Source of the DNA: Oryzomonas sagensis
GTDB lineage: Bacteria > Desulfobacterota > Desulfuromonadia > Geobacterales > Pseudopelobacteraceae
Length of the DNA: 64,000 nucleotides
Assembly (NCBI RefSeq): GCF_008802355.1
Contig: NZ_VZRA01000001.1
Span: 1,234,525-1,298,524 of the forward strand
Direction: 5' to 3'
In this document: positions 1 to 64,000 of the stretch, piece by piece
Layout: the number at the start of each line of letters is the position of its first letter
Numbering within the stretch: position 1 is the first letter of the stretch
Position numbers and translations under genes: made by a program
Notes under the pieces: generated by a model
The model's database searches: none
Seen by the model: only the letters and a program-made list of their open reading frames with translations
What the model was told of the DNA's origin: nothing

Positions 1-8
1 GCACTGGA

Positions 9-524
9 ATGGGAGTAGACAATCCGCTTGGCGACAACATCATAACCACGTCCTTGGATGCGCTCGTCAACTGGTCGAGGAAGTCGTCCATCTGGCCCAT
101 GACCTTCGGCCTGGCATGCTGCGCCATCGAGATGATGGCCGCCGGCGCTTCCCATTACGACCTCGACCGTTTCGGCATCATCTTCCGTGCCTCCCCCCGG
201 CAGTCCGACTGTATCATCATCGCCGGTACGGTCACCAAGAAGATGCTGCCGGTCATCAAGACCGTCTATGAGCAGATGCCCGAGCCGAAATGGGTCATCG
301 CCATGGGCGCCTGCGCCTGTTCGGGCGGGATCTTCGATACCTACAGCGTTGTGCAGGGGATCGACGAGGCGCTGCCGGTGGATGTCTATATCCCCGGGTG
401 CCCGCCGCGCCCCGAGGCGCTCCTGTACGGCCTGATGAAACTACAGGATAAGATCATGCATGACAAGAACTCGTTTGGCTCCGCCATCGGTCTGGGCAAC
501 AGAATCGAGTCGGCTGCAGCGTAA
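9..524 (+). CDS. nuoB: NADH-quinone oxidoreductase subunit B
   Basis: This is the 171-residue peripheral-arm subunit of complex I that carries cluster N2, the last iron-sulfur centre before quinone. The four expected ligands are visible: the tandem pair C37-C38, C102 in GACACSGG and C131 in [10 protein letters not shown]. The ATG lies only 8 bases into the window, so its ribosome binding site cannot be judged, but the N-terminus [10 protein letters not shown] looks complete for this family. It is the first visible gene of a nuo operon that runs to nuoN. nuoA is presumably just outside the window. Confidence 0.97.
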
Positions 525-574
525 GTCACCGGGTACACTGAATATATCAAATCCCAGACAAAGGGTCGAATGCC

Positions 575-1063
575 ATGGCAGAGAACAATCGCGCAGTAGT
601 CAAGTTGAAAGAGAAATTCGCCTCTTCCATCGTCGAGGTCGTCGAGTTTCGCGGTGAAGTGACGGTGACGATCAAAAAGGAAGACCTTCTGGCCGTTCTT
701 GCCTTTCTGAAGCAGGCCCTCCAGTTCAATCTGCTCACCGACGTGACCGCGATCGACTATCTGGGCAAGAGGGAAGAACGCTTCATGATGGTCTACCTGC
801 TGTACTCCATCCCCAACAAGGACCGGTTGCGCATCAAGGCGGCCGTTTCCGAGGCGGAGTGCCATATCGAGAGCGCGACCCAGGTCTGGGCTGCCGCCAA
901 TTGGCTGGAGCGCGAGGTCTACGACCTGTTCGGCATCACGTTCGACAACCACCCCGACCTGCGGCGCATCCTGATGACGCCCGATTGGGAAGGTTATCCG
1001 TTGCGCAAGGACTACCCGCTTCAGGGGCCGGACCGGGAACCCTATAAGGGCCGCCTGTCGTAA
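575..1063 (+). CDS. nuoC: NADH-quinone oxidoreductase subunit C
   Basis: This 162-residue subunit belongs to the hydrophilic arm of complex I and packs against NuoD near the quinone site. It has the family signature EREVYDLFGITF followed by HPDLRRIL and GYPLRKDYPL in the C-terminal third. NuoC and NuoD are separate proteins here, unlike the NuoCD fusion of E. coli. The gene follows nuoB by 50 bases and precedes nuoD by 49. Confidence 0.96.
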   Translation: MAENNRAVVKLKEKFASSIVEVVEFRGEVTVTIKKEDLLAVLAFLKQALQFNLLTDVTAIDYLGKREERFMMVYLLYSIPNKDRLRIKAAVSEAECHIESATQVWAAANWLEREVYDLFGITFDNHPDLRRILMTPDWEGYPLRKDYPLQGPDREPYKGRLS

Positions 1064-1112
1064 GTTCCCGCACCAACGTACTTCGTATCTACGATCATAG
1101 AAGAGGCGATAT

Positions 1113-2285
1113 ATGGCTACTACGGAAAAGATGACGCTGAATATGGGGCCGCAGCACCCCAGCACCCACGGGGTTCTCAGGCTCGTTCTCGAACTGGACG
1201 GCGAAGTGATCACCAAGATCACCCCGGACATCGGCTACCTGCACCGCGGGGTGGAGAAGCTCTCCGAGCACCGCACCTACCACCAGGTCCTGCCGCTGAC
1301 CGACCGCCTCGACTACCTGGCCCCCATGCACAACAATCTGGGGTATATCCTGACGGTTGAGAAGTTGCTGGATATCCAGGTCCCGGAGCGGGCCCAGACC
1401 ATCCGCATCATCATGGCCGAACTGACGCGCCTCGAGTCCCATCTGGTGTGGCTTGCCACGCATGCCCTCGATATCGGCGCCATGACGGTCTTCCTCTATG
1501 CCTTCCGCGAGCGCGAGGTCATCATGGAGACCTATGAACTGATCTCCGGCGCCCGCATGACTTCCAACTTCTTCCGCGCCGGCGGCCTCTCGCAGGATGT
1601 GCCGCCCGAATTCGAGAAGAAGGTGCGTGATTTCATCGATGCCATGCCCGGCAATCTGGATCAGTACGAGGGGCTCCTGACCACCAACCCGATCTGGCTC
1701 AAGCGTACGATCGGCAACGGCGTCATCACGGCCGAGGACGCCATCGACATCGGCATTACCGGCCCGGCCCTGCGCGGTTCCGGCGTGGACTGGGACCTGC
1801 GTCGCGACAATCCCTATTCCGGGTACGAAAACTACCAGTTTCAGGTTCCGGTGGGGGAAAAGTGCGATACCTTCGACCGCTACAAGGTGCGCCTGGTGGA
1901 GATGCGGGAAGCATGCAAGATCGTCACCCAGGCCCTCGACCGGCTCAAGCCGGGCCCGGTGCTGGCCGATTGCCCCCAGGTCTGTTACCCCCCCAAGGAA
2001 AACGTCTACAACTCCATAGAAGGTCTGATCCACCACTTCAAGATCGCCTCCGAAGGGTATCCCGTACCGGAAGGCGAAGTCTACCAGGGGGTTGAAAACC
2101 CCAAGGGCGAGTTGGGGTTCTACATCGTCAGCGACGGCAGTTCCAAGCCCTACCGCATGAGGATTCGGCCGCCCTCATTCGTCAACCTCCAGGCCATCGA
2201 GAAGATGGCCAAGGGGGCCATGATTGCCGACCTGGTGGCTGTAATCGGAACGTTGGACGTCGTTCTTGGCGAAATAGACAGATAA
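1113..2285 (+). CDS. nuoD: NADH-quinone oxidoreductase subunit D (49-kDa-type)
   Basis: This 390-residue subunit of complex I forms much of the quinone-binding cavity together with NuoB. It starts with the typical NMGPQHPSTHGVLRL block, which holds the conserved quinone-site histidines. It continues with DIGYLHRGVEKL and ends in the family-typical VVLGEIDR. A purine-rich GAAGAGGCG sits upstream of the ATG. It is full length with no NuoC fusion. Confidence 0.97.
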   Translation: MATTEKMTLNMGPQHPSTHGVLRLVLELDGEVITKITPDIGYLHRGVEKLSEHRTYHQVLPLTDRLDYLAPMHNNLGYILTVEKLLDIQVPERAQTIRIIMAELTRLESHLVWLATHALDIGAMTVFLYAFREREVIMETYELISGARMTSNFFRAGGLSQDVPPEFEKKVRDFIDAMPGNLDQYEGLLTTNPIWLKRTIGNGVITAEDAIDIGITGPALRGSGVDWDLRRDNPYSGYENYQFQVPVGEKCDTFDRYKVRLVEMREACKIVTQALDRLKPGPVLADCPQVCYPPKENVYNSIEGLIHHFKIASEGYPVPEGEVYQGVENPKGELGFYIVSDGSSKPYRMRIRPPSFVNLQAIEKMAKGAMIADLVAVIGTLDVVLGEIDR

Positions 2286-2316
2286 CTCCCGTAACGATTC
2301 AAAGGAGACGGCGCGA

Positions 2317-2829
2317 ATGAGTGAAGCAGTTGCGCAACAGGCAAAAGAACAGGAACCGGAAGTAGACCTCTCCATAGCCGATAAGGTTATCGATAAATAC
2401 ATCGATCTGCCGGGCAACCTGATGCCGGTCCTTCAGGGGGTCCAGGACGAGTACGGGTATGTGCCCCGCAAGGTTGCCGACTATGTCGCCGAGCGGCTGA
2501 ACGTCTACCCCAGCCAGATCTACGGCGTCCTCACCTTTTACGCCCAGTTTCATCTGAAACCCCGCGGCAAGTTCATCATCCGGGTCTGCGTCGGGACCGC
2601 CTGCCACGTCTCGGGCGCTCCGCGCATCGTCGAAACCTTCTTCGACAAGCTGCACATCGGCCACGCCGAGACCACGCCGGACCTGCGCTACACCTTTGAA
2701 AAGGTCGCCTGCCTGGGCGCCTGCGGCATGGCGCCGTTGGCCATGGTCAACGATGACACCTTCGGCAAGATGACGGTCCAGAAGGTTGACGAGATAATTG
2801 CCGAATACAACCAGCGGCCGATGAAATAG
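2317..2829 (+). CDS. nuoE: NADH-quinone oxidoreductase subunit E (thioredoxin-like 2Fe-2S)
   Basis: This 170-residue 24-kDa-type subunit of the NADH dehydrogenase module carries the off-pathway N1a [2Fe-2S] cluster. The ligand pattern is C91, C96, C132 and C136 (CVGTACHVSGAP and CLGACGMAP), preceded by the helical domain with the YGYVP segment. An AAAGGAG ribosome binding site precedes the ATG. It sits 36 bases before nuoF, its structural partner. Confidence 0.96.
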   Translation: MSEAVAQQAKEQEPEVDLSIADKVIDKYIDLPGNLMPVLQGVQDEYGYVPRKVADYVAERLNVYPSQIYGVLTFYAQFHLKPRGKFIIRVCVGTACHVSGAPRIVETFFDKLHIGHAETTPDLRYTFEKVACLGACGMAPLAMVNDDTFGKMTVQKVDEIIAEYNQRPMK

Positions 2830-2865
2830 AACCGACTCAACCATTCCAGCAGGGGACAAAGCGTT

Positions 2866-4641
2866 ATGGGCGAAGCAATAAAAATTCTGATATGTCAAGG
2901 GACCGGCGGTATCTCGGCCGGTGCGAAAAAGGTTGAGGCGGAATTTCGCCGGGTGCTCCAGGAAAAGGGCGTTGACGCGGTGGTGGGCAAGCGTTGTGAG
3001 GTCATCCACACCGGTTGCCGCGGGCTGTGCGCCAATGACGTCCTGGTGGACATCATTACCGAAGAGCAGGGGCGGGTCACCTACGATTTCGTTCAGCCTG
3101 AAGAGGTCGAACAGCTCGTCAACGAGCATATCGTCGGCAAGACGGTCCTGGAAAAACGGAAGGCGAAACCGTACTACAACACGTTCGTCGACGCCCAGAT
3201 GCGGGTCGTCATGTCCGGCTGCGGCCAGATAAACCCCGAGTCGCTGGACGCATTTCTCGGGGAAGACGGATTCAAGGCCATAGAGAAATGCATCACGACC
3301 ATGAAGCCGGAAGAGGTCATCGAAGAGGTCAAGAAGTCCGGCCTGCGCGGTCGTGGGGGCGGCGGTTTCCCCACCGGCATGAAGTGGTCCTTCTGCAAGG
3401 CCTCCCCGGGCGAGCACAAATACCTGATCTGCAATGCCGACGAAGGCGACCCGGGCGCGTTCATGGACCGTTCGCTCCTGGAAGGCGACCCCTACTGCAT
3501 CATCGAAGGCATGATGATCGCCGCCTATGCCATCGGCTGCGACTTCGGCTATGTGTATGTCCGCGCCGAGTACCCCCTGGCGGTGCAGCGCCTCCAGCGC
3601 GCCATCGACGACTGCTACGAAAAGGGCTACCTGGGGCAGAACATCAAGGGGTGGGGCCTCAACTTCGACATGCGCATCAAGATGGGCGCCGGCGCCTTTG
3701 TGTGCGGTGAAGAAACCGCCCTGATGGCCTCCATCGAAGGGCAGCGCGGCATGAGCCGTCCCCGTCCGCCGTTTCCAGCCGTGCGCGGTCTGTGGGGCAA
3801 GCCGACCAACATCAACAACGTGGAAACCTTCGCCAACGTCCGGCATATCATCAACAAGGGCGCTGCCTGGTACGCCTCGCTGGGCACCGAGACCACCAAG
3901 GGGACCAAGATCTTCGCCGTTACCGGCAAGGTCAAGCACACCGGCCTGGTAGAGGTCCCGGCCGGTATGACCGTCCGTTCGGTTCTCTACGACGTGTGCG
4001 GCGGCATCCTCAATAATCGCAAGTTCAAGGCCGTCCAGGCCGGCGGCCCCTCGGGCGGCTGTATTCCCGGCGAGATCCTGGACACCCCGGTCGACTACGA
4101 CTCCCTGATCAAGGCCGGCGCCATGATGGGTTCCGGCGGTCTGGTCGTCATGGACGAGACCACCTGCATGGTGGACGTCGCCCGCTTCTTCCTCTCCTTC
4201 ACCAGGATGGAATCCTGCGGCAAATGCGTCCCCTGCCGCATCGGCCTGAAGGTCATGCTGGACATCCTGGAACGCATCACCGAGGGACGCGGCGAACCGT
4301 CGGACCTGGATACCCTGCTGGATCTGGGGACAGCCATCAAGAAGGCCTCCCTGTGCGGCCTCGGCCAGACGGCTCCCAACCCGATCCTCTCCACCATCAA
4401 CTATTTCCGCCACGAGTACGAGGCCCACATCAACGACAAGCGGTGCCCCTCCAACTGCTGCAAGGAGTTGCTCCTCTGGCAGGTCGTGGAAGACAAGTGC
4501 GTCAAGTGCGGGGCCTGCAAGAAGGCCTGCCCGGTGGATGCCATTGTCTGGGAAAAGGGCCAGGTCGCCTTCCTGGACCAGGAAAAATGCACCAAGTGCA
4601 AGTCCTGTTATGACGCCTGCCGCTTCATGGCGATCGAATAG
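2866..4641 (+). CDS. nuoF: NADH-quinone oxidoreductase subunit F with extra ferredoxin domains
   Basis: This 591-residue subunit should bind FMN and NADH and carry cluster N3. The core shows the glycine-rich GRGGGGFPTG, CNADEGDPGAF and the N3 ligands C451, C454, C457 and C497. It is much longer than E. coli NuoF (about 445 residues). There is an N-terminal thioredoxin-like [2Fe-2S] domain (residues 1-100, cysteines 10, 44, 51 and 55) and a C-terminal 2[4Fe-4S] ferredoxin domain (from C545). This layout is known from hydrogenase diaphorase subunits such as HndC and HydB, and from Geobacter complex I. The extra clusters could allow contact with another electron carrier, which is an inference. 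Confidence 0.95.
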   Translation: MGEAIKILICQGTGGISAGAKKVEAEFRRVLQEKGVDAVVGKRCEVIHTGCRGLCANDVLVDIITEEQGRVTYDFVQPEEVEQLVNEHIVGKTVLEKRKAKPYYNTFVDAQMRVVMSGCGQINPESLDAFLGEDGFKAIEKCITTMKPEEVIEEVKKSGLRGRGGGGFPTGMKWSFCKASPGEHKYLICNADEGDPGAFMDRSLLEGDPYCIIEGMMIAAYAIGCDFGYVYVRAEYPLAVQRLQRAIDDCYEKGYLGQNIKGWGLNFDMRIKMGAGAFVCGEETALMASIEGQRGMSRPRPPFPAVRGLWGKPTNINNVETFANVRHIINKGAAWYASLGTETTKGTKIFAVTGKVKHTGLVEVPAGMTVRSVLYDVCGGILNNRKFKAVQAGGPSGGCIPGEILDTPVDYDSLIKAGAMMGSGGLVVMDETTCMVDVARFFLSFTRMESCGKCVPCRIGLKVMLDILERITEGRGEPSDLDTLLDLGTAIKKASLCGLGQTAPNPILSTINYFRHEYEAHINDKRCPSNCCKELLLWQVVEDKCVKCGACKKACPVDAIVWEKGQVAFLDQEKCTKCKSCYDACRFMAIE

Positions 4642-4683
4642 AACCGGTTTCTTACAGAGTCAAACTCACTGATAGAGGTTGAG

Positions 4684-7152
4684 ATGGTAAATCTGACGAT
4701 AGATGACAAGCAGGTTACGGCTCCCAAGAACTCCACCATTTACGATGCCGCCAGGATCAACGGGATCAAGATCCCGATCCTGTGCCACGACAAGAAGCTG
4801 AAACCTTTCGGCGCCTGTCGCATGTGCCTGGTGGAAGTGGAACAGATGAGGGGACGGCAGGTCCCGGCCTGCACCACGCCGATCACCGAGGGCATGATCA
4901 TCCGCACCTCGACCCCGGACATCATCAAGGCCCGCAAGATGGTGCTGGAGCTCCTGCTGCTCAACCACCCCATCGACTGCCCGGTGTGCGACAAGGGCGG
5001 GGACTGCGATCTGCAGAACCTGACCTACGAATACAAGGTGAACGCCAACCGCTTCAGCGACGAGAAGTTCCACCACGCGATCGACTACAGCAACCCGCTG
5101 ATCGAGCGTGACATGAACCGCTGCGTGCTGTGCGGAAAGTGCGCCCGCATCTGCGACGAGATCGTCTCCTTCGGCGCCCTGACCTTTATCAGCCGCGGCA
5201 TCGAAACCAAGATCGGCTGCGAGTTCGAAGGCTCGCTCAACTGCGAGTTCTGCGGTTCCTGCGTCTCCGTCTGCCCGGTCGGCTCCCTCCTGGCCCGCCC
5301 CTTCAAGTTCAAGGCGCGCTTCTGGGCCCTCACCAATCAAAAGTCCGTGTGCGGGTACTGCGGCACCGGCTGCAACCTGACCCTGGGGGTCAAGGACAAC
5401 AAGGTCCTGACCACGGTCTACGACGAGAACCAGGGGTTCCATAACGGCCAGCTCTGTTGCCGCGGCCGCTTCGGCTACCAGTTCATCAACTCGGACAAGC
5501 GCCTGACCACCCCGCTGGTGCGCAAGAACGGCACCCTGACCGAGGCGAGTTGGGACGAGGCCCTGGAACTGGTCGCCGCCCGTCTGAAGGGCGCCGGTTC
5601 ATCGGCTGCCGCCCTGGCCACGCCGCGCCTGACCAACGAAGAGCTGGTGCTGTTCAAGCGGCTGATGGAGACCGCCGGTTCGGCCAATTACGACCATTCG
5701 GCCGGTTACGCCCATGCCGCCCTGACCGAGGGCTTCGCCAAAAGCTTCGGGGCCGCGGCCTCACCGGCGACCATCCTGGATATCCAGAAGAGCGACCTGC
5801 TCCTGGTCATCAAGACCGACAGCTACGAGACCCACCCGGTGATCGGCTTCGAGATCAACATGGCGGTCAAGAACAAGGGCGTCAAGCTGAACATCCTCTC
5901 CGACAAGCGGGGCAAGCTCTCCAAGCTGCCCGACGCCCAGACCCTCGTACATACCCCCGGCAGCGAGGTCGCCGTCATCAACGCCCTGGCCAAGACGATC
6001 CTGGACGACAAGCTGGCCGCCGGCACGGCCGCTGCGATCCCCGGTTACGCCGACTTGGAAAAGGCCCTGGCCGGTTTCACCCCCGAGGCGGTCGCCGGAC
6101 AGAGCGGTCTGAGCTCAGACGCCATCAAACGACTCGCCCGTGATTACGCCGCGGCCGAAAAGGCGCTGATCCTGTTCCCCATCGGCAACGCCTATCCGGG
6201 GCACAACGCCGACCTGGCCAGCGCCGTGGCCAACCTGGCCCTCCTGACCGGCAAGCTCGGTACGGAGGGAAGCGGCGTCCTCTGCATGGCCGAGAAGAAC
6301 AACAGCCAGGGCGCCGTGGACATGGGCTTCTATGCCACCCGCGGCCTGAATGCGGGTCAGATCATGGACGGCTGCGCCAGCGGCGCCGTCAAGACCCTGT
6401 TCGTCGCCGGCGAGAACCCGGTGGTTTCCTACCCGAACCGGGCCGCCATCTCGGCCGCCCTGGACAAGGTCGAGTTCCTGGTGGTTTCCGACCTGTTCAT
6501 GACCGAGACCGCGGCCATGGCCGATGTGGTGCTGCCGGCCTGTTCCTTTGCCGAAAAGGAAGGGACCTTCACCAGCGTCGACCGCCGTGTCCAGCACATC
6601 AAGCCGGCCATCGGGAAGATCGGCCAGAGCCGCACCGATTTCGAGATCTTTGGGCAGCTGATCGCCAAGCTGGGCGGACAGGCCCCCGCCACGCCGGCGA
6701 CGGTATTCGGCGAGATTGCGGCCTCCACCCCGGGATACGCCGGCATGTCCTACGCTTCCCTGGGTGAGACGGGCGCCTTTGCGCAGGTTGCCGTCACGGC
6801 TGCCTTCGTGGTGCCCAGGACGGTCGCTGTGGAACCGGCGGCGGGCAAATTGGCCCTGGTTACCGGCAGCGCCCTGTACCACAACGGCACCCAGTCCCAG
6901 TTCGGCGAAGGCCCCATGTATGTCTGCCCGGAAGGGTACGTGGAACTCTCCCGCACTGATGCCGCCAGGCTGAAGATCCAGGAAAACGACCTGCTGAACG
7001 TGGCCTCCGCGATCGGCTCGACCAAGCTGAAGGCCAGGATCACCCCGCGCATGCCCGAGGGGGTGCTGTTCAGCCCGTACCACTTCGGCGCGGCAGGCGT
7101 CAACCAGGTCTGGGGCGGCGCTCCGGTCACCTGGGTGACCGTGACCAAGTAG
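4684..7152 (+). CDS. nuoG: NADH-quinone oxidoreductase subunit G (molybdopterin-oxidoreductase-like)
   Basis: This 822-residue subunit carries the electron wire of the NADH module. The domains in order are a plant-type [2Fe-2S] domain (C34, C45, C48, C63), a His-Cys [4Fe-4S] site (H95, C99, C102, C108), a 2[4Fe-4S] segment (C147 to C157 and C187 to C197) and a formate-dehydrogenase-like domain. The last opens with its own cluster motif (C223, C226, C230; N7-type) and fills the remainder. It follows nuoF by 42 bases. Whether the C-terminal domain binds a molybdenum cofactor cannot be read from the sequence; in complex I it usually does not. Confidence 0.95.
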   Translation: MVNLTIDDKQVTAPKNSTIYDAARINGIKIPILCHDKKLKPFGACRMCLVEVEQMRGRQVPACTTPITEGMIIRTSTPDIIKARKMVLELLLLNHPIDCPVCDKGGDCDLQNLTYEYKVNANRFSDEKFHHAIDYSNPLIERDMNRCVLCGKCARICDEIVSFGALTFISRGIETKIGCEFEGSLNCEFCGSCVSVCPVGSLLARPFKFKARFWALTNQKSVCGYCGTGCNLTLGVKDNKVLTTVYDENQGFHNGQLCCRGRFGYQFINSDKRLTTPLVRKNGTLTEASWDEALELVAARLKGAGSSAAALATPRLTNEELVLFKRLMETAGSANYDHSAGYAHAALTEGFAKSFGAAASPATILDIQKSDLLLVIKTDSYETHPVIGFEINMAVKNKGVKLNILSDKRGKLSKLPDAQTLVHTPGSEVAVINALAKTILDDKLAAGTAAAIPGYADLEKALAGFTPEAVAGQSGLSSDAIKRLARDYAAAEKALILFPIGNAYPGHNADLASAVANLALLTGKLGTEGSGVLCMAEKNNSQGAVDMGFYATRGLNAGQIMDGCASGAVKTLFVAGENPVVSYPNRAAISAALDKVEFLVVSDLFMTETAAMADVVLPACSFAEKEGTFTSVDRRVQHIKPAIGKIGQSRTDFEIFGQLIAKLGGQAPATPATVFGEIAASTPGYAGMSYASLGETGAFAQVAVTAAFVVPRTVAVEPAAGKLALVTGSALYHNGTQSQFGEGPMYVCPEGYVELSRTDAARLKIQENDLLNVASAIGSTKLKARITPRMPEGVLFSPYHFGAAGVNQVWGGAPVTWVTVTK

Positions 7153-7205
7153 CCTGACACCAACGTTCTCGGACTTATTTCATACTCGCAAGAAAAGAGG
7201 GACAG

Positions 7206-8273
7206 ATGGGAATCGAGATTTTAGGACTGCCGATGATGTACTACGTCGCCATGGTCGCCAAGGTCCTTGTGGCATTTGTCTTCGTGCTCCTGACCGTGGC
7301 CTACGCCACCTACGCCGAGCGCAAGATCATCGGCCACATGCAGGTACGCTTGGGACCGATGCGCACCGGCTGGCACGGCCTGCTGCAACCGATCGCCGAC
7401 GGGGTCAAGCTCTTCTTCAAGGAAGAGATCATCCCCTCCGAGGCGAGCACGTTCGCGTATCTTCTTGCGCCGCTGGTCGCCCTCATCCCGGCCTTCATCA
7501 CCTTCGCGGTCATCCCCTTCGGCGGCGTCATCGAGGTGTCGGGCTACAAGATCCCGCTGCAGATCGCCGGCTACTTCGACACGGCCGCCGGCCGGGTCTT
7601 CGACATCAACGTCGGCGTCCTGTACATCCTGGCCATGTCCTCCCTGGGGGTGTACGGCATCGTCCTGGCCGGCTGGGCGTCCAACAGCAAGTACTCCCTG
7701 ATGGGCGGCCTGCGCGCCTCGGCCCAGATGATCTCCTACGAACTTTCGGCCGGCCTGGCCATCGTGTCGGTGTTCATGCTCTCCGGCACCCTGTCTCTCA
7801 ACGAGATCGTCGCCCAGCAGTCCGCCTCCAACGGGTTCAACTGGTTTGCCTTCAAGCAGCCGTTGGCGGCGATCATGTTCTTCATCTGCTCCCTGGCCGA
7901 GATCAATCGCACCCCCTTCGACCTCCCCGAGGCCGAGACCGAGCTGGTGTCCGGCTTCTGCACCGAGTACTCCAGCATGAAATACGCCATGTTCTTCATG
8001 GCTGAATACGCCAACATGGTGACGGTCTGCGCCCTGACCACCACCCTTTTCCTGGGCGGCTGGAACGGCCCGATGGCCGTTGCCGTACCCCTGCTCGGGC
8101 CGGTCTATTTCGTGGCCAAGGTCTATATCCTGATGTTCGTCTGCATGTGGATTCGCGCCACGCTGCCCCGCTACCGCTACGACCAGCTCATGCACCTGGG
8201 GTGGAAGGTCCTGTTGCCGCTCTCCCTGCTGAACATCGTGGCCACCGGCATCATCGGCTACTTCACAAACTAA
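7206..8273 (+). CDS. nuoH: NADH-quinone oxidoreductase subunit H
   Basis: This 355-residue membrane subunit joins the peripheral arm to the proton-pumping arm and lines the quinone entry channel. It shows the cytoplasmic-loop signatures YAERKIIGHMQVRLGP and INRTPFDLPEAETELVSGF, with about eight hydrophobic helices. Its ATG follows an AAAAGAGGGACAG ribosome binding site. Length is normal for the family. Confidence 0.97.
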   Translation: MGIEILGLPMMYYVAMVAKVLVAFVFVLLTVAYATYAERKIIGHMQVRLGPMRTGWHGLLQPIADGVKLFFKEEIIPSEASTFAYLLAPLVALIPAFITFAVIPFGGVIEVSGYKIPLQIAGYFDTAAGRVFDINVGVLYILAMSSLGVYGIVLAGWASNSKYSLMGGLRASAQMISYELSAGLAIVSVFMLSGTLSLNEIVAQQSASNGFNWFAFKQPLAAIMFFICSLAEINRTPFDLPEAETELVSGFCTEYSSMKYAMFFMAEYANMVTVCALTTTLFLGGWNGPMAVAVPLLGPVYFVAKVYILMFVCMWIRATLPRYRYDQLMHLGWKVLLPLSLLNIVATGIIGYFTN

Positions 8274-8316
8274 GAAGCATACGACACCACGTAATTCCAA
8301 GAACAAGGATGGAATC

Positions 8317-8721
8317 ATGAATCCGATTACGCCGATCATAAATGGTCTGAGGATCACCCTGGAACACCTCTTCAAGAAGCCGGTCACCCTGCAGTACCCG
8401 GCCGAGCGCCCCAAGGTCGCCCAGCGTTTCAGGGGGCTGCACGCCCTTAATGTCTCCCACGACAAGGCAAAGTGCGTGGCCTGCTACCTCTGTCCCACGG
8501 TCTGCCCGGCCAAGTGCATCACGGTCGAGGCGGGCGAGGACGCCAACCACGACAAGTATGCCGCCAGGTATGAGATCGACCTGTTGCGGTGCATCTTCTG
8601 CGGCTACTGCGTGGAGGCCTGTCCGGTGGACGCCGTCAAGATGACCGGCGAGTTCGAACTGGCCAACTACCATCGCTCGGACTTTGTCTATGACAAGGAA
8701 CGCCTCTTAGAAAAGAAATAA
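8317..8721 (+). CDS. nuoI: NADH-quinone oxidoreductase subunit I (2[4Fe-4S])
   Basis: This 134-residue subunit carries clusters N6a and N6b, which pass electrons to N2 in NuoB. The two motifs are C53, C56, C59, C63 and C92, C95, C98, C102. It is shorter than E. coli NuoI (180 residues) but keeps the N-terminal amphipathic segment and both clusters. The next gene, nuoJ, starts 11 bases after the stop. Confidence 0.96.
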   Translation: MNPITPIINGLRITLEHLFKKPVTLQYPAERPKVAQRFRGLHALNVSHDKAKCVACYLCPTVCPAKCITVEAGEDANHDKYAARYEIDLLRCIFCGYCVEACPVDAVKMTGEFELANYHRSDFVYDKERLLEKK

Positions 8722-8732
8722 AGGAGCAGTGC

Positions 8733-9236
8733 ATGGAAACCCTTTTCTTCCTCATCATCACGCTGGTGGCCATCGTGTCGGCGCTTCTGGTGGTCACCTG
8801 CAAGAACCCGATCAACAGCGCCCTGGCGCTGGTCATGACCTTCTTCTGCCTGGCAACCTACTACGTCATGCTGGATGCTCCCTTCATGGCCGCCGTGCAG
8901 GTCATGGTGTATGCCGGCGCCATCATGGTCCTGATCGTGTTCACCATCATGCTGCTCAACATCAGGGTTGACGCAACCAAGAGGCACTCCCACAAGATCG
9001 TGCTGGGGTCCATCATCGGCTTCTTTACCCTGATCAACACCGCCTTCATCATCATGAGGAGCCGCGTCGCCATGCCCAACGGGCCGCTGACCGGCGAGAT
9101 GATCCGGCAGCAGGGACACACCGAGCTGATCGGCCGCGAGATGTTCACCACGTTCCTGCTCCCCTTCGAGATCACCTCGATCCTGCTCCTGGTGGCCATC
9201 ATCGGCGCGGTCATCCTGGCAAAGAAAAAACTCTAA
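8733..9236 (+). CDS. nuoJ: NADH-quinone oxidoreductase subunit J
   Basis: This 167-residue hydrophobic subunit of the complex I membrane arm has five predicted membrane helices. It shows the family block VMVYAGAIMVLIVFTIMLLN in the third helix, the region of the pi-bulge involved in coupling. It overlaps no neighbour and has an AAAGGAG ribosome binding site. Confidence 0.95.
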   Translation: METLFFLIITLVAIVSALLVVTCKNPINSALALVMTFFCLATYYVMLDAPFMAAVQVMVYAGAIMVLIVFTIMLLNIRVDATKRHSHKIVLGSIIGFFTLINTAFIIMRSRVAMPNGPLTGEMIRQQGHTELIGREMFTTFLLPFEITSILLLVAIIGAVILAKKKL

Positions 9237-9251
9237 CAGAGGGCATATACA

Positions 9252-9554
9252 ATGGAAAACCTGAACAGTTATCTCATCGTGAGCGCCATCCTCTTCTCCA
9301 TCGGGACCATCGGCGTGCTGACCCGCAAGAATGCCATCGTCATCTTCATGTGCGTCGAACTGATGCTCAATGCGGTCAACCTGACCTTCGTGGCGCTCTC
9401 CCGTCACCTGGGCAACCTGGACGGCCAGATCTTCGTGTTCTTCGTCATGACCGTCGCCGCCGCCGAGGCTGCCGTCGGCCTGGCCCTGATGATCGCCTTC
9501 TACAACAACAAGGAATCCATCGACGTGGAAGACATCAACATCATGAAGTGGTAG
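9252..9554 (+). CDS. nuoK: NADH-quinone oxidoreductase subunit K
   Basis: This 100-residue, three-helix subunit is related to MrpC. The two conserved membrane glutamates are present, in [12 protein letters not shown] and in [12 protein letters not shown]. They belong to the proton path at the start of the membrane arm. It lies 15 bases after nuoJ. Confidence 0.96.
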
Positions 9555-9615
9555 CAGGCCCTCGCATCAACCGGAACGTAGACAACGCTTAACGATTGCA
9601 TAAAAGGAGTCTTAC

Positions 9616-11622
9616 ATGTTTGACAACGTATGGCTGATCCCGCTCTTCCCCTTCATCGGCTTCCTGATCAACGGCCTGTTGGGGAAAAAGATCAAGAACG
9701 AGACCGTCATCGGCGGTATCGGCGCACTTGCCGTACTCTGTTCGTTCTTAGTTTCCTGCAAGACCATACTTGCTCTCCTTTCCTTGCCGGGTGAGGAACG
9801 GGTGGCCAATGTCAAGGTGTTCACCTGGATCACCTCGGGCAGCTTCAACGCCGACATCGCCTTCCTGATCGATCCGCTCTCCTGCGTGATGATCATGATC
9901 GTCACCGGCGTCGGCTTCCTGATCCATGTCTACTCCATCGGTTACATGCACGGTGAGGAAGGGTTCTACCGCTTCTTCGCCTACCTGAACCTGTTCATGT
10001 TCTCCATGCTCCTCCTGGTGCTGGGCAACAACCTGCTCCTGATGTTCGTCGGCTGGGAAGGTGTGGGCCTCTGCTCCTACCTCTTGATCGGCTACTACTT
10101 CCACAAGAAGTCGGCCGGCGACGCCGGCAAGAAGGCCTTTGTCATGAACCGCGTCGGCGACTTCGGGTTCCTGCTGGGCACCTTCACCCTCTACTGGTAC
10201 ATGGGACAGGCCCACAACGTCTGGACCATCAAGTTCACGGACCTGGCCGCCAACTCCCATCTCCTGCCCACCGGCGGCATCGTCACCGCGATCACCCTCT
10301 GTTTCTTCCTGGGGGCGACCGGCAAGTCGGCCCAGATCCCGCTCTACACCTGGCTGCCCGACGCCATGGAAGGCCCGACCCCCGTTTCCGCCCTGATCCA
10401 TGCCGCCACCATGGTCACCGCCGGTGTCTACATGATCGGCCGCATGAACTACCTGTTCATCCGCTCGCCTGAAACCCTGATGGTCGTCGCCGTGGTCGGC
10501 GGCTGTACGGCCCTGTTCGCCGCCACCATCGGCACGGCCCAGAACGATATCAAACGCGTGCTGGCCTACTCCACCGTCTCCCAGCTCGGGTACATGTTCC
10601 TGGCCATGGGGACCGGGGCCTTTGCCGCCGGCATCTTCCACCTCATGACCCACGCCTTCTTCAAGGCCTGCCTGTTCCTCGGTTCCGGCGCGGTGATCCA
10701 CTCCATGCACCACGCCCTGCACCATGCCCACTCCCATGACGACGCCCAGGACATGCGCAACATGGGCGGGTTGCGCTCCAAAATGCCCCTGACCTTCCTG
10801 ACGTTCCTGCTGGCGACCATCGCCATCGCCGGTATCCCGGGCTTCTCCGGCTTCTTCTCCAAGGACGAGATCCTCTGGCAGGCCTTCTCCAACCCGCACC
10901 ACGGCCAGTTGAACTACCTGCTGTGGGGGATGGGCGCCGTGGCCGCCGGCCTGACCGCCTTCTACATGTTCCGCCTGGTGTTCATGACCTTCTTCGGCGA
11001 ATGCCGCATCACCCCCAAGGCCAAGGACCACCTACACGAGTCGCCCATGGTGATCGTCCTCCCCCTGATCGTGCTGGCCGCCCTGTCGGTGGTGGGCGGT
11101 TACATCGGCCTGCCCAAGGTGATCGGCGAACTGTTCGGCGGTATCCCCAACTATTTCGAGCACTACCTGGAGCCGGTCTTCAAGTATTCGGAAGAATACA
11201 TGGCGCAGCACGCGGCCCATGCGGCCGAGCATAGCGCCACCCTGGAGTGGGGCCTGATGGGGCTGTCGGTCCTGGTCGCGCTCGTGGGCATCTCGATCGC
11301 GTTCACCATGTACGTCAAGAACACGGAGTTGCCCAAACGGTTCGTGGCCGCGTTCCCGGCTCTGCACCGCGCCGTCTACAACAAGTGGTACATCGACGAA
11401 CTGTACGACTACCTGTTCGTCAACCCCTGCAAGGCGCTGGGCCGCTTCCTCTGGAAAGGGTTCGACGTGGTGGTGGTGGATGGAGCCGTCAACGGCGTCG
11501 CCCATGTGGTGATGGCCTTCAGCGGCGTGTTCCGCTACATGCAGTCCGGCTACATCTACAACTATGCCTGGTCCATGGCCTTCGGTGTGGTGGTGATCTT
11601 AGGCTACTACGTCTTCAAGTAA
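9616..11622 (+). CDS. nuoL: NADH-quinone oxidoreductase subunit L (antiporter-like)
   Basis: This 668-residue distal proton-pumping subunit has about 16 membrane helices and the long lateral helix at the C-terminal end. Conserved pumping residues are seen in GWEGVGLCSYLLIGYY and in the KSAQIPLYTWLPDAMEGPTP block. A histidine-rich loop (HSMHHALHHAHSHDD) follows the discontinuous helix region, as is common in NuoL. It is full length, with a GGAGTC ribosome binding site. Confidence 0.97.
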   Translation: MFDNVWLIPLFPFIGFLINGLLGKKIKNETVIGGIGALAVLCSFLVSCKTILALLSLPGEERVANVKVFTWITSGSFNADIAFLIDPLSCVMIMIVTGVGFLIHVYSIGYMHGEEGFYRFFAYLNLFMFSMLLLVLGNNLLLMFVGWEGVGLCSYLLIGYYFHKKSAGDAGKKAFVMNRVGDFGFLLGTFTLYWYMGQAHNVWTIKFTDLAANSHLLPTGGIVTAITLCFFLGATGKSAQIPLYTWLPDAMEGPTPVSALIHAATMVTAGVYMIGRMNYLFIRSPETLMVVAVVGGCTALFAATIGTAQNDIKRVLAYSTVSQLGYMFLAMGTGAFAAGIFHLMTHAFFKACLFLGSGAVIHSMHHALHHAHSHDDAQDMRNMGGLRSKMPLTFLTFLLATIAIAGIPGFSGFFSKDEILWQAFSNPHHGQLNYLLWGMGAVAAGLTAFYMFRLVFMTFFGECRITPKAKDHLHESPMVIVLPLIVLAALSVVGGYIGLPKVIGELFGGIPNYFEHYLEPVFKYSEEYMAQHAAHAAEHSATLEWGLMGLSVLVALVGISIAFTMYVKNTELPKRFVAAFPALHRAVYNKWYIDELYDYLFVNPCKALGRFLWKGFDVVVVDGAVNGVAHVVMAFSGVFRYMQSGYIYNYAWSMAFGVVVILGYYVFK

Positions 11623-11658
11623 TCGACACTTGCAATTTGCATAAAGGAGCATGAATTC

Positions 11659-13281
11659 ATGAGTAACCACCTACTGAGCTTGACGACATTCCTGCCGATA
11701 CTGGGTGTCTTGCTGCTGCTGTTCATCCCCAGGGACAGCAAGGGGGTGCTGCGGGGCGTCGCCCTGGCGGTGACCGTGGTGACCTTCCTGGTGTCGCTGC
11801 CGATCCTGACCGGCTTCCAGTCCAATGCCGAGTTCCAGTTCCTGGAGAACGTACCCTGGATTGCCGCCGGACCATTCGTCATGCGCTACAATGTGGGTAT
11901 CGACGGCATCAGCCTGTGGCTCGTCATCCTGACCACCTTCATCATGCCGCTGGCCGTGCTTTCCACCTGGACCGCCGTGGAGGAGAAGGTCAAAGAGTAC
12001 ATGATCTGCCTGCTGCTCCTGGAAACCGGCATGCTGGGCGCCTTCATCTCCCTGGACCTGTTCCTCTTCTACATCTTCTGGGAGGTCATGCTGATCCCGA
12101 TGTACTTCATCATCGGCATCTGGGGCGGCAAGAACAAAATCTACGCGGCCGTCAAGTTCTTCATCTACACCATGGTCGGCTCGCTGCTCATGCTGGTGGC
12201 CCTGATCTTCCTCTACTTCAAGGGATTGGATGCCGGCTTCAGCAACTTCGGCCTGCTGCAGTTCTTCGATCTGCGGCTTGACCCGGCGACCCAGACCTGG
12301 CTGTTTTTGGCCTTCGCCCTGGCCTTCGCCATCAAGGTCCCCATGTTCCCGCTGCACACCTGGTTACCGGATGCCCATACCGAGGCCCCCACGGCCGGTT
12401 CCGTGATCCTGGCCGCCATCCTGCTGAAGATGGGTACCTACGGCTACGTCCGCTTCGCCCTGCCGCTGTTCCCCGATGCCGCCCACCGGTTCACGCCGCT
12501 GATCGCCACCCTGGCGGTGATAGGCATCATCTACGCCGCCCTGGTGGCCATGGTGCAGGAGGACGTGAAAAAACTGGTGGCCTACTCCTCGGTGGCTCAC
12601 CTGGGCTTCGTCATGCTGGGGGTCTTCGCCCTCAATACCCAGGGCATAACCGGCGGCATGCTGCAGATGCTCAACCACGGCGTCTCCACCGGCGCGCTGT
12701 TCCTTATCGTCGGCTTCATTTACGAACGCCGGCACACCCGCCTCATCACCGATTTCGGCGGCCTCTCCAAGCAGATGCCGATCTTTGCCACCATCTTCAT
12801 GATCGTGACCCTCTCCTCCATCGGCCTCCCCGGCACCAACGGGTTCGTGGGAGAGTTCCTGATACTCCTGGGGTCCTTTGAGAGCAGTCTGCGCTGGTGG
12901 GCGGTGGTCGCTTCCAGCGGCGTGATCCTCTCGGCCGTCTACATGCTCTGGATGTTCCAGCGGGTCATGTTCGGCGAGCTGGACAACCCCAAAAACCAGA
13001 CGCTTTCCGACCTGAACGCCCGCGAGATCGCCATCATGGTGCCGCTGCTCGCCCTGATCTTCATCATGGGCGTCTACCCCAACCCGTTCATCGAGAAGAT
13101 GGACCCGGCCATCCAGAAGCTGGTTGCCCAAACCAAGCCTCTCGGGATGTCGGCCCGGCAGATGCCGGCCATGCAGGGGCTGCCCGTCGGGCATCCGGCG
13201 ATACCCGGCATGGCTGTACCGGCTGTACCGGCAGTTGAACAGGCCGCACCGGCTGTTGCCGATCCGAATGAAGTCAAGTAA
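11659..13281 (+). CDS. nuoM: NADH-quinone oxidoreductase subunit M (antiporter-like)
   Basis: This 540-residue proton-pumping subunit shows the conserved glutamate in FYIFWEVMLIPMYFIIGIWG and the lysine-containing KVPMFPLHTWLPDAHTEAP. Length is somewhat above the E. coli protein (about 509) because of a C-terminal tail. The tail is low-complexity, rich in Pro, Ala, Val and Met, with PGMAVPAVPAVEQAAPAV near the end. The tail looks like a recent, non-conserved extension and probably lies outside the membrane. Confidence 0.97.
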   Translation: MSNHLLSLTTFLPILGVLLLLFIPRDSKGVLRGVALAVTVVTFLVSLPILTGFQSNAEFQFLENVPWIAAGPFVMRYNVGIDGISLWLVILTTFIMPLAVLSTWTAVEEKVKEYMICLLLLETGMLGAFISLDLFLFYIFWEVMLIPMYFIIGIWGGKNKIYAAVKFFIYTMVGSLLMLVALIFLYFKGLDAGFSNFGLLQFFDLRLDPATQTWLFLAFALAFAIKVPMFPLHTWLPDAHTEAPTAGSVILAAILLKMGTYGYVRFALPLFPDAAHRFTPLIATLAVIGIIYAALVAMVQEDVKKLVAYSSVAHLGFVMLGVFALNTQGITGGMLQMLNHGVSTGALFLIVGFIYERRHTRLITDFGGLSKQMPIFATIFMIVTLSSIGLPGTNGFVGEFLILLGSFESSLRWWAVVASSGVILSAVYMLWMFQRVMFGELDNPKNQTLSDLNAREIAIMVPLLALIFIMGVYPNPFIEKMDPAIQKLVAQTKPLGMSARQMPAMQGLPVGHPAIPGMAVPAVPAVEQAAPAVADPNEVK

Positions 13282-13314
13282 CAAAACGAGTCAACCGACC
13301 GGAGGATTTCTTAG

Positions 13315-14772
13315 ATGGACATGATTACTATTCCAGCCGTCAACATGACCCCAATCCTGCCGGAGATATTCCTCTCCGTGCTTGCCATGGCCCTGCTTCT
13401 GATCAACGTCTTCATTCCCAGCGGCCAGAAGTCCTACCTGGGGTACATCAGTTTCGTCGGCGTCGTGGCGGCAGGGGTTCTGGTGGGCGCCGGTTGGGGC
13501 GTGCCGGTTGAGAGCTTCAGCGGCTCGGTTGTCCAGGATAACTTCGCCACCTTCTTCAAGATGATCTTCCTGGTCTCGGCCGGTCTGGCGATCCTGATCT
13601 CCGACCAGTACATGGAGCGGGAAGGGTGCAACCACGGCGAGCTCTACCCCCTGATCCTCTTCACCGTGGTGGGGATGATGCTCATGGCGGCGGGAACCGA
13701 CCTGATGACCATCTTCCTGGGGCTGGAGGTCATGTCGGTGGCCCTGTACGTCTTGGCCGGCTTCAACCGCGCCAGCCTGAAATCCAACGAGGCCGGGCTC
13801 AAGTACTTCCTGTTGGGGTGCTTTTCCACCGGGTTCCTGCTCTACGGCATGGCCCTGACCTACGGCGCCACCGGCACCACCCGCATCGCCAAGATCGCCG
13901 CCATCGTGGGGCAGATGACGGTGCCTTCCGCCAATATCATGCTGGTGGCCGGCATGCTGCTGATGCTCACCGGCTTTGCCTTCAAGGTGGCGGCCGCGCC
14001 GTTCCACATGTGGACCCCCGATGTCTACGAGGGGGCTCCGACCCCCATGACCGCCTTCATGTCGGCCGGCCCCAAGGCCGCCGGCTTCGCAGCCCTCCTG
14101 CGGATCTTCCTGGTGGCCCTGCCCACCTTGCAGGTCGAATGGAGCCAGCTCCTGTGGGTGTTGGCCGTATTGACCATGACGGTCGGCAACATCACCGCCT
14201 TGCGCCAGGATAACATCAAACGCATGCTGGCCTATTCGTCCATCGCCCACGCCGGCTATGCCCTGGTCGGTTTCGCCGCCGGCAACGGCACCGGCGCCGC
14301 GGGTATCCTGTTCTACATGCTCTCCTACGCCTTCATGAACATCGGCGCCTTTGCCGTGATCATCCTGATCGGCAAAAAGGGTGAAGCAAACGGAACGGTC
14401 ATGGATTTTGCCGGCCTCGGCTTCAAACAGCCCGCCCTGGCGGTGGCCATGTCCGTGTTCCTCTTCTCCCTGGCCGGTATCCCCCCCACGGCCGGCTTCA
14501 TCGGGAAGTTCTATCTGTTCTCCAGCGCCGTCCAGAAGGGGTACATCTGGCTGGCCGTGATCGGCGTTCTCAACAGCGCCGCCTCGGTGTATTACTATCT
14601 GCGCGTGATGGTCTACATGTATATGAAGGAGCCGGCCGAGGATTTCGAGTGGACCCGGGTCACCCCGCCCATCGCGCTCTCGCTGCTCATCTCCGTGGCC
14701 GGCACGCTGATCCCCGGTATCGTGCCGTCGGTCATCCTCCAGTTCGCCGAGCAGGCGGTCAAACTGATCTGA
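13315..14772 (+). CDS. nuoN: NADH-quinone oxidoreductase subunit N (antiporter-like)
   Basis: This 485-residue subunit is the third antiporter-like pump of complex I. It shows FLGLEVMSVALYVLAGFNR with the key glutamate, FKVAAAPFHMWTPDVYEGAPTP with the pumping lysine, and FFSLAGIPPTAGF-type helix 12. It is the last gene of the operon and is followed within 30 bases by a strong terminator. Confidence 0.97.
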   Translation: MDMITIPAVNMTPILPEIFLSVLAMALLLINVFIPSGQKSYLGYISFVGVVAAGVLVGAGWGVPVESFSGSVVQDNFATFFKMIFLVSAGLAILISDQYMEREGCNHGELYPLILFTVVGMMLMAAGTDLMTIFLGLEVMSVALYVLAGFNRASLKSNEAGLKYFLLGCFSTGFLLYGMALTYGATGTTRIAKIAAIVGQMTVPSANIMLVAGMLLMLTGFAFKVAAAPFHMWTPDVYEGAPTPMTAFMSAGPKAAGFAALLRIFLVALPTLQVEWSQLLWVLAVLTMTVGNITALRQDNIKRMLAYSSIAHAGYALVGFAAGNGTGAAGILFYMLSYAFMNIGAFAVIILIGKKGEANGTVMDFAGLGFKQPALAVAMSVFLFSLAGIPPTAGFIGKFYLFSSAVQKGYIWLAVIGVLNSAASVYYYLRVMVYMYMKEPAEDFEWTRVTPPIALSLLISVAGTLIPGIVPSVILQFAEQAVKLI

Positions 14773-14800
14773 TTGCCGGTTGCAGTCACGAAAAGGAAAA

Positions 14801-14834
14801 GGGCGGCCCCGCATTGCGGGGCCGCCCTTTTTTT
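14801..14834 (+). terminator. Rho-independent terminator of the nuo operon
   Basis: A perfect 12-bp stem (GGGCGGCCCCGC with its complement) closes a 3-base loop and is followed by seven T residues. It sits 28 bases after the nuoN stop. The opposite strand also has a T-rich stretch after the hairpin, so it may stop transcription coming from the DUF2288 gene as well. Confidence 0.92.
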
Positions 14835-15006
14835 CGTTGCACAGGCTGATTCCGTGTCGCCTTCACGGCTACTCTCGCTTACCACGTCGCCGTTACGGGT
14901 GCCGGTCGTGTCGGCATCGTGACGGCGGGGCATGGTGCCGCATGGAGGGCGCTGGCCCCAGGCATGCCGCTCGCGGTGCTCCGGATTCAGAACAGCAAAC
15001 GGGGTA

Positions 15007-15309
15007 TCAGTGGAAGGTGGGGGTCTTCTCCTGAATAAGGACGTAGGGACTGACGATCAGCATGGAAAACTTCTTGTGGCGATTGCTGTCCCAGGCGTGG
15101 ATCTGGGACTCGGACGGTTTGCCGATCATGCCGGTGCTGATCCAGTCGGCAATGACTTCCGTATCGTCGCCGGCCACCCGCAGAGCGGCATCGGCCAGAT
15201 CGAGGCTGTCGTTGACGAGGATGATGCCGCCGCGCTCCAGGTGGGCGCGCAGCCAGTCCCATTCCGCCTCGTCGATGGACAGCGCCAGTTCCTCTTTGCT
15301 CAGTACCAT
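15007..15309 (-). CDS. DUF2288-type small protein
   Basis: This 100-residue acidic protein of unknown function starts MVLSKEELALSIDEAEWDWL and has the pattern ERGGIILVNDSLDLADAA and SMLIVSPYVLIQE. I recognise these as DUF2288. There is no signal peptide and no known catalytic motif. It is the last gene of a likely three-gene - strand operon (TauE/SafE permease, glycosyltransferase, this gene), 72 bases after the glycosyltransferase stop. The family match is by memory of the pattern. Confidence 0.75.
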   Translation of the reverse strand: MVLSKEELALSIDEAEWDWLRAHLERGGIILVNDSLDLADAALRVAGDDTEVIADWISTGMIGKPSESQIHAWDSNRHKKFSMLIVSPYVLIQEKTPTFH

Positions 15310-15381
15310 TGGATGCCCTTTCCCCCGCGCCGTTCGTGCACGGCACGAGGTGTGTCGTACGTCAGTGATCGTTTACTTGTA

Positions 15382-16392
15382 TCAGGCTACGCAGATAAAG
15401 TCGAGCCCTTCCCGCAGTCCCAGGGGGTGGACCAGGCGCCTGAACTCCTCGCGGGCGCCGCGAACGCCGATGGCGACCAGCATCTTCTCCCCGGACAGGC
15501 ACAATTGGTGCGGGTGGATGACCGGCGCACCGTGCAACTGGCGTCCTATCTTGCGGGGGTCCACATCGAGCCAGCAAGATACCCCGATACCCTCCGCCGC
15601 CAGCAGGCGCTGCCAGGCACGCCCTTCCAGGCCCGCTCCCGCCATGACGACGCTTTTCCGGCCGGCCAGAAAGCCGGGCAGGAGGTGATGGAGTTTGCAG
15701 GCGCGGAAGGCGGTGGCGGCATACTCCGCCTTGATGCGGGTCGCCCGCTCGGGGTGGTCGCGCCAGAAGAAGAGCGGCTGCGCCAGGCGCGCAAAACGGA
15801 CGCCGGCAGCGGCCATGCGCAGCCAGAGATCGTAGTCCTCGGGCCAGCCGCAGTCGCGATACCCCCCCACACCGACCAACAGGTCGCGGCGCATCATGAC
15901 GCTGGGGTGCACAAAGGGGGACTCCACGAACAGGTCGCGCATGATGATCTCGTGGTCGCGGAGCCCGTTCTGCCACGCCTCATAGGCCAGCATGCCCTGC
16001 TTGAGGGCAGGGCGCGGGAAGTGGCGGAAGGCGCAGGCCACAAGCCCGATCCCCGGCTCGGCAGCCAGCAGGTCTGCCTGCAGCTCCAGACGGCGGGGGT
16101 GGGCAACGTCGTCCCCGTCCATGCGGGCGATGAGCGGGGCGCGGCAGGCGGCCAACCCCTCGTTGAGCGCCGCGACCAGACCGCCACCCCCACATCGTTT
16201 CGCACGTACGCGCGGGTCGCGGCGGGCGGCGGCAGCGAGCAGGGCGGGGGTCGCGTCGGTCGAGCCGTCGTCCATGACGACCAGTTCCCAATCGGGCAGG
16301 GTCTGCCGGAACAGCGAGTCGAGGGCGGCCGACAGGTACCGGGCCTCGTTGCGCACCGGCATGAGCAGGGAAACGCGGGGTGGCCGGCTCAC
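15382..16392 (-). CDS. Family 2 glycosyltransferase with C-terminal Rossmann-like region
   Basis: This 336-residue protein has an N-terminal GT-A domain: VSLLMPVRNEARYLSAAL, the nucleotide-binding DDGSTD, and the metal-binding ARMDGDD segment. Acceptor-region motifs WPEDYDLWLRMA follow. The last 100 residues (SVVMAGAGLEGRAWQ to the end) resemble a nucleotide-binding Rossmann fold, a fusion seen in some GT2 proteins. The start is taken as GTG 16392, five bases after the stop of the upstream permease gene; an internal ATG at 16362 is too late for the first beta strand. The sugar donor and acceptor are unknown. Confidence 0.82.
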   Translation of the reverse strand: MSRPPRVSLLMPVRNEARYLSAALDSLFRQTLPDWELVVMDDGSTDATPALLAAAARRDPRVRAKRCGGGGLVAALNEGLAACRAPLIARMDGDDVAHPRRLELQADLLAAEPGIGLVACAFRHFPRPALKQGMLAYEAWQNGLRDHEIIMRDLFVESPFVHPSVMMRRDLLVGVGGYRDCGWPEDYDLWLRMAAAGVRFARLAQPLFFWRDHPERATRIKAEYAATAFRACKLHHLLPGFLAGRKSVVMAGAGLEGRAWQRLLAAEGIGVSCWLDVDPRKIGRQLHGAPVIHPHQLCLSGEKMLVAIGVRGAREEFRRLVHPLGLREGLDFICVA

Positions 16393-16397
16393 GGGGG

Positions 16398-17153
16398 TCA
16401 ATGGAAGTTCTGCCAGATGAGTTTGGCCGTGATGACCAGAACCATGGTGACGAAGACCGGGCGGATGAAGCGCGTCCCCTTGCGCACCACCATGCGGGCG
16501 CCGATGCGGGCGCCGACGAACTGGCCGACCCCCATGACCAGGCCTTCCCGCCAGAGCACGGAACCGCCGCAGATGAACAGGACCAGGGACGCCACATTGC
16601 TGGTGAAATTCATCACCTTGGTATAGCCAGTGGCCCGGGTCATGGTGAACCCCAGGCCGAGCATGAGCGCCATCACCCAGAACGATCCGGTGCCCGGCCC
16701 CAGGAAACCGTCGTAAAAGCCCAGGACCAGGCCGGCCGCAAAGAAGAAGGGGCCCGGTTTCACGCGGGGGCGGATCTCTTCGTACCCCAGGCGGGGGGTC
16801 AGCAGGGTGTAGAGCACAATGGCGACCAGCAGCCAGGGGATGACGTGGCGCAGGAGCGCGGGGTCGAGCAACTGCACCGTAATGGTGCCGAGGGCGGCTC
16901 CAATGGCGGTATAGGCGATCCCGGTCCGGCAATCGTTCAAGCGCACCGTGCCCGAACGGACAAAGGTCAGCATGGCGCTGCCCGAGCCAAAGCTCGCCTG
17001 GAGCTTGTTGGTGCCGAGGGCGGCCTGGGGCGGCAGGCCGACGCCCAGCAGCACCGGAATCGTGATCAGCCCGCCGCCGCCGGCAATGGCGTCCACCAGC
17101 CCGGCGACAAGGCCGGTGAGGAAGAGGAGGGGCAAGAGGAGTAACGCAGGCAT
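16398..17153 (-). CDS. TauE/SafE family membrane permease
   Basis: This 251-residue inner-membrane protein has eight or nine hydrophobic helices. It carries the two-repeat signature of TauE/SafE (DUF81): LVDAIAGGGGLITIPVLL near the N-terminus and YDGFLGPGTGSFWVMAL in the second half. Family members export or import small sulfur-containing anions such as sulfite or sulfoacetate. The substrate here is unknown. The ATG at 17153 starts the first helix directly; an upstream extension in frame looks non-coding. It leads the operon with the glycosyltransferase. Confidence 0.85.
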   Translation of the reverse strand: MPALLLLPLLFLTGLVAGLVDAIAGGGGLITIPVLLGVGLPPQAALGTNKLQASFGSGSAMLTFVRSGTVRLNDCRTGIAYTAIGAALGTITVQLLDPALLRHVIPWLLVAIVLYTLLTPRLGYEEIRPRVKPGPFFFAAGLVLGFYDGFLGPGTGSFWVMALMLGLGFTMTRATGYTKVMNFTSNVASLVLFICGGSVLWREGLVMGVGQFVGARIGARMVVRKGTRFIRPVFVTMVLVITAKLIWQNFH

Positions 17154-17306
17154 AGGGTATCGTCTCTGATTCTCGAAGTGATGGCGGCCGGCAGGGGTGC
17201 AGGTTTCGCCGGGGTGCGAAGCCGCACGGAACCATTCTCGCGATTCCGCGCCGATTGTCAAGCTATTCTGCCGTCGGGGTGTGCCGGTCTGGCGTGTTGG
17301 TGGAGG

Positions 17307-17341
17307 GGAAAAAAGAGCGGCGCGCCGTGGGGCGCGCCGCT
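17307..17341 (-). terminator. Terminator of the pal/lipoprotein pair
   Basis: An 11-bp perfect stem (AGCGGCGCGCC with its complement, loop GTGG) is followed on the - strand by a CTTTTTTCCCC run. It lies about 30 bases after the stop of the - strand lipoprotein gene at 17372. Confidence 0.88.
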
Positions 17342-17371
17342 AAGGAACGACAAAAGTGCTGGAGGACAGCG

Positions 17372-17983
17372 CTAGTTGAACTGCCGGACGATGTCGGGGA
17401 CCGCCTGCTGCATGATCTCGCCGAGCGCGCCCTGAAACAGTTGTTGCGGCAGTACGTCACGGTCCTTGATGGCCACGTCGGACAGTTTGGAGTGATACTC
17501 GGACCGCTTGACGACCTGTCCGTTATTCCACAGTTCCACCTTCACCACCAGGTTGCACGACGCTTCGAGCTTGGGCAGGGAGGCCACCTCGTTCAGGGCC
17601 ACGGTGACGGCGGTCAGGACGATAACCCTGCCCTGGCCCTCTTTCCGCGATTCCGTCTGGTCCACCCGGTAGCCTGCGGCGGAAAGTTCACGCTTCATGG
17701 CGTCGGCGATCACGCTTTGGGGCGAATAATCGCTGATCACATCGCCCCGTACGGCGCCGTCGCTATCCTTAATCTGACCCAATACCCAGCGTATGGCGGG
17801 ATTGGAAGCCTGTTGCTCCTGGTGCGCGGCCTCCGCGACCAGGGTCACCTGCCCGCTGCCGCCGCGATACACGGCCAACGGGTTGTACAGTACATCGACC
17901 TTGTGGGCGGTCGGCATGCAGCCGGTCAGCACGAGTGCCGCCGCCAGGCCGGGCAAAATAAATTTGGACAGTACCTTGTTCAT
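17372..17983 (-). CDS. YajG-like lipoprotein
   Basis: This 203-residue lipoprotein has the signal sequence MNKVLSKFILPGLAAALVL and lipobox LTGC with C22 as the lipidated residue. The rest resembles YajG-type outer-membrane lipoproteins, with alternating beta strands and the segment SVIADAMKRELSAAGYRV. The function of the family is not firmly known. It lies 45 bases after pal and shares its terminator. A 7-bp hairpin (17997-18022) sits in the gap and might reduce readthrough. Confidence 0.65.
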   Translation of the reverse strand: MNKVLSKFILPGLAAALVLTGCMPTAHKVDVLYNPLAVYRGGSGQVTLVAEAAHQEQQASNPAIRWVLGQIKDSDGAVRGDVISDYSPQSVIADAMKRELSAAGYRVDQTESRKEGQGRVIVLTAVTVALNEVASLPKLEASCNLVVKVELWNNGQVVKRSEYHSKLSDVAIKDRDVLPQQLFQGALGEIMQQAVPDIVRQFN

Positions 17984-18028
17984 GGGGTCCCTCAGAGCGC
18001 CCGAAGTGTGACCCCCGGGCGCCGGTTG

Positions 18029-18616
18029 TCAGGGGGTTGCTATGACAAAATCGTCACGACGGTTTTTGGCCCAGGCCGCCTCGTCATGTCCAGCCACCGC
18101 CGGGCGTTCCTTGCCGTAGCTCACGACCGAAAGCCGGTCCGCAGGCACGCCCATGGTCACCAGGTATTTCAGGGCGGAGTTGGCGCGCCGCTCACCCAGG
18201 GCCAGATTGTATTCCGCAGAGCCGCGGTCATCGCAGTTCCCTTCGATCTTTATCTTTGCGTTGGGTTGCGCTTTCAGCATGGTAGCGGCATTCTTGCTCA
18301 GGACATCGCGAGCCGCCTGGCTGAGGTCGGACTGGTCGAAATTGAAGTAAATCGTCTCAAAGCTGGTCTGCTGTGCCGTTGCCTTCGCGGACTGGCCTGC
18401 GTTCTGCTTGGCCTGTTCAGCCGCTTTTTGCGCAGCCTGGTTCCGGGCGGCGTCGGATGCGTTCGCCTTTGCCGCTGCCGGGGCTGCCGGTTTGGCTGCC
18501 TCGGTCTTCTGAGCGATCGGCTCATCGCTCTTTACGACCTCTTTGTTTGCGCAACCAGCGATCATGAACACGGACACACAACAGGCCATCATTGTAGTTC
18601 CTACAACGGGTTTCAT
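18029..18616 (-). CDS. pal: Peptidoglycan-associated lipoprotein (OmpA-like)
   Basis: This 195-residue lipoprotein has the lipobox MIAGC (C22). An Ala/Lys/Gln-rich linker follows at residues 35-85, then an OmpA-like peptidoglycan-binding domain from about residue 88. The domain signatures are IYFNFDQSDLS, IKIEGNCDDRGSAEYNLALGERRA and the arginine in AKNRRDDFVI, which fit binding of diaminopimelate in the cell wall. No tol genes are adjacent, so it may act outside the usual Tol-Pal operon. An AAGGAGAAG ribosome binding site and a good promoter precede it. Confidence 0.88.
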   Translation of the reverse strand: MKPVVGTTMMACCVSVFMIAGCANKEVVKSDEPIAQKTEAAKPAAPAAAKANASDAARNQAAQKAAEQAKQNAGQSAKATAQQTSFETIYFNFDQSDLSQAARDVLSKNAATMLKAQPNAKIKIEGNCDDRGSAEYNLALGERRANSALKYLVTMGVPADRLSVVSYGKERPAVAGHDEAAWAKNRRDDFVIATP

Positions 18617-18950
18617 TGTCTTCTCCTTTTGGAATGGTGAATGTTTCTAGTACACATTATTTTAACTGATTATATTTGTATACTAACTAATAAGTCAATC
18701 AGATATTTAAAGAAATGTGCACCGCTTGACGGGTGGGAGCGTCGAAGGGGCCTGTGCCGGCGATGCCGTCCTGATGGCTTGCGGCAAAATGACCGTTTCG
18801 GAAAGCGATGCAATCGATCCCGCCCGGAAGGATCGCGGTGCAACGTGTCCCTCCTTTCCGCCGGCTTCATCTGTTGCCATTCGATTTTGCCAGTGCTATA
18901 AATAGAAATGAATGAAAATCGTAAAATGATAAATAGTCCTTATTGATTCC
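18617..18950. other. Divergent intergenic region between pal and the LysR gene
   Basis: This 334-base gap has an AT-rich left part holding the pal promoter. The middle is GC-rich (about 18720-18890) with no credible gene; short frames there lack ribosome binding sites. The right 60 bases are AT-rich and probably hold the LysR-gene promoter. Confidence 0.6.
18669..18698 (-). promoter_or_regulatory. Sigma-70 promoter of pal
   Basis: On the - strand, TTGACT (18698-18693) and TATAAT (18674-18669) are separated by 18 bases. They lie about 50 bases upstream of the pal start in an AT-rich stretch. Confidence 0.7.
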
Positions 18951-19877
18951 ATGGCCATATCGTTTCGACAACTGGAAATATTCGAGAAGGTCGCCCAGAC
19001 CGGGCATGTCACCCGGGCAGGGGAAGAGCTTCTGTTGACCCAATCGGCCATCAGTATGGCCGTGTCGCAGCTTGAGCAGTTCACCGGAGCCCCCCTGTTC
19101 GAACGCTCCGGCCGGAGGTTGATCCTGAATGACCGCGGGCGCTTGCTGCTTGCGGAGGCCGGGGGGATTCTCCAGGCGGTCCGGCGGATGGAACAACTGC
19201 TCCGGAAGGATGGCGGGGAGCTTACCGGCGAATTGCTGGTGGGGGGGAGCACAACCATCGGCAACTACCTGCTCCCGGCGCTCTTGGGCGCTTTTGCCCG
19301 GATGTACCCCAAAACCAGGGTTCAGCTGCGGGTGGGGAACACCCAGCAGGTGGTGAGCTGGATGGAGGAGGGGCGGTTGGACATCGCCTTTATCGAAGGT
19401 CCGTGCCACAGCCGCGGGATGATCGCCACCCCTTGGCGCGACGATGAACTGGTGGTGGTGGCCGGGCCGGAGCATGCCTGGGGCGGGGGACGCAAGGCTA
19501 CGGCGGAGATGCTGGCTTCGGCTCCCTGGGTCATGCGGGAACGGGGTTCGGGAACCCGTGAAGTCTTTGAGACCGCAATGGATAACCTTGGGATCCACTA
19601 TTCCATAGCGCTGGAGCTTGGCCATACCGAGGCGATCAAGAACGGCGTTGCCTCGGGACTTGGGGTGAGCTGCCTTTCGCGCCTGGCCGTCCATCGCGAA
19701 CTCGAGCATGGCTGGCTCGTCCCGATTGCGAGCCCGTTGGCGCTCACACGTTCCCTGGCGCTCATCAGGCGCCGTGAAAGTTTCCGCACGCCGCTGCTAT
19801 CCGCATTCCTCGAGGTCGCGGAGGGGGCGTGGGACGGCGCCGATTCTGCCGGGAGCGCTGCCGCCCTTCCCGGATAG
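18951..19877 (+). CDS. LysR family transcriptional regulator
   Basis: This 308-residue regulator has an N-terminal winged helix-turn-helix (residues 3-62; ISFRQLEIFEKVAQTGHVTRAGEEL split over the first two helices). A periplasmic-binding-like effector domain follows from about residue 90 (LLVGGSTTIGNYLLPALL). The subgroup looks like the CysB/CysL/YeiE type of sulfur or anion regulators, but this is only a resemblance. It is divergent from pal and no obvious target operon is adjacent. No clear ribosome binding site precedes the ATG, so the start is somewhat uncertain. Confidence 0.88.
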   Translation: MAISFRQLEIFEKVAQTGHVTRAGEELLLTQSAISMAVSQLEQFTGAPLFERSGRRLILNDRGRLLLAEAGGILQAVRRMEQLLRKDGGELTGELLVGGSTTIGNYLLPALLGAFARMYPKTRVQLRVGNTQQVVSWMEEGRLDIAFIEGPCHSRGMIATPWRDDELVVVAGPEHAWGGGRKATAEMLASAPWVMRERGSGTREVFETAMDNLGIHYSIALELGHTEAIKNGVASGLGVSCLSRLAVHRELEHGWLVPIASPLALTRSLALIRRRESFRTPLLSAFLEVAEGAWDGADSAGSAAALPG

Positions 19878-19948
19878 CGGGACAGCCCTGTGCGGGGGGC
19901 GTGGTTAACGTTTTGCAAACAAACGGCTCTTTGTGGTATTGTTTTCCC

Positions 19949-20452
19949 ATGAAAAAGATGCTCAACCAAAACGGTTTTACCTTCCTGGCCGCGCTGATGA
20001 TCGTGGTCATCATGGGGATTATGCTCGGTCTTACCGGGCAGCCGTGGAAAACGATCATGAAGCGCGAGCGGGAACAGGAGCTGCTCTTCCGCGGCCTCCA
20101 GATCAGAAGCGCCATTATGGCCTGGAACGCAAAATCTGCAAAAGTGACTCCGCTCAACGACCTGAAAGACCTGTTGCTGGACCCCACTTCCCTGGAGAAG
20201 AAGAAATATCTGCGGCAACTCTATAAAGACCCCATGACCGGCAAGGATTGGACGCTCATTAGAGACAAGACCGGCGTGAAGGGGATTATCGGGGTGGCCA
20301 GCACCAGCAACGATGTGCCGCTCAAGACCTCGTTCTCGGAATACTCCGGCCTCGACACCTTTACCGACAAAAAAAAGTACAGCGAATGGCGTTTCGTGTT
20401 CGGGACCGATCCGGGGCCGGACCTGACGACTATCACCCCCCAGTCCCCGTGA
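19949..20452 (+). CDS. Type II secretion / type IV pilus-like pseudopilin
   Basis: This 167-residue protein has a short basic leader ending in NQNG, then FTFLAALMIVVIMGIMLGL, the prepilin peptidase site and hydrophobic stalk of type IV pilin-like proteins. Residue +5 after the cleavage site is not glutamate (FTFLA), which is atypical and seen in some minor pseudopilins. The C-terminal part contains a KDPMTGKDWTLI-type motif found in general-secretion-like pseudopilins. No other secretion gene is nearby, so it is an orphan. It has its own terminator. Confidence 0.72.
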   Translation: MKKMLNQNGFTFLAALMIVVIMGIMLGLTGQPWKTIMKREREQELLFRGLQIRSAIMAWNAKSAKVTPLNDLKDLLLDPTSLEKKKYLRQLYKDPMTGKDWTLIRDKTGVKGIIGVASTSNDVPLKTSFSEYSGLDTFTDKKKYSEWRFVFGTDPGPDLTTITPQSP

Positions 20453-20507
20453 GGGGCCGCTCGCCGGGGGCGATGCCGGCGTTTTCATGGATATGAAGAT
20501 AATCGGA

Positions 20508-20538
20508 GGGGGGGCGGCGTATGCCGCACCCCCTTTTT
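20508..20538 (+). terminator. Terminator after the pseudopilin gene
   Basis: The stem GGGGGCGGC pairs with GCCG(C)ACCCCC with one bulged A and a 4-base loop, and is followed by five T residues. It is placed 55 bases after the stop. Confidence 0.75.
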
Positions 20539-20567
20539 ATGTTTCAGGCCTGCACCTCGTCATGGCG

Positions 20568-21017
20568 CTATTTATTATGTCCTTTTCCTCTTCCTTTCCC
20601 TTTACCGGGCCCGTCACTCCCCCCGCCATCAGGAGTGCCGGTAAGGGAAAAATCGCCCCGTTTAAGGGCGTGGAACTCTCGTGAACCCGGTTTGATCCCC
20701 ATTTCTTTGGCAATAACGCCCCACCCCTTGCCGCGATTTTTCTGATAGGTGCGGACAACTGCATCAGGAGCCTGCCGGGTCATGTGACCGAGCTGATAGA
20801 CCATGAAGGCATCGGCCGGCTCCTTGACCGTGTTGATTACGGCACTGACCTGGGCCCCGGGGATGCCGAACTGGGTGCTAAGCCTGGCAGTAAAACCGTT
20901 CATATCGGCCTTTGCCTGGATATTGAGGTTGGAAAGAAAACCTTCGAGGCCCCCCGATGCGCCAGCTGGGCTGAATGCGAAAAAAACCGCCACTGCTGCA
21001 AGATAAATCATTTTCAT
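20568..21017 (-). CDS. Exported hypothetical protein, glycine/lysine-rich C-terminus
   Basis: This 149-residue protein has a clear signal peptide (MKMIYLAAVAVFFAFSPAGA) and a helical body. It contains the phrase GKGWGVIAKEMGIKPGS, which resembles exported proteins common in Geobacter-like genomes. The last 20 residues are Gly/Lys-rich. An AAAGGA ribosome binding site lies 8 bases before the ATG. It is 118 bases downstream of the riboswitch-controlled DUF4382 gene on the same strand, so the two could be co-transcribed. The function is unknown. Confidence 0.65.
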   Translation of the reverse strand: MKMIYLAAVAVFFAFSPAGASGGLEGFLSNLNIQAKADMNGFTARLSTQFGIPGAQVSAVINTVKEPADAFMVYQLGHMTRQAPDAVVRTYQKNRGKGWGVIAKEMGIKPGSREFHALKRGDFSLTGTPDGGGSDGPGKGKGRGKGHNK

Positions 21018-21135
21018 TGTGAATTCCTTTCCCCGGCTGATTAGGAGTGGGATGGTCCGGATGAGCTATCGTCATTGCCCCTTGAACGGGGGCCCCCTTC
21101 CGGCAGGCCCCGGCTCACAAAGCGGATTTTCTGCA

Positions 21136-22104
21136 CTACGGCCCGAGCTGGACGAGGCCGTTTGGCGGGACAGCCGTATCAACCCCCCCGGTCACGGTCA
21201 GGAGTGGCGAGGAGTAGAGGTTGAACGTGGGGACCGTCGACAGCGTGTCCCTGAACGCTCGCACGAACACCCGGTAGTGCGCCGAGGGCATGACGGCGCT
21301 GTTGTTCGGCGGCACAAACGCGCTGAAGGCCGTCTTCCAGACGCTCGGGCTGCTGAAGTTGCTGAAGACGACCCCGGAGGTGACCGCGCTCCCGGCGGGG
21401 TCGCGGGGCACAACCGTCACGGTGGCGCTCGACCACGGAGCGAACTGCGGCGAGCGGATCGTTCCCGATAGTGAACCGGCATTGGTCAGGGCGTTGAAAA
21501 CCTGGATGATGCGGACGCCGGTCGGTTTGAGGTTGATATTACCTGAATTTCCCGCAAAGACAATCGCTTCATTCGGGTTGAAGTCGAGGACGACGGTATT
21601 CAGGGCCCCTGCCGTTACCGTGAAGTTGCCCTTGATCTTGAGCCCGCTCTCCTGGGCGCTCGGTGTGGTCAGGGGAAGCTTCTGGGCGGGGGCGGCCGAC
21701 AGGGTGACATAGTTGTTGAGCGTCGGGCTGTTGGGCGCCAGTATGAGGCGGACCTGGCTGTAGCTGCCGGCGGGGATTGCGGTGGTCCCCAGGATCTGCG
21801 GCAGGAAATGCAGGTTGAGGATGTCGACGCCTACGCCTCCCGGGAAGGCGGCGATCACCGGCAGGGCGGGATCGTTATCCGCCAGGCCTTCCTTGCCGGT
21901 CGGGACAACCACCACCTTGTCGATCGTCAAATGGACACTGTCCAAATTCGGGAAGGCGGGGCTGTCCGTGATCCCGACCCGGAGCGTCCCCGTGTTGGCG
22001 GATGTGGAACCGTCTCCGCTGCATCCCTGCATCTGCCCAAGCCCCAGAAAAGCCGCTGCAAGAAGAACCGACGATACAAGGCGCGTTAGGGAATTCTTAT
22101 TCAT
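21136..22104 (-). CDS. DUF4382-type lipoprotein under riboswitch control
   Basis: This 322-residue exported protein has a signal sequence ending in MQGC (C28), which looks like a lipobox, followed by a Gly/Ser/Thr linker. The region from GTLRVGITDSPA through VHLTIDKVVV matches the DUF4382 beta-sandwich fold, and NLKPTGVRIIQVF ends it. The remaining 110 residues look like a second carboxypeptidase-regulatory-like beta domain (LSGTIRSP onward). It is probably surface- or periplasm-facing. Its mRNA leader carries a GEMM-I riboswitch, which links it to cyclic dinucleotide signalling. A GGAGGAC ribosome binding site precedes the ATG. Confidence 0.75.
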   Translation of the reverse strand: MNKNSLTRLVSSVLLAAAFLGLGQMQGCSGDGSTSANTGTLRVGITDSPAFPNLDSVHLTIDKVVVVPTGKEGLADNDPALPVIAAFPGGVGVDILNLHFLPQILGTTAIPAGSYSQVRLILAPNSPTLNNYVTLSAAPAQKLPLTTPSAQESGLKIKGNFTVTAGALNTVVLDFNPNEAIVFAGNSGNINLKPTGVRIIQVFNALTNAGSLSGTIRSPQFAPWSSATVTVVPRDPAGSAVTSGVVFSNFSSPSVWKTAFSAFVPPNNSAVMPSAHYRVFVRAFRDTLSTVPTFNLYSSPLLTVTGGVDTAVPPNGLVQLGP

Positions 22105-22148
22105 GGCTGTCGTCCTCCGTACTGTTTTTGACGTCTGAAGACCATACG

Positions 22149-22253
22149 AAAAAAGCCGGGTTGCCAATATCGCGTGATATTTCGGCAACCCGGCTGTCTC
22201 GGTAAGACCCTTGGGCTTTCCGCCCCATCCTCGCGGATGGTTGAGTAGTATCG
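22149..22253 (-). promoter_or_regulatory. GEMM-I riboswitch, probably cGAMP type, with overlapping terminator
   Basis: Read on the - strand, the aptamer (22253 to 22181) shows the GEMM-I landmarks: ACUCAACC, a GAGGAUGG hairpin, GGGGCGGAAAGCC and AGCCGGGUUGCCGA. By eye alignment to the Vibrio Vc2 aptamer, the base equivalent to G20 is A. The pair 21-46 is C-G instead of G-C, as in the cGAMP-responsive Geobacter subclass. The 3' side of the aptamer (AGCCGGGUUGCC) also forms the left arm of a terminator hairpin (22195 to 22154) followed by six U residues. Ligand binding should therefore prevent termination and switch on the DUF4382 gene. Confidence 0.88.
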
Positions 22254-22358
22254 TCTATCTCGAATATGGGAATAATTTTACACGATGAAATGGAAAAGTC
22301 AAAAAAATACATCCCGTTGTCTTCACAGGTCGATGCCCCTGGAGCCGCACCGGGCAGT

Positions 22359-23984
22359 TTACCGCGTTTCGTACTCCTTGAGCTTCCGGTAGAGCGTGGC
22401 CAGGCCGATATTCAGTTCCTCCGCGGCCCGTGCCTTGTTGTCGCCAACGGCGTGCAGCACCCCCAGGATATAGTCACGCTCTATTTCATCCAGAGGACGG
22501 ATGCAGCCCGAGACCACCGGTTTCAATGACAGGGCCCGCAACTCGCATGGCAGGTCGGCGATGTCGATTTGATTGCCCTGGCACAAGGCAACGGCATACT
22601 CGACGGCGTTCTGCAGTTCCCGGACATTGCCCGGCCATTCGTAACGGAGCAGCTGAGCGGCGGCGCTCGGAGTGAACCCGGTTATGTCGCACCCTTGATT
22701 GCGAGTGATCTTATTGAGGTAAAAACGCGCCAAGGGAAGGATGTCTTCAGAGCGCTCGCGCAGTGGGGGAACCCGCACCTCGATCACTCTCAGGCGATAG
22801 TAAAGATCCTGGCGGAAATGCCCGGCGTTCAGCTCGTCGGTCAGGTTGCGATTCGTGGCGGCCACGACCCGCACGTCGATGGCGCGGGACCTGTTCTCGC
22901 CTACCCGCCGCACCTCCCGCTCCTGGAGGGCGCGCAGCAGCTTGACCTGCATGGCCGGGGACACCTCGCCGATCTCATCCAGGAACAGCGTGCCGCCGGT
23001 AGCCGCCTCGAAGAGCCCCAGACGGTCCTTGTCCGCCCCGGTAAATGCCCCCTTCGCATGGCCGAACAGCTCGCTCTCCAGCAGCGTTTCCGTGAGCGCG
23101 CCGCAGTTTACGGCCACAAATGGCCGGGATACCCGCGCCGATTGGTCATGTATGAAACGGGCCATGCGCTCCTTGCCGACGCCGCTATCCCCGGTTATGA
23201 GCACCGAAGAGTCGACCTTGGCGACACGCCGGGCGATGTCCACCACATCCCGCATCGCCTGGCTCCGGGCCATGATGAACGGGGAGGTGTCTTCCACGCC
23301 CTCGAGAAACTCGAGCTGCTCTTGCCGCCTCTTCAGTCGTTTTTCCGTACAACGCAGTTTGTCGCTCAACTCCTTCAAGATTGCCGAAGAGGATTCCATC
23401 CGATAATAGAGAAGATGGGGTTCGATCTCCGCCCCCCATTTTTCTTTGAAACGCCCCACAACGTGGCATGTGGCATCCCCCTTGCCGCAGCACCGGTCTT
23501 CGATGAAATACACCTCCCGGCCTTCTATATGGGACACAAACCCGCTGGCGTAGCCGACCAGCGTCCAGCAAACCGGTTCCTCCGCCCGCCCGATATGCAG
23601 AAGGTGCTGCTCGGCTTCGTAGCTGTCATCCCATGTCGAGTCGACCAGCGGTTCGTCGCCTTCCCCATTGGTTCGTATGTTGAGCGTGACATTGACCAGG
23701 CCTGTCAATGAATGGAACTTCGGTCCCGCTTTTCCCCGTGCATCCCGCCATACCTCCGGGAAGGTCGATTGGATGTTCTCGGCAGCCCGCCAGCCGTAGG
23801 CATAGCCGAAGCGGGTGAGAATGCTCCGCGCGGCGAACGTTCCCAAGGTATCGATCAGTTCCTTGCGGAGCAGTCCCATGGCGGCAGCATCGAACAGAAG
23901 CGCCCTTTGTCCCATGAGCTGTATCACCCCGCCCTTGGGGTCGAACGAAAGCAGCTCACGCAGGTCCAGACTCTCAATCTTCAT
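22359..23984 (-). CDS. XylR/DmpR-type sigma-54-dependent activator
   Basis: This 541-residue regulator has an XylR_N-type effector domain (about 10-115) and a V4R domain. V4R shows CWTLVGYASGF and CCGKGDATCHVVGR; C139, C165, C166 and C173 are candidate zinc ligands. A linker (195-235) leads to a AAA+ domain with Walker A GDSGVGKE (265-272), the sigma-54 contact loop GAFTGA (312-317) and Walker B GTLFLDEIGE. A Fis-type helix-turn-helix occupies about 495-540. Known members sense small aromatic compounds directly. It is divergent from the cytochrome-flavoprotein-porin genes, whose promoter is of sigma-54 type. Confidence 0.93.
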   Translation of the reverse strand: MKIESLDLRELLSFDPKGGVIQLMGQRALLFDAAAMGLLRKELIDTLGTFAARSILTRFGYAYGWRAAENIQSTFPEVWRDARGKAGPKFHSLTGLVNVTLNIRTNGEGDEPLVDSTWDDSYEAEQHLLHIGRAEEPVCWTLVGYASGFVSHIEGREVYFIEDRCCGKGDATCHVVGRFKEKWGAEIEPHLLYYRMESSSAILKELSDKLRCTEKRLKRRQEQLEFLEGVEDTSPFIMARSQAMRDVVDIARRVAKVDSSVLITGDSGVGKERMARFIHDQSARVSRPFVAVNCGALTETLLESELFGHAKGAFTGADKDRLGLFEAATGGTLFLDEIGEVSPAMQVKLLRALQEREVRRVGENRSRAIDVRVVAATNRNLTDELNAGHFRQDLYYRLRVIEVRVPPLRERSEDILPLARFYLNKITRNQGCDITGFTPSAAAQLLRYEWPGNVRELQNAVEYAVALCQGNQIDIADLPCELRALSLKPVVSGCIRPLDEIERDYILGVLHAVGDNKARAAEELNIGLATLYRKLKEYETR

Positions 23985-24070
23985 GGCGCCCCCCCACGTT
24001 TTTTCATAATGATAAACCCTGTATCAAAACGAGAAACCCCTGTCTATGTATACATTTACAAAGTCAATAA

Positions 24071-24083
24071 TAACAGATTGTTA
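24071..24083. promoter_or_regulatory. Palindrome TAACA-GAT-TGTTA in the divergent region
   Basis: This 5+3+5 perfect palindrome is centred about 23 bases upstream of the -24 element and about 90 bases upstream of the activator start. An ATGTATACAT palindrome also occurs near 24045-24054. Either could be an activator site or an autoregulatory operator. The first is close to the promoter for a classical enhancer. Confidence 0.3.
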
Positions 24084-24098
24084 CATTTTTCTAACAAA

Positions 24099-24114
24099 TG
24101 GCATGGCGGATGCT
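24099..24114 (+). promoter_or_regulatory. Sigma-54 (-24/-12) promoter
   Basis: TGGCATGGCGGATGCT has the invariant GG (24100-24101) and GC (24112-24113) spaced by exactly 10 bases, close to the consensus TGGCACG-N4-TTGCA. It faces the cytochrome gene, whose start is about 110 bases downstream, and it lies beside a sigma-54-dependent activator gene. Confidence 0.75.
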
Positions 24115-24223
24115 ACATCCGTGTGACGACCAGAAACCAACGCTAGGAGCACGCGTACGGCGGATAACCATCCCGCAACCGCCGCAACGGTTGGGAGCCA
24201 TTACGACAAAGGAGGTGAAGGGG

Positions 24224-24571
24224 ATGAACAAACTGAAACTGGGAACATGCGCTGCTGCGCTTATCGCGGGCGTTATCCTCATGTCGGCCGGTGCGCAAGC
24301 GCACGAACTTTCCGGCAAGCATGCCAGGGAGGGGCTGAAATGCGTCGATTGCCACAAGGTGGACAAGCCGGTCTCGGCAGCGGCGCCGGATGCCTGCATG
24401 GAGTGCCATGGCGATTACGGCAAGGTTGCAGCCCTGACCAAGTCCTTGCACGCCAATCCGCACGATTCCCACCTGGGACGACTCGCCTGTACCAAGTGCC
24501 ACGGCATACACAAACCGAGCGAGATCGTATGCCTGGAGTGTCATAGCGAGTTTGAGTTCAAACTAAAATAA
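24224..24571 (+). CDS. Periplasmic tetraheme cytochrome c (flavocytochrome-type electron donor)
   Basis: This 115-residue exported cytochrome has a signal peptide ending AGAQA. Four CXXCH haem sites follow (C40-H44, C58-H62, C89-H93, C103-H107). The small size and spacing resemble the tetraheme domain of Shewanella flavocytochrome c fumarate reductase, encoded here as a separate subunit. It likely passes electrons from a quinol-linked cytochrome to the flavoprotein encoded 125 bases downstream. An AAAGGAGG ribosome binding site decides the start. A separate cytochrome and flavoprotein also occur in the methacrylate reductase of G. sulfurreducens AM-1. Confidence 0.92.
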   Translation: MNKLKLGTCAAALIAGVILMSAGAQAHELSGKHAREGLKCVDCHKVDKPVSAAAPDACMECHGDYGKVAALTKSLHANPHDSHLGRLACTKCHGIHKPSEIVCLECHSEFEFKLK

Positions 24572-24696
24572 TAAACTATTAATTATCGTATTCCAAATTA
24601 TTTGATCGTGTTCGAGATGGCTGGTGCGGAATTCGAGGTGAAGACAAGAGATCAGGGTGCCCTAAGGGGCATACCACACCACACGAGGAGGAAGCA

Positions 24697-26235
24697 ATGA
24701 AGAGGTTTTGCGGAAAGATTGGCTTGGCGCTGGCACTGGTGACGGCCATGGCGGTACCGGCTCTGGCGGAAAAAACCATGGACACCGATGTTGCCATCAT
24801 CGGAGCAGGCACATCGGGCCTGGCCGCCGCCGTCCAGGCACTGCAGGGCGGGGCCAAGGTCATTGTCCTTGAGAAGCAGCCCAAGGTCGGCGGGACCGGC
24901 AGCTTCTGCGAAGGGGTCTTCGCAGCAGAGAGCAAGATTCAGAAACGTATCGGCATTGACGTGTCCAAATCCTTCGCCTTCAAACTCATCATGAATTACA
25001 GCCACTGGAAGGCGAACGGCGCGCTGGCCAAGGCCTTTGTGGACAAGTCGGCCGAAACCATCGACTGGCTCGATGACCTGGGTGTCAAGATCGAGTATGT
25101 GGGGGTTGGCGGTTTCGGCGGTCCTCTGACCTGGCATGTCATCGCCCCCGGCCCGGACCTGGTCAAAGATCCGCGCGATTTCCATTGCCAGAGGATGATC
25201 AACGTCTTCAACAAATACGTCCTCGACCATGGCGGCAAGATCCTCCTTGAGACCCCCGGCACGGAGCTTATCTCCGAGAATGGCAAGGTCGTCGGCGTCG
25301 TAGCCAAGGATAAATCCGGCGAAAAGATCAGAATCAACGCCAAAGCGGTTGTGGTCGCTACCGGCGGTTTCGCCAACAACAAGGAGATGATGAAGAAATA
25401 TGTGAAAGATTATCCTGACGTCATCCCGGTTGGGCAAATAGGCAAAGACGGCGACGGCATCAGGATGGCCGAAGCGGTTGGCGCCTCCCTCGAAGGCATG
25501 TCCACCGTCCAGGCGTACCGCCCCGGACTGGCCGGCTTCCACCCGGCTGACCAGATGATCGCCCTGGCGGTTCAGCCCTATTTTTGGGTGACCCCACGCG
25601 GCGAACGCTACACCGACGAATCCAGCATCGAATACTGGCCCTATGCCGGGAATGCGCTGACCAGGGTCGGCGGCACGACATACGCCATCTACGACGATGC
25701 CACCCGGAAGTTTGCCGTTGAAAAGGGCATTGAAATGCCCCTGGGCGAATGGGTTCTCCAGGGGACCAAGCTTACCAAGTGGGAAGATGCCTTCAACAAG
25801 GAACTGGCCCGCAAGCGGGGCAATGTTTTCAAGGCCACTACCATCGAAGACCTTGCCAAGCAACTCGGCATGGACGCGGCCGTCCTGAAAGCCAGCGTCG
25901 AGAAGATGAACAAGGCCGCCGCAACCCGTGAGGATACCGAATTCAACAAGCAGGCCAAGTTCCTCCGCCCGGTCGCCACTCCGCCCTTCTATGCAACCAA
26001 ACTCCTGCCCCGCCACCTTGGTACGCTGGGCGGCGTCAAGGTGACGGCCGAGGCTGAAGCCGTCAACACCAAGGGCGTCCCCATCCCCGGTCTGTACGCC
26101 GTCGGCACCGATTCCGGCGGTATGTACGGCGACAGCTATGACCTGCTGCTCGGCGGCGGCACCGCCGGCTATGCCATCAATTCCGGTCGGATCGCTGCTG
26201 AAAATGCCCTGAAATACGCAGGTATCACCAAATAA
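24697..26235 (+). CDS. Exported FAD-dependent reductase, fumarate-reductase-like, substrate unknown
   Basis: This 512-residue flavoprotein has a signal peptide ending PALA (cleavage near residue 24), dinucleotide-binding VAIIGAGTSGLAAA (32-45), VVVATGGFANN and the C-terminal FAD segment GLYAVG to SGRIAAENA. It belongs to the FAD_binding_2 group of FccA, UrdA and methacrylate reductases. The substrate site differs. The TTRD-type proton-donor arginine is replaced around SSIEYWPY (309-316), and the second arginine (NRLGGNA in FccA) is replaced by DSYDLLLGGG (479-488). A histidine (H440, RHLGTLGG) is kept. It should act in the periplasm with the tetraheme cytochrome. A non-dicarboxylate alkene substrate is an inference. 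Confidence 0.9.
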   Translation: MKRFCGKIGLALALVTAMAVPALAEKTMDTDVAIIGAGTSGLAAAVQALQGGAKVIVLEKQPKVGGTGSFCEGVFAAESKIQKRIGIDVSKSFAFKLIMNYSHWKANGALAKAFVDKSAETIDWLDDLGVKIEYVGVGGFGGPLTWHVIAPGPDLVKDPRDFHCQRMINVFNKYVLDHGGKILLETPGTELISENGKVVGVVAKDKSGEKIRINAKAVVVATGGFANNKEMMKKYVKDYPDVIPVGQIGKDGDGIRMAEAVGASLEGMSTVQAYRPGLAGFHPADQMIALAVQPYFWVTPRGERYTDESSIEYWPYAGNALTRVGGTTYAIYDDATRKFAVEKGIEMPLGEWVLQGTKLTKWEDAFNKELARKRGNVFKATTIEDLAKQLGMDAAVLKASVEKMNKAAATREDTEFNKQAKFLRPVATPPFYATKLLPRHLGTLGGVKVTAEAEAVNTKGVPIPGLYAVGTDSGGMYGDSYDLLLGGGTAGYAINSGRIAAENALKYAGITK

Positions 26236-26247
26236 CGCTTCTGCTTC

Positions 26248-26281
26248 GGCTCCCCCTTCCCACTGGGGGAAGAGGGGAGCC
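26248..26281 (+). terminator. Stable intercistronic hairpin
   Basis: GGCTCCCC and CTTCCC pair with GGGAAG and GGGGAGCC to form a 14-bp stem with one bulge. It lacks a T run, so it may act as an mRNA stabiliser or a partial attenuator between the flavoprotein and porin genes. Confidence 0.45.
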
Positions 26282-26374
26282 TGAGCGGGCGGCATGGATT
26301 GTCTGTGTTGCATATTACCCGTGTAGACCCAATTGGCGCCAGCCAATCGGTAAAATGAGCATAAGGAGACACGC

Positions 26375-27556
26375 ATGAAGAGAGGTATGATCGGAGTGGT
26401 AGCTTTTGGTGCGGCGGTGGCGTTTGCGGTTCCCGCCATGGCCATTGACTTTAGCGGGTACGGCGCCATCAGGCTGGGGACCTTCTGGCAACAGAACCAG
26501 TACTACAATGCTGCGGGTGCCAAAAGAAGCGACAGCGACTTCAGCCTTGACCTGATGGGCGACAGCCTGGTCGGCGTGCGCGCCAAGGAAGGCGACTTCT
26601 CCGCAGTCGCGGAACTCGGCGCCTACAACCCCAAGGCGTACTCGAAAGGCCTTGAACTCCGTCTGCTGTTCGGCGAATGGAATTTCGGCAACGGCAAGCT
26701 GCGCATCGGCAGGACCCCCAGCCCCTATGTCTACCGCACCCAGCAGGTATGGGACAGCGACGGCGGTTTCAACGCCTACGGTTCCCTGTGGGACGGCCGT
26801 TATGCAAATATCAAGCTGACCATGAACAACGGCTTCTACTTTACCCTCATGCAGCCGAGGGTCGGCGCCCAGGCCAACAACACCGGCAACGTCACAAGTA
26901 GCGACGCCACTGCCGCCGCCTCGCAAACCGGGAACCTCTATCCCACCGCGGCTTACACCAACTATAACACCATAATGCCAAAGATTGTAACCGGTTACGA
27001 GGGCAAATTGGACAGGTGGACCTATGGCGGCGGCGTGGCCTACAATATGTACAACGTGGAGACATACGCTACGGCAACGGCCAATCCTGTCAAAACGGAC
27101 ATCCACTCCTACCTGGTCTTTTTCCACGGCAAGATCGATCTGGCGCCGGTGGAGCTATCCTATAACGTTTTTACCGGCCGCAACCTGGGCGATCTGATGA
27201 GCACTGCCGCCAGCGCCTATGTCACGAGCGGCGCCAACCCCAACGGTGCCGGTACCGGCGCATACTATGATGTCACCAACAAGGCAAACGCCTACAGCTA
27301 CGGTGGCTGGGGCCAGGTCGGCTATACCGTGAACGACAAACTCAAGCTCTATGCCGGCGCATCCTATGTCGCGGACGACAACCGCAAGACCCACGCCGAC
27401 GAGCGCCTGGCCACCTTCGTCAATGCCCAGTACCAAGTCAGCAAGAATTTCAAGATCGTGCCTGAAATAGACTTCATGAATGACATGACCAGCACGACCG
27501 GTGCAAAAGAACCCAGAACATTCGTCGCCGGCGCCAAATGGGAAATGGCCTTTTAA
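26375..27556 (+). CDS. Outer-membrane porin
   Basis: This 393-residue protein has a signal peptide (MKRGMIGVVAFGAAVAFAVPAMA) and then alternating beta strands rich in Tyr, Gly and Asn. It ends in a C-terminal phenylalanine (AKWEMAF), the usual beta-barrel assembly signal. A DxDF/NAYGSLWDGRYANIK region and a low-complexity Ala/Thr/Asn loop (about residues 168-190) suggest an external loop. It follows the periplasmic reductase by 139 bases, so it may admit the substrate. A TAAGGAG ribosome binding site and a terminator frame it. The exact porin family is not identified. Confidence 0.85.
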   Translation: MKRGMIGVVAFGAAVAFAVPAMAIDFSGYGAIRLGTFWQQNQYYNAAGAKRSDSDFSLDLMGDSLVGVRAKEGDFSAVAELGAYNPKAYSKGLELRLLFGEWNFGNGKLRIGRTPSPYVYRTQQVWDSDGGFNAYGSLWDGRYANIKLTMNNGFYFTLMQPRVGAQANNTGNVTSSDATAAASQTGNLYPTAAYTNYNTIMPKIVTGYEGKLDRWTYGGGVAYNMYNVETYATATANPVKTDIHSYLVFFHGKIDLAPVELSYNVFTGRNLGDLMSTAASAYVTSGANPNGAGTGAYYDVTNKANAYSYGGWGQVGYTVNDKLKLYAGASYVADDNRKTHADERLATFVNAQYQVSKNFKIVPEIDFMNDMTSTTGAKEPRTFVAGAKWEMAF

Positions 27557-27596
27557 CACCACCACAAGGCTCGCCTCAAGGGCCTCCTTCATGTTA

Positions 27597-27624
27597 TGGG
27601 GGGGAGCAGTCCCCCCCACTTTTT
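27597..27624 (+). terminator. Terminator after the porin gene
   Basis: Seven G residues (27598-27604) pair with seven C residues (27611-27617) across a 6-base loop. ACTTTTT follows. It closes the cytochrome-flavoprotein-porin unit. Confidence 0.8.
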
Positions 27625-27799
27625 CACGGGTAGCCGGACTCGCGGGTCAGCTCCCGTTGCGGTTCGAGTATCTGGACATCAAAAGCTTGTATGGGCCGAT
27701 GCCTGCCATGTCCAGGTTCCGGTATCCACGATCAGTCAACCATGCGGTAGAAAGACCATACAGCCACCATCGTCCCGGCTGTCCAAAAGGAGAACAGGT

Positions 27800-29485
27800 A
27801 TGTTACCGACACTACGGGCACCTTTCTTTGTACTCGCCTTGTTCCTGCTGATTCCCGTCCTGAACGCTTCGGCGGCCGTCAATGAGGCGCTGGTTCGTGA
27901 TTTCGCGCCGGTTTCGGGATACGTCGTCCAGCCGGCCGGGAGCGAGTTCATCATCGATCTGGATGCGCGGCAGCAGATTGCCGTCGGCGACATCTTCAGC
28001 GTCGTGACCCCCGGTGAAAAGATTGTCCACCCGGTGACAAAAGAGGTGCTCGGAACCCAGGATACCGTGAAAGGCGTCTTGCAGGTCACCCGCATCAAGG
28101 CGGGCTACTCCTATTGCCGCCCCCTCGGGTCCGTATCCGCCATCCGGAATGGAGACGTCATTCGCCGGTTCCAGAATATCGATGTTGATTTCTGGGACTA
28201 TACCGGCCACGGGGAACAGCTCTTCAAGGAATTACGCGCGGCTCTGCCCCAGCTCCCATGGCAAGGCTATGCGGCATCCCAGAAGAACAGGCCTGCAACC
28301 CCGGCTCTTCCTCCGGGAAGGCCTCCCGCCCTCTACTTCGTCCTTACCAGCCTGGGGTTGGATGTACGCTCGTCCGATTTCGAAATTATCCATAGGTATC
28401 CTGTTTTCGACCTGTACCAGGCCCGAACCGCTCCGGCTTCGGCCATCGAGCCGGCATCGGTGACGCAGGATACCGCCATGATCAGCCGCGGACCCGACCC
28501 GGGCTCGAAAACCTACTGGACCAGCCCGCCTATGAAGGGGATGCCGGTCGGCGTGGAAACGGGAGATTTCGATGGGGACGGCAAGCAGGAGATTGCGGTG
28601 GCCTTCGGCGACAGGATAGAAATCTACCGCCTGACCGGTCACGACTATCAACAACTGGCCACGGTCCCGCTCGGCGCCGCGATCAGGGCCTATCATCTCG
28701 ATGGGGTCGACCTGAAGGGAAACGGCCGGCCGCAACTCTTCGTTTCAGCCGTCACAAACGCCGGGAACCTGTCGGGCGTCATCATCGAATCGCAGGACGG
28801 CCAGTACCGCATCACCCGGAACGACATCCCCTGGCACCTGCGCCGCTTGACGATGCCGGGCGAGGGCCTTGTCCTGCTTGCCCAGAAGATGGGGCTCCAG
28901 GGACGCGAATTCGCCGGCCCCATCTTCCGGGTCAAACTGGCCGGCGGCGAGCTCGTTGAAGGCCCGACGGTGGACGTGCCCTCTAAAACGAATCTGTACG
29001 CTTTTGCCCTCCTTCCCACCAAAGGGCGGAACCTGTTCGCCTGTCTCGGAGATGACGGCTATCTGAATATCGTCACGCCGGACGGTCAGGTAGTGGGAAG
29101 CAGCGTCGACAGGATGGGGGGGAGTGAATCGTACCTGGAGATGAACGAAGAGGTGTCGAGTGGGGGAGAAAGCCGGATTTCGTACATCCCTGCCCGTATC
29201 GAGGTGAATGAAAACGGGGAAATCCTGGTTCCGGTCAACAGCGGTTTCAGCCTGCTCTCGCGCGTGCGGGTGTTTTCGAAATCGGAGATGAAAGCCATGA
29301 CGTGGGACGGCTCGACCCTGCGCGAGGCATGGCACTCGACGCAGGAAAAGAGCTACGTGGCCGACTTTCGCCTGGCGGATGCGAATAACCGGGGAGTCAA
29401 GGCGCTTGTGACCGCTGTTGCCCTTCCCGATTACAGCCCTTTTTCGACTCGCAGGGCGGTACTGCACGTATATGAGCTCCCCTGA
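27800..29485 (+). CDS. Secreted FG-GAP/VCBS-repeat-like protein
   Basis: This 561-residue exported protein has a signal peptide (PFFVLALFLLIPVLNASA). An N-terminal region (30-125) with a conserved VQPAGSEFIIDLDARQQIAVGD segment resembles flagellar FlgT-like or septal beta domains. A beta-propeller part follows, with an FG-GAP calcium-type motif GDFDGDGKQEIAV. GDDGYLNIVTPDG and ADANNRGVKALV look like further blades. The start is set by AAAAGGAG 8 bases upstream. It is just after the porin terminator, so its link to the reductase cluster is unproven. The function is unknown. Confidence 0.72.
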   Translation: MLPTLRAPFFVLALFLLIPVLNASAAVNEALVRDFAPVSGYVVQPAGSEFIIDLDARQQIAVGDIFSVVTPGEKIVHPVTKEVLGTQDTVKGVLQVTRIKAGYSYCRPLGSVSAIRNGDVIRRFQNIDVDFWDYTGHGEQLFKELRAALPQLPWQGYAASQKNRPATPALPPGRPPALYFVLTSLGLDVRSSDFEIIHRYPVFDLYQARTAPASAIEPASVTQDTAMISRGPDPGSKTYWTSPPMKGMPVGVETGDFDGDGKQEIAVAFGDRIEIYRLTGHDYQQLATVPLGAAIRAYHLDGVDLKGNGRPQLFVSAVTNAGNLSGVIIESQDGQYRITRNDIPWHLRRLTMPGEGLVLLAQKMGLQGREFAGPIFRVKLAGGELVEGPTVDVPSKTNLYAFALLPTKGRNLFACLGDDGYLNIVTPDGQVVGSSVDRMGGSESYLEMNEEVSSGGESRISYIPARIEVNENGEILVPVNSGFSLLSRVRVFSKSEMKAMTWDGSTLREAWHSTQEKSYVADFRLADANNRGVKALVTAVALPDYSPFSTRRAVLHVYELP

Positions 29486-29712
29486 ATCCGATGTGCGGTG
29501 ATCTGCGCCCAAGGTCGCGGCGTCGGCTGGTGGAATCAGGCGCCCGTCGGATTCGGCTGTTAACCGACACCCCCGGGAAGATGGTCGGCCTGCAGATTGT
29601 GGAACGGATTCCCCATGGAAATCCCGCCCACCGGGACCCGCAGCCGCTCCATGAGGACCAAACGGGAAAAACGGGGCCATCTGCTGGCAAACCTGCAAGA
29701 CGAGGACGTGGC

Positions 29713-30141
29713 ATGGAAGTTCAAAATAACCATCGATTCAAGAGACAGCATAAGGCCATGAACAATGATTCACGCATGCCGAGTAGGGGGATGACCGTCA
29801 GCGACAGCCGCTACCGGAACATCGTCGGTCGATTGGATGCCATGTTTGAACAACTTTTGCATAAGCCGGATAAAGATCTTGGAGCGGACGTTGACCGGCT
29901 GCTGGACACCATGATGGAGCATATCGATAGCGAGAATGGTTACATGAGGATGGTGGGCTTTCCCCAAGCCGTGCAGCACGGTCTCCACCACCAGTTCATC
30001 TGCGCCAGGACGGCCGAATTGCATTACCGCATCAGCAAGGGGCAGGAGATAACGCCCGAAGAGTTGAGCAAGGTGCGCCTGCTCTGGATGGAGCACATCC
30101 ATGTCCATGACCGGGCTTTCGAAGTGTTCCTGGCTTGCTAG
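29713..30141 (+). CDS. Hemerythrin-like protein with an altered first ligand
   Basis: This 142-residue protein has the four-helix hemerythrin pattern. Visible iron ligands are H70 and E74 (MEHIDSENGYM), H89 and H93 (QHGLHHQF), and H128 and D133 (WMEHIHVHDRAF). The usual first histidine of the DxxHxxL motif is a tyrosine here (DSRYRNIVGRL, Y34), so oxygen binding may be altered or lost. The chosen ATG has a GAGG 6 bases upstream; an internal ATG at 29758 is an alternative. The gene lies between the FG-GAP gene and a terminator. Confidence 0.75.
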   Translation: MEVQNNHRFKRQHKAMNNDSRMPSRGMTVSDSRYRNIVGRLDAMFEQLLHKPDKDLGADVDRLLDTMMEHIDSENGYMRMVGFPQAVQHGLHHQFICARTAELHYRISKGQEITPEELSKVRLLWMEHIHVHDRAFEVFLAC

Positions 30142-30158
30142 TGGCCGCGCGGCTAGTC

Positions 30159-30183
30159 GTGGGGAGTAAGCCCCCCGCTTTTT
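30159..30183 (+). terminator. Terminator after the hemerythrin-like gene
   Basis: GTGGGG pairs with CCCCGC across an 8-base loop, followed by five T residues. It begins 18 bases after the stop. Confidence 0.7.
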
Positions 30184-30316
30184 AGACTGCTTCGGAAAGA
30201 GTGACGACCATGGCACGCTCATTAGTAGCCTTGCGCGGCGCTGATTTCGGGTCGCGCCCCATATATCGCCACAGGAACGAATAAAAAAGCGCATTGCAAG
30301 AAAAGGAACGACGACC

Positions 30317-31525
30317 ATGAAGACCCGTAACCTGTTCCGGGGCCTGTTCCTGATCAACTTCGCCATTACCCTGGGTTTCGGCATCGCCGACGCCTTCTTC
30401 TCCATGTACGTCTTCAGCCTGGGGGCCCGGGGCCTCCTCCTGGGGCTGCCCCTGGTATTCTACTCCCTCTCCAAGGTCCTCTTCAGCCCCTTCATGGGCG
30501 CCTGGTCCGATCGGATCGGACGCAGAAAGATCGCTGCAATAAGCCTCGGCCTCTACCTGTTCGTCTCGGTCTGCTATTTCTTCACCACCAGCCTGCCCCT
30601 GATCACGGTCCTGCGCCTGCTCCAGGGGATCGGTTGCGCCATGTTCCGGCCGGTGGTGGTTTCCCTGGTGAGCGATTGCAGCTCCGCCAGGAAGCGGGCC
30701 ACGGTCATGGGGACCTTTGACATGTCCTTCTACGGCGCCTTGAGCGTGGGACCGGTTATCGGCGGCATCCTGAAGGACCTGTGGGGTTTCAGGGGGATCT
30801 TCGCCACCCTGGCCCTGTTGTGCATCCTGGCGCTGGCAGTGGCCCTGGTCTGCATCCCTGCCCAGAGGGTCGCGCCGCGGCAAAGGGGACCCGGCGAAGG
30901 GGGGCGCTTCCGGGACATCCTGGACGTGACCCGCCACAGCACCCTGCGGGGCCTTCTGGCCTTCATCTTCGGCCGGGCCTGCGGCATCTCCCTCCTGGGC
31001 GCCTTCCTGCCGATCATGCTCACCACCCGGCTGGGGCTGAACGGCACCCGGACCGGCCTGGTCATGGCCTCCACAAGCCTGGTGATGACCCTGCTCCTGC
31101 GTCCCGTGGGCATGCTTTCCGACCGGGCGCCGCGCAGGTCCCTGGTCGCGGCGGGGGGCACCATCGTCTCGCTGCTCTACTTCCTGATACCGATGGCGGG
31201 CGGATTCTCCCAGATACTTGCCCTCGGGGTGGGGATCGGCCTGTTCAGCGTCCTGTCCCAACCGGCCAGCACGGCCCTGTTGGTGGAGGAGGGGAGCCGT
31301 CATGGCATGGGGGTGACGGTCGGGACCTTCAACGCCGTGCTCAACCTGGGCTTCGTCTCGGGACCGCTCCTGGGGGCGGGGTTGCAGAATACCCTCGGAC
31401 TGACCGCCGTCTTCTACGCTGCAGGGATCATGGGGCTCGGCGCCGTGGCGCTGTTTATTAAGCATATTTCAGCAGAGGGAGGACATGCGAAACAAGATAT
31501 GGGACAAGCGGAAGTTCGATTTTGA
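30317..31525 (+). CDS. Major facilitator superfamily transporter
   Basis: This 402-residue inner-membrane protein has about 12 hydrophobic helices. The MFS loop 2-3 signature is GAWSDRIGRRKIAAIS, with a weaker partner in the second half (GMLSDRAPRRSLV). It resembles drug or sugar-phosphate efflux MFS proteins, but the substrate is not predictable. An AAAAGGAACG ribosome binding site precedes the ATG. The last 14 codons overlap a short frame with its own strong ribosome binding site. Confidence 0.88.
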   Translation: MKTRNLFRGLFLINFAITLGFGIADAFFSMYVFSLGARGLLLGLPLVFYSLSKVLFSPFMGAWSDRIGRRKIAAISLGLYLFVSVCYFFTTSLPLITVLRLLQGIGCAMFRPVVVSLVSDCSSARKRATVMGTFDMSFYGALSVGPVIGGILKDLWGFRGIFATLALLCILALAVALVCIPAQRVAPRQRGPGEGGRFRDILDVTRHSTLRGLLAFIFGRACGISLLGAFLPIMLTTRLGLNGTRTGLVMASTSLVMTLLLRPVGMLSDRAPRRSLVAAGGTIVSLLYFLIPMAGGFSQILALGVGIGLFSVLSQPASTALLVEEGSRHGMGVTVGTFNAVLNLGFVSGPLLGAGLQNTLGLTAVFYAAGIMGLGAVALFIKHISAEGGHAKQDMGQAEVRF

Positions 31526-31559
31526 CAAGTTGGCCGGGGGGCTATTTAAGAGGATGTAA
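31485..31559 (+). CDS. Possible 24-residue small protein overlapping the MFS gene end
   Basis: The frame starts ATG at 31485, four bases after a strong AGAGGGAGGA ribosome binding site. It encodes a basic 24-residue peptide beginning MRNKIWDKRKFDFDKL and ending in TAA. It overlaps the MFS 3' end in another frame. It may be a real small protein or just a by-product; no homologue is recognised. Confidence 0.35.
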   Translation: MRNKIWDKRKFDFDKLAGGLFKRM

Positions 31560-31615
31560 GGCCGTTTGCCGGAAAAGCGGTCGCTCGGCTGCCGTCTGCG
31601 TCAGCAAATAAAAAA

Positions 31616-31646
31616 GGGGCTAGCTGATGAGCTAGCCCTTTTTTTA
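31616..31646 (+). terminator. Terminator after the MFS gene
   Basis: A 9-bp perfect stem (GGGCTAGCT with its complement, loop GATG) is followed by eight T residues. An A-rich run on the other side makes it bidirectional. Confidence 0.9.
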
Positions 31647-31648
31647 AT

Positions 31649-31671
31649 TGGCGCGCCTGGAGAGATTCGAA
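31649..31671 (-). repeat. Displaced tRNA-Arg 3' end (candidate att repeat)
   Basis: Bases 31653-31671 are identical over 19 bases to 35122-35140, the T-arm and acceptor end of tRNA-Arg. The CCA complement TGG is also kept, and only the discriminator base differs. No tRNA body is attached here, so this is the expected displaced end left by tRNA-targeted integration. Confidence 0.8.
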
Positions 31672-31889
31672 TCCACTTTCAGTGGTCAGTTGAATCTCTA
31701 CTTTTTGGTAAAAATACTAATATGTTAGATAGTTATATCTAATGTGCCGGCTGGTTTTCGTTTGCAAACGTTCAACAGGATGCATCGGTTACCAAGCGAT
31801 TGGTCAAAGTTAAGTCAAAGGCCTTGAGCCCGTCAATAAAAATGGTGTACCTCCAGAAAGGAGGGGAGACCGGGGTACGCCCATAACAA

Positions 31890-32048
31890 CTATTTAAGTG
31901 AAATAAAGCGGGGCGGATCATGCCGGAATCGTTTGCTACAACGGACGGTACAGAAATGATGAAGTTCTCCTTTGTAGCTGAGCACCATTGCGGCCTTCTC
32001 CCCGTCGATCAATTCGCCGCAGACCGGATCGCGTACGACGTGATTCAT
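31890..32048 (-). CDS. YHS-domain small protein
   Basis: This 52-residue protein is almost entirely one YHS domain: DPVCGELIDGEKAA, YKGELHHFCTVRCSKRF and HDPPRFI. The CxG, FC and C positions typical of metal-linked YHS proteins are present. The ATG at 32048 has GGGAG 8 bases upstream; a TTG eight codons further up is less likely. YHS domains often accompany metal-transport or copper-handling proteins. None is adjacent here. Confidence 0.7.
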   Translation of the reverse strand: MNHVVRDPVCGELIDGEKAAMVLSYKGELHHFCTVRCSKRFRHDPPRFISLK

Positions 32049-32081
32049 GTCAATCTCCCGTTCCACACGCAAAGTGTTTGG

Positions 32082-32240
32082 CTAACTGCGGCAGCAAGCC
32101 GGAATACCGTATTTTTGCGCCGCGGCATTAATCTCCTTTTTGAGTTCCTTCTGGTTCTCCTCAAGCTCACGAACCTTGTTATTATCGATGGAGTCGGAAC
32201 TGTTGTATTCCCGGTTGATTCGTAACAATTCAGTCATCAT
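32082..32240 (-). CDS. Small coiled-coil hypothetical protein
   Basis: A 52-residue frame starts MMTELLRINREYNSS and has a charged heptad-like stretch (NNKVRELEENQKELKKEI), ending in a Cys-Cys pair. It lies 33 bases upstream of the YHS gene on the same strand, so the two could be one transcript. No strong ribosome binding site is seen, and a longer start at 32306 is possible. No function is recognised. Confidence 0.4.
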   Translation of the reverse strand: MMTELLRINREYNSSDSIDNNKVRELEENQKELKKEINAAAQKYGIPACCRS

Positions 32241-32384
32241 GGGGGCTGGTTTTCGTGTAGGCTCCCCCGCGTTATTGACAAGTAACCAACCTGCCGCATA
32301 GTGCATTGCTTGACGGAATCGTAAACCGAAATGCCCCCTCCATGGCTTACAACTGTTTTCAAATTATCCGCAAGATGAGAAAAT

Positions 32385-32526
32385 CACCTGCATGCATATG
32401 AAACGGTAACCGAGCTTTCAAACAATCTGATAACCTGGTTCACGTGGTACAACGACAACCGGAAGCATTCTTCGCTTGACAAGCGAACATCGAATGAATC
32501 TTATTTATGCAACCGGATCTGGCACC
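32385..32526 (+). pseudogene. 3' fragment of an IS3-type transposase
   Basis: A frame without a start encodes YETVTELSNNLITWFTWYN, then NRKHSSLDKRTSNESY. This is the C-terminal DDE-integrase ending found in IS3/IS481-type transposases (the YN-x-R-x-HSSL-x-TP pattern). The upstream part of the gene is missing and no inverted repeats were found. It is an insertion-sequence relic just before the histidine kinase gene. Confidence 0.7.
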
Positions 32527-32604
32527 TGAAGCCAAAACGTCAGGTCATTGCTCATTTCACCTTTCACACTGTCTCACAAGCCCCGCTCACCTCAGGAGGA
32601 AACA

Positions 32605-34533
32605 ATGCCAACTACCACAACCGAAATAGAGCCAACCATCCGACGCGATAGGAAAATGGCGGATTATGCATTGGAACAGTTTTATTTATTCTTTGAGAAC
32701 TCGTCCGACCTGTTGTGCATAGCTGATATTTCCGGTTATTTCAAGGTGTTGAGCCCAAGCTGGGAAAAGACCCTTGGCTATAACAATGAAGAATTATTAA
32801 GAAGGCCATATGTTGATTTTATTCATCCGGAAGACAAGGATAAGACTCTTAACGTAGTGCAAAATAATTTGAAACTCGGAATCCCTGTGTCCCATTTTGA
32901 AAATAGATTTTGCTGTAAAGACGGTACTTATAAATGTTTTTCCTGGGCAGCCAATTCTTTTCCTGAAAATAATGTAGTCTATGCCATAGCCCGAGATATT
33001 ACCGACCGTAAGCAGATTGAGCATGAACGAGAGCAGTATTATATCTTCTTTAAAACATCCCGCGACATGATGTGTTTTACCGACCCCAATGGTGCTTTTA
33101 TAAATGTAAACCCTGTCTGTACTGAGATTCTCGGGTTTTCCGAAGCAGAGCTCGTATCAAAACCCTTTATCGATTTTATCCATCCTGACGACAAACAGAA
33201 AACGCTCGATGAAATGGCACGGCAGCAGACAATCGGTTCCTCGTTGGCATTTGAGAACCGCTATATTTGCAAGGATGGTTCTTTTCGCTGGCTATCTTGG
33301 GGAGCCGTATATAACCGAGACGAAAAACGCACCTATGCGATTGCCCGTGACATTACAGAGATAAAGAAGTTGGAGGAAGAGAAAAATTTGCTTGAACAGC
33401 AGTTACAGCACGTCCAAAAATTGGAAAGCTTGGGTGTCTTGGCTGGTGGGATAGCCCATGACTTCAACAATATCCTCACCTCCATTGTTGGAAACGCCGA
33501 CCTGGCATTGATGAAGATAAATCCAGAATCACCAATAATACAAAACCTGCACAATATCGAGCAGGCAGCCTCTCGGGCCGCCGATCTTGCCAAGCAGATG
33601 CTGGCCTATTCAGGCAAAGGAAAGTTTATTGTCAAAAAACTTGATCTGGGCCTGTTGTTGGAGGAAATGCTCCACATGTTGGAGGTATCCATTTCCAAGA
33701 AAGTGGTACTGCGCCTCAACACCTCCCCGAATCTTCCCTCTATCGAGGCTGATCCCTCCCAGATGAACCAGGTGATTATGAACCTGGTTATCAACGCTTC
33801 AGAGGCTATCGGCGACAAGAGTGGTGTCATTAGCATCACCACCGGCTGCATGGATTGCGACGAAAACTATCTGAAGGGCACCTGGCTTGCCGAAAACATC
33901 ACCAATGGACTTTATGTCTATCTGGAGATCGCCGACACCGGCTGCGGCATGGACAAGGAAACGGTGGCGAAGATCTTTGACCCCTTCTTCACGACCAAGT
34001 TTACCGGGAGAGGTTTGGGCATGTCAGCAGTGATGGGTATTGTCCGGGGGCACAAAGGGGCCATCAAGGTCTACAGCGAACCCTCAAAGGGCACCACGTT
34101 CAAGATACTTCTGCCGACATCCGGCAAACCTGCTGAGATCTTCAATGTTGAATCCTTCGAAGACGACTGGAAGGGGAAAGGTAAAGTCCTGCTGGTTGAC
34201 GACGAGGAAACCGTACGTGGCATTGGCAATGAAATGCTGAAGGAGTTGGGGTTCGTTGCCATTACCGCAATTGATGGCTTAGAAGCCATTGAAGTTTTTA
34301 AACAGAACCCAGATATCGCCCTTGTCATTCTCGACCTGACCATGCCCCACATAGACGGTGAACAGTGTTTCCGGGAACTCAAACGTCTCAATCCCGATGT
34401 CAAGGTGATTATGTCCAGTGGCTACAACGAGCAAGATGTCACTCAGAAATTTGTTGGCAAGGGCTTAACCGGATTCATTCAAAAGCCTTACAAATTATCG
34501 GCACTGAAAGAGGTAATACAGAAAATTATGTGA
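32605..34533 (+). CDS. Hybrid histidine kinase: PAS-PAS-HisKA-HATPase-receiver
   Basis: This 642-residue protein has no membrane segment and is probably cytoplasmic. The domains are PAS 1 (about 22-135), PAS 2 (about 142-255), a coiled linker, and an H-box LAGGIAHDFNNILTSIVGNA with H285 as phospho-acceptor. A HATPase domain follows (N-box VINASEAIGD, G-box ADTGCGMD, FFTTKFTGRGLGM). A C-terminal receiver has acidic DDEE and D577 in LVILDLTMP. An AGGAGGA ribosome binding site fixes the ATG. Codon usage is AT-rich, unlike neighbours, in line with acquisition. No partner response regulator is intact nearby. Confidence 0.93.
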   Translation: MPTTTTEIEPTIRRDRKMADYALEQFYLFFENSSDLLCIADISGYFKVLSPSWEKTLGYNNEELLRRPYVDFIHPEDKDKTLNVVQNNLKLGIPVSHFENRFCCKDGTYKCFSWAANSFPENNVVYAIARDITDRKQIEHEREQYYIFFKTSRDMMCFTDPNGAFINVNPVCTEILGFSEAELVSKPFIDFIHPDDKQKTLDEMARQQTIGSSLAFENRYICKDGSFRWLSWGAVYNRDEKRTYAIARDITEIKKLEEEKNLLEQQLQHVQKLESLGVLAGGIAHDFNNILTSIVGNADLALMKINPESPIIQNLHNIEQAASRAADLAKQMLAYSGKGKFIVKKLDLGLLLEEMLHMLEVSISKKVVLRLNTSPNLPSIEADPSQMNQVIMNLVINASEAIGDKSGVISITTGCMDCDENYLKGTWLAENITNGLYVYLEIADTGCGMDKETVAKIFDPFFTTKFTGRGLGMSAVMGIVRGHKGAIKVYSEPSKGTTFKILLPTSGKPAEIFNVESFEDDWKGKGKVLLVDDEETVRGIGNEMLKELGFVAITAIDGLEAIEVFKQNPDIALVILDLTMPHIDGEQCFRELKRLNPDVKVIMSSGYNEQDVTQKFVGKGLTGFIQKPYKLSALKEVIQKIM

Positions 34534-34592
34534 CGGGGCTCTAATCCGTGTGCAAGGAGCAAACCCTGGCGACCTGACATTTGTTGTGCGGA

Positions 34593-34618
34593 GGGGAAAG
34601 CCTTGACGGCTTTTCCCC
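34593..34618 (+). terminator. Hairpin after the hybrid kinase gene
   Basis: GGGGAAAGCC pairs with GGCTTTTCCCC with one bulge and a 5-base loop. GTTCTTTC follows. It is a plausible terminator though the T run is imperfect. Confidence 0.6.
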
Positions 34619-34711
34619 GTTCTTTCGCCTCGGGCAGGCCGTGTAGCTGCTGAGCGAGAGTTTAGGCTTTCTGGTGCCTTATTTCAGGATGTTTTTTGCT
34701 CCCAACTTCCC

Positions 34712-34978
34712 CTATTCGTCAAGCTTTCGATAGAGTGTAGTTTTGCCAATTTTTAATCTGGCTGCTGCGAGCTTCTTATTATCGCCACACGAGCGTAGCA
34801 TGGACAAAATGTATTCCCTCTCCATTTCTTCCCGTGAAAAATCCCGGTTTGCTAAAACCGCTGTCGTGGTGGAGAGGTGAATTTCCTCGGGAAAGTCTTC
34901 CGGTTCAATGCAATTCCCATTACAAACAACCAGGCTCCGCTCAATAACGTTTTGGAGCTCACGAACATTTTCGGGCCG
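34712..34978 (-). pseudogene. C-terminal remnant of a sigma-54-dependent regulator
   Basis: The - strand encodes 88 residues beginning RPENVRELQNVIERSLVVC. They continue to a Fis-type helix-turn-helix (CGDNKKLAAARLKIGKTTLY) and end at TAG 34712. This corresponds to the end of the AAA+ domain (normally WPGNVREL) plus the DNA-binding domain of NtrC-type activators. A stop codon directly precedes the fragment, and the effector and ATPase regions are absent. It is a truncated gene inside the island, probably once paired with a sensor. Confidence 0.8.
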
Positions 34979-35117
34979 CTAACAGAAAAAGATGTCCGAG
35001 CCGGTAATTCCGTCCCAGATAGCAAAAGCCCCTGACCTTGCCATAGCTGTTAGTCACAGTTTTGGTCAAAGCCAAGGGCTCTATGCTGATAACTATCTGC
35101 AATAGTTATCTTTTTAA

Positions 35118-35140
35118 TGGTGCGCCTGGAGAGATTCGAA
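35118..35140 (-). repeat. tRNA-Arg 3' end, intact copy of the att repeat
   Basis: Bases 35122-35140 are duplicated exactly at 31653-31671. Here they form part of the complete tRNA, as expected when an integrating element restores the tRNA 3' end. Confidence 0.8.
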
Positions 35141-35194
35141 CTCCCGACCTACGGATTCGTAGTCCGTTGCTCTATCCAGCTGAGCTACAAGCGC
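35118..35194 (-). tRNA. tRNA-Arg (ACG)
   Basis: The 77-base cloverleaf read on the - strand starts GCGCTTG and ends CAGGCGC-A-CCA, a 7-bp acceptor stem with encoded CCA. The anticodon loop CTACGAA gives anticodon ACG. The T-loop GTTCGAATC is canonical. Its 3' end is the apparent integration site of the island to its left. Confidence 0.95.
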
Positions 35195-35241
35195 AAGCTG
35201 ATTTTCCTGAAACAAAAGGGTCGGTACCCTCTGGAAAATAA

Positions 35242-35317
<76 letters not shown>

Positions 35318-35331
35318 GAAAAAGGATTTTT

Positions 35332-35361
35332 TATATACCCCGATTTGATTCGAACTGTCAA
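35332..35361 (-). promoter_or_regulatory. Promoter of the tRNA-Phe/tRNA-Arg transcript
   Basis: TTGACA (35361-35356) and TATATA (35337-35332) are spaced by 18 bases on the - strand and end 15 bases before tRNA-Phe. This is close to the sigma-70 consensus. Confidence 0.75.
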
Positions 35362-35394
35362 TGAAAAACTGCCCTTTGCCGGGCCTGTCTCACA

Positions 35395-36471
35395 TTATTT
35401 CTCTTCGGCCCGCTGAACCCGGATGGGAACGTAGTTGCAGAAGGGCTCTTCCTCCATGTAATCGCCGTGCACCGCATCCGCCCTGGCCCGGCACCCGCCG
35501 CAGACGTTGATGTATTCGCATTGCCCGCATTTGCCCTTGTAGGCTTTGAAGTCGCGGAGATTCTGGAAGATTTCCGAATTCTCCCAGATCTCGCGGAACG
35601 GGGTCTGCTTGACGTTCCCGGCGACCCGATGGAAGTAGGAACAGGGCTTGACGTTGCCGAAGCAGTCGATCAGGCAGATGGTCTGGGCGGCGATACACCC
35701 CTTGCCGCCGCCGGTGGAAAACGTCAGGGAGCGCCGCTCAAACTTGAGCCCCTCCGCTTTGGCTTTCTGGGGAACGATCCGGTAGTAATGGGGGGCGCAG
35801 GTCGGCCGCATGAGGATGTCGTCTTCGACCTTTTCCTGCTGGTAGTGCCAGTCGAGGATCTCCTCGTAGTCCTCCTTGGAGATCAGCTCGTTCATGATCG
35901 CTTCGCCGCGGCCGGTGGGGACGATCATGAACATGTACCAGGCGGTTGCCCCCAACGATTTGGCCAGCTTGAACGTATCGGCAATGTCATGCTGATTGCG
36001 CTTGGTAAAGGACGAGTTGATCAGGAATTTCTGGCCGTTGCGGCGGAAGATCTCGGCCGCGCGGATAACCCCCTCGAACGAGCCGGGGCACTGGCGAAAG
36101 TTGTCGTGAATTTCCGGTGTCGACCCATCCAGGGACAGTGACACCATCTTTATGTCGGCCTTTTTCATCTTCTGGCAAATCTCGTCGGTTACCAGGGCAC
36201 CGTTGCTTGCCATGCACATGCGCAGGCCCAGGGATGTCCCGAACTCTGCCAGTTCGAAGATATCCGGTCTCAAGAGCGGCTCGCCGCCGGAGAGTACGAT
36301 GACCGGTTTGGAGAATGCGGCGATTTCGGACAGCAGCTTTTTCCCCTCATCCGTCGTGAAGTCGCCTTCCGATGAGGTCATGTCCGAAGAGCAGCGGCAG
36401 TGCACGCAGCGCAGATTGCATTTCTGCGTGGTTTCCCAGGCGATCCATTTGGGTACAAATTCCTCGCGCAT
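35395..36471 (-). CDS. Radical SAM/SPASM protein, AhbC/AhbD/NirJ-like
   Basis: This 358-residue enzyme has the radical SAM cluster motif C18-x3-C22-x2-C25 (CNLRCVHC), [10 protein letters not shown] and [17 protein letters not shown]-type C-terminal domain carries many cysteines ([38 protein letters not shown]). The pattern resembles AhbC/AhbD and NirJ, which act late in the siroheme route to haem used by many anaerobes. This would fit an organism rich in c-type cytochromes. I cannot tell AhbC from AhbD by eye, and a peptide-modifying SPASM enzyme is a lesser alternative. Confidence 0.8.
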
Positions 36472-36568
36472 AAGGCTCCCGTCTCAAATAATAGGGCGCC
36501 CATTCGTGACGCCCATTCAAGACTTTACCGCGAATGGGCGTGTAAACTCAAGGATAATTGTTGGAGAA

Positions 36569-36587
36569 CCGTTTGTTTGCCAAACGG
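36569..36587 (+). repeat. Short hairpin in the AhbD-mglB gap
   Basis: CCGTTTG and CAAACGG flank a 5-base loop. A second inverted pair (ACGCCCATTC 36509-36518 and GAATGGGCGT 36532-36541) lies just upstream, with an extra direct copy of CGCCCATTC at about 36497-36505. They could be operator or terminator elements. Confidence 0.4.
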
Positions 36588-36619
36588 CGTATATTGGCGC
36601 TCCCCGTTTTTTAATAAAC

Positions 36620-36648
36620 TTGAAAGGGCACACCAATTCTGTTATACA
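36620..36648 (+). promoter_or_regulatory. Sigma-70 promoter of mglB-mglA
   Basis: TTGAAA (36620-36625) and TATACA (36643-36648) are separated by the ideal 17 bases, about 68 bases upstream of the mglB start. Confidence 0.75.
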
Positions 36649-36715
36649 AAAGCCTATTAACCTAGATACGTGCAATTCTGCCTGAATTTCTACGGGTAAA
36701 TGCAAGGAGCGAGGC

Positions 36716-37207
36716 ATGTCCACTCCGCAGATGGTCATGTACGACGAAGAGTTCCAGGAGATCAACGAGGTTATCGGCAGACTCCTGAAAGAGGCGAATG
36801 CCAAGGTTATCTTTCTGGTGGACAAAAACGGCCAGCTCATTTCCGGTGTGGGGGAGACCGAGCGTTTTGATACGACATCGCTGGCCTCGCTCACTGCCGG
36901 CAATATCGCTGCAACGGGCGGCCTCGCCAAGCTGATCGGTGAAAAGGAATTCTCGATCCTTTTCCATGAGGGCGAAAAGGATAATCTGCACATATCGATC
37001 GTCGGCGGCCGGGTGATCCTGGTCGTGTTGTTCGACAGCCGCTCATCCCTCGGGCTGGTCCGGCTGCGGGTGAAAAAGTCTTCGGAAGAGCTCTCGGGCA
37101 TTTTTGAAAAATTACTCAAAAAAGCGGAAGATAAGGAAAAGCGCGGGGTTTCTGATTTTCCCTTTGCCGAGATTACTGATGATGATATTGATAGCCTTTT
37201 CAGTTAA
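36716..37207 (+). CDS. mglB: MglB-like Roadblock/LC7 GTPase regulator
   Basis: This 163-residue protein has a Roadblock/LC7 fold (about residues 15-120; [18 protein letters not shown], then [20 protein letters not shown]). MglB homologues activate GTP hydrolysis by MglA and mark cell polarity in Myxococcus. The acidic C-terminal tail ([15 protein letters not shown]) could be a partner-binding peptide. It lies 20 bases before the MglA gene, its expected partner. An AAGGAGCGAGG ribosome binding site is present. Confidence 0.88.
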
Positions 37208-37227
37208 GGTTTCGAGGTAAGCTGGCA

Positions 37228-37815
37228 ATGTCCTTTATCAACTACGCCTCCCGCGAGATTAATTGCAAGATCGTCTACTACGGTCCGGGGTTGTGCGGCA
37301 AGACCACGAATCTTCAGTATATTTATCAAAAAACCGCCCCGGACGCCAAGGGCAAGATGATCAGCCTCGCAACCGAGACGGAGCGGACGCTTTTCTTTGA
37401 TTTTCTGCCGTTGGCACTGGGTGAGATCCGGGGCTTTAAAACCCGTTTTCATCTCTACACCGTTCCGGGGCAGGTCTTCTATGATGCATCGCGCAAGTTG
37501 ATCCTGAAGGGGGTCGACGGCGTTGTCTTTGTGGCCGACTCACAGGAAGAGCGCATGGACGCCAATGTGGAATCCCTGGATAACCTGCGTTTCAACCTCA
37601 AGGAACAGGGGTACGACCTTGACAAGCTCCCCTATGTTGTCCAGTACAATAAGCGCGATCTGGACAATATCGTGAGTATTGAAGAGTTGCGCCGCGAAAT
37701 CAATCCAACGAATGTCCCTGAATTCACGGGGTGCGCTACGACCGGCGAGGGGGTGTTCGAGACCCTCAAGGCGGTGGCGAAGTTGATCCTGATTGACCTG
37801 AAAAAAGGTAAGTAA
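37228..37815 (+). CDS. mglA: MglA-like small GTPase
   Basis: This 195-residue Ras-like GTPase has the P-loop GPGLCGKTT (19-27) and the switch region with [13 protein letters not shown]. It has [14 protein letters not shown] where Ras has DxxG; this TVPGQ form is typical of MglA. NKRD gives guanine specificity. In Myxococcus, MglA at the cell pole controls motility and polarity. In Geobacter-like bacteria it probably controls pilus or motility-machine placement, by inference. Confidence 0.93.
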
Positions 37816-37838
37816 CACTCGAGACACCATCATTCAAG

Positions 37839-37865
37839 GCCCATGGATGGTATCTATGGGCTTTT
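37839..37865 (+). terminator. Terminator after mglA
   Basis: GCCCAT and ATGGGC pair across an 11-base loop and are followed by TTTT. The stem is short, so readthrough into the next gene is possible. Confidence 0.5.
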
Positions 37866-37891
37866 GAATGAGTAATCGTGGAGGTTCAGAT

Positions 37892-38233
37892 ATGTCAACG
37901 GAGCTGATCGACGTACCCAAGGGGATGAGCATCGTCAAATCGATCCTCGTCAAGCGTCTCCAGACCCCCGGCTATTTTGCTGATGTCTACTTGGTTATGC
38001 AGAACGGGCAATATGAAGCCGCCTTGTTCATCAACGACAAATACAAGCCCGGCCCGCCGATCCCTTACCCGCTTGATAACCCTACCGAAGAAGTAACCCA
38101 TTGGATGGGGGTGCGGCCGAGCGTGGGGCTGAGCCTGGAGGAGGCGGACCGGATCATCAGCGAGGTGGAGGGCGAGAATGCCATCCATCGCAAGAAGATG
38201 CAGGACCGCTGGAATAAGAGCGACACCCTGTAG
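37892..38233 (+). CDS. Conserved hypothetical protein downstream of mglA
   Basis: This 113-residue protein with no signal peptide begins MSTELIDVPKGMSIVKSIL and contains VYLVMQNGQYEAALFINDKY and a proline-rich PGPPIPYPLDNP stretch. The GGAGG 7 bases before ATG 37892 supports this start over one 8 codons earlier. No domain is recognised. Its position after mglBA might suggest a functional link, but a small terminator lies between. Confidence 0.7.
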   Translation: MSTELIDVPKGMSIVKSILVKRLQTPGYFADVYLVMQNGQYEAALFINDKYKPGPPIPYPLDNPTEEVTHWMGVRPSVGLSLEEADRIISEVEGENAIHRKKMQDRWNKSDTL

Positions 38234-38245
38234 CTTTCTTTCGGC

Positions 38246-38274
38246 TTGATTTTTTCGAGCCTGCATGGTAATTA
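38246..38274 (+). promoter_or_regulatory. Promoter of tRNA-Ser
   Basis: TTGATT (38246-38251) and TAATTA (38269-38274) are spaced by 17 bases, ending 33 bases before the tRNA. Confidence 0.55.
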
Positions 38275-38306
38275 GAAAACCCTGCTGAATCAGGGCTGCG
38301 ATATTT

Positions 38307-38399
38307 GGAGAGATGGCCGAGTAGGTCGAAGGCGCTCGCCTGCTAAGCGAGTATACTGGGAAACCGGTATCGAGGGTTCGAATCCCTCTCTCTCCGCCA
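38307..38399 (+). tRNA. tRNA-Ser (GCT)
   Basis: The 93-base class II tRNA runs from GGAGAGA to TCTCTCC-G-CCA. The anticodon loop CTGCTAA gives GCT. The long variable arm (TACTGGGAAACCGGTA) and T-loop GTTCGAATC are seen. The lipoprotein gene starts right after it. Confidence 0.95.
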
Positions 38400-38412
38400 T
38401 TGCGTTGTGATA

Positions 38413-38925
38413 ATGGGTGTTTTTTTGACTATAGTTGCTCGCGTGCACAAGGTACTACTTATTGTTTTGCTTTTTCTGCCGGCGTTCCTGATGGGCTGTC
38501 AGCAAAAGGGACAAGAGCAGAAGCCGCAGCCGAAGATCGATGCCGCCGGGTCGCACGTCACCAAGAAGGAAGCGACGGTTGTTGTCCCCGATGCCGTAAA
38601 GAAGTCGTGGAAGGCGGTTCGGATCGCCGTCATAGACAAGGCGAACATCAAAGAAACCGTCTATACCGTTCCCATCGGCAGTTCCGTTTCCGTCCCCGCA
38701 TTTTCCCTGGATATCGCAGTTGAGGCCTTCCTCCCCGCCTTTATCATGGAGGGGGCCGTCATGACCACCTCCTCAAACGACCTGAAGAATCCCGCTGCAA
38801 AAGTCACGATAACCGAAAAAGGGAACATCATCTTCAAAGGGTGGCTCTTTGCGCGGTTTCCGACGAACACCTTCATGCATCCGAACTATGGGTTCACCCT
38901 GGTCGATGCGGTCCCCGCCAAATAG
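38413..38925 (+). CDS. DUF2155-type lipoprotein
   Basis: This protein of about 170 residues has a lipoprotein signal ending LPAFLMGC. A charged Gln/Lys linker follows, then a beta domain with AFSLDIAVEAFLPAFIMEGAV and FARFPTNTFMHPNYGFTLVDA-like strands that match DUF2155. The start is unclear. GTG 38407, ATG 38413 and GTG 38443 are in frame, and 38443 would give the most typical short signal peptide. It lies immediately after tRNA-Ser. The function is unknown. Confidence 0.75.
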   Translation: MGVFLTIVARVHKVLLIVLLFLPAFLMGCQQKGQEQKPQPKIDAAGSHVTKKEATVVVPDAVKKSWKAVRIAVIDKANIKETVYTVPIGSSVSVPAFSLDIAVEAFLPAFIMEGAVMTTSSNDLKNPAAKVTITEKGNIIFKGWLFARFPTNTFMHPNYGFTLVDAVPAK

Positions 38926-38955
38926 CCGTCCCTGAGCGCTGTCGCCCCACGGCGT

Positions 38956-39429
38956 TCATCCCTGGGTGCCAATCGCCTCCCGGGCCAGCGTGTCGCAACG
39001 CTCGTTCTCGCTATGGCCGTTGTGGCCGCGGACCCACCTCCATTCTATGGAGTGGCGCTGGGCAAGCCCCAAAAGCGTCTCCCACAGGTCGCGGTTGACG
39101 ACCGGTTCCTTCTTGCTGTTCTGCCACCCCTTCCGTTGCCACCCCGTGATCCATTCGGTCATACCCTTTACCAGGTACTGGGAATCGGTCGTCAGAATCA
39201 CGCGGCAGGGACGGGTCAGTTGGCGCAATGCCTCAATGGCGGCGGTCAACTCCATGCGGTTATTGGTTGTGGGCGTTTCCCCGCCGGAGATCTCTTTCGT
39301 GCGCCCCTGGCAGCGCAGGATCGCGCCATAGCCGCCCGGGCCCGGATTGCCGCTGCAGGCGCCGTCGCAAAAGATCTCCACCACCCCGCCCGGCTGCTCC
39401 TGTTCGGTTTTTTTACGCTTCGCCGGCAT
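38956..39429 (-). CDS. rnhA: Ribonuclease HI
   Basis: This 157-residue enzyme degrades the RNA strand of RNA-DNA hybrids. It has the acidic active-site residues in [30 protein letters not shown] and [10 protein letters not shown], and the basic-protrusion segment [29 protein letters not shown] follows. Its start overlaps the end of the upstream acyltransferase gene by 17 bases, suggesting coupled translation. Confidence 0.95.
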
Positions 39430-40066
39430 AGGCCCCCTCCTTCTTCAGCAGGTCGGCGATGGCGTTCATGACGCGTTCGACGATGAGTTGGTGGGTTTCC
39501 CGGGTGTCTTCCAGGCAATAGAGGTCGCTGAAGTCGAGGGGGGCGCCGAAGATAACGGAGGCGGACTGGCCGAATCCCGGGAATTTCCAGTGGTTCAGGC
39601 CGATCAGTGCTGTCGGGATGACCGTGGGCCGGGTGTCGAAGATGATCTTGCCGACGCCCCGGTTGCCCTTGCCCAGGCGTCCGTCCCGGTGGCGCGTTCC
39701 TTCGGGGAAGAGCATGACCTTCTGGTCCGCAAGCAGTTGGTTGATGATCCGGTTGGCCCTGACGTCGCGGCCGCGCCTGACGGGAAAGGCCCCCCACGAG
39801 GAGTACAGAAGACGCGGGATAAGTTTCTGGAATAGCTCCTCCTTGGCCGGAGCCCATACCATTTGCAAGGGATGGTGCCGGACGATGGCCCAGGGGAGAA
39901 AAATCGTGTCGTAGGCGGAAATGTGGTTGGAGGTAAACAGAACGCCCCCGCTGTTCGGTATCTGCCCGCCCCCCTTGGAGGTGAAGCGGTTCAGTGCCGA
40001 GGCATAGGAGCCGATCACCCAGCAGGAAAATGTTACCCAACTACGTCGTACAAGCGACCCGTTCAT
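39413..40066 (-). CDS. PlsC-like 1-acyl-glycerol-3-phosphate acyltransferase
   Basis: This 217-residue acyltransferase has the HX4D-type motif [11 protein letters not shown], a FPVRRGRD segment, [18 protein letters not shown] and a VIPTALIG block, which are motifs I-IV of the PlsC family. It likely adds the second acyl chain in phospholipid synthesis or acts on a related lysolipid. The ATG at 40066 has an AAGGA about 9 bases upstream. Upstream in-frame codons look non-coding. Confidence 0.87.
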
Positions 40067-40213
40067 CCGTCTACTTCCTTCATAATGCCGCCGTGCGGCA
40101 GAAATGGCCTTGCAAGCTCCCCGCTTATACCATGTCCGGCACAATTCGGCAACCTCGACCGGGGCAGATTGTTCTGCGTTGGAATTGCCCAGGATTGCTG
40201 CTATAGTTCAGGC

Positions 40214-40747
40214 ATGAACGCAGACAACCGAGAGATCGTCTTCAACGGACTCGTATACGATATCGAGCAGATGCAGGTGGAGATCGGCTCCCACGGCAGC
40301 CATACCTTTCAGGTCATCCGGCATCCCGGCGGCGCCGGGGTGCTCCCGGTGCATGCAGACGGGAGCGTATCGCTGATCCGGCAACTGCGCCCGGCGGTCG
40401 ACGCCGTGCTCCTGGAGATCCCGGCCGGTCGCCTCGGCCCGGGGGAACCGCCCCTCCGCTGTGCCGGCCGCGAACTGCGGGAAGAAACCGGGATGCGGGC
40501 CGAACGGTTGGTTCCGCTCGGCACGATTCATTCGTCGCCCGGCGTTTTCGATGAGCTCGTGCACCTTTATGCGGCTACCGGCATCTCCCAGGGGGAGGCG
40601 GAACCGGAGGACGACGAGGAGATCGAGGTCGTCCGCATGCCGTTTGCCGAAGCCCTGGCCATGGCTGCCGACGGGCGCATCAGCGATGCCAAAACCATAG
40701 TTACCCTTTTCAGATGGGACCAGAGATGCACGACGCAAACTACCTGA
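40214..40747 (+). CDS. NUDIX hydrolase, ADP-ribose pyrophosphatase type
   Basis: This 177-residue enzyme has the Nudix box with GRELREETGM (the REUXEEXGU core) preceded by LLEIPAGRLGPGEPPL and followed by a proline 15 residues on, as in ADP-ribose pyrophosphatases. It probably hydrolyses ADP-ribose or a similar nucleoside diphosphate sugar. The start at 40214 precedes the first beta strand. No strong ribosome binding site is visible. Confidence 0.87.
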   Translation: MNADNREIVFNGLVYDIEQMQVEIGSHGSHTFQVIRHPGGAGVLPVHADGSVSLIRQLRPAVDAVLLEIPAGRLGPGEPPLRCAGRELREETGMRAERLVPLGTIHSSPGVFDELVHLYAATGISQGEAEPEDDEEIEVVRMPFAEALAMAADGRISDAKTIVTLFRWDQRCTTQTT

Positions 40748-40866
40748 TCGGCAGACAGCCGGTCCTTGACCGCAATGAAGGAATCCGCGCCAATCTCAGC
40801 CTCTCCCGGGAAGGCGTGCTGGAAGCCCGGGTCAAGGCCTACGGCTGGCGCAGCGGGATGTTCTGA
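40726..40866 (+). pseudogene. Possible N-terminal fragment of an HDOD/EAL-type signalling gene
   Basis: A 46-codon frame overlapping the NUDIX 3' end starts MHDANYLIGRQPVLDRNEGI. This closely resembles the conserved N-terminus of EAL/HDOD proteins (the LGRQPILDR motif). After that it departs from the family (NLSLSREGVLEARVKAYGW) and stops two bases before the next gene. It looks like a small gene relic, or a short peptide. The homology rests on about 15 residues. Confidence 0.45.
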
Positions 40867-40868
40867 AC

Positions 40869-41225
40869 ATGAGTGCCTATGCCGTAAGCGAGGAGAAAAA
40901 CCGCTGGCTCATCCGCAAGATGGCCGAGCTGGGGGTGACGGAGGAGGACCTGGAGGAGACCTTTGTCCGGTCGTCGGGCAACGGCGGCCAACATGTCAAC
41001 AAGACCTCCACCTGCGTCCAGTTGCGCCACAAGCCCAGCGGCATCACCGTAAGCGCTTCCCGGGAGCGCAGCCAGTCGGTAAACCGTTTCCTGGCGCGGC
41101 GCGAATTGCTGGAGCGCCTTGAGGCACGGAACGGCGTGCAGACGGCCGAGATGAAACGGGTCGAAAAACTACGCAAACAGAAAAACAGGCGCCGCAGACG
41201 GACCGCCACGAAGGTTGTATCATGA
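40869..41225 (+). CDS. Release-factor-like peptidyl-tRNA hydrolase domain protein
   Basis: This 118-residue protein is one RF-1 GGQ domain. VRSSGNGGQHVNKTSTCVQL holds G39-G40-Q41, and a basic C-terminal tail (KLRKQKNRRRRRTATK) is typical of ArfB/YaeJ-like ribosome rescue factors. It may free stalled ribosomes by hydrolysing peptidyl-tRNA. Its stop overlaps the mutS2 start (ATGA), so the two are translationally coupled. Confidence 0.85.
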   Translation: MSAYAVSEEKNRWLIRKMAELGVTEEDLEETFVRSSGNGGQHVNKTSTCVQLRHKPSGITVSASRERSQSVNRFLARRELLERLEARNGVQTAEMKRVEKLRKQKNRRRRRTATKVVS

Positions 41226-43603
41226 TCGCCCCCGAAACCCTGAAACGGCTGGAATACGACAAGATCCTGACCGAGATCGCCACCCTGGCCCACAGCGACG
41301 CAACCTACGAACGGGTCATGGCCACCGCGCCGCTGGACACTCCTGAACAGATCCGGCTGGCGGCGGGACGGGTCGCCGAGGTCCGAAAGCTGATCAGCCT
41401 CGGCATCGCCCTGCGGCTTGACGCCTTCCAGGACATCCGCCCATTGCTGGAGGCCGTTCGTCCGGCGGGGGCCTTTCTGGCGCCCCAGGACCTGCTGCTG
41501 TTCATCCCCGTGTTGAGCGCCTTCGGCGACATCTCGCGCCAACTCGCCCCGCGGAGCGATTGCCCCGGCCTTGCATCGCTGGCCCCACCGTTGCGCCCCT
41601 TTCCCGACATCCTGGAGCCGCTGGTCGCCTCCATCGATCACGACGGCAGCATCATGGACAGCGCTTCGGTGCAACTCCGGGAGATCCGCCGGGCCAAACG
41701 CACCCTGGCGGCCCGCATTCGCAAGAAGATCGAGGAGATCGTCCGGGACAACGCAATCGAGATCTTTCTCCAGGACGACTTCATCACCCAGCGTTCGGGG
41801 CGGTGGGTGATCCCGGTACGCATGGACTCCAAGGGGATGGTGCGCGGCGTGGTGCACGACGTCTCGGCCTCGGGCGAGACCGCCTTCATGGAACCGCTGG
41901 AGATCATCCCCTTTGTCAACGAACTGGAAAATGTGAGCGCCGAGGAGAAGGCCGAGGAGATCCGCATCCTCAGGCAGCTCTCGGCGTGGCTCCGTGAGGA
42001 TGCCCCGGCCCTGGAAGGGTGCTTCGCCACGCTGGTTGCGTTGGACGTGCTCAACTGCACGGCCCGTTTTGCCGAACGCCACGGCCTGGAAACGCCCAAT
42101 CTGAACGGCGAGGGGGCCTTGCGTCTGGTCCAGGCCCGCCATCCGCTGCTCATGATGCTCCAGCGCCAGGGGGCCATTCCGAGGGTGCAGCCGCTGGATC
42201 TGGAGATGGGGGACGACGGCAGGGTCATGGTCATCACCGGTCCCAACGCCGGCGGCAAGACCATCGCCTTGAAGACCGCCGGGGTCCTGACCCTGATGGC
42301 CCTCTCCGCCATACCGGTGCCGTGCGACGGCGCCCGCTCCACCTTCCCGCTGCTGGATACCCTGCTGGTGGACATCGGTGACGAGCAATCCATCGAACAG
42401 AGCCTCTCCACCTTTTCGGCCCACGTGGCCCGCATCGTCACCATTCTGGGGCAGGCCGGCCCGCACTCCCTGGTGTTGCTGGACGAGTTGGGCGCCGGCA
42501 CCGAGCCGCAGCAGGGGGCGGCCATCGCCTGCGGCGTGCTGCGGGACCTGCAGGAACGGGGCGCCACGGTGATCGCCACCACCCATCTCTCGGAGATCAT
42601 CGGGTTCGTCCACCGCACCGCGGGCATGATCAACGCCGGCATGGAGTACGACGCCGCGACCTATACCCCGCTCTACCGCCTGATCAGCGGCGAGCCGGGG
42701 CATTCTCACGCCGTCGAGATCGCCCGGCGCTACGGCATGCCCGAACGGGTGATCGCCTTTGCCCGGGAGATGGTGGGCAGCGGGGGGGCGGAATTCACGG
42801 CGCTCCTGGCCGACCTGCACCGCAGGCGGGATGAACTGGCGGAGGCGCAGCGGGAGTTGGACCGGCAAGGGGACGCGCTGCGCAGAAAACAGCAGGAGGT
42901 GGAGGCGCGCGCCGGCGCCATCGAGGCGGCGCGGCGGGAGGCGTCGGATCGTGCCTGGACCGAGGCCCGGGACCTGATTTCCACGACCCGGCGGCAGATG
43001 AACGAGCTGCTGGAGGAGTACAAACGGGAGAAACGCGCCGAAACCATCGAACGACTGCGTCAAAGCGAGGCGGACCTGACCGGACAGCTCAAGCCCCGCA
43101 CCTCCGAGGGGCTTGAACTGCTCCCCCTGAAGGAGGTCGCGGCGGGGGATGCGGTACATATTCGCTCTTTGGGGCACGACGGGGTTGTCGTTTCCGTGGA
43201 CCCCCGGCAGGAGAAGGCGCGGGTCAGGACCGGCAGCATGGAGGTGGACGTGGCCGTCGGCGACCTGGCGGCCCCCCGCAAGCAGGGGAAAGAGAAGGCG
43301 CGGCGTCCGGCCCCGGGTGCCTGGAAGGCCGGGCAGGTGGAGACGGAGGAAGACGGGGAGCGGGAGCTGAAGCTGATCGGTCTGCGGGTTGACGATGCCC
43401 TGGACCTGTTGGAGCCGTTCCTCAACCACGCCTCCCTGAACGGCCTGACGGAGGTCCGCATCATCCACGGTGTCGGCACGGGGCGGCTGCGCGATGCCGT
43501 GCGCGACCACCTGACCCGCCATCCGCTGGTGGCGGAGTTTCGCTCCGGTGGTCCCCATGAGGGGAGAGACGGCGCCACGGTGGTGCTTTTACGAGGTTGT
43601 TGA
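41222..43603 (+). CDS. mutS2: Endonuclease MutS2 (with Smr domain)
   Basis: This 793-residue ATPase of the MutS2 family acts in DNA recombination control or ribosome collision handling. The Walker A TGPNAGGKTIALKT lies at about 338-351. LVLLDELGAGTEP and the signature STFSAHVARI are present. A long coiled-coil follows the ATPase, then a C-terminal Smr nuclease domain (from about 715; LRVDDAL, VRIIHGVGTGRLRDAV). The final codons R-G-C and the TGA lie inside the MITE-like repeat that begins at 43594. The stop codon was therefore supplied by the repeat, and the last residues are atypical. Confidence 0.95.
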   Translation: MIAPETLKRLEYDKILTEIATLAHSDATYERVMATAPLDTPEQIRLAAGRVAEVRKLISLGIALRLDAFQDIRPLLEAVRPAGAFLAPQDLLLFIPVLSAFGDISRQLAPRSDCPGLASLAPPLRPFPDILEPLVASIDHDGSIMDSASVQLREIRRAKRTLAARIRKKIEEIVRDNAIEIFLQDDFITQRSGRWVIPVRMDSKGMVRGVVHDVSASGETAFMEPLEIIPFVNELENVSAEEKAEEIRILRQLSAWLREDAPALEGCFATLVALDVLNCTARFAERHGLETPNLNGEGALRLVQARHPLLMMLQRQGAIPRVQPLDLEMGDDGRVMVITGPNAGGKTIALKTAGVLTLMALSAIPVPCDGARSTFPLLDTLLVDIGDEQSIEQSLSTFSAHVARIVTILGQAGPHSLVLLDELGAGTEPQQGAAIACGVLRDLQERGATVIATTHLSEIIGFVHRTAGMINAGMEYDAATYTPLYRLISGEPGHSHAVEIARRYGMPERVIAFAREMVGSGGAEFTALLADLHRRRDELAEAQRELDRQGDALRRKQQEVEARAGAIEAARREASDRAWTEARDLISTTRRQMNELLEEYKREKRAETIERLRQSEADLTGQLKPRTSEGLELLPLKEVAAGDAVHIRSLGHDGVVVSVDPRQEKARVRTGSMEVDVAVGDLAAPRKQGKEKARRPAPGAWKAGQVETEEDGERELKLIGLRVDDALDLLEPFLNHASLNGLTEVRIIHGVGTGRLRDAVRDHLTRHPLVAEFRSGGPHEGRDGATVVLLRGC

Positions 43604-43731
43604 AAAACCCAGGTTGTTCAAAAATAGTCAGATCGTCGCACCCGCAGAGGGCCCCGAGGAGGCGTAGCAGCGCTACGCTGCACGAAGGGGCTTTCGAGGA
43701 TGGCGGCGAGATGGCTGTTTTTCAACAACCT
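43594..43731 (-). mobile_element. MITE-like element, copy 1
   Basis: This 138-bp sequence begins and ends with inverted AGGTTGTTGAAAAAC-type repeats, and an additional internal copy (AGGTTGTTCAAAAA) lies near its left end. The central palindrome GCGTAGCGCTGCTACGC-like core can fold into a hairpin. It is the inverted copy of the element at 54295-54434. Its left repeat provides the stop codon of mutS2. No transposase is encoded. It is probably moved in trans by an unknown transposase. Confidence 0.8.
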
Positions 43732-43764
43732 GCTGCGGGGAGGTACACTCTGGACAGCTTCATC

Positions 43765-44052
43765 ATGGAAGTCAGCGAACAGGACGTCAGGCGGGAACGG
43801 GACAAGTCCCGGGAGTTGCGCAGGAGCCGCTGGTGGCAGAATCGCCTCGCCCTGGGGCGTTGCCACTGGTGCGGCGGTGCGTTCCCCCCCGATGAACTGA
43901 CCATGGACCATATCATCCCCCTGGCCCGGGGGGGGAAAGGCTCCCGCAACAACGTGGTGCCGGCCTGCAAGGAATGCAACAGCCGGAAGAAGTACCTGCT
44001 CCCCATGGAGTGGGATGATTACGTGAGACAGTTCGAAAAGCAGGAGCAGTGA
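43765..44052 (+). CDS. HNH endonuclease-like protein
   Basis: This 95-residue protein has the HNH fold: the zinc pairs C33-x2-C36 (CHWCGGAF) and C68-x2-C71 (CKECN), and a D48-H49 pair in DELTMDHIIPLARGGKGSRNN. The N-terminal third is basic and helical. The start at 43765 is chosen because the in-frame codons upstream come from the repeat element. No typical ribosome binding site is seen. The next gene starts directly at its stop. A role in DNA cleavage or repair is plausible, but no partner is identified. Confidence 0.8.
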   Translation: MEVSEQDVRRERDKSRELRRSRWWQNRLALGRCHWCGGAFPPDELTMDHIIPLARGGKGSRNNVVPACKECNSRKKYLLPMEWDDYVRQFEKQEQ

Positions 44053-44718
44053 ATGACGAATGCCGCGACGAGCCGTTACAAGGTGGTCATCTACGATTGC
44101 GACGGGGTCCTGTTCGACTCCCTGGAATCCAACTACATCTTCTATAACCGGGTCATGGAACACCTGAACCGGCCCCCCCTGGACCGGGGGGACGAGCATG
44201 CCCGGAAGGTGCTGCACACCTATTCGTTCAACGATGTGATGGCGTATTTCTTTGCCGGCGACCGGTGCCACGAGGAGGCCCTGCGCTTTGCCAAGACCAT
44301 CCATTACCGGGACCTTGCCCCTTACATGCGTATGGAGGCGGGGCTGATCGAGACCCTCGACCGGCTCAAGGGGCGGGTCTCCCTGGCCATCTGCACCAAC
44401 CGGGCGGTTTCCATGGACATGATCATCGACGACTTCGGGCTGAACGGCTACTTCGAGTGCGTCATGACCGCATCCCAGGTGACGAATCCCAAGCCGCACC
44501 CCGAACCGCTCCTCAAGGTGCTGGACCATTTCGGCATCGAACCGCACGAGGCGCTGTTCGTGGGGGATGGGGAGGTTGACATGCTCTCGGCCCGCGGCGC
44601 GGGGGTCCCGTTTGTCGCCTACAAGACTTATTTGCCGGGTCAGACCCGCATCGAGCACCACGCCGAGATCATGGCGCATCTCTTTGGGGGGCCGGAAGAC
44701 GTCCGGCTTACGCCATGA
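44053..44718 (+). CDS. HAD-family phosphatase (phosphoglycolate phosphatase-like)
   Basis: This 221-residue hydrolase has HAD motif I VVIYDCDGVLFDS (D15 nucleophile, D17), motif II CTNRAVS, motif III NPKPHPEPL and motif IV VGDGEVDMLSARGAG. The cap domain is of the C1 helical type. The substrate is probably a small phosphate ester, but is not defined. Its ATG abuts the stop of the HNH gene (TGA ATG), suggesting coupling. Confidence 0.88.
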   Translation: MTNAATSRYKVVIYDCDGVLFDSLESNYIFYNRVMEHLNRPPLDRGDEHARKVLHTYSFNDVMAYFFAGDRCHEEALRFAKTIHYRDLAPYMRMEAGLIETLDRLKGRVSLAICTNRAVSMDMIIDDFGLNGYFECVMTASQVTNPKPHPEPLLKVLDHFGIEPHEALFVGDGEVDMLSARGAGVPFVAYKTYLPGQTRIEHHAEIMAHLFGGPEDVRLTP

Positions 44719-44747
44719 TCGTCCTTTCAACCTAAAGACGTCAGTCC

Positions 44748-44902
44748 TTCACCACAAAGGCACAAAGAGCACAAAGAACCCACAGTGTTAGCGGCGAAAG
44801 ATATTCAACCAACAGGTGAGTCCAGCCAATTATGAAATTATCATATAACCAGCTAAAATCATTATTCGTGTAGCTTTGTGTCCTTTGTGTCTTTGTGGTG
44901 AA
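44748..44902. repeat. 155-bp element with 29-bp terminal inverted repeats
   Basis: The left arm (44748-44776, reading TTCACCACAAAGGCACAAAG and on) and the right arm (44874-44902) are inverted repeats matching at 26 of 29 positions. They flank an AT-rich 97-bp centre. The CACAAAG tandem pattern is widespread in genomes as an intergenic repeat. It lies between convergent genes and could also fold into a long hairpin. A similar CCACGGAGGCACAGA sequence sits at the extreme right edge of the window. Confidence 0.7.
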
Positions 44903-44917
44903 CTGCGTTTCCCTGGT

Positions 44918-45820
44918 TCAATCCTTGCCGCCGGCTGCCGCGCCGTAACCGCGGACCTGCTCCATCAGAAAATCGACGAAGGCCCGGTTGGCCCGCGACA
45001 GGTAGGCCCCCTTCTTCCAGGCCAACATCAGGTCCAGATGAAGCGGCGGGTCGAAGGAGACGGCCCGCAGTTCGGCGTCGTCCTCCACCACCATGCGCAG
45101 CAGGGTCGAGATGCCGAGTCCTTTTTTCACCAGCGACTTGACCATGGTGTACAGGTTGGTCTCGAAGACCACCTCGGGCGTTATGCCGCTTTCCTTCATC
45201 TCCTCGAAGAGCATCTCCCGCTGGTAGTACCCCTCCTTGAACATGATGAGCGGCTGTCGCGCAAACTCCTCCATGGTCAGGGCGGAACGGGCGGTGAAGG
45301 GGTGGTCGGGAGGGACGCAGACCACCACCTCTTCCCGCAGTATGGGCCGTACCTCCAGGTTGTCGGGGACATGACCTCCGGCAATGACCCCCATGTCCAA
45401 CTCCCCCTGGATGATCATCTTCAGGATGCTGGCGGCGCCTTCGCCGGAAACCGCGAGGTGGAGGTACGGATAGCGCTCGGCAAAAGCGCAGATGATGGTC
45501 GGGAAGAAGTAGGCGCTCATCATGGGGGGGACGCCGACCCGCACCTCGCCCTTGCCGAGACCGCGCAGGTCGGCCATCTCCTGACCGGCGGCCTTCAAGT
45601 CCCCCAGGATGCGGCGGGCGTGCCCCAGCAGTATCTCCCCCTCTGCCGTCAGGGATATCTTGCGGTCCTGCCGGTTGAACAGGATCAACTCCAATTCCTC
45701 TTCCAGCTTGCGGATGGCCGCACTGACGGCGGGCTGCGCCACATGCAACGCTTCAGCCGCCCTGGTAAAGTTGCTGAACCGGGCAATCTCCGCAAAAAAT
45801 TTCAGTTGACGCAGGTCCAT
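44918..45820 (-). CDS. LysR family transcriptional regulator
   Basis: This 300-residue regulator has an N-terminal helix-turn-helix (3-62; LRQLKFFAEIARFSNFTRAA, then ISLTAEGEILL) and an effector-binding domain from about residue 90. It is divergent from the MFS gene at 45929 and is the natural candidate to control it. The 108-base gap between them is AT-rich, with ATCGATAT and related inverted sequences that could be its binding site. The inducer is unknown. Confidence 0.9.
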   Translation of the reverse strand: MDLRQLKFFAEIARFSNFTRAAEALHVAQPAVSAAIRKLEEELELILFNRQDRKISLTAEGEILLGHARRILGDLKAAGQEMADLRGLGKGEVRVGVPPMMSAYFFPTIICAFAERYPYLHLAVSGEGAASILKMIIQGELDMGVIAGGHVPDNLEVRPILREEVVVCVPPDHPFTARSALTMEEFARQPLIMFKEGYYQREMLFEEMKESGITPEVVFETNLYTMVKSLVKKGLGISTLLRMVVEDDAELRAVSFDPPLHLDLMLAWKKGAYLSRANRAFVDFLMEQVRGYGAAAGGKD

Positions 45821-45928
45821 TCCGCATCCTCCATATAAAATTATTATCGATATGATAGATATTATATATTTTTGTTATCGTAATGCAAATGGTACGCTAC
45901 CAATATATTCGAAACAGGAAAGCGAACC
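45821..45928. promoter_or_regulatory. Divergent LysR/MFS control region
   Basis: The AT-rich gap has TTATTATCGATATGATAG and a second TTATCG further on. These ATC-GAT half-sites fit T-N11-A type LysR operators in general form. No precise -35/-10 pair can be fixed with confidence. Confidence 0.4.
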
Positions 45929-47170
45929 ATGAGCGAATTGACCATTACTACGGAAGCAGAGTTCATCCGCAGCGGCAGCACCACCTTCCGCCAGACCAAT
46001 CTGGCATTTTTTGCCGCCGGTTTTGTCACCTTCATCACCCTGTACGACGTCCAGCCGCTCCTGCCGGAGTTTGCCCGGGAATTCGGCGTTCCGGCCGCCC
46101 TTGCCAGTCTGCCCCTTTCGGTTACCACCTGCACCCTGGCCATAGCCATGCTGCTCGTGGGAACCGTGTCGGAAACCCTTGGCCGCAAGCCGGTCATGGT
46201 GTTCTCGCTTTTTTTGACCTCGCTTTTGGCGTTCACGACCGCTTTCAGCCACACCCTCTCCTCGCTGATCGTCGTCAGGCTTCTGCAGGGATTGGTGCTG
46301 GCGGGGCTGCCCTCGGTGGCCATGGCCTACCTGAGCGAGGAGATCGACCCCCCGTCCATCGGTGCCGCCATGGGGCTCTATATCAGCGGTAACGCCATCG
46401 GCGGCATGTCGGGGCGGATCTTTACGGCCACCGTTACCGACCTCTCCTCGTGGCGTACGGCCCTGGCGCTCATCGGGGTCGCCTGCCTGGGACTGAGCGT
46501 CTACTTTGTCCGCCACCTCCCGCCTTCCGCCCATTTCCGGCGGCACCCCTTCGAGGTGGGGTATCTCTTCACCTCGCTCTACCGGCAGATGCGGGACCCG
46601 GCGCTCCTCTGCCTCTACGGTCTCGGCTTCCTGATCATGGGGAGTTTCGTCACCCTCTACAACTACATCACCTTCCGGCTCCTGGGGCATCCCTACGACC
46701 TGACCCAAACCCTGGTCAGCCTGATCTTCCTGGTCTACTTCTTAGGCTCCTACAGTTCCAGCTCCATGGGACGGATGGTGAACCGTTTCGGCCGCCGCGC
46801 CATGATCTGCGCCGGCCTCGGCGCCATGGCCGCCGGCACGGCCATCACCCTGGCCGCGCCGCTCCCCTGGATCATCGTCGGGGTGGCCGTATTCACCTGC
46901 GGTTTTTTCAGCGCACACTCCGTCGCCTCCAGTTGGGTGGGGCGCCACGCCAAAACCGGCAAGGCCCAGGCCTCCTCACTCTACCTCTTCTTCTATTACC
47001 TGGGATCGAGCATCTCCGGGACCGCAGGCGGGTTCTGCTGGACCCACGGGGGATGGGGCGGTGTGGCGGGATTGATCGGTCTGTTGCTCGCGACCGCGTT
47101 TGTGATCATCGCCTTGTCCACGCGCCTGTCGACAGAACAGCCCTCGGGTGGTATAGTTGGAAAGATTTGA
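45929..47170 (+). CDS. MFS transporter, YnfM-like
   Basis: This 413-residue inner-membrane transporter has about 12 hydrophobic helices. The signature is VGTVSETLGRKPVMVFSLF between helices 2 and 3, with the second-half partner SMGRMVNRFGRRAMI. The overall pattern (TLYDVQPLLPEFAREFGV at the start) resembles YnfM/arabinose-efflux permeases, which export small molecules. It is divergent from a LysR gene, a common paired layout. Confidence 0.88.
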   Translation: MSELTITTEAEFIRSGSTTFRQTNLAFFAAGFVTFITLYDVQPLLPEFAREFGVPAALASLPLSVTTCTLAIAMLLVGTVSETLGRKPVMVFSLFLTSLLAFTTAFSHTLSSLIVVRLLQGLVLAGLPSVAMAYLSEEIDPPSIGAAMGLYISGNAIGGMSGRIFTATVTDLSSWRTALALIGVACLGLSVYFVRHLPPSAHFRRHPFEVGYLFTSLYRQMRDPALLCLYGLGFLIMGSFVTLYNYITFRLLGHPYDLTQTLVSLIFLVYFLGSYSSSSMGRMVNRFGRRAMICAGLGAMAAGTAITLAAPLPWIIVGVAVFTCGFFSAHSVASSWVGRHAKTGKAQASSLYLFFYYLGSSISGTAGGFCWTHGGWGGVAGLIGLLLATAFVIIALSTRLSTEQPSGGIVGKI

Positions 47171-47218
47171 AGCGGTCCGGCTGATTTCTGTCAGCCATGC
47201 TGGAAAGAGGAGGGCGTT

Positions 47219-47800
47219 ATGGCGGCAAAAAAGATTCTGATGCTGGTAGGCGATTATGTCGAGGACTACGAGGTCATGGTGCCGTTCCAGGCCCTGCAGA
47301 TGGTCGGGCATACGGTGCACGCGGTCTGCAGCGGCAAGAAGGCCGGCGACACGGTGCGCACGGCGGTGCACGACTTCGAGGGGGACCAGACCTATAGCGA
47401 GAAGCCGGGGCACAACTTTGCCCTGAATGCCACCTTTGCCGAGGTCCGCGCCCAGGATTACGACGCCCTCGTGGTCCCCGGCGGCAGGGCACCCGAGTAT
47501 ATCCGCCTGGATCAGGCGGTGCTGGAGATCGTACGGCACTTCGACACCGCCCGCAAGCCCATCGCGGCCATCTGCCATGGAGCGCAGCTCTTGGCCGCCG
47601 CCGGGGTGCTGAAAGGGAAGGGGTGTTCCGCATACCCGGCCGTCGGGCCGGAGGTGACCATCTCCGGCGGGACCTACGTGGACATCCCCGTGGACAAGGC
47701 CCATGTGGACGGGAACCTGGTCACGGCCCCGGCATGGCCGGCCCATCCCGAATGGCTGGCGAAATTCCTGAAGGTTTTGGGGACGGAGATCACCCCGTGA
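47219..47800 (+). CDS. DJ-1/PfpI family protein
   Basis: This 193-residue protein has the family nucleophile elbow [10 protein letters not shown] with C119 followed by H120, and an acidic residue in the DYVEDYEV segment. Members are deglycases, chaperones or proteases active on stressed proteins. The sequence alone does not say which. A GGAGGGCG ribosome binding site precedes the ATG. Confidence 0.9.
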
Positions 47801-47888
47801 TCAGGCGCTGTCCCGTTGTTGCAGGACCACCACATACCTCTGCCTTTCCGGCGCCGTGCGGCAGTCGGTGAGGGGGCCCTTCTCGCGT

Positions 47889-48569
47889 ATGGCCCGCCTC
47901 CGGGCGCTGTTCGCCGCCCTGCTGCTGTTCGTCGGTGCTTCGTTCCCGCTGCCGGCAGGCGCTGCCGGCGACCGCACGGTCCTCTGGAATATCGTCACCA
48001 ACTGCCTGGATGCTTCCGGTGCGGATTACTGTACGGCGTGCCGCTGGCCGCGGGTCGACAGCACCTGCTTCCACGGGGGCGCCTGCAACGGCGCGACGGA
48101 GGTCTGGGCCGAGTCGGGCGATTTCGTTGTGCTGCGCGACTCCAAGATGTGCGGCTGCCCGGAGGGCTTTGTGCACGGCCTGGCGATCCCCCGCGCCCGG
48201 GTGACCGGCGTCGAAGACCCGCGGCGTCCCGATGGCATCTGGGCGTTTGCCTGGGAGGCGGCCCGCAAGCGCATGGGTGACGACCCGGCTATCGCCCTTG
48301 CCGTCAACCCGCAGGGGCAGCGCGGCCAGGACCAGCTCCACGTCCACCTCCTCCGGCTGCATGGCGATGCCGGCGAACTCATCGCCCAACGCGCAAAAGA
48401 CCGCGTGCGGAACCTGGATCAGGTCTGGAAGGTCGCCGCCCAAAGGGCTGCCGTCGAGGGGCTGACGGATTACGGCGTGCTGGTTGTCGCCCACCGCGAG
48501 GGGGGATTCATGGTGCTGGTCGCCCGGGAAAGCCCGGAAAAGCTGTACACCGATGCGCGCTGCCGTTGA
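47889..48569 (+). CDS. cdh: CDP-diacylglycerol pyrophosphatase
   Basis: This 226-residue exported protein starts with a signal peptide (LFAALLLFVGASFPLPAGA). It has the family sequence HGLAIPRARVTGVEDPRRP and a HIT-like QDQLHVHLLRLHG, which hold the catalytic histidines of CDP-diacylglycerol phosphatidylhydrolases. It would cleave CDP-diacylglycerol to CMP and phosphatidate at the membrane. Eight or more cysteines in the first half suggest disulfides. A GTG 11 codons upstream is an alternative start. Confidence 0.85.
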   Translation: MARLRALFAALLLFVGASFPLPAGAAGDRTVLWNIVTNCLDASGADYCTACRWPRVDSTCFHGGACNGATEVWAESGDFVVLRDSKMCGCPEGFVHGLAIPRARVTGVEDPRRPDGIWAFAWEAARKRMGDDPAIALAVNPQGQRGQDQLHVHLLRLHGDAGELIAQRAKDRVRNLDQVWKVAAQRAAVEGLTDYGVLVVAHREGGFMVLVARESPEKLYTDARCR

Positions 48570-48618
48570 GAACCACCGGCAGGGGCCTGTCGGAATAATC
48601 GGGATACGAGAAAGAAAC

Positions 48619-48948
48619 ATGGCCTACGTATATCTGCTGGTGGCAATCGTTGCCGAAGTGATCGGGACGAGCGCCCTGAAGGCGTCGGAGGGCTTTTCCC
48701 GCCTGATCCCGAGTACGCTCGTCGTGCTGGGGTACGGGATCGCATTCTACTGTCTGAGCCAGGTGCTGAAAAGCATCCCGGTGGGGGTGAGCTATGCCAT
48801 CTGGTCCGGCCTGGGGATCGTCCTCATCTCCGTGGTCGGCGCCGTTTTCTTCAAGCAGGCGCTCGATCTCCCCGCCATCCTCGGCATGGCGCTGATCATC
48901 GCCGGGGTTGCCGTCATCAACCTGTTTTCCACGTCGGTAAGGCCCTGA
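48619..48948 (+). CDS. Small multidrug resistance (SMR) efflux protein
   Basis: This 109-residue protein has four membrane helices and the conserved Glu (E14) in LVAIVAEVIGTSALKAS. That residue couples protons and substrate in EmrE-type pumps. GVSYAIWSGLGIVLIS and the final helix also match. Quaternary ammonium or guanidinium export is typical for the family. An AGAAAG sequence lies before the ATG. Confidence 0.92.
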   Translation: MAYVYLLVAIVAEVIGTSALKASEGFSRLIPSTLVVLGYGIAFYCLSQVLKSIPVGVSYAIWSGLGIVLISVVGAVFFKQALDLPAILGMALIIAGVAVINLFSTSVRP

Positions 48949-48990
48949 GAAAAAATAGTCTGCACTACCATTCGACACGGAACATGGCCG

Positions 48991-50112
48991 CTACTTCCTC
49001 CCCGCCTCGGCCGGTTGCACCATCTGCCCCTCGCTGATGCCGCTGCCCGGATTGAGCACGACCCGTTCCCCCTCTTTCAGCCCCGCGCCACTCCGCACCA
49101 TCTTGCCGTCGCTGTCGGCCACCGACACCTCGCGGAACCTCACCCGGTTGTCGCTCCCCACCACTCCCACGTAGGACTGTTCCCCCTTCACCAGCAGCGC
49201 CTCTGCCGGTACCTGGACATGGGGCGGGGCGGTCAGCGCCAGACTGACCTGCACGAATCCTCCGGCCAGAATTACGCCTTCCCGGTTATCCAGGTCCAAC
49301 TCCACCAGGAGCGTACGGCTCTTGAGGTCGAGTTCGCCGCTGATGCGGGTCACGCTGGCCGGAAGTTTCACCTCGGGGCGTGTGGCGTCGGCGATCTCTG
49401 CACGGTCACCTTTTCTGACGAAGGCGGCGTTCTTTTGATCCAGGTAGACATAGACCCGCAGCCGGTCGGTTTTGGAGATGGTCGCGACCGGTTGCGCCGC
49501 GGTCTGGTTGGTGGTGGCGCTCTGCAGGAGCGCCCCGGGGTCGACGAAGCGGGCCGTCACCGTACCGCTGAACGGGGCGCGCACCGTCTCGTACCCCTTC
49601 TGGCTCTTCAGCCCCGCGGCGGTAGCTTCGGCGCTCCTGGCGGCGGCCTCGGCGTTGTCATAGTCCTGCCGGGCAACCACCCCGTCCTTGATCAGGAGCC
49701 GCTCCCGGTCGGCAAACAGCCTCTTGGTGCGGGCATCGGCCGCGGCCGCATCGTACTGGCGGTCCAGTTCGGGGGATTCGATCAGCGCCAGTACCTGGCC
49801 GCGGTCGACCCGGTCCCCCTTGTCCACGCGGATTTCGCGCAGATAGCCGCTTACCTTGGCGTACAGGGTAACCTCGGCAAAGGGACGTGCCTCGCCCGAT
49901 AGTACCACGCTCCGCTGCGCGGGGGAGCGGCCGGCAACGGCAATCGTCACGCGAGGTCCGGCCGTGAGGGCGGCCTGGCGAACCCGGAGTTCAGCCCGCA
50001 CCTGACTGCGGCGACTGCCCATCAGCACCGCCACAAGGACCACTGCCAGCGCCACCAGCAGGCCGCCGGCCAGGAAGAGTCGTCTTCGTGATGTCAAAGC
50101 ACGTTCATTCAT
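48991..50112 (-). CDS. RND efflux membrane-fusion (periplasmic adaptor) protein
   Basis: This 373-residue adaptor has an N-terminal membrane anchor (about 12-32) and a lipoyl-like half (VTLYAKVSGYLREIRVDKGDRV). A short helical hairpin with Ala/Glu repeats follows, then the second lipoyl half VRAPFSGTVTARFVDPG and beta-barrel domains. It bridges the RND pump and an outer-membrane channel. Its start overlaps the pump stop by 8 bases (ATGAATGA), showing tight coupling. No outer-membrane factor gene is adjacent. Confidence 0.93.
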   Translation of the reverse strand: MNERALTSRRRLFLAGGLLVALAVVLVAVLMGSRRSQVRAELRVRQAALTAGPRVTIAVAGRSPAQRSVVLSGEARPFAEVTLYAKVSGYLREIRVDKGDRVDRGQVLALIESPELDRQYDAAAADARTKRLFADRERLLIKDGVVARQDYDNAEAAARSAEATAAGLKSQKGYETVRAPFSGTVTARFVDPGALLQSATTNQTAAQPVATISKTDRLRVYVYLDQKNAAFVRKGDRAEIADATRPEVKLPASVTRISGELDLKSRTLLVELDLDNREGVILAGGFVQVSLALTAPPHVQVPAEALLVKGEQSYVGVVGSDNRVRFREVSVADSDGKMVRSGAGLKEGERVVLNPGSGISEGQMVQPAEAGRK

Positions 50113-53100
50113 TGGGATTTCCCCTCTCTCCCTCGTCCTCGCCCCGCTCCGCAGCCAGGAACCGATCGTCAAGGAGATGCTTGACCGGCATCTTGGTGCG
50201 CAGCAACGAGTAGATTACCGGCACCACGAACAGGGTCAGGAGCGTCGCCACCAGCAGCCCGCCGATCACGGCCCGGCCCAGGGGGGCGTTCTGCTCGCCC
50301 GCTTCGCCCATGGCAAAGGCCATGGGCACCATGCCGATGATCATGGCCAGGGCGGTCATCAACACTGGCCTCAGCCGTGTCCTGGCAGCCTCCAGGGCCG
50401 CTTCCGCCGGTGTGACCACCTTTTCCACCCTGATGTCGTTGGCAAAGCTCACCAGCAGGATCGAGTTGGAGGTGGCGATGCCGATGGCCATGATCGACCC
50501 CATGAGCGATTCCACGTTGATGGTGGTGCCGGTCAGCGCCAGCATCCAGAGTATCCCCATCAGGGCGCCCGGCACGGCCATCATGATGATGAAGGGGTCG
50601 ATCCACGACTGGAACAGCACCACCATCAGGAAATAGACCAGGAGGGTGGCCAGGACCAGCCCCAATCCCAGGCTGCGGAAGGACTGGTTCATGACCTCGT
50701 TCTGGCCGCGCACCGTGATGCGCATGCCCGGGGGGAGTTTTCCGAGTGCCGCGATGCTCTTGTCGATATCCCGGATCACGGAGCCCAGGTCGCGCCCCTC
50801 TACGCCGGCATCCACATCAAGCACCCTTTGCACCGTGTAGTGGGTGATGTTCTCGAAGCTCACCCGGTGGGAGATGCGCGCCAGGTTGCCCAGGGTTTGG
50901 GCCGGGATCTGGGGCGTATCCGCCGGTGCCGGCTGGAATGGCGGCTGGAGCAACGCGCCGGCCGACGGCGGGGTGACCGGCATGGCTGCCAGGTCCGACA
51001 GGGTGGTCTGGTACCGGCGCGGGATCTGCACCGCCACGGTGTAGTTGACGTTGTTGGCCGGGTTGAGGAAAAACGAGGGGGCGATCAGGATACTGGAGGA
51101 GAGGGCGATCAGGGCGCTGGTGGCCACGTCCCGTTCACTCATGCCGAGCCGGGCCGCCCGGACCCGGTCCACGTCCACCTGCAGGGTCGGGTAATCCAGC
51201 ACCTGGTTGATATGCACGTCGGCGGCGCCCGGGATGGTGAGCAGGGCATCCCTGATCTTGAGGGCGTACGGGTAGGATTTGCTGAAGTCCGCCCCTTCGA
51301 TCTGGATATCGATGGGTGAGGTCAGACCGAAGTTGAGCACCTGGGTGACGATGTCGGCGGATTGGAAATAGAAGGATGAGCCGGGGAACTCACGGGGGAG
51401 CACCTCCCGTATCCGGTGCCGGTACAGGGCCGTCGGCCGGTGCCCCTTCTTGAGGGAGATGAGGATCTCGGCGTCCATGCCGCTGATGTTCTCGGTCTGC
51501 ACAAAGGCCAGGTTATAGAACGTGGGCACCCCGATCATATCGTTGATGGTGTCGATCTCCCCGGCCGGGATGATCCCGCGGATCCGTTCCTCCACCCGGG
51601 CCAGCAATCTCTCGGTATCCTCGATGCGGGTTCCGGCCGGGGCGCGCACATGCAGCTTCATCAACCCCACGTCCACCGGGGGGAAAAAGTCGGTGCCGAT
51701 GATGAAGAGCAGCCCCAGGCTGGCCAGCCCCACCAGGGCCGCCACCGCCAACGTGAAGGCGCGGTGGTGCAGGGCCGTTGCCAGCAACCGGCCGTAGCGT
51801 TCCCGGAACCGCTCGAAGCCCTCCTCGCGGCGTTGGTTCAACCTCCGGAAGAGGTCGGCCGTCCTCCCGGGTGATGGCGGGGCCCCTCCCTGGTGGTGCT
51901 TCCCTCCCAGCAGCATCCGCGACAGCACCGGAACCAGGGTGCGGGAGAGCAGGTAGGAGGCCAGCATGGCGGTCACCACCGCGAACGCCAGTGGGGTGAA
52001 GAGGTGCTTGGCCGGCCCGACCAGCAGCACCACCGGAAAGAAGACCACGCAGATGGCCATGGTCGCCACGATGGCCGGCATCGCCACCTGGCGGGCGCTG
52101 TCCATGACCGCCATGGTGAGCGGCTTGCCCTGGGCGCGGTTGCGGTGGATGTTCTCCACCTCTACCGTGGCGTCGTCCACCAGCATGCCGATGGCCAGGG
52201 CCAAGCCGCCCAGGGTCATGATATTGATGCTCTGGCCGGCCAGGTTCATGGCGATCACGGCGCTGAAAATAGCCAGGGGGATGGAGGTGGAGACCACGAT
52301 CATGCTGCGCAGGCTGCCGAGGAAGACCAGGATCATGAGGGACACCAGGATCGTGCCGATGACCGCCTCGCGCACCACCCCCTCCACCGCCGCCCGCACG
52401 AAGAGCGACTGGTCGAAGTCGATCTTCAGTTCCAGTCCCTGGGGCGCCACCTCCCTGATGGCGGGCAGGGCCTCGCGGGCGGCGTCCACCACCGCCAGGG
52501 TGGAGGCGTCGGCGTGTTTGAGGATGGACAGGTAGGTGGCCCGCCGGCCATTGACGTGCACGATGTTGTTCTGCTCGGCATAGCTGTCCGAGATTCGGGC
52601 CACATCACCCAGATAGACCGGGGCGTTGCCCACCACCTTGACCGGGATGGCGTTGAACTGGTCGATGATCCGCGGGCTGGAGTTGAGCAGCACGTTGTAC
52701 TCCTGCCCGCCGATGCGGGCGGTGCCGGCCGGGATGATCACGTTGGAGGCCTGGAGGGCGCTCACCACATCGGCCGGCGAGAGCCCTCGCGCCGATAAGG
52801 CTGTGGGATCGATGTCGATCATGATCTGGCGGCTCTTGCCACCGAAGGGCGCCGGCGTGGAGAGCCCCGGGATGGTGAACAGCTTGACCCGGATGAAGTT
52901 GAGGCCGTAATCGAAGATCTTTTCTTCCGGAAGATTTTTGCTCGACAGGGTCAACTGGGCCACCGGCACGTTGGAGGCGTTGAACTGGACGATGGCCGGC
53001 GGCTGGGTGCCGGGCGGCGCGATCCTGAGCAGGGTGCTGGAGACGGAGGAGATCTGGGAGATGGCGGCGCCGATCTCGGTGCCGGGCTGAAAGTAGACTT

Positions 53101-53401
53101 TGAGGACCCCGGTGCCGGGGATGGATTGGGACTCGATGCGGGAGATGCCGTTGACGGTGGTGGAGTAGGCCCGTTCGCTGATCAGGACGATGCGCCGCTC
53201 CATGTCCTCCGGCGAGAGGCCGGGATAGTTCCAGACCACCACGACCACCGGGATGTCGATCACCGGGAAGATATCGACGATCATCCTGGTGAGGGAAAGG
53301 GTGCCCAGCACCAGGATCAACAGGGCCATCACCGCAACGCTGTAAGGGCGGCGCAGGGCCAATCTGACTAGCCACATGACGAACCTCGCGAGAGGTCGCA
53401 C
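50105..53401 (-). CDS. RND efflux pump, inner-membrane subunit
   Basis: This 1098-residue AcrB/MexB-type transporter begins with the first helix and continues PVIDIPVVVVVWNYPGLSPED. It contains GLALAIGMLVDDATVEVENI, the helix-4 region with the two proton-relay aspartates, and ends with typical helices 10-12. Two large periplasmic loops are present. The GTG start at 53401 has GGGAGG five bases upstream; an ATG at 53377 is possible. The hydrophobic substrate is unknown. The operon is pump first, adaptor second. Confidence 0.93.
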   Translation of the reverse strand: MRPLARFVMWLVRLALRRPYSVAVMALLILVLGTLSLTRMIVDIFPVIDIPVVVVVWNYPGLSPEDMERRIVLISERAYSTTVNGISRIESQSIPGTGVLKVYFQPGTEIGAAISQISSVSSTLLRIAPPGTQPPAIVQFNASNVPVAQLTLSSKNLPEEKIFDYGLNFIRVKLFTIPGLSTPAPFGGKSRQIMIDIDPTALSARGLSPADVVSALQASNVIIPAGTARIGGQEYNVLLNSSPRIIDQFNAIPVKVVGNAPVYLGDVARISDSYAEQNNIVHVNGRRATYLSILKHADASTLAVVDAAREALPAIREVAPQGLELKIDFDQSLFVRAAVEGVVREAVIGTILVSLMILVFLGSLRSMIVVSTSIPLAIFSAVIAMNLAGQSINIMTLGGLALAIGMLVDDATVEVENIHRNRAQGKPLTMAVMDSARQVAMPAIVATMAICVVFFPVVLLVGPAKHLFTPLAFAVVTAMLASYLLSRTLVPVLSRMLLGGKHHQGGAPPSPGRTADLFRRLNQRREEGFERFRERYGRLLATALHHRAFTLAVAALVGLASLGLLFIIGTDFFPPVDVGLMKLHVRAPAGTRIEDTERLLARVEERIRGIIPAGEIDTINDMIGVPTFYNLAFVQTENISGMDAEILISLKKGHRPTALYRHRIREVLPREFPGSSFYFQSADIVTQVLNFGLTSPIDIQIEGADFSKSYPYALKIRDALLTIPGAADVHINQVLDYPTLQVDVDRVRAARLGMSERDVATSALIALSSSILIAPSFFLNPANNVNYTVAVQIPRRYQTTLSDLAAMPVTPPSAGALLQPPFQPAPADTPQIPAQTLGNLARISHRVSFENITHYTVQRVLDVDAGVEGRDLGSVIRDIDKSIAALGKLPPGMRITVRGQNEVMNQSFRSLGLGLVLATLLVYFLMVVLFQSWIDPFIIMMAVPGALMGILWMLALTGTTINVESLMGSIMAIGIATSNSILLVSFANDIRVEKVVTPAEAALEAARTRLRPVLMTALAMIIGMVPMAFAMGEAGEQNAPLGRAVIGGLLVATLLTLFVVPVIYSLLRTKMPVKHLLDDRFLAAERGEDEGERGNPNE

Positions 53402-53547
53402 GGTTTCCTCCCTTGCCGCCGGACCGATTCGGGATGGGGCCGCATGGCCGGCAGGGGCGGGAAACGGTATGCATCTCTATTGTGTCATGGTAGAACCTCT
53501 TTCGTTAGATGATTACCAATAAGACCCCGTATGTCTTTATAGGTAGT

Positions 53548-53575
53548 ATTGTACATCAAACCTGCCACTCTGCAA
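53548..53575 (-). promoter_or_regulatory. Sigma-70 promoter of the RND operon
   Basis: On the - strand, TTGCAG (53575-53570) and TACAAT (53553-53548) are spaced by 16 bases, about 145 bases upstream of the pump start. Confidence 0.5.
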
Positions 53576-53641
53576 ATCCGATTACGGCATGGGGGAGGAA
53601 CACTGCGGGGAGGGGGGATAGGTCGATCATGCGGCAGGTGC

Positions 53642-53683
53642 AAAACCGCATGGGGCAGGATCGCGCGATCCCGCCCCATGCGG
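53642..53683 (-). terminator. Terminator of the isochorismatase-family gene
   Basis: A long hairpin (outer 11-bp arms CCGCATGGGGC/GCCCCATGCGG plus inner GGATC/GATCC) is followed on the - strand by TTTT. It lies about 25 bases after the gene stop. Confidence 0.75.
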
Positions 53684-53708
53684 TCGGTAGACTGCCAGGG
53701 TGAGGCGG

Positions 53709-54275
53709 TTACCGCACCAGTTTGGACAGCTTCTTGAATTCTTCCGTTCCCGCGACCTTCAGGAGCTGGAACAGGACCGATTCGGTGGAGGTGGGGACCG
53801 CGCCGGTCAGGGTCATGGCTTCGGCGGCGGTCTGCCAGTTGCGCTTGCTGCGGCTCATGACGGCGTCCTTGACCACGTGGACCTCGAAGCCGGCGTCGCG
53901 CAGCTCGATGACGGTTTGCAGCACGCAGACGTGGGTCTCCATGCCGGTGACGATGATCTGGGTGCGGCCGGTGCTCGTGAGCCGCTCCATGAAATCGGTG
54001 CTGCCGCAGCAACTGAAGGCCATCTTCTCAAAATAGCCGGCATCACCGGCCTTCTCCTTCAGCTCCGGCAGGGTGGCGCCCAAACCCTTGACGTACTGTT
54101 CGGTGATGAGTGCCGGAATTCCCAACTCCTGGGCGGTTTCCAGCAGAATGGCGATATTCCTGGTCAGTTTGTGGAGGATCTTGTCGTCCATGGCCAGGCA
54201 GAGCTTCTCCTGGACATCGATCACCACCAACACCGCCTTGTCACGCTCCAGAAAGAATCTGTCCTTGACCGACAT
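53709..54275 (-). CDS. Isochorismatase-family hydrolase
   Basis: This 188-residue cysteine hydrolase has the triad D20 (VVIDVQEKL), K84 and C117 (THVCVLQT), as in nicotinamidases and isochorismatase-like amidases. The GMETHVCV motif with the cis-peptide position is clear. The natural substrate is unknown; N-carbamoyl or aryl amides are possible. AAAGGAG precedes the ATG. The MITE copy lies immediately upstream. Confidence 0.9.
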   Translation of the reverse strand: MSVKDRFFLERDKAVLVVIDVQEKLCLAMDDKILHKLTRNIAILLETAQELGIPALITEQYVKGLGATLPELKEKAGDAGYFEKMAFSCCGSTDFMERLTSTGRTQIIVTGMETHVCVLQTVIELRDAGFEVHVVKDAVMSRSKRNWQTAAEAMTLTGAVPTSTESVLFQLLKVAGTEEFKKLSKLVR

Positions 54276-54294
54276 GGTTGATCTCCTTTCTAAG

Positions 54295-54434
54295 AGGTTG
54301 TTGAAAAACAGCCATCTCGCCGCCATCCTCGAAGCCTCTTTCGTGCGGCGTAGCGCTGCTACGCCTCCTCAGAGCTTGTCTAGCGGGTGCGACGATCTGA
54401 CTATTTTTGAACAACCTGAGTTTTTCAACAGCCC
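54295..54434 (+). mobile_element. MITE-like element, copy 2
   Basis: This 140-bp inverted copy of the element at 43594-43731 runs from AGGTTGTTGAAAAAC to GTTTTTCAACAGCC. It has the inner copy TTTTTGAACAACCT and the palindrome GCGTAGCGCTGCTACGC. Differences between the copies cluster in the middle (about 54330-54385). It fills the gap between ntrC and the isochorismatase-family gene and ends two bases before the ntrC stop codon. Confidence 0.8.
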
Positions 54435-54435
54435 G

Positions 54436-55878
54436 TCAATCCCGTTTCAATTCGATGCCCAGATCGTTGATCTTCTTGCGCAGCGTGTTGCGGTTGATGC
54501 CGAGGATATCCGCCGCCTTGACCTGGTTCCAGCGGGTTTTTTCAAGGATGAAGCGGATCAGGGGGCGCTCCACCTGCTCCAGCACCATGGCGTGGATATC
54601 CCCTTTTTCCAGTTTCTCGATACCGTTCATGCAGGAACGCAGCTTCAGGTCCACGATCGACTCCAGGGAGGCGTCGTGGGATACGGCTGCCTGCCCTCCG
54701 GAGAGCGGCTCGAGCCCTTCGAAGTCCCGGGGGGTCAACAGCGGGTCGCTGGAGAGGATGACGGCGCGCTTGATGGTGTTTTCCAACTCCCGCACGTTGC
54801 CGGGCCAGGAGTGGGCGGTCAATACGGCCATCGCCTCGTCGGTGCACTGCTTGTCGCTGATGTCCATCTCGGCACAGGCCCGGCCCAGAAAGTACTGCAC
54901 GAGCTGGGGGATGTCCTCCCGGCGCTCCCGCAGGGGAACCAGGTTGATGGGAACCACGTTCAGCCGGTAGAAAAGGTCCTCTCTGAACTCCTTCTGGCGG
55001 ACCTTTTCGATCAGTTCCTGGTTCGTGGCGGCCACGATGCGCACATCCACCGGGATGCTCTGGTTGCCGCCGGTGCGGGTGATCTCCCGTTCCTGGAGGA
55101 CGCGCAGGATCTTGGCCTGCAGGTCGAGCGGCATGTCGCCGATCTCGTCCAGGAAGAGCGTTCCCTGGTTGGCCTGCTCGAACTTGCCCAGCTTGCGCTC
55201 CACGGCGCCGGTAAAGGCCCCCTTCTCAAAGCCGAACAGCTCGCTTTCCAGGAGCTCCTTGGGGATGGCGGCGCAGTTGATGGCGACGAACGGTTTGCCC
55301 AACCGGCGCGAATTGAAATGGACGGCCCGCGCCACCAACTCCTTGCCGGTCCCCGACTCTCCCTGAACCAGGATGGTGACGTCGCTGGCGGCCACCTTGC
55401 CGATGGTCTTGTAGACCTCGCGCATGGCCGGCGAGTTGCCGATGATATTCTTTTCGACCTGGTAGCGCTCCTTGAGTTCCTGCTTGAGCATGGTGACTTG
55501 ACCGGCGATCTCCCGGGCGCGTCCGACCTTTTCGATGATGGCGTCGATCACGTCCAGGTCGAACGGCTTGGTGATGTAATCGTAGGCCCCGCGTTTCATG
55601 GCCTCCACCGCGTTCTTCATGCTGGCCTCGGCCGTCATGATGACCACCAGCAGGTCGCTCTTCAGTTCGCGGATCTTGTCCAGCAGGTCGAGACCGCTGA
55701 TACCCGGCATCTTGATGTCGAGAATAGCCAGGTCGTAGTTGTTGTCCTGGACCAGCGACAGCGCCTGACGCCCGTCGTGGGCCAGGTCCACCGCGAACCC
55801 TTTCCGTTTCAGGGCCTTGGAAAGGACCCAGCGCATACTCTCTTCGTCATCGGCCACCAGGATTCTGTTTAACGGCAT
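54436..55878 (-). CDS. ntrC: NtrC-family response regulator (sigma-54 activator)
   Basis: This 480-residue regulator has a receiver domain (phospho-acceptor D54 in LAILDIKMPG) and a AAA+ domain with Walker A GESGTGKE (173-180). The sigma-54 loop GAFTGA is at 220-225, followed by a C-terminal Fis-type helix-turn-helix (NQVKAADILGINRNTLRKKI). It lies directly after the ntrB-type kinase gene and the dusB gene, the nifR3-ntrB-ntrC order known in alpha-proteobacteria. That supports a role in nitrogen control. The protein could instead be a related Geobacter regulator. Confidence 0.92.
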   Translation of the reverse strand: MPLNRILVADDEESMRWVLSKALKRKGFAVDLAHDGRQALSLVQDNNYDLAILDIKMPGISGLDLLDKIRELKSDLLVVIMTAEASMKNAVEAMKRGAYDYITKPFDLDVIDAIIEKVGRAREIAGQVTMLKQELKERYQVEKNIIGNSPAMREVYKTIGKVAASDVTILVQGESGTGKELVARAVHFNSRRLGKPFVAINCAAIPKELLESELFGFEKGAFTGAVERKLGKFEQANQGTLFLDEIGDMPLDLQAKILRVLQEREITRTGGNQSIPVDVRIVAATNQELIEKVRQKEFREDLFYRLNVVPINLVPLRERREDIPQLVQYFLGRACAEMDISDKQCTDEAMAVLTAHSWPGNVRELENTIKRAVILSSDPLLTPRDFEGLEPLSGGQAAVSHDASLESIVDLKLRSCMNGIEKLEKGDIHAMVLEQVERPLIRFILEKTRWNQVKAADILGINRNTLRKKINDLGIELKRD

Positions 55879-55971
55879 TGTTGTTGTCCCCTGTTCGTCA
55901 CGAATAAAATTGCATTACACAACATCATGGACGCTCCCGACGGATGCGTTTGGTTGGCGCGTGCCGCCAGG

Positions 55972-57090
55972 TCATTGCACCAGCGGCAAGAGTACCGTGA
56001 ACTTGGTCCCATGGACGGCATCGGACTCCACCTTGATCATGCCGCGATGTTCCGCCACGATCTTGTGGCAGATGGCCAGCCCCAGGCCGGTGCCCGACGA
56101 CTTGGTGCTGAAAAACGGCGTCCAGATGTTTTCCAGGTCCTCGGCCGGGATGCCGGGGCCGTCGTCGGCGATCTCCACGGCAACCATACGGGAGCGGCGG
56201 TCATTCTGGGCCATGCGGTAATCGGACAGCACCCGGCTCGCCACCGTCAGCTGCCCGGTATCCTGCAAGGCATCGATGGCGTTGCAGATCAGGTTGAGAA
56301 ACAGCCGGGTCAGCATCTCCTCGTCGGCCATGATGGGCGGTATGCTGGGATCGAAGTGTTTGTTGAAGGTGATGTCGCGACCGGTTACGGCCTGCTTTTG
56401 CAGCAGGAGGATGTCGCCCAGCACCTTGTGCAGGTTGACCGGCCCCAGCTTGAGCCCCCGCGGCGAGGCCAGTTCCAGCAGTTCGCGGATGATGTGGTCG
56501 ATGCGTTCGGTTTCGCGGATCATCACCCGGGTGTAATCCAGCAGTTCGCTTTCGGCGTCCAACTCCCGCTCCAGGAGTTGGGCCGCCCCCTTGATGCCAC
56601 CCAGGGGGTTCTTCACCTCGTGGGCCAGCCCGGCCGCCAGTGCCCCCATGGTGGAGAGCCGGTCGGCCTGACGGACCGCCGCCTCCAACTCGCGGATGTA
56701 GGTGATGTCCTTGAGGGACAGGATGGTGCCGATGTTTTCGCCGGTCCCCAGCATGAGCGGGTAACAGGTGGCGGCAACCGGCTTGACCTTGCCGGTGGAG
56801 CGGACCACCACGTTCTCATGGTCCGAGATGGTGATGCCGGTCTGGGTCGCCTTCTGGACCATCTCCACCAGGGCCTTTTCCAGGACAAAGAGCTTGGCGA
56901 AGCTGGCGCCCATGGCCTGGCGCCGGGAAAATCCGGTGATCTCCTCGGCGGCCGGGTTGCACAGGGTGATCACGCCGTTGCGGTCCACGACGATCACGCC
57001 GTCGCCGACGCTGTCGAGCACGGTGGCGTAGTAATCGCCCGGATAGCTGCCTTGTTCGGCGATGTTGTCAGGCGTGGGCATGGTGGTCAT
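55972..57090 (-). CDS. ntrB: NtrB-like sensor histidine kinase
   Basis: This 372-residue kinase lacks membrane helices. It has an N-terminal PAS domain (about 22-130), an H-box LAAGLAHEVKNPLGGIKG with H157, and a HATPase domain with NLICNAIDAL, DDGPGIP and TGLGLAICHKIV. The AGLAHEVKNPL form is typical of NtrB. It overlaps the dusB end by 23 bases and is 93 bases upstream of the ntrC-type gene. It probably phosphorylates and dephosphorylates that regulator. No PII gene is in the window. Confidence 0.92.
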   Translation of the reverse strand: MTTMPTPDNIAEQGSYPGDYYATVLDSVGDGVIVVDRNGVITLCNPAAEEITGFSRRQAMGASFAKLFVLEKALVEMVQKATQTGITISDHENVVVRSTGKVKPVAATCYPLMLGTGENIGTILSLKDITYIRELEAAVRQADRLSTMGALAAGLAHEVKNPLGGIKGAAQLLERELDAESELLDYTRVMIRETERIDHIIRELLELASPRGLKLGPVNLHKVLGDILLLQKQAVTGRDITFNKHFDPSIPPIMADEEMLTRLFLNLICNAIDALQDTGQLTVASRVLSDYRMAQNDRRSRMVAVEIADDGPGIPAEDLENIWTPFFSTKSSGTGLGLAICHKIVAEHRGMIKVESDAVHGTKFTVLLPLVQ

Positions 57091-58057
57091 CCGGTGTGCC
57101 GGTTATCCTTTCGATCAGGGTGAACAAATCAGCGACGGTGCGGACGGAATTGGCTTCGCGCCGAATGTCGGCGGCGCCGGCAAAACCGCGCGCATACCAA
57201 CCGATGTGCTTTTTCATCTCCCGGGCGGCCACAGCCTCGCCGCTTTCCTGCACGAACAGCTCCAGGTGCTGGCGCATGGCGTCGGCCCGCTCGGCTGCGG
57301 CAGCCGGCGTCACGGCCCCCCGCTCTTCCAGTTCCAGGACCTGCCGAAATATCCACGGATTGCCGAGGGCGCCCCGGGCGATCATCACCCCGTCGCACCC
57401 GGTTTCGGCCATCATGGCCCGGCAGTCGTCGGCGCTGAAGATATCCCCGCTGCCGATGACCGGGATGGTCAGGCACTCCTTGAGCCGGGCGATCTGGCTC
57501 CAGTCGGCATGTCCCGAGAACATCTGGGAGCGGCTGCGGGGGTGCAGGGTAACGGCGTCGCACCCCTCGGCCTCGGCGATCCTGCCGATCTCAAGATAGG
57601 TATCGTCTCCGCAATGCCAGCCGGAACGGATCTTGATCGTCAGGGGCAGGTCGGTGGCGGCCCGCACGGCCTTGACGATGGCGGCAATGCCGGCCGGATC
57701 GCGCAGGAGGGCGCTGCCTGCGCCGGTGCCGACCACCTTGCGGACCGGGCACCCCATATTGATGTCGAGCAGTTCCCCGTATTCCGCCACCATGCGGGCG
57801 GCTTCCGCCAGGCTCTCGGGCGTATCCCCGAAGAGTTGGATGCCCAGCGGCCGGTCTTCCGGGCAGCTCTTGAGCAGGGCCAGGGTTTTTGTGCCTTCGC
57901 GGACCAAACCGTTGACGCTTACCATCTCGGTGAAGGCAAGGGCGGCACCATTGCGGCGGCAGAGGAGACGGAACGGCAGGTTGGTGATTCCGGCCAAGGG
58001 GGCAAGCACAACGTTGTGCGCCAGGGATAGTCTACCGATTTTCAATGGTTTCAGCAT
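57068..58057 (-). CDS. dusB: tRNA-dihydrouridine synthase B
   Basis: This 329-residue FMN enzyme reduces specific uridines of tRNA to dihydrouridine. It shows the DusB/NifR3 pattern: VVLAPLAGITNLPFRLLCRR, INMGCPVRKVV with the catalytic cysteine, KIRSGWHCGDDTYLEIG and DGVMIARGALGNPWIF. The ATG at 58057 gives the usual short N-terminus; one at 58066 is possible. It leads the dusB-ntrB-ntrC unit. Confidence 0.92.
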   Translation of the reverse strand: MLKPLKIGRLSLAHNVVLAPLAGITNLPFRLLCRRNGAALAFTEMVSVNGLVREGTKTLALLKSCPEDRPLGIQLFGDTPESLAEAARMVAEYGELLDINMGCPVRKVVGTGAGSALLRDPAGIAAIVKAVRAATDLPLTIKIRSGWHCGDDTYLEIGRIAEAEGCDAVTLHPRSRSQMFSGHADWSQIARLKECLTIPVIGSGDIFSADDCRAMMAETGCDGVMIARGALGNPWIFRQVLELEERGAVTPAAAAERADAMRQHLELFVQESGEAVAAREMKKHIGWYARGFAGAADIRREANSVRTVADLFTLIERITGTPDDHHAHA

Positions 58058-58260
58058 GATGCACACGGGTAATGGCTAACGGAAGGAGAATAAATAGTCG
58101 AGCGATGCCTAATTTTTGGGCATAATATCACAGCCATTTAAAATGGCAAAGGGAAAATTCAGAAAATAGTTGTTGCCAAGATGGCTGTTTACGGTTTTAA
58201 TATTATTCTAACCATTACGCACGCATTGGGTGACAGGCCAGCGCAATCAAGGAGTTGAAC

Positions 58261-58557
58261 ATGTTTGGAATCGGGATGCCGGAACTTATCATTATTATGG
58301 TCATCGCCCTGATCGTTATCGGACCGCACAAATTGCCGGAACTCGCCAAGTCCCTGGGCAAAGGTTTGGCGGAGTTCAAGAGGGCCTCCGAGGACTTCCA
58401 GCGCAACATCCAGGAAGAGGCCCGCAAGAGCGAGGAGAAGGTGGAGCCGCACCAGGAGGCCGTGACGCCGCCCGCCGAGCCCGAGCATGTGGCTACGGCC
58501 GCAGCGGCGCCGGCTGAGCATGCTGCCGGGGAAAAGAAGGATGCCCCGCACGCCTGA
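58261..58557 (+). CDS. tatA: Twin-arginine translocase subunit TatA/TatB-like
   Basis: This 98-residue protein has the FGIGMPELIIIMVIALIVIG membrane helix, then GPHKLPELAKSLGKGLAEFKR, an amphipathic helix typical of TatA/TatB. An Ala/Glu-rich tail follows. It would form the pore or the receptor part of the Tat pathway. TatA and TatB cannot be fully separated by eye. AAGGAG precedes the ATG. A strong terminator follows. Confidence 0.88.
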   Translation: MFGIGMPELIIIMVIALIVIGPHKLPELAKSLGKGLAEFKRASEDFQRNIQEEARKSEEKVEPHQEAVTPPAEPEHVATAAAAPAEHAAGEKKDAPHA

Positions 58558-58590
58558 TCCGACGGCTGGCGCAACGCTTCAAAAACGAAA

Positions 58591-58619
58591 AGAGCCGGGT
58601 CGCGCCCGGCTCTTTTTTT
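58591..58619 (+). terminator. Bidirectional terminator between tatA and hsp20
   Basis: AGAGCCGGG pairs with CCCGGCTCT across a 5-base loop and is followed by seven T residues. The A-rich left side makes it useful for the convergent hsp20 gene as well. Confidence 0.88.
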
Positions 58620-58642
58620 ATACCCTGTGGTCCTCAGGTCGC

Positions 58643-59089
58643 TTATTTGACCTCGATATTGATCTGTTTCGGCTTGGTTTCCTCTTTTTTCGGGAGGACG
58701 ATGTTCAGGATGCCTTTCTCGCAGGTGGCCTGCACATGTTCCTGATCAATGGTCGCCGGCAGGCTGAAGCTGCGTTGGAATGAGCCGAAATAGCGCTCGA
58801 TGCGGTGATAGTTCTCCTTCTTGACCGAGTCCTCGTGTTTGCGTTCCCCCCTGAGGGTCAGGGTATTATCCTCGATGCGGACATCGATGTCCCTCTGGTC
58901 CACATCAGGCACCTCGGCCTTGATGACGATGGCGTCTTCCGTCTCGTAGATGTCCACCGCCGGCTGCCAGATCCCCTCGCGGGTCTCCTCCCCGGAAATA
59001 TCATGGTTCCAGGAGACGTTCAGCAGCCGATTCATCTGCTCCTGCATGGTGCGCAACTCCCTGAGCGGGTTGTATTTGACAAGTGCCAT
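58643..59089 (-). CDS. Hsp20/alpha-crystallin family chaperone
   Basis: This 148-residue small heat-shock protein has the alpha-crystallin domain (about 45-140; VDIYETEDAIVIKAEVPDV, LTLRGERKHED, GSFQRSFSLP) and ends in a C-terminal extension with the INIEV motif in place of I-x-I/V. It holds denatured proteins for refolding. A GGAGGATACGG ribosome binding site precedes the ATG. Confidence 0.95.
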   Translation of the reverse strand: MALVKYNPLRELRTMQEQMNRLLNVSWNHDISGEETREGIWQPAVDIYETEDAIVIKAEVPDVDQRDIDVRIEDNTLTLRGERKHEDSVKKENYHRIERYFGSFQRSFSLPATIDQEHVQATCEKGILNIVLPKKEETKPKQINIEVK

Positions 59090-59136
59090 ATCCGTATCCT
59101 CCTTTGTTCTTTAAATGGCGAACCCTTTCTATCACA

Positions 59137-59164
59137 AACATAATGTCGAATCTCCCAAAGTCAA
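59137..59164 (-). promoter_or_regulatory. Promoter of hsp20
   Basis: TTGACT (59164-59159) and TATGTT (59142-59137) are spaced by 16 bases on the - strand, about 50 bases upstream of the start. A heat-shock sigma-32 type is possible but not clear. Confidence 0.45.
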
Positions 59165-59269
59165 GGGGAGGCGAAACTCATTAAACTGGGTGTATTATTT
59201 TTTTACGATAGTGTATAGTAAAAACGGATTGGCAGCCAGAGTGGGCCGACAGGCCGCAGGAGACGAACC

Positions 59270-59479
59270 ATGCCACTGATTGTAGAAGCGATCTTCATAG
59301 CACTGACCATGCTTATAGCCTTTTTCCTGGCGTTTTTGATGATGTTCCTCCTGGCCCTGTTCCTTGCCCCCATCGAGCGCGGGCTTTCCAAGTTCATTTG
59401 GGACCACACCACCCCCACTCCCCCTGCACCGTCCCAAAAGGGCCAGTCCTACCGGGATTTCAGCAAGAAACATTTTTAA
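59270..59479 (+). CDS. Small membrane hypothetical protein
   Basis: This 69-residue protein has one strongly hydrophobic segment (AIFIALTMLIAFFLAFLMMF, about 7-32). A cytoplasmic tail with a Pro/Thr-rich TTPTPPAP stretch and basic end (DFSKKHF) follows. A CAGGAGACG ribosome binding site precedes the ATG, so expression is likely. No family is recognised. Confidence 0.65.
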   Translation: MPLIVEAIFIALTMLIAFFLAFLMMFLLALFLAPIERGLSKFIWDHTTPTPPAPSQKGQSYRDFSKKHF

Positions 59480-59507
59480 TGTCTTGTTGTTACAGGCACC
59501 ACCCCTA

Positions 59508-59585
59508 ACCCTTTAGGCCCCAGAGGGCCCTCCTGAATCGGGGGGGGATACGATCCGCCCCCCTCACGCACACCTTTAGGCCCCG
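59508..59585. repeat. Direct repeat and GC hairpin in the gap before the enoyl-CoA hydratase gene
   Basis: CCTTTAGGCCCC occurs twice (near 59510 and 59574). Between them a CGGGGGGGG/CCCCCCC hairpin is present. The gap 59480-59659 holds no gene. The function of the repeats is unknown. Confidence 0.35.
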
Positions 59586-59659
59586 TGGGTCCGCACGTGG
59601 CCATCCCTCAACAACCCGCTACGTCCCAATAATGGGAAACCTGCGCCGGGAGAGAGCTT

Positions 59660-60442
59660 ATGGAATTCAAAAACCTGCTGATCGAAACCGTCGACAACGT
59701 GGCCACCCTGACCGTCAACCGCTCCAGGAGCCTCAACTCCCTCAACAGCGAGGTGTTGGGAGAGCTGGAATGCGCCCTGTATGGCCTGGACCTGAATGCG
59801 GACGTCAGGGCGGTGGTGCTGACCGGCGCCGGAGAGCGGGCCTTCGTGGCCGGGGCGGACATCAAGGAGATGTCCGCGATGAACGCCCCTGAGGCGCATG
59901 CCTTTGCCCGGAAGGGGCAGCAGGTGATGCTGCTCGTAAAGAGGATGAAAAAGCCGGTCATCGCGGCGGTCAACGGCTATGCCCTGGGGGGCGGGCTGGA
60001 GCTGGCCCTGGCCTGCGATTTCATCTACGCCGCCACCACGGCCCGGTTCGGTTTTCCCGAGGTGACCCTGGGGATCATGCCCGGTTTCGGCGGCACCCAG
60101 AACCTGGCCCGCCTGATCGGCCCCAACCGGGCCAACGAGATGATCTTCACCGGCCGGATGCTCGATGCCGACCAGGCCCGGGCCTGGGGGATCGTCAACG
60201 AGGTTTTTCCTCCGGAGGAACTTGTGGCCAAGGCCCGGGAAACGGCCCGGGCCATCGCCCAGGTGAGTACCCTGGGTGCGGGCAGCGCCAAGGATGCCAT
60301 CGCCAATGGCCTGAACATGGGGAGGGAGGACGGCTTCCGCTACGAGGCGGCCCTGTTCGGCGTGCTCTTCGCCACCGAGGATCAGCGGGAGGGGATGGGG
60401 GCCTTTGTGGAGAAGCGTCGGGCGGTCTTTACGGGCAAATAG
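59660..60442 (+). CDS. Enoyl-CoA hydratase/isomerase family protein
   Basis: This 260-residue crotonase-type enzyme has the oxyanion-hole segments AGADIKEM and NGYALGGGLELALACD. Both catalytic glutamates of classical enoyl-CoA hydratases are present: E114 (GGLELAL) and E134 (GFPEVTLG). It probably hydrates enoyl-CoA in fatty-acid or butyrate-type metabolism. A GGGAGAGAG ribosome binding site precedes the ATG. No beta-oxidation partner is adjacent. Confidence 0.92.
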   Translation: MEFKNLLIETVDNVATLTVNRSRSLNSLNSEVLGELECALYGLDLNADVRAVVLTGAGERAFVAGADIKEMSAMNAPEAHAFARKGQQVMLLVKRMKKPVIAAVNGYALGGGLELALACDFIYAATTARFGFPEVTLGIMPGFGGTQNLARLIGPNRANEMIFTGRMLDADQARAWGIVNEVFPPEELVAKARETARAIAQVSTLGAGSAKDAIANGLNMGREDGFRYEAALFGVLFATEDQREGMGAFVEKRRAVFTGK

Positions 60443-60534
60443 CGGCGGTTTCATCCGTCCGGCGGGAACGCTAAACGCACATGACATCATTCCCGTCCCG
60501 TCGCCCACAAATACAACTATTAAATGAGGACCCT

Positions 60535-61134
60535 ATGTACCCTGAGTCGGACGATCTGAACGACTATCTGGTTTCCGATGCCGTTATCGACTGGCAGACC
60601 CCGGCTGTCCGGGAGAAGGCCCTGGAACTTACCCGGTCGTTGCCGGACGAGGTCGCCAAGGCCCGCTGTCTGTTCGAATGGGTGCGGGACACCATCCCCC
60701 ATTCCGCCGACGCCGGTCTGGACATCGTGACCTGCACGGCCAGCGAGGTGCTCCGTCACGGCACCGGGATCTGCTTTGCCAAAAGCCACCTCCTGGCCGC
60801 CCTGCTCCGGGCGGTCGGCATCCCGGCCGGTTTCTGCTACCAGGTCTTGCGGCTGGACCCGCCCGTGGATAACGAGCCGGTCTTGCACGGCTTCAACGGC
60901 ATCTACCTGGCGACCCTCCATAAGTGGATTCGGGTCGATGCGCGGGGCAACCGCAAGGGGATCAACGCCCAATTCAGCGTCGAGAAAGAACAGCTCGCCT
61001 TTGCCATGGACCCGGAGGCGGACGAGTTCATCTACGAGGCGATCTTTGCGGCCCCGGTGGAGAGCGTGGTCAACCGGCTGAAGATGTACACGAGCAGAAG
61101 CGAATTGTGGGACGATCTGCCCCAATGTCTGTAG
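60535..61134 (+). CDS. Transglutaminase-like protein
   Basis: This 199-residue cytoplasmic protein has the transglutaminase-like core. The triad is C80 (HGTGICFAKSHLLAAL), H118 (LHGFNGIYL, the equivalent of HAWVEV) and D135 (WIRVDARG). A GAGGA precedes ATG 60535. Such proteins may act as proteases or peptide modifiers, and the specific role is unknown. It is followed by a small gene that may be in the same unit. Confidence 0.82.
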   Translation: MYPESDDLNDYLVSDAVIDWQTPAVREKALELTRSLPDEVAKARCLFEWVRDTIPHSADAGLDIVTCTASEVLRHGTGICFAKSHLLAALLRAVGIPAGFCYQVLRLDPPVDNEPVLHGFNGIYLATLHKWIRVDARGNRKGINAQFSVEKEQLAFAMDPEADEFIYEAIFAAPVESVVNRLKMYTSRSELWDDLPQCL

Positions 61135-61168
61135 TCGTCTGGAAATACACAAGGAACAGGGATGTACC

Positions 61169-61435
61169 ATGAACAGGGACGCAACCCTCTATAACCAGGG
61201 CAAAAACGCGCTGATGCTGCTGGTGCGCCGGTATCGGCAATGCGGTTCGTACCGGATCATACGCGACCCCGAAGGGGTCATCAGCCTGTGGGCCATCGAA
61301 GGCGCCGAGAGAACCCCGTTTTCCGTATCCTTTGCGGATCGGGGCCGCATCAGCGGGAATATCGAGGACATGTCCCCCGATTTTGTGCGGTCATTCATCG
61401 AGTATGTCAGAAAGAACGGTGTGCGCGCCGCCTGA
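61169..61435 (+). CDS. Small conserved hypothetical protein
   Basis: This 88-residue protein has the beginning MNRDATLYNQGKNALMLLVRR and a DFVRSFIEYVRKNG helix at the end. AGGAAC lies about 15 bases upstream of the ATG. No domain is recognised. It is 34 bases downstream of the transglutaminase-like gene. Confidence 0.55.
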   Translation: MNRDATLYNQGKNALMLLVRRYRQCGSYRIIRDPEGVISLWAIEGAERTPFSVSFADRGRISGNIEDMSPDFVRSFIEYVRKNGVRAA

Positions 61436-61732
61436 TCCGATGGCGGAGTGATTCCCCCCTTGCGTCAAGCCCGCGCTGCAAACTGCCGGGACCTGCCTGT
61501 ATACCTTTTCATTGCCCCCCCAGACGTGCTACATTGCCTCCCCTTTCAGGTCAAGCCTCCAGAGACCCGGAACCGCCGTCGCCTCCTCCCGCATTCCTCC
61601 ATAGTGCTCCGTGATGCTGCGCCTCAACTGCCATGAGTTGCCGTAACAGGCCCGCGAAACAGTGCCACGGGGGGAGTTCGGCGACCTGCACGGCACTCGC
61701 ACGAGTGACTTTTCATAGCCAAGGACGATACC
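61436..61732. other. Intergenic region before the bestrophin gene
   Basis: About 297 bases with no convincing gene, terminator or promoter. The GC-rich stretches and short frames look like spacer. Confidence 0.5.
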
Positions 61733-62653
61733 ATGATCGTACGCGAACGCCCCTCCGGGCTGCGCCTCTATTTCATCTTCAAGGGCTCCATGCTCCAGAG
61801 CATCCGCTGGCAGCTGGTCAGCACCGTACTGGTGGCCGCCGCCGTGTACCTGACCCACGGCATGCTGTTCGCCATCAAGATCACCATGACGCCGATCCCG
61901 TTCAGCCTTATCGGCCTGGCGCTCGCCATCTTTCTCGGCTTCCGCAACAACGCGAGTTATGAGCGCTACTGGGAGGGGCGCAAGCTCTGGGGTGAGTTGA
62001 TGATCGCCTGCCGTACCATCACGCGGCAGATGCAGACCTTTGTTACGGGGAGCGGCGCGGATGAGGCGCGCCGCCGCATGGCATACCGCGCCATCGCTTT
62101 TGCCCATGCGCTGCGCCACCATCTGCGCGGATCGGACCCGCGGGAGGAGGTGGGCGCGCTGCTGACGGCCGAGGAGTTCGCCGCGCTCGAGGGGGCCGTC
62201 AACAAACCGGATTTCCTGGTGCGCCGCATGGCCGCCGACCTGCGCGGCCTGGTCGGTGAGCGGGCGACCAACCCGCTCTTTGCCGCACGCATCGACGAAA
62301 CCCTGACGAGTTTTGCCACCATTCTGGCCGGCTGCGAGAGGATCAAACAGACGCCGATCCCGTTCTCCTATACCCTGCTGATCCACCGTACGGCCTATCT
62401 CTACTGCTTCATGCTCCCGTTCGGGCTGGTGGACTCCATCGGCTTCATGACGCCGTTCGTCGTCGGCTTGATCTCCTACACCTTTTTCGGGCTCGATGCG
62501 TTGGGGGATGAGATTGCCGAGCCTTTCGGGACGTTGCCCAACGATCTGCCCCTGGCCGGGATCTGCCGCGGCATAGAAATCAGTATCCGTGAGGCGCTGG
62601 GGGAAGAAGGGCTTCCCGAGGCGCTTAAGCCCGTTGATTTCTGCATCCTGTAG
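61733..62653 (+). CDS. Bestrophin-like ion channel protein
   Basis: This 306-residue membrane protein matches the bacterial bestrophin family (UPF0187). The signatures are FLGFRNNASYERYWEGRKLWGEL near residue 72, a TPIPFSYTLLIHRT segment, and the last helices GLISYTFFGLDALGDEIAEPFGTLPNDLPL. These proteins form anion or cation channels. An AAGGACG ribosome binding site precedes the ATG. Confidence 0.9.
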   Translation: MIVRERPSGLRLYFIFKGSMLQSIRWQLVSTVLVAAAVYLTHGMLFAIKITMTPIPFSLIGLALAIFLGFRNNASYERYWEGRKLWGELMIACRTITRQMQTFVTGSGADEARRRMAYRAIAFAHALRHHLRGSDPREEVGALLTAEEFAALEGAVNKPDFLVRRMAADLRGLVGERATNPLFAARIDETLTSFATILAGCERIKQTPIPFSYTLLIHRTAYLYCFMLPFGLVDSIGFMTPFVVGLISYTFFGLDALGDEIAEPFGTLPNDLPLAGICRGIEISIREALGEEGLPEALKPVDFCIL

Positions 62654-62744
62654 GCGCTGCCCTGAATTGCGGAGAGTGTGTTGAACTGCCGTGCCGCGAG
62701 GCGCCTGGATGTCGCCCTGCCGGAGCGGTTCTGCCGGCGGCGTG

Positions 62745-63125
62745 TCAGCCGCAAACCTCGGTCTTGGCGATGGTCTTCATCTTCTTCAGCCGGCCTATGG
62801 CCTGTTTGCAGGCTTCGAAGGCATCGCCGCTGTTGGGGGAACTGACGGCGGCAAGCGAGATAATGTCGCCGACGCGGAGCCGGCCGGTGCGTCGGATCAG
62901 GAGGATATCTTCCAGGGCGAATTCCGCGGCCAGTTTGCCGGCCATGTCGCGCAGCTCCGCCTCGGTATCACCGTTTGTGGCATAGTCGATGTAGCTTGTG
63001 GTCCCGCCAACCCCTGCCATGGGCTTTACCACGGCATAATGGATAACGACCGACCCGGCCTTCTTCGTCGTTATCAAGTCATAAATCTGTGCAGGGTCAA
63101 TAGGGTCGGGTGTGATTCTAACCAT
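62745..63125 (-). CDS. MoaE-like protein, divergent
   Basis: This 126-residue protein has the overall fold pattern of the molybdopterin synthase large subunit: a DPAQIYDLITTKKAGSVVIHY beta start, TGRLRVGDIISLAAVSS and GDAFEACKQAIGRLKKM. It ends with KTIAKTEV, the counterpart of the PIWKKE active-site end. Several usual residues differ: the HR pair before GRL is RR, and the Arg pair before the AF helix is replaced by NSGD. ATG 63125 has GGAG 7 bases upstream. It may be a true MoaE, or a relative with another job. Confidence 0.65.
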   Translation of the reverse strand: MVRITPDPIDPAQIYDLITTKKAGSVVIHYAVVKPMAGVGGTTSYIDYATNGDTEAELRDMAGKLAAEFALEDILLIRRTGRLRVGDIISLAAVSSPNSGDAFEACKQAIGRLKKMKTIAKTEVCG

Positions 63126-63208
63126 TCGTATCTCCATTTCTGTGATGTCATACGGATGATGGCTCGTCCGTATCTTTTTACGTGGTTCTTGATTGCAGCA
63201 CTGACGGT

Positions 63209-63925
63209 CTATAGCTCCATCTTTTGTTTTTGGAGCCGTTTGTAATAAAAATTCTGCCCGTACAGCACGGCGATGGGGTTGTGGCCGGTGACCCGGTCCT
63301 TGACCACCAAGGTGGTGACCGGCGCCTCCGAGCGCTTGTTGAAGAGCATGTCATGGCCGACGCACAGGCCGAGGATGATGTTCATGTCGGTCTCGAGCCG
63401 GTTGCAGATCTCGGCCTGGGCAATGGGGTTGCAGGCCGGCTCAAAGGTGCCGGGTCTGACCTTGTCCCTTTCCTCCAGCCCCAGTTCCCGTTTGTCGATG
63501 CTCCCCGCCTTGCAGCAGACGCTCAACGGTTCAAGCCCCTGGGCCTTCAGGATGGCCACGAGGCGGTCGGCTTCGTCCAGGAGGCCAATGCAGGTGGCAA
63601 TGCCGATCTTCGTGTATCCCATCAGTTTGGCAAAGGCGATGGTGTCCTCCACGCGGGTCCAGCGCGGCATGATCGTATCGCCGCCCTCCGCCCGCTGGTA
63701 GCAGAGCCCTTCCACACGCGCCGCCACCAGGGCGATGCGGGCCTCCTCACTGTCCCCCCGGTAGTCCTCGAACGCCTCCTTCACCACGTCGTCATAGGTG
63801 CCGGACGGGCAGTTGCCCGGTTTGGGCGGCGCGGTTGCCGGGTCGCCGCTCCAGCAGTTGGTGGTGCCGCACTTTTGCCATACGGCGCTGCACTTGGAAC
63901 ATGAGACCGGTGTTTCGTCTGACAT
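63209..63925 (-). CDS. DUF1847 cysteine-rich protein
   Basis: This 238-residue protein matches DUF1847: the N-terminal cysteine cluster CSKCSAVWQKCGTTNCW (probably a metal site), GIATCIGLLDEADRL, a CCKAGSIDKRELGL segment and ACNPIAQAEICNRLETDMNIILGLCVGHD. Family members are mostly found in anaerobes and have no assigned activity. A GGGAGG ribosome binding site lies before ATG 63925. It is 84 bases upstream of the MoaE-like gene on the same strand. Confidence 0.85.
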   Translation of the reverse strand: MSDETPVSCSKCSAVWQKCGTTNCWSGDPATAPPKPGNCPSGTYDDVVKEAFEDYRGDSEEARIALVAARVEGLCYQRAEGGDTIMPRWTRVEDTIAFAKLMGYTKIGIATCIGLLDEADRLVAILKAQGLEPLSVCCKAGSIDKRELGLEERDKVRPGTFEPACNPIAQAEICNRLETDMNIILGLCVGHDMLFNKRSEAPVTTLVVKDRVTGHNPIAVLYGQNFYYKRLQKQKMEL

Positions 63926-64000
63926 GATAAACCTCCCGAATCTGAAATTGTATGAACCTAAAAATTCGCTGAAAATCCAAACCCGCCACGGAGGCACAGA

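Follow-up and report, generated by a model that had tools for sequence, protein, structure and literature searches.

The leader of a DUF4382 lipoprotein gene on the minus strand of the window, as we call the whole 64,000-nucleotide stretch of DNA analysed here, is very probably a GEMM-Ib ON riboswitch that lets the gene be read when 3',3'-cGAMP is bound. This leader harbours a GEMM-I aptamer with an A at position 20 and an overlapping terminator, DUF4382 genes throughout the order are linked to such aptamers, and the genome encodes Hypr GGDEF proteins. The identification of cGAMP as the ligand follows from the characterised Geobacter switches and is thus by analogy, and we infer that the target gene is expressed and that the lipoprotein is located at the cell surface.

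A GEMM-I aptamer with an overlapping terminator precedes the DUF4382 gene

When searching with Rfam cmscan, positions 22256-22181 of the minus strand matched the c-di-GMP-I family (RF01051) with 41.7 bits against a gathering score of 35. The E value was 9.4e-5 when the 64 kb were searched against all 4227 families and 1.2e-6 in a whole-genome scan with this single family. With this covariance-model score above the cut-off and the terminator that overlaps the aptamer, the GEMM-I landmarks that a preliminary description had placed in this leader (about 22260-22149) were borne out. The alignment also confirmed the A at the position of Vc2 G20 and the C-G pair 21-46 proposed there: the aptamer (22260-22175, minus strand) is of the A20/C21-G46/A47 (GEMM-Ib) type, with C21 at 22245, G46 at 22220, A47 at 22219 and, at 22246, the A in position 20, the base linked to selectivity between cGAMP and c-di-GMP (PMC6456294). 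Alignment with Vc2 additionally gave a U22-G45 pair. The Vc2 reference was used for the 5' half only; as it is one base too long near the 3' end, position 92 was taken from the Rfam alignment, which places the ligand-pairing C92 at 22185. P2 is capped by a GNRA tetraloop (GCGA, 22234-22231).

The expression platform is an intrinsic terminator at 22195-22149 (minus strand), whose hairpin (22195-22155) and T-run fold with -29.4 kcal/mol (z = -7.9). Both C92 and the 3' strand of P3 fall within its 5' arm (22194-22184). Just 5' of the aptamer lies a promoter-like site, TTGACT-16-TAAAAT (22302-22275, minus strand), which agrees with the consensus at 10/12 positions; one such site was found where 0.6 were expected. 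The site is kept as TTGACT...TAAAGT in Oryzomonas japonica Red96, to which the DUF4382 gene and its flanks are 94% identical. O. japonica is described as an iron-reducing member of the Geobacterales (PMC7285026).

In the proposed mechanism, transcription would begin shortly before 22260, after which the aptamer would fold around 3',3'-cGAMP, with A20 favouring this ligand over c-di-GMP. Binding would keep the 3' strand of P3 and C92 inside the aptamer and thereby block the terminator, so that RNA polymerase would continue into the DUF4382 gene, whereas without ligand the terminator would prevail. In the pilM cGAMP switch of G. metallireducens the terminator sequesters the ligand-pairing base, and cGAMP prevents termination (PMC9262584). 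Because the terminator in the window covers C92 as well, the same ON logic is suggested, a direction that rests on the architecture and on the characterised relatives.

We regard it as extremely improbable that the match arose by chance or marks a decayed aptamer, with the DUF4382 gene expressed independently of it. Such a reading could draw on the RF01051 score, which is among the lower ones in this genome, and on two of the closest DUF4382 homologues, 58% (same genus) and 72% identical (a Geobacteraceae MAG), which have no riboswitch and which we counted against the switch. However, the terminator and all ligand-contact positions checked are intact, and both aptamer and terminator are kept in the O. 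japonica leader. Moreover, in 15 orthologous leaders from DUF4382 genes, pairing holds for 98.7% of the cells of the GEMM-I structure, compared to 36-48% with slid partners, and compensatory changes occur in P1, P2 and P3 (helices 1, 4 and 6); covariation is modest because many pairs are invariant. With a model built from the DUF4382-linked set, which includes the window sequence itself, the aptamer scored 103.5 bits.

The DUF4382 gene is a conserved target of A20-type switches

The collection of DUF4382 genes covered 76 genomes at family level and 119 at order level, and the loci of these genes were scanned for GEMM-I. Genes for which both the start and the upstream DNA were present in the sampled sequence were considered evaluable (n=42). 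A GEMM-I aptamer was found before 36 of these 42 genes, in three families of the order, although this is not an independent count, as the sample favours the highest-scoring genes per search and the species are related. By group, the linkage was seen in 15/18 genes of the own family, 21/23 of two other families and 0/1 in the MAG with the 72% identical protein. All 36 aptamers have A20, C21-G46 and A47. In 27 cases no other gene was seen between aptamer and DUF4382, and the distance from aptamer to start codon is 39-88 bases (a range computed for all of these but L080). The other nine all belong to a single genus, and there the switch and DUF4382 are separated by the gene for a small exported protein (about 90-110 residues, with a Lys/His-rich tail).

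Given about 20 such switches among a few thousand genes per genome, the linkage is far from chance. Its extent, and the A20 in every linked aptamer, indicate that the lipoprotein is a conserved target, and mark the DUF4382 family, as judged from sequence, as a strong candidate core output of the cGAMP response. The proposal that a cGAMP-type GEMM-I switch controls the lipoprotein gene is thus supported by comparison, together with the GacA-like candidate synthase described below.

The intervening protein of the nine loci (L119, L125, L126, L129 and L131-L135, at about 970-1390 on the gene strand) has the pattern VNIxLNGYxPAPPGVxIYY...VYLKKxK...HHxxGKKKGHKKHH. In four of these loci a second GEMM-Ib switch follows DUF4382.

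The genome has many A20 switches and candidate cGAMP synthases

The 3.6 Mb genome contains 20 RF01051 matches over the cut-off and one RF03167 place (contig C7), giving 21 aptamers. According to the alignment, 16 of them have A20 and five have G20, and all 16 of the A20 type also carry C21-G46 and A47. Two G20 aptamers, C2:254256-254331 (L003) and C2:256455-256538 (L006), share their C21-G46 pair with the A20 type and are intermediate between the subclasses. The A20 riboswitches also form three tandem pairs (C2:28762-29059, C2:430782-431003 and C1:870740-871040), resembling the layout described for the omcAHG leader of G. sulfurreducens.

The putative source of cGAMP is L046, a REC-GGDEF protein with the Hypr serine (GHLVGSQVL), whose GGDEF domain has its best match in the structure of G. 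metallireducens GacA (6D9M, E 2e-67). L046 is therefore a GacA-like Hypr GGDEF protein, a known type of cGAMP synthase, and the activity is predicted here. In three further Hypr candidates, L045, L049 and L057, serine replaces the canonical Asp. L057, a HAMP protein, combines GGDDF with the serine, as GSU1937 does (PMC8835794); L045 and L049, a GAF-GGDEF and an HDOD-GGDEF protein, are candidates for extra cGAMP synthases. These genes would provide what a cGAMP switch needs, which is in itself no proof of binding. In G. sulfurreducens, deletion of gacA lowers the expression of all genes behind GEMM-Ib switches (PMC6456294).

The switch could instead sense mainly c-di-GMP, or both dinucleotides, despite its A20, which we consider unlikely. 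The Rfam family of the match is that of c-di-GMP-I, and position 20 is a selectivity factor and not an absolute filter. At least one switch of G. sulfurreducens, OmcST, is reported to answer to both ligands (PMC6456294). In addition, five other GEMM-I aptamers of the genome carry G20, so that both signals are probably in use. On the other hand, A20 is present in 36/36 of the DUF4382-linked aptamers, and A20G is the very change that made the Gmet_0970 GEMM-Ib switch select c-di-GMP instead of cGAMP (PMC6456294). The four Hypr-type GGDEF genes likewise argue for cGAMP, which remains our preferred ligand.

Other A20 switches of the genome precede genes for an L,D-transpeptidase/SPOR lipoprotein, an outer-membrane beta-barrel protein, a small His/Lys-rich exported protein, and proteins that carry fibronectin type III or bacterial Ig domains. 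The general theme of the A20 regulon is the cell surface. Lipoprotein transpeptidases and extracellular cytochromes are among the targets of GEMM-Ib switches in G. sulfurreducens (PMC6456294). Behind the A20 aptamer L009, at L028:5944-6237 (genome C1), we observed a small exported protein with the tail KHKGHYKKHYKKHEHKDKHHRD; its layout resembles that of the small exported Lys/His-rich protein of the nine DUF4382 loci, and it had no BLAST match.

Properties of the DUF4382 lipoprotein

The target gene (22104-21136, minus strand) is the only DUF4382 gene in the genome. It encodes 322 residues with a lipobox (MQG-C28) and matches DUF4382 (PF14321) with 97.2 bits against a cut-off of 25 (E 1.3e-27). 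The lipobox Cys28 and the preceding glycine are invariant in 19 homologues, and the haem motif CXXCH was found in none of these sequences. Neither the lipoprotein nor the 149-residue protein encoded downstream contains a known electron-transfer domain or haem motif. Of the surface or electron-transfer role envisaged earlier for both products, the surface part fits the theme of the regulon, whereas electron transfer was not indicated by the proteins themselves, and for either product it is only suggested by the regulon.

The structure model of the lipoprotein is weak (pLDDT 55), with an unreliable C-terminal third, and gave no Foldseek match at E <= 0.001. VIA-align found Bacteroides fimbrillin-type proteins as best hits (Z 7.6 and 7.2); this likeness of the model is within the range of common beta-sandwich arrangements and serves only as a lead. 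A PDB profile search found nothing firm (best E 0.018). Speculatively, and with odds rather against it, DUF4382 may be an order-wide core cGAMP effector, an outer-surface adhesin-like lipoprotein that would be turned on with genus-specific small exported proteins with cationic (Lys/His/Gly-rich) tails, so that cells stick to mineral particles when they respire metals.

Possible read-through into the downstream gene

As had been described, an exported protein with a Gly/Lys-rich tail is encoded downstream (21017-20568, minus strand; 149 residues), starting 118 bases after the DUF4382 stop. It had no Pfam match, none of the NCBIfam families reached its cut-off, and its model, all-helical and of moderate confidence (pLDDT 65), gave no significant fold match. 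The two genes could form one operon and both respond to cGAMP, which is compatible with the main reading and to which we assign a reasonable chance, though a little below even. They share a strand, and the gap between them has neither a T-run terminator nor a promoter-like site at the threshold used, and the gene order is kept in O. japonica. In the nine loci of the one genus, a single GEMM-Ib leader stands before both DUF4382 and a small exported protein of another kind, rich in Lys/His. Against co-transcription, the gap contains a GC-rich hairpin without T-run (21125-21050, minus strand), an inverted repeat that is near perfect in O. japonica (L102:3975-4050, z -5.4) and weaker in the window (z -0.2). 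Furthermore, the family of the 149-residue protein occurs in 21/76 genomes, and its gene adjoins DUF4382 only in the window genome and O. japonica; elsewhere the two are far apart or on different contigs.

No GEMM was found at 19 loci of relatives of this gene, which therefore have their own promoter there. The suggestion that the 149-residue protein is a second target was thus not supported by comparison, and we rejected it as a conserved target of the switch (0/19), while read-through into it in the window is possible. At its N terminus, the product of the convergent gene at 19829-20452 (plus strand) weakly resembles the motif of type IV pilins or pseudopilins, with a Pfam N_methyl match (E 0.099) that does not reach the cut-off.

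Comparison with known systems

In Geobacter, cGAMP controls growth on insoluble iron oxides, and many of its targets are genes of unknown function. The linkage of DUF4382 to the switch in 36/42 loci singles out one gene for deletion studies.

Three known groups can be compared with the aptamer in the window. The c-di-GMP-I-GGC family (RF03167), which we tried as a better family and rejected, is similar in P2/P3 sequence, but the score of 39.8 bits is far below its cut-off of 59, and the contact bases differ: positions 20 and 47 are both G in its consensus, whereas the window aptamer has A20 and A47 and so does not share the GGC identity at the ligand contacts. With the canonical c-di-GMP-I riboswitches of the Vc2 type (RF01051) it shares the sequence and structure of the family at a score above the gathering score, but it has A20 instead of G, and C21-G46 instead of G21-C46. 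The closest likeness in these features is to the Geobacter GEMM-Ib switches (Gs1761/pgcA, Gmet_0970 and pilM of G. metallireducens), which share the GEMM-I fold, A20, a transcription terminator overlapping P3 and C92, a GacA-type Hypr GGDEF encoded in the same genome, and exported targets. In contrast to these, the target here is a DUF4382 lipoprotein and the host is an Oryzomonas-like, iron-reducing bacterium of soil, and the ligand and direction would be the same by analogy. The type of switch is thus already known; earlier target lists may include DUF4382, and what is added is its order-wide link to DUF4382, along with a predicted extension of the GEMM-Ib/Hypr pathway to Oryzomonas-like bacteria.

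Follow-up and report, generated by a model that had tools for sequence, protein, structure and literature searches.

The gene at 24697-26235 on the plus strand of a 64,000-nucleotide stretch of Oryzomonas sagensis DNA (the window) encodes a flavoprotein of the FccA/UrdA fold in which both substrate arginines of fumarate reductases had been predicted to be missing. This raises the question of what such an enzyme acts on and where its electrons come from. A search for papers describing the gene cassette to which it belongs returned none in the literature searched.

The flavoprotein and its predicted structure

The gene product has 512 amino acids, a Sec-like N-terminus that suggests export, and a match to FAD_binding_2 over the full domain (Pfam PF00890, 3.1e-61; 208.3 bits against a cut-off of 20.4). 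The host, an iron-reducing bacterium of paddy soil, belongs to the Geobacteraceae and has a 3.6-Mb genome; its closest named relative, Oryzomonas japonica, carries a copy of the flavoprotein that is 99% identical. An antisense ORF of 605 amino acids (24652-26469, minus strand) covers the entire gene. It was set aside as a gene and judged to mirror the GC-rich codon usage of the coding strand.

An AlphaFold2 model built with 34 relatives has a mean pLDDT of 90.5, with a weaker stretch (74-80) at the replaced loop 471-490. Its best match among solved structures in the PDB is UrdA (6t86, Z 40.7, rmsd 4.0, 444 aligned residues), followed by flavocytochromes c3 (Z 38-40), with 3-ketosteroid dehydrogenases close behind (4c3x, Z 38.2, rmsd 3.3, 450 aligned residues). 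The FccA/UrdA fold assigned in the original prediction is thus borne out by the top structural match and by the FAD_binding_2 score.

The same genome encodes a conventional tetraheme flavocytochrome with the TTRD and RLGGN motifs (L003, G000:C1:1182015-1183343). It serves as an internal control for the loss of the arginines, and its presence means that fumarate reduction is probably covered elsewhere than by the 24697-26235 protein. Another genome of the genus (G004) has about 25-32 matches to the flavoprotein superfamily, compared with 3-8 in the window's own genome. Several of these span the full length and share about 40-50% identity with the window protein, so that fumarate-reductase-like genes are greatly expanded in G004.

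Active-site residues

The segments SSIEYWPY (309-316) and DSYDLLLGGG (479-488), from which the loss of the arginines had been read by eye, were found at these positions in the translation. The FccA chain numbering used to compare residues was verified with the help of three named mutants (Q363F, R402Y, H505A). Single-sequence and profile alignments agree that E312 (25630..25632, plus strand) stands at the place of FccA R402 and UrdA R411, and L484 at that of FccA R544 (UrdA R560). Arginine is absent from both places in all 56 GDSYD-type relatives of an 84-row alignment (0/56 at 312 and 0/56 at 484). Of the 28 other rows, 7 have arginine at both, and these are the FccA/UrdA-like rows. The flavoprotein, with E312 and L484, does not belong to the type defined by this pair of arginines.

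Tyrosine had also been proposed to replace the first histidine, and Y274 does align with FccA H365. This is not unusual in itself, because UrdA has a tyrosine there too (Tyr373; PMC7921117, partial text). Y274 and R275 of the YRPG motif (25516..25521, plus strand) are each found in 49 of the 56 relatives. The accompanying claim that a histidine is kept at H440 fails by one position: H440 aligns with FccA V503, and FccA H504 and H505 correspond to L441 and G442. Residue 440 is histidine in 16/56 relatives and mostly S, A or T elsewhere, and the column of the hinge histidine (FccA H504, UrdA H520) is leucine in 55/56. The residue reading of the original prediction therefore stands for the arginines and falls for the kept histidine.

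The suggestion that a nearby tyrosine or glutamate donates the proton found no support either, because neither E312 (Glu in 13/56) nor Y313 (Tyr in 2/56) is conserved. Residues H103, W104, W146, H147, Q293, R304, E308, N319, Y477, D479, Y481, D482 and G487 are invariant in 56/56 GDSYD-type relatives, and among these Tyr481, Tyr477 and His147 are candidates for the proton donor. Y481, D482 and G487 lie in the GDSYDLLLGGG loop (26128..26160, plus strand), which takes the place of FccA AN-RLGGN. In the alignment G487 coincides with UrdA Gly563, whose backbone binds the substrate carboxylate according to the available part of PMC7921117.

The clade-specific R439 lies next to the non-conserved H440 (26011..26016, plus strand). 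Arginine 439 is present in 21/21 rows of the flavoprotein's clade and 0/35 other core rows, and each of the 56 core relatives has either K/R292 (35 rows) or R439 (21 rows), never both. Among 107 rows with Y481, a cation is found at 291/292 in 47, at 438/439 in 30, at neither place in 30 and at both in 0. Changes of the cation on the tree are few (10 and 5) and an independent-pairs test gave a median p of 1, so that mutual exclusion is not taken as evidence of spatial replacement. A two-residue indel makes it uncertain which residue of 291-293 matches FccA R381, and the alignments differ on this point. R439 shares its strand parity with L441, the equivalent of FccA H504; it may thus face the pocket and is a candidate for an arginine supplied from another loop.

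Relatives and family membership

The 84-row alignment and tree were made after removal of broken or partial rows (L052, L062, L076, L078, L079), of the window copy and a near-copy (L001, L024) and of a row in the wrong frame (L102); near-copies that were kept leave 82 different rows. For the wider set used to count cations in Y481 rows, L131, L149 and L156 were removed as too short or out of frame, and rows more than 90% identical were merged, reducing 141 to 114. In the 84-row tree a branch with SH-aLRT 97 sets the seven FccA/UrdA-like rows apart from all others, the window protein included. It lies in a clade of 21 rows (SH-aLRT 100) inside a large group without the FccA arginines. Loss of the arginines is hence a property of the whole large Tyr481-bearing branch, not a peculiarity of this gene. 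A substrate other than fumarate, as originally predicted, is well supported by the absence of both arginines and of an H504 equivalent together with this tree position outside the FccA/UrdA clade.

The best NCBI family model for the flavoprotein is the vinylphenol reductase VprA (NF053717), with 352.1 bits, below the cut-off of 600. The same model is the best match for 5/5 relatives checked (280-391 bits), and two VprA-like proteins from Bacillota score 507 and 479 bits. The model is not specific, because every relative of the branch that was checked scores about 280-510 bits. These two Bacillota proteins have Met292-Glu293 and no Arg439, whereas the clade of the window protein has Val292-Gln293 and Arg439. 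By its sequence the window protein is a member of a VprA-like superclade and not a VprA equivalog. Its scores with 3-ketosteroid dehydrogenase models fall far below their cut-offs (PRK12844, 157.1 bits against 789; PRK07843, 132.8 against 788). Y481 was considered as a putative counterpart of the C-terminal catalytic tyrosine of these dehydrogenases; the residue-level alignments obtained were with FccA only.

Members of the clade occur in Geobacteraceae, Desulfopila, a Nitrospiraceae MAG, Propionivibrio, Deferribacterota, Brenneria and Shewanella. Among 395 sampled genomes of the window's phylum, 14 have any match at E 1e-60 and only two (G000, G014) have an ortholog of at least 76% identity; in the phylum of G044, orthologs of at least 59% are found in 6/50 genomes. 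This sporadic occurrence suggests that the cassette spread by horizontal transfer.

The cytochrome partner and gene order

The gene upstream of the flavoprotein (24224..24571, plus strand) codes for a tetraheme cytochrome c of 115 amino acids with four CXXCH motifs and a Sec-like signal. It matches PF14537 (Cytochrom_c3_2) and its start was set after a AGGAGGTG ribosome-binding site. All 17 of its PDB matches are flavocytochrome c3/FccA chains, aligned at the N-terminal haem domain (E down to 6.5e-10). Since the cytochrome matches only FccA haem domains in the PDB, it and the flavoprotein correspond to FccA split in two. It also has a weak match to the Cgr1 model (25.8 bits against a cut-off of 340). 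A NapC/NrfH-type cytochrome family has 2 matches over the cut-off in the same genome, a point in favour of the function proposed below.

The cytochrome of the PF14537-type family lies directly upstream of the flavoprotein in 18/19 loci of the clade. Downstream is a gene (26375..27556, plus strand) for a 393-residue protein with a signal peptide, probably an outer-membrane porin; a Pfam search with this ORF gave zero matches. The porin gene follows in 11/11 Geobacteraceae loci examined and is found in 18/19 clade loci, mostly directly downstream of the flavoprotein, and the corresponding gene in the Deferribacterota and Shewanella loci belongs to the OprD family. An MFS transporter (PF07690; 30317..31525, plus strand) is a recurrent neighbour with a looser association in the window. 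The same cluster occurs in 14/19 clade loci, in several of them directly after the flavoprotein or the porin. Around related flavoproteins at 37 other loci, an adjacent cytochrome is present in 4, the MFS cluster in 6 and the V4R activator cluster in 2.

Two further observations concern these loci. Between porin and transporter lies a gene (29491-30141, plus strand) that recurs in 7 clade loci; its Geomonas copy matches Hemerythrin (PF01814), and the window copy has no Pfam match. In Propionivibrio dicarboxylicus the flavoprotein gene is followed by another multihaem cytochrome, Cytochrome_C7-like and with at least five CXXCH motifs (L033:4929-5648).

Regulator and promoter

Divergent from the operon, the gene at 22359..23984 (minus strand) encodes a sigma-54 activator of 541 amino acids with the Pfam domains XylR_N, V4R, Sigma54_activat and HTH_8. 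PDB matches of its sensor domain are exclusively the phenol sensors PoxR, MopR and CapR/DmpR. Its assignment to the DmpR/MopR type follows from the succession of XylR_N, V4R, AAA and Fis-type HTH domains, a His/Trp anchor and a Cys3Glu zinc site. H91 and W118 correspond to the pair that holds the hydroxyl of the phenol in MopR (H106 and W134), and C139/E162/C165/C173 to the MopR zinc ligands C155/E178/C181/C189 (residue roles from the available parts of PMC10715001 and PMC7264223). DmpR His100 is the same residue as MopR H106, and is a tyrosine in the toluene-sensing XylR (PMC7264223, partial text). Anchor and zinc ligands are kept in 13/13 V4R activators found beside the reductase. The bulky residues F99 and F132 of the MopR pocket are replaced in the window activator by the small residues Gly and Ser. 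Sensing of p-cresol by PcrS and of p-ethylphenol by EtpR goes with enlarged distal pockets (PMC10715001, in the part available), and with this precedent the inducer can reasonably be guessed to be a para-substituted phenol.

A predicted sigma-54 -24/-12 element, TGGCATGGCGGATGCT (24099..24114, plus strand), lies between activator and cytochrome. The strict pattern occurs in this interval in 12/13 V4R loci and 0/4 GntR loci, compared with 0.02 matches predicted by shuffles across the 13 V4R loci, of which most are close relatives and not 13 independent cases; the remaining one, Desulfopila L032, has only a one-base variant. The pattern was defined after the window had been viewed, and counts within the window are weak (1 strict match with 0.24 expected, 12 loose with 5.7 expected), so that the weight rests on conservation across loci. 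Alignment of the 13 upstream regions reveals a conserved palindrome some 77 bp further upstream than the sigma-54 element, a candidate activator site of the type TATCA-N3-TGATA (24022..24034, plus strand). It is perfect in 8/13 V4R loci, degenerate in 4, including the window, and absent in L034.

The V4R activator is present in 13/19 clade loci. Phenol control is not universal, because a GntR regulator takes its place in four clade loci and neither type is present in two.

Proposed function

What the sequence itself shows is the fold of a flavoprotein that has lost the FccA arginines, the export signals and haem motifs, the gene order, the promoter and a sensor with phenol-anchoring residues; from these we infer the direction of the reaction, the class of substrate and the proton donor. 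The flavoprotein would be the catalytic half of a two-protein, FccA-like respiratory reductase of the periplasm. The sigma-54 activator would turn the operon on upon sensing a phenol, and electrons would pass from the menaquinol pool through the tetraheme cytochrome to FAD, which would deliver a hydride to a phenolic compound at its side-chain double bond. The neighbouring genes tell more than the residues about this chemistry and raise the likelihood of the one hinted at in the original prediction. Its aromatic direction is upheld by VprA as best family model and by the divergent regulator of the phenol-sensing type; together with a sensor of the phenol type and an FccA-like partner suited to reduction, the VprA-like sequence points to a phenolic alkene. 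Counted against the proposed function are the VprA score, well below the cut-off of a model that is not specific, the restriction of the phenol-type regulator to part of the clade loci, the sigma-54 pattern being defined with the window in view and mostly tallied in close relatives, and the OprD porins near relatives, which hint at an acid, something that VprA-type reduction of vinylphenol would not need.

The claim that the substrate is possibly not a dicarboxylate is plausible. Its extension to the absence of any carboxylate is not sustained, since OprD and other porins beside relatives and the clade's own Arg439 indicate that the substrate may be an acid. The likeliest class would be a p-hydroxyphenyl-propenoid such as a hydroxycinnamate, with vinylphenol less likely. 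No phenolic acid decarboxylase (PF05870) was found in 7/7 ortholog-bearing genomes searched, compared with matches in 2/14 control genomes, and this favours an intact hydroxycinnamate over a self-made vinylphenol. The original interpretation is in part supported: the non-fumarate substrate and the aromatic direction are retained, and E312 and Y313 as donors are given up. That the cassette codes for a phenol-inducible periplasmic respiratory reductase for the side-chain C=C of a phenolic substrate, which may be a hydroxycinnamate, has in our estimate an even chance of being correct.

The alternative that survives best is a periplasmic enzyme that reduces a non-phenolic enoate (methacrylate/acrylate-like or alicyclic, for example), for which the phenol sensor would merely mark plant litter. 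The porins of relatives agree with it and R439 could bind one carboxylate, but VprA remains the nearest described model and the phenol dyad is kept in every V4R activator of the set. Activators of the DmpR/MopR type usually sense the substrate of their own pathway, which also weighs against this explanation, and we regard it as unlikely though credible. The layout of flavoprotein and tetraheme cytochrome in two genes counts in its favour, as in the Geobacter methacrylate system Mrd/Mcc (PMC4427408, partial text).

Next comes a respiratory reductase whose substrate would be a neutral phenol with a vinyl or propenyl group (4-vinylphenol, vinylguaiacol, isoeugenol), with VprA-like chemistry moved to the periplasm. 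The family model and the missing R402 and R544 equivalents agree with it, as does the sensing of p-ethylphenol by the V4R relative EtpR (PMC10715001, partial text). However, the VprA score is 352 of 600 bits, the residue pairs at 292-293 and Arg439 separate the clade from the two Bacillota VprA-like proteins, and no decarboxylase was found in the seven genomes searched, so that a neutral substrate appears rather improbable. Least probable, and in our view quite doubtful, is the reverse reaction, in which a dihydrophenylpropanoid or cyclohexenone-like compound would be dehydrogenated and its electrons would feed extracellular electron transfer by way of the tetraheme cytochrome. In its favour, the protein is structurally close to 3-ketosteroid and cyclohexanone dehydrogenases (Z 36-38), a tyrosine in the loop at the active site is characteristic of dehydrogenases, and Geobacteraceae oxidise aromatics with metals as acceptors. 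Against it, the cytochrome is of the FccA haem-domain type, which serves reduction in FccA, and the nearest described model, VprA, is a reductase.

Building on the phenolic reading, a wider proposal can be put forward tentatively. Geobacteraceae of paddy soil and scattered Deferribacterota, Nitrospirota and Proteobacteria might respire lignin-derived hydroxycinnamates in the periplasm by means of a horizontally moving, mostly phenol-inducible cassette, whose ene-reductase would rely on a tyrosine-based site in place of the arginine acid catalyst, with R439 of the hinge strand taking over as the substrate-binding cation.

For anoxic wetlands, the reduction ('hydrogenation') of unsaturated plant-derived organic matter has been considered as a sink for electrons. 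A named and regulated gene cassette in bacteria of paddy soil and sediment would make this idea testable. It would add a clearly bounded group, with inducer class, promoter and electron donor named, to the many uncharacterised fumarate-reductase-like flavoproteins, and would offer a handle on how such enzymes work without the arginine acid.

Comparison with known systems

Respiratory flavin reductases of the gut are reportedly treated by Little et al. 2024. Among FccA-like periplasmic reductases we rate the cassette as a well-bounded variant that is new. It shares with FccA, the flavocytochrome c3 of Shewanella, the FAD and clamp domain fold, a Sec-like export signal and a tetraheme partner homologous to the FccA haem domain. 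The working unit of flavocytochrome c3, which requires such a haem domain, is completed here by a separate neighbouring gene, so that two polypeptides take the place of one. FccA R402, R544, H504 and H365 are replaced by E312, L484, L441 and Y274, and the GDSYD loop with its invariant Tyr481 is three residues longer. UrdA is the best structural match and likewise has a tyrosine at the place of the first histidine (Y373, Y274 here). Unlike UrdA, the window protein has no FMN-binding domain and lacks R411, H520 and R560, which bind the substrate in UrdA (PMC7921117, partial text).

VprA is the best family match of the flavoprotein and of the relatives checked. The window protein differs from VprA and VprA-like proteins by its score, by position 292-293 and R439, by its predicted export, and by a cytochrome partner and sigma-54 control, whereas VprA is under the LysR-type VprR (PMC10295242). 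Mrd/Mcc of Geobacter sulfurreducens AM-1, compared by description only, also encodes a flavoprotein of the periplasm and a multihaem cytochrome as separate proteins of a single operon. Its gene order is mrd before mcc, with a Tat signal on Mrd (PMC4427408, partial text), as opposed to a leading cytochrome gene and a Sec-like signal in the window. Cgr1/Cgr2 of Eggerthella lenta similarly pairs a cytochrome with an FAD_binding_2 reductase without the fumarate reductase residues. Cgr2 is set apart by description, as it needs one or more Fe-S clusters and has a predicted Tat export signal (PMC5953540, in the part available). The activator resembles DmpR, MopR and PoxR in domain order, the His/Trp phenol anchor and the zinc ligands. 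It departs from MopR in the small residues of its distal pocket, and from all three in controlling a putative respiratory reductase instead of a phenol hydroxylase or degradation operon.
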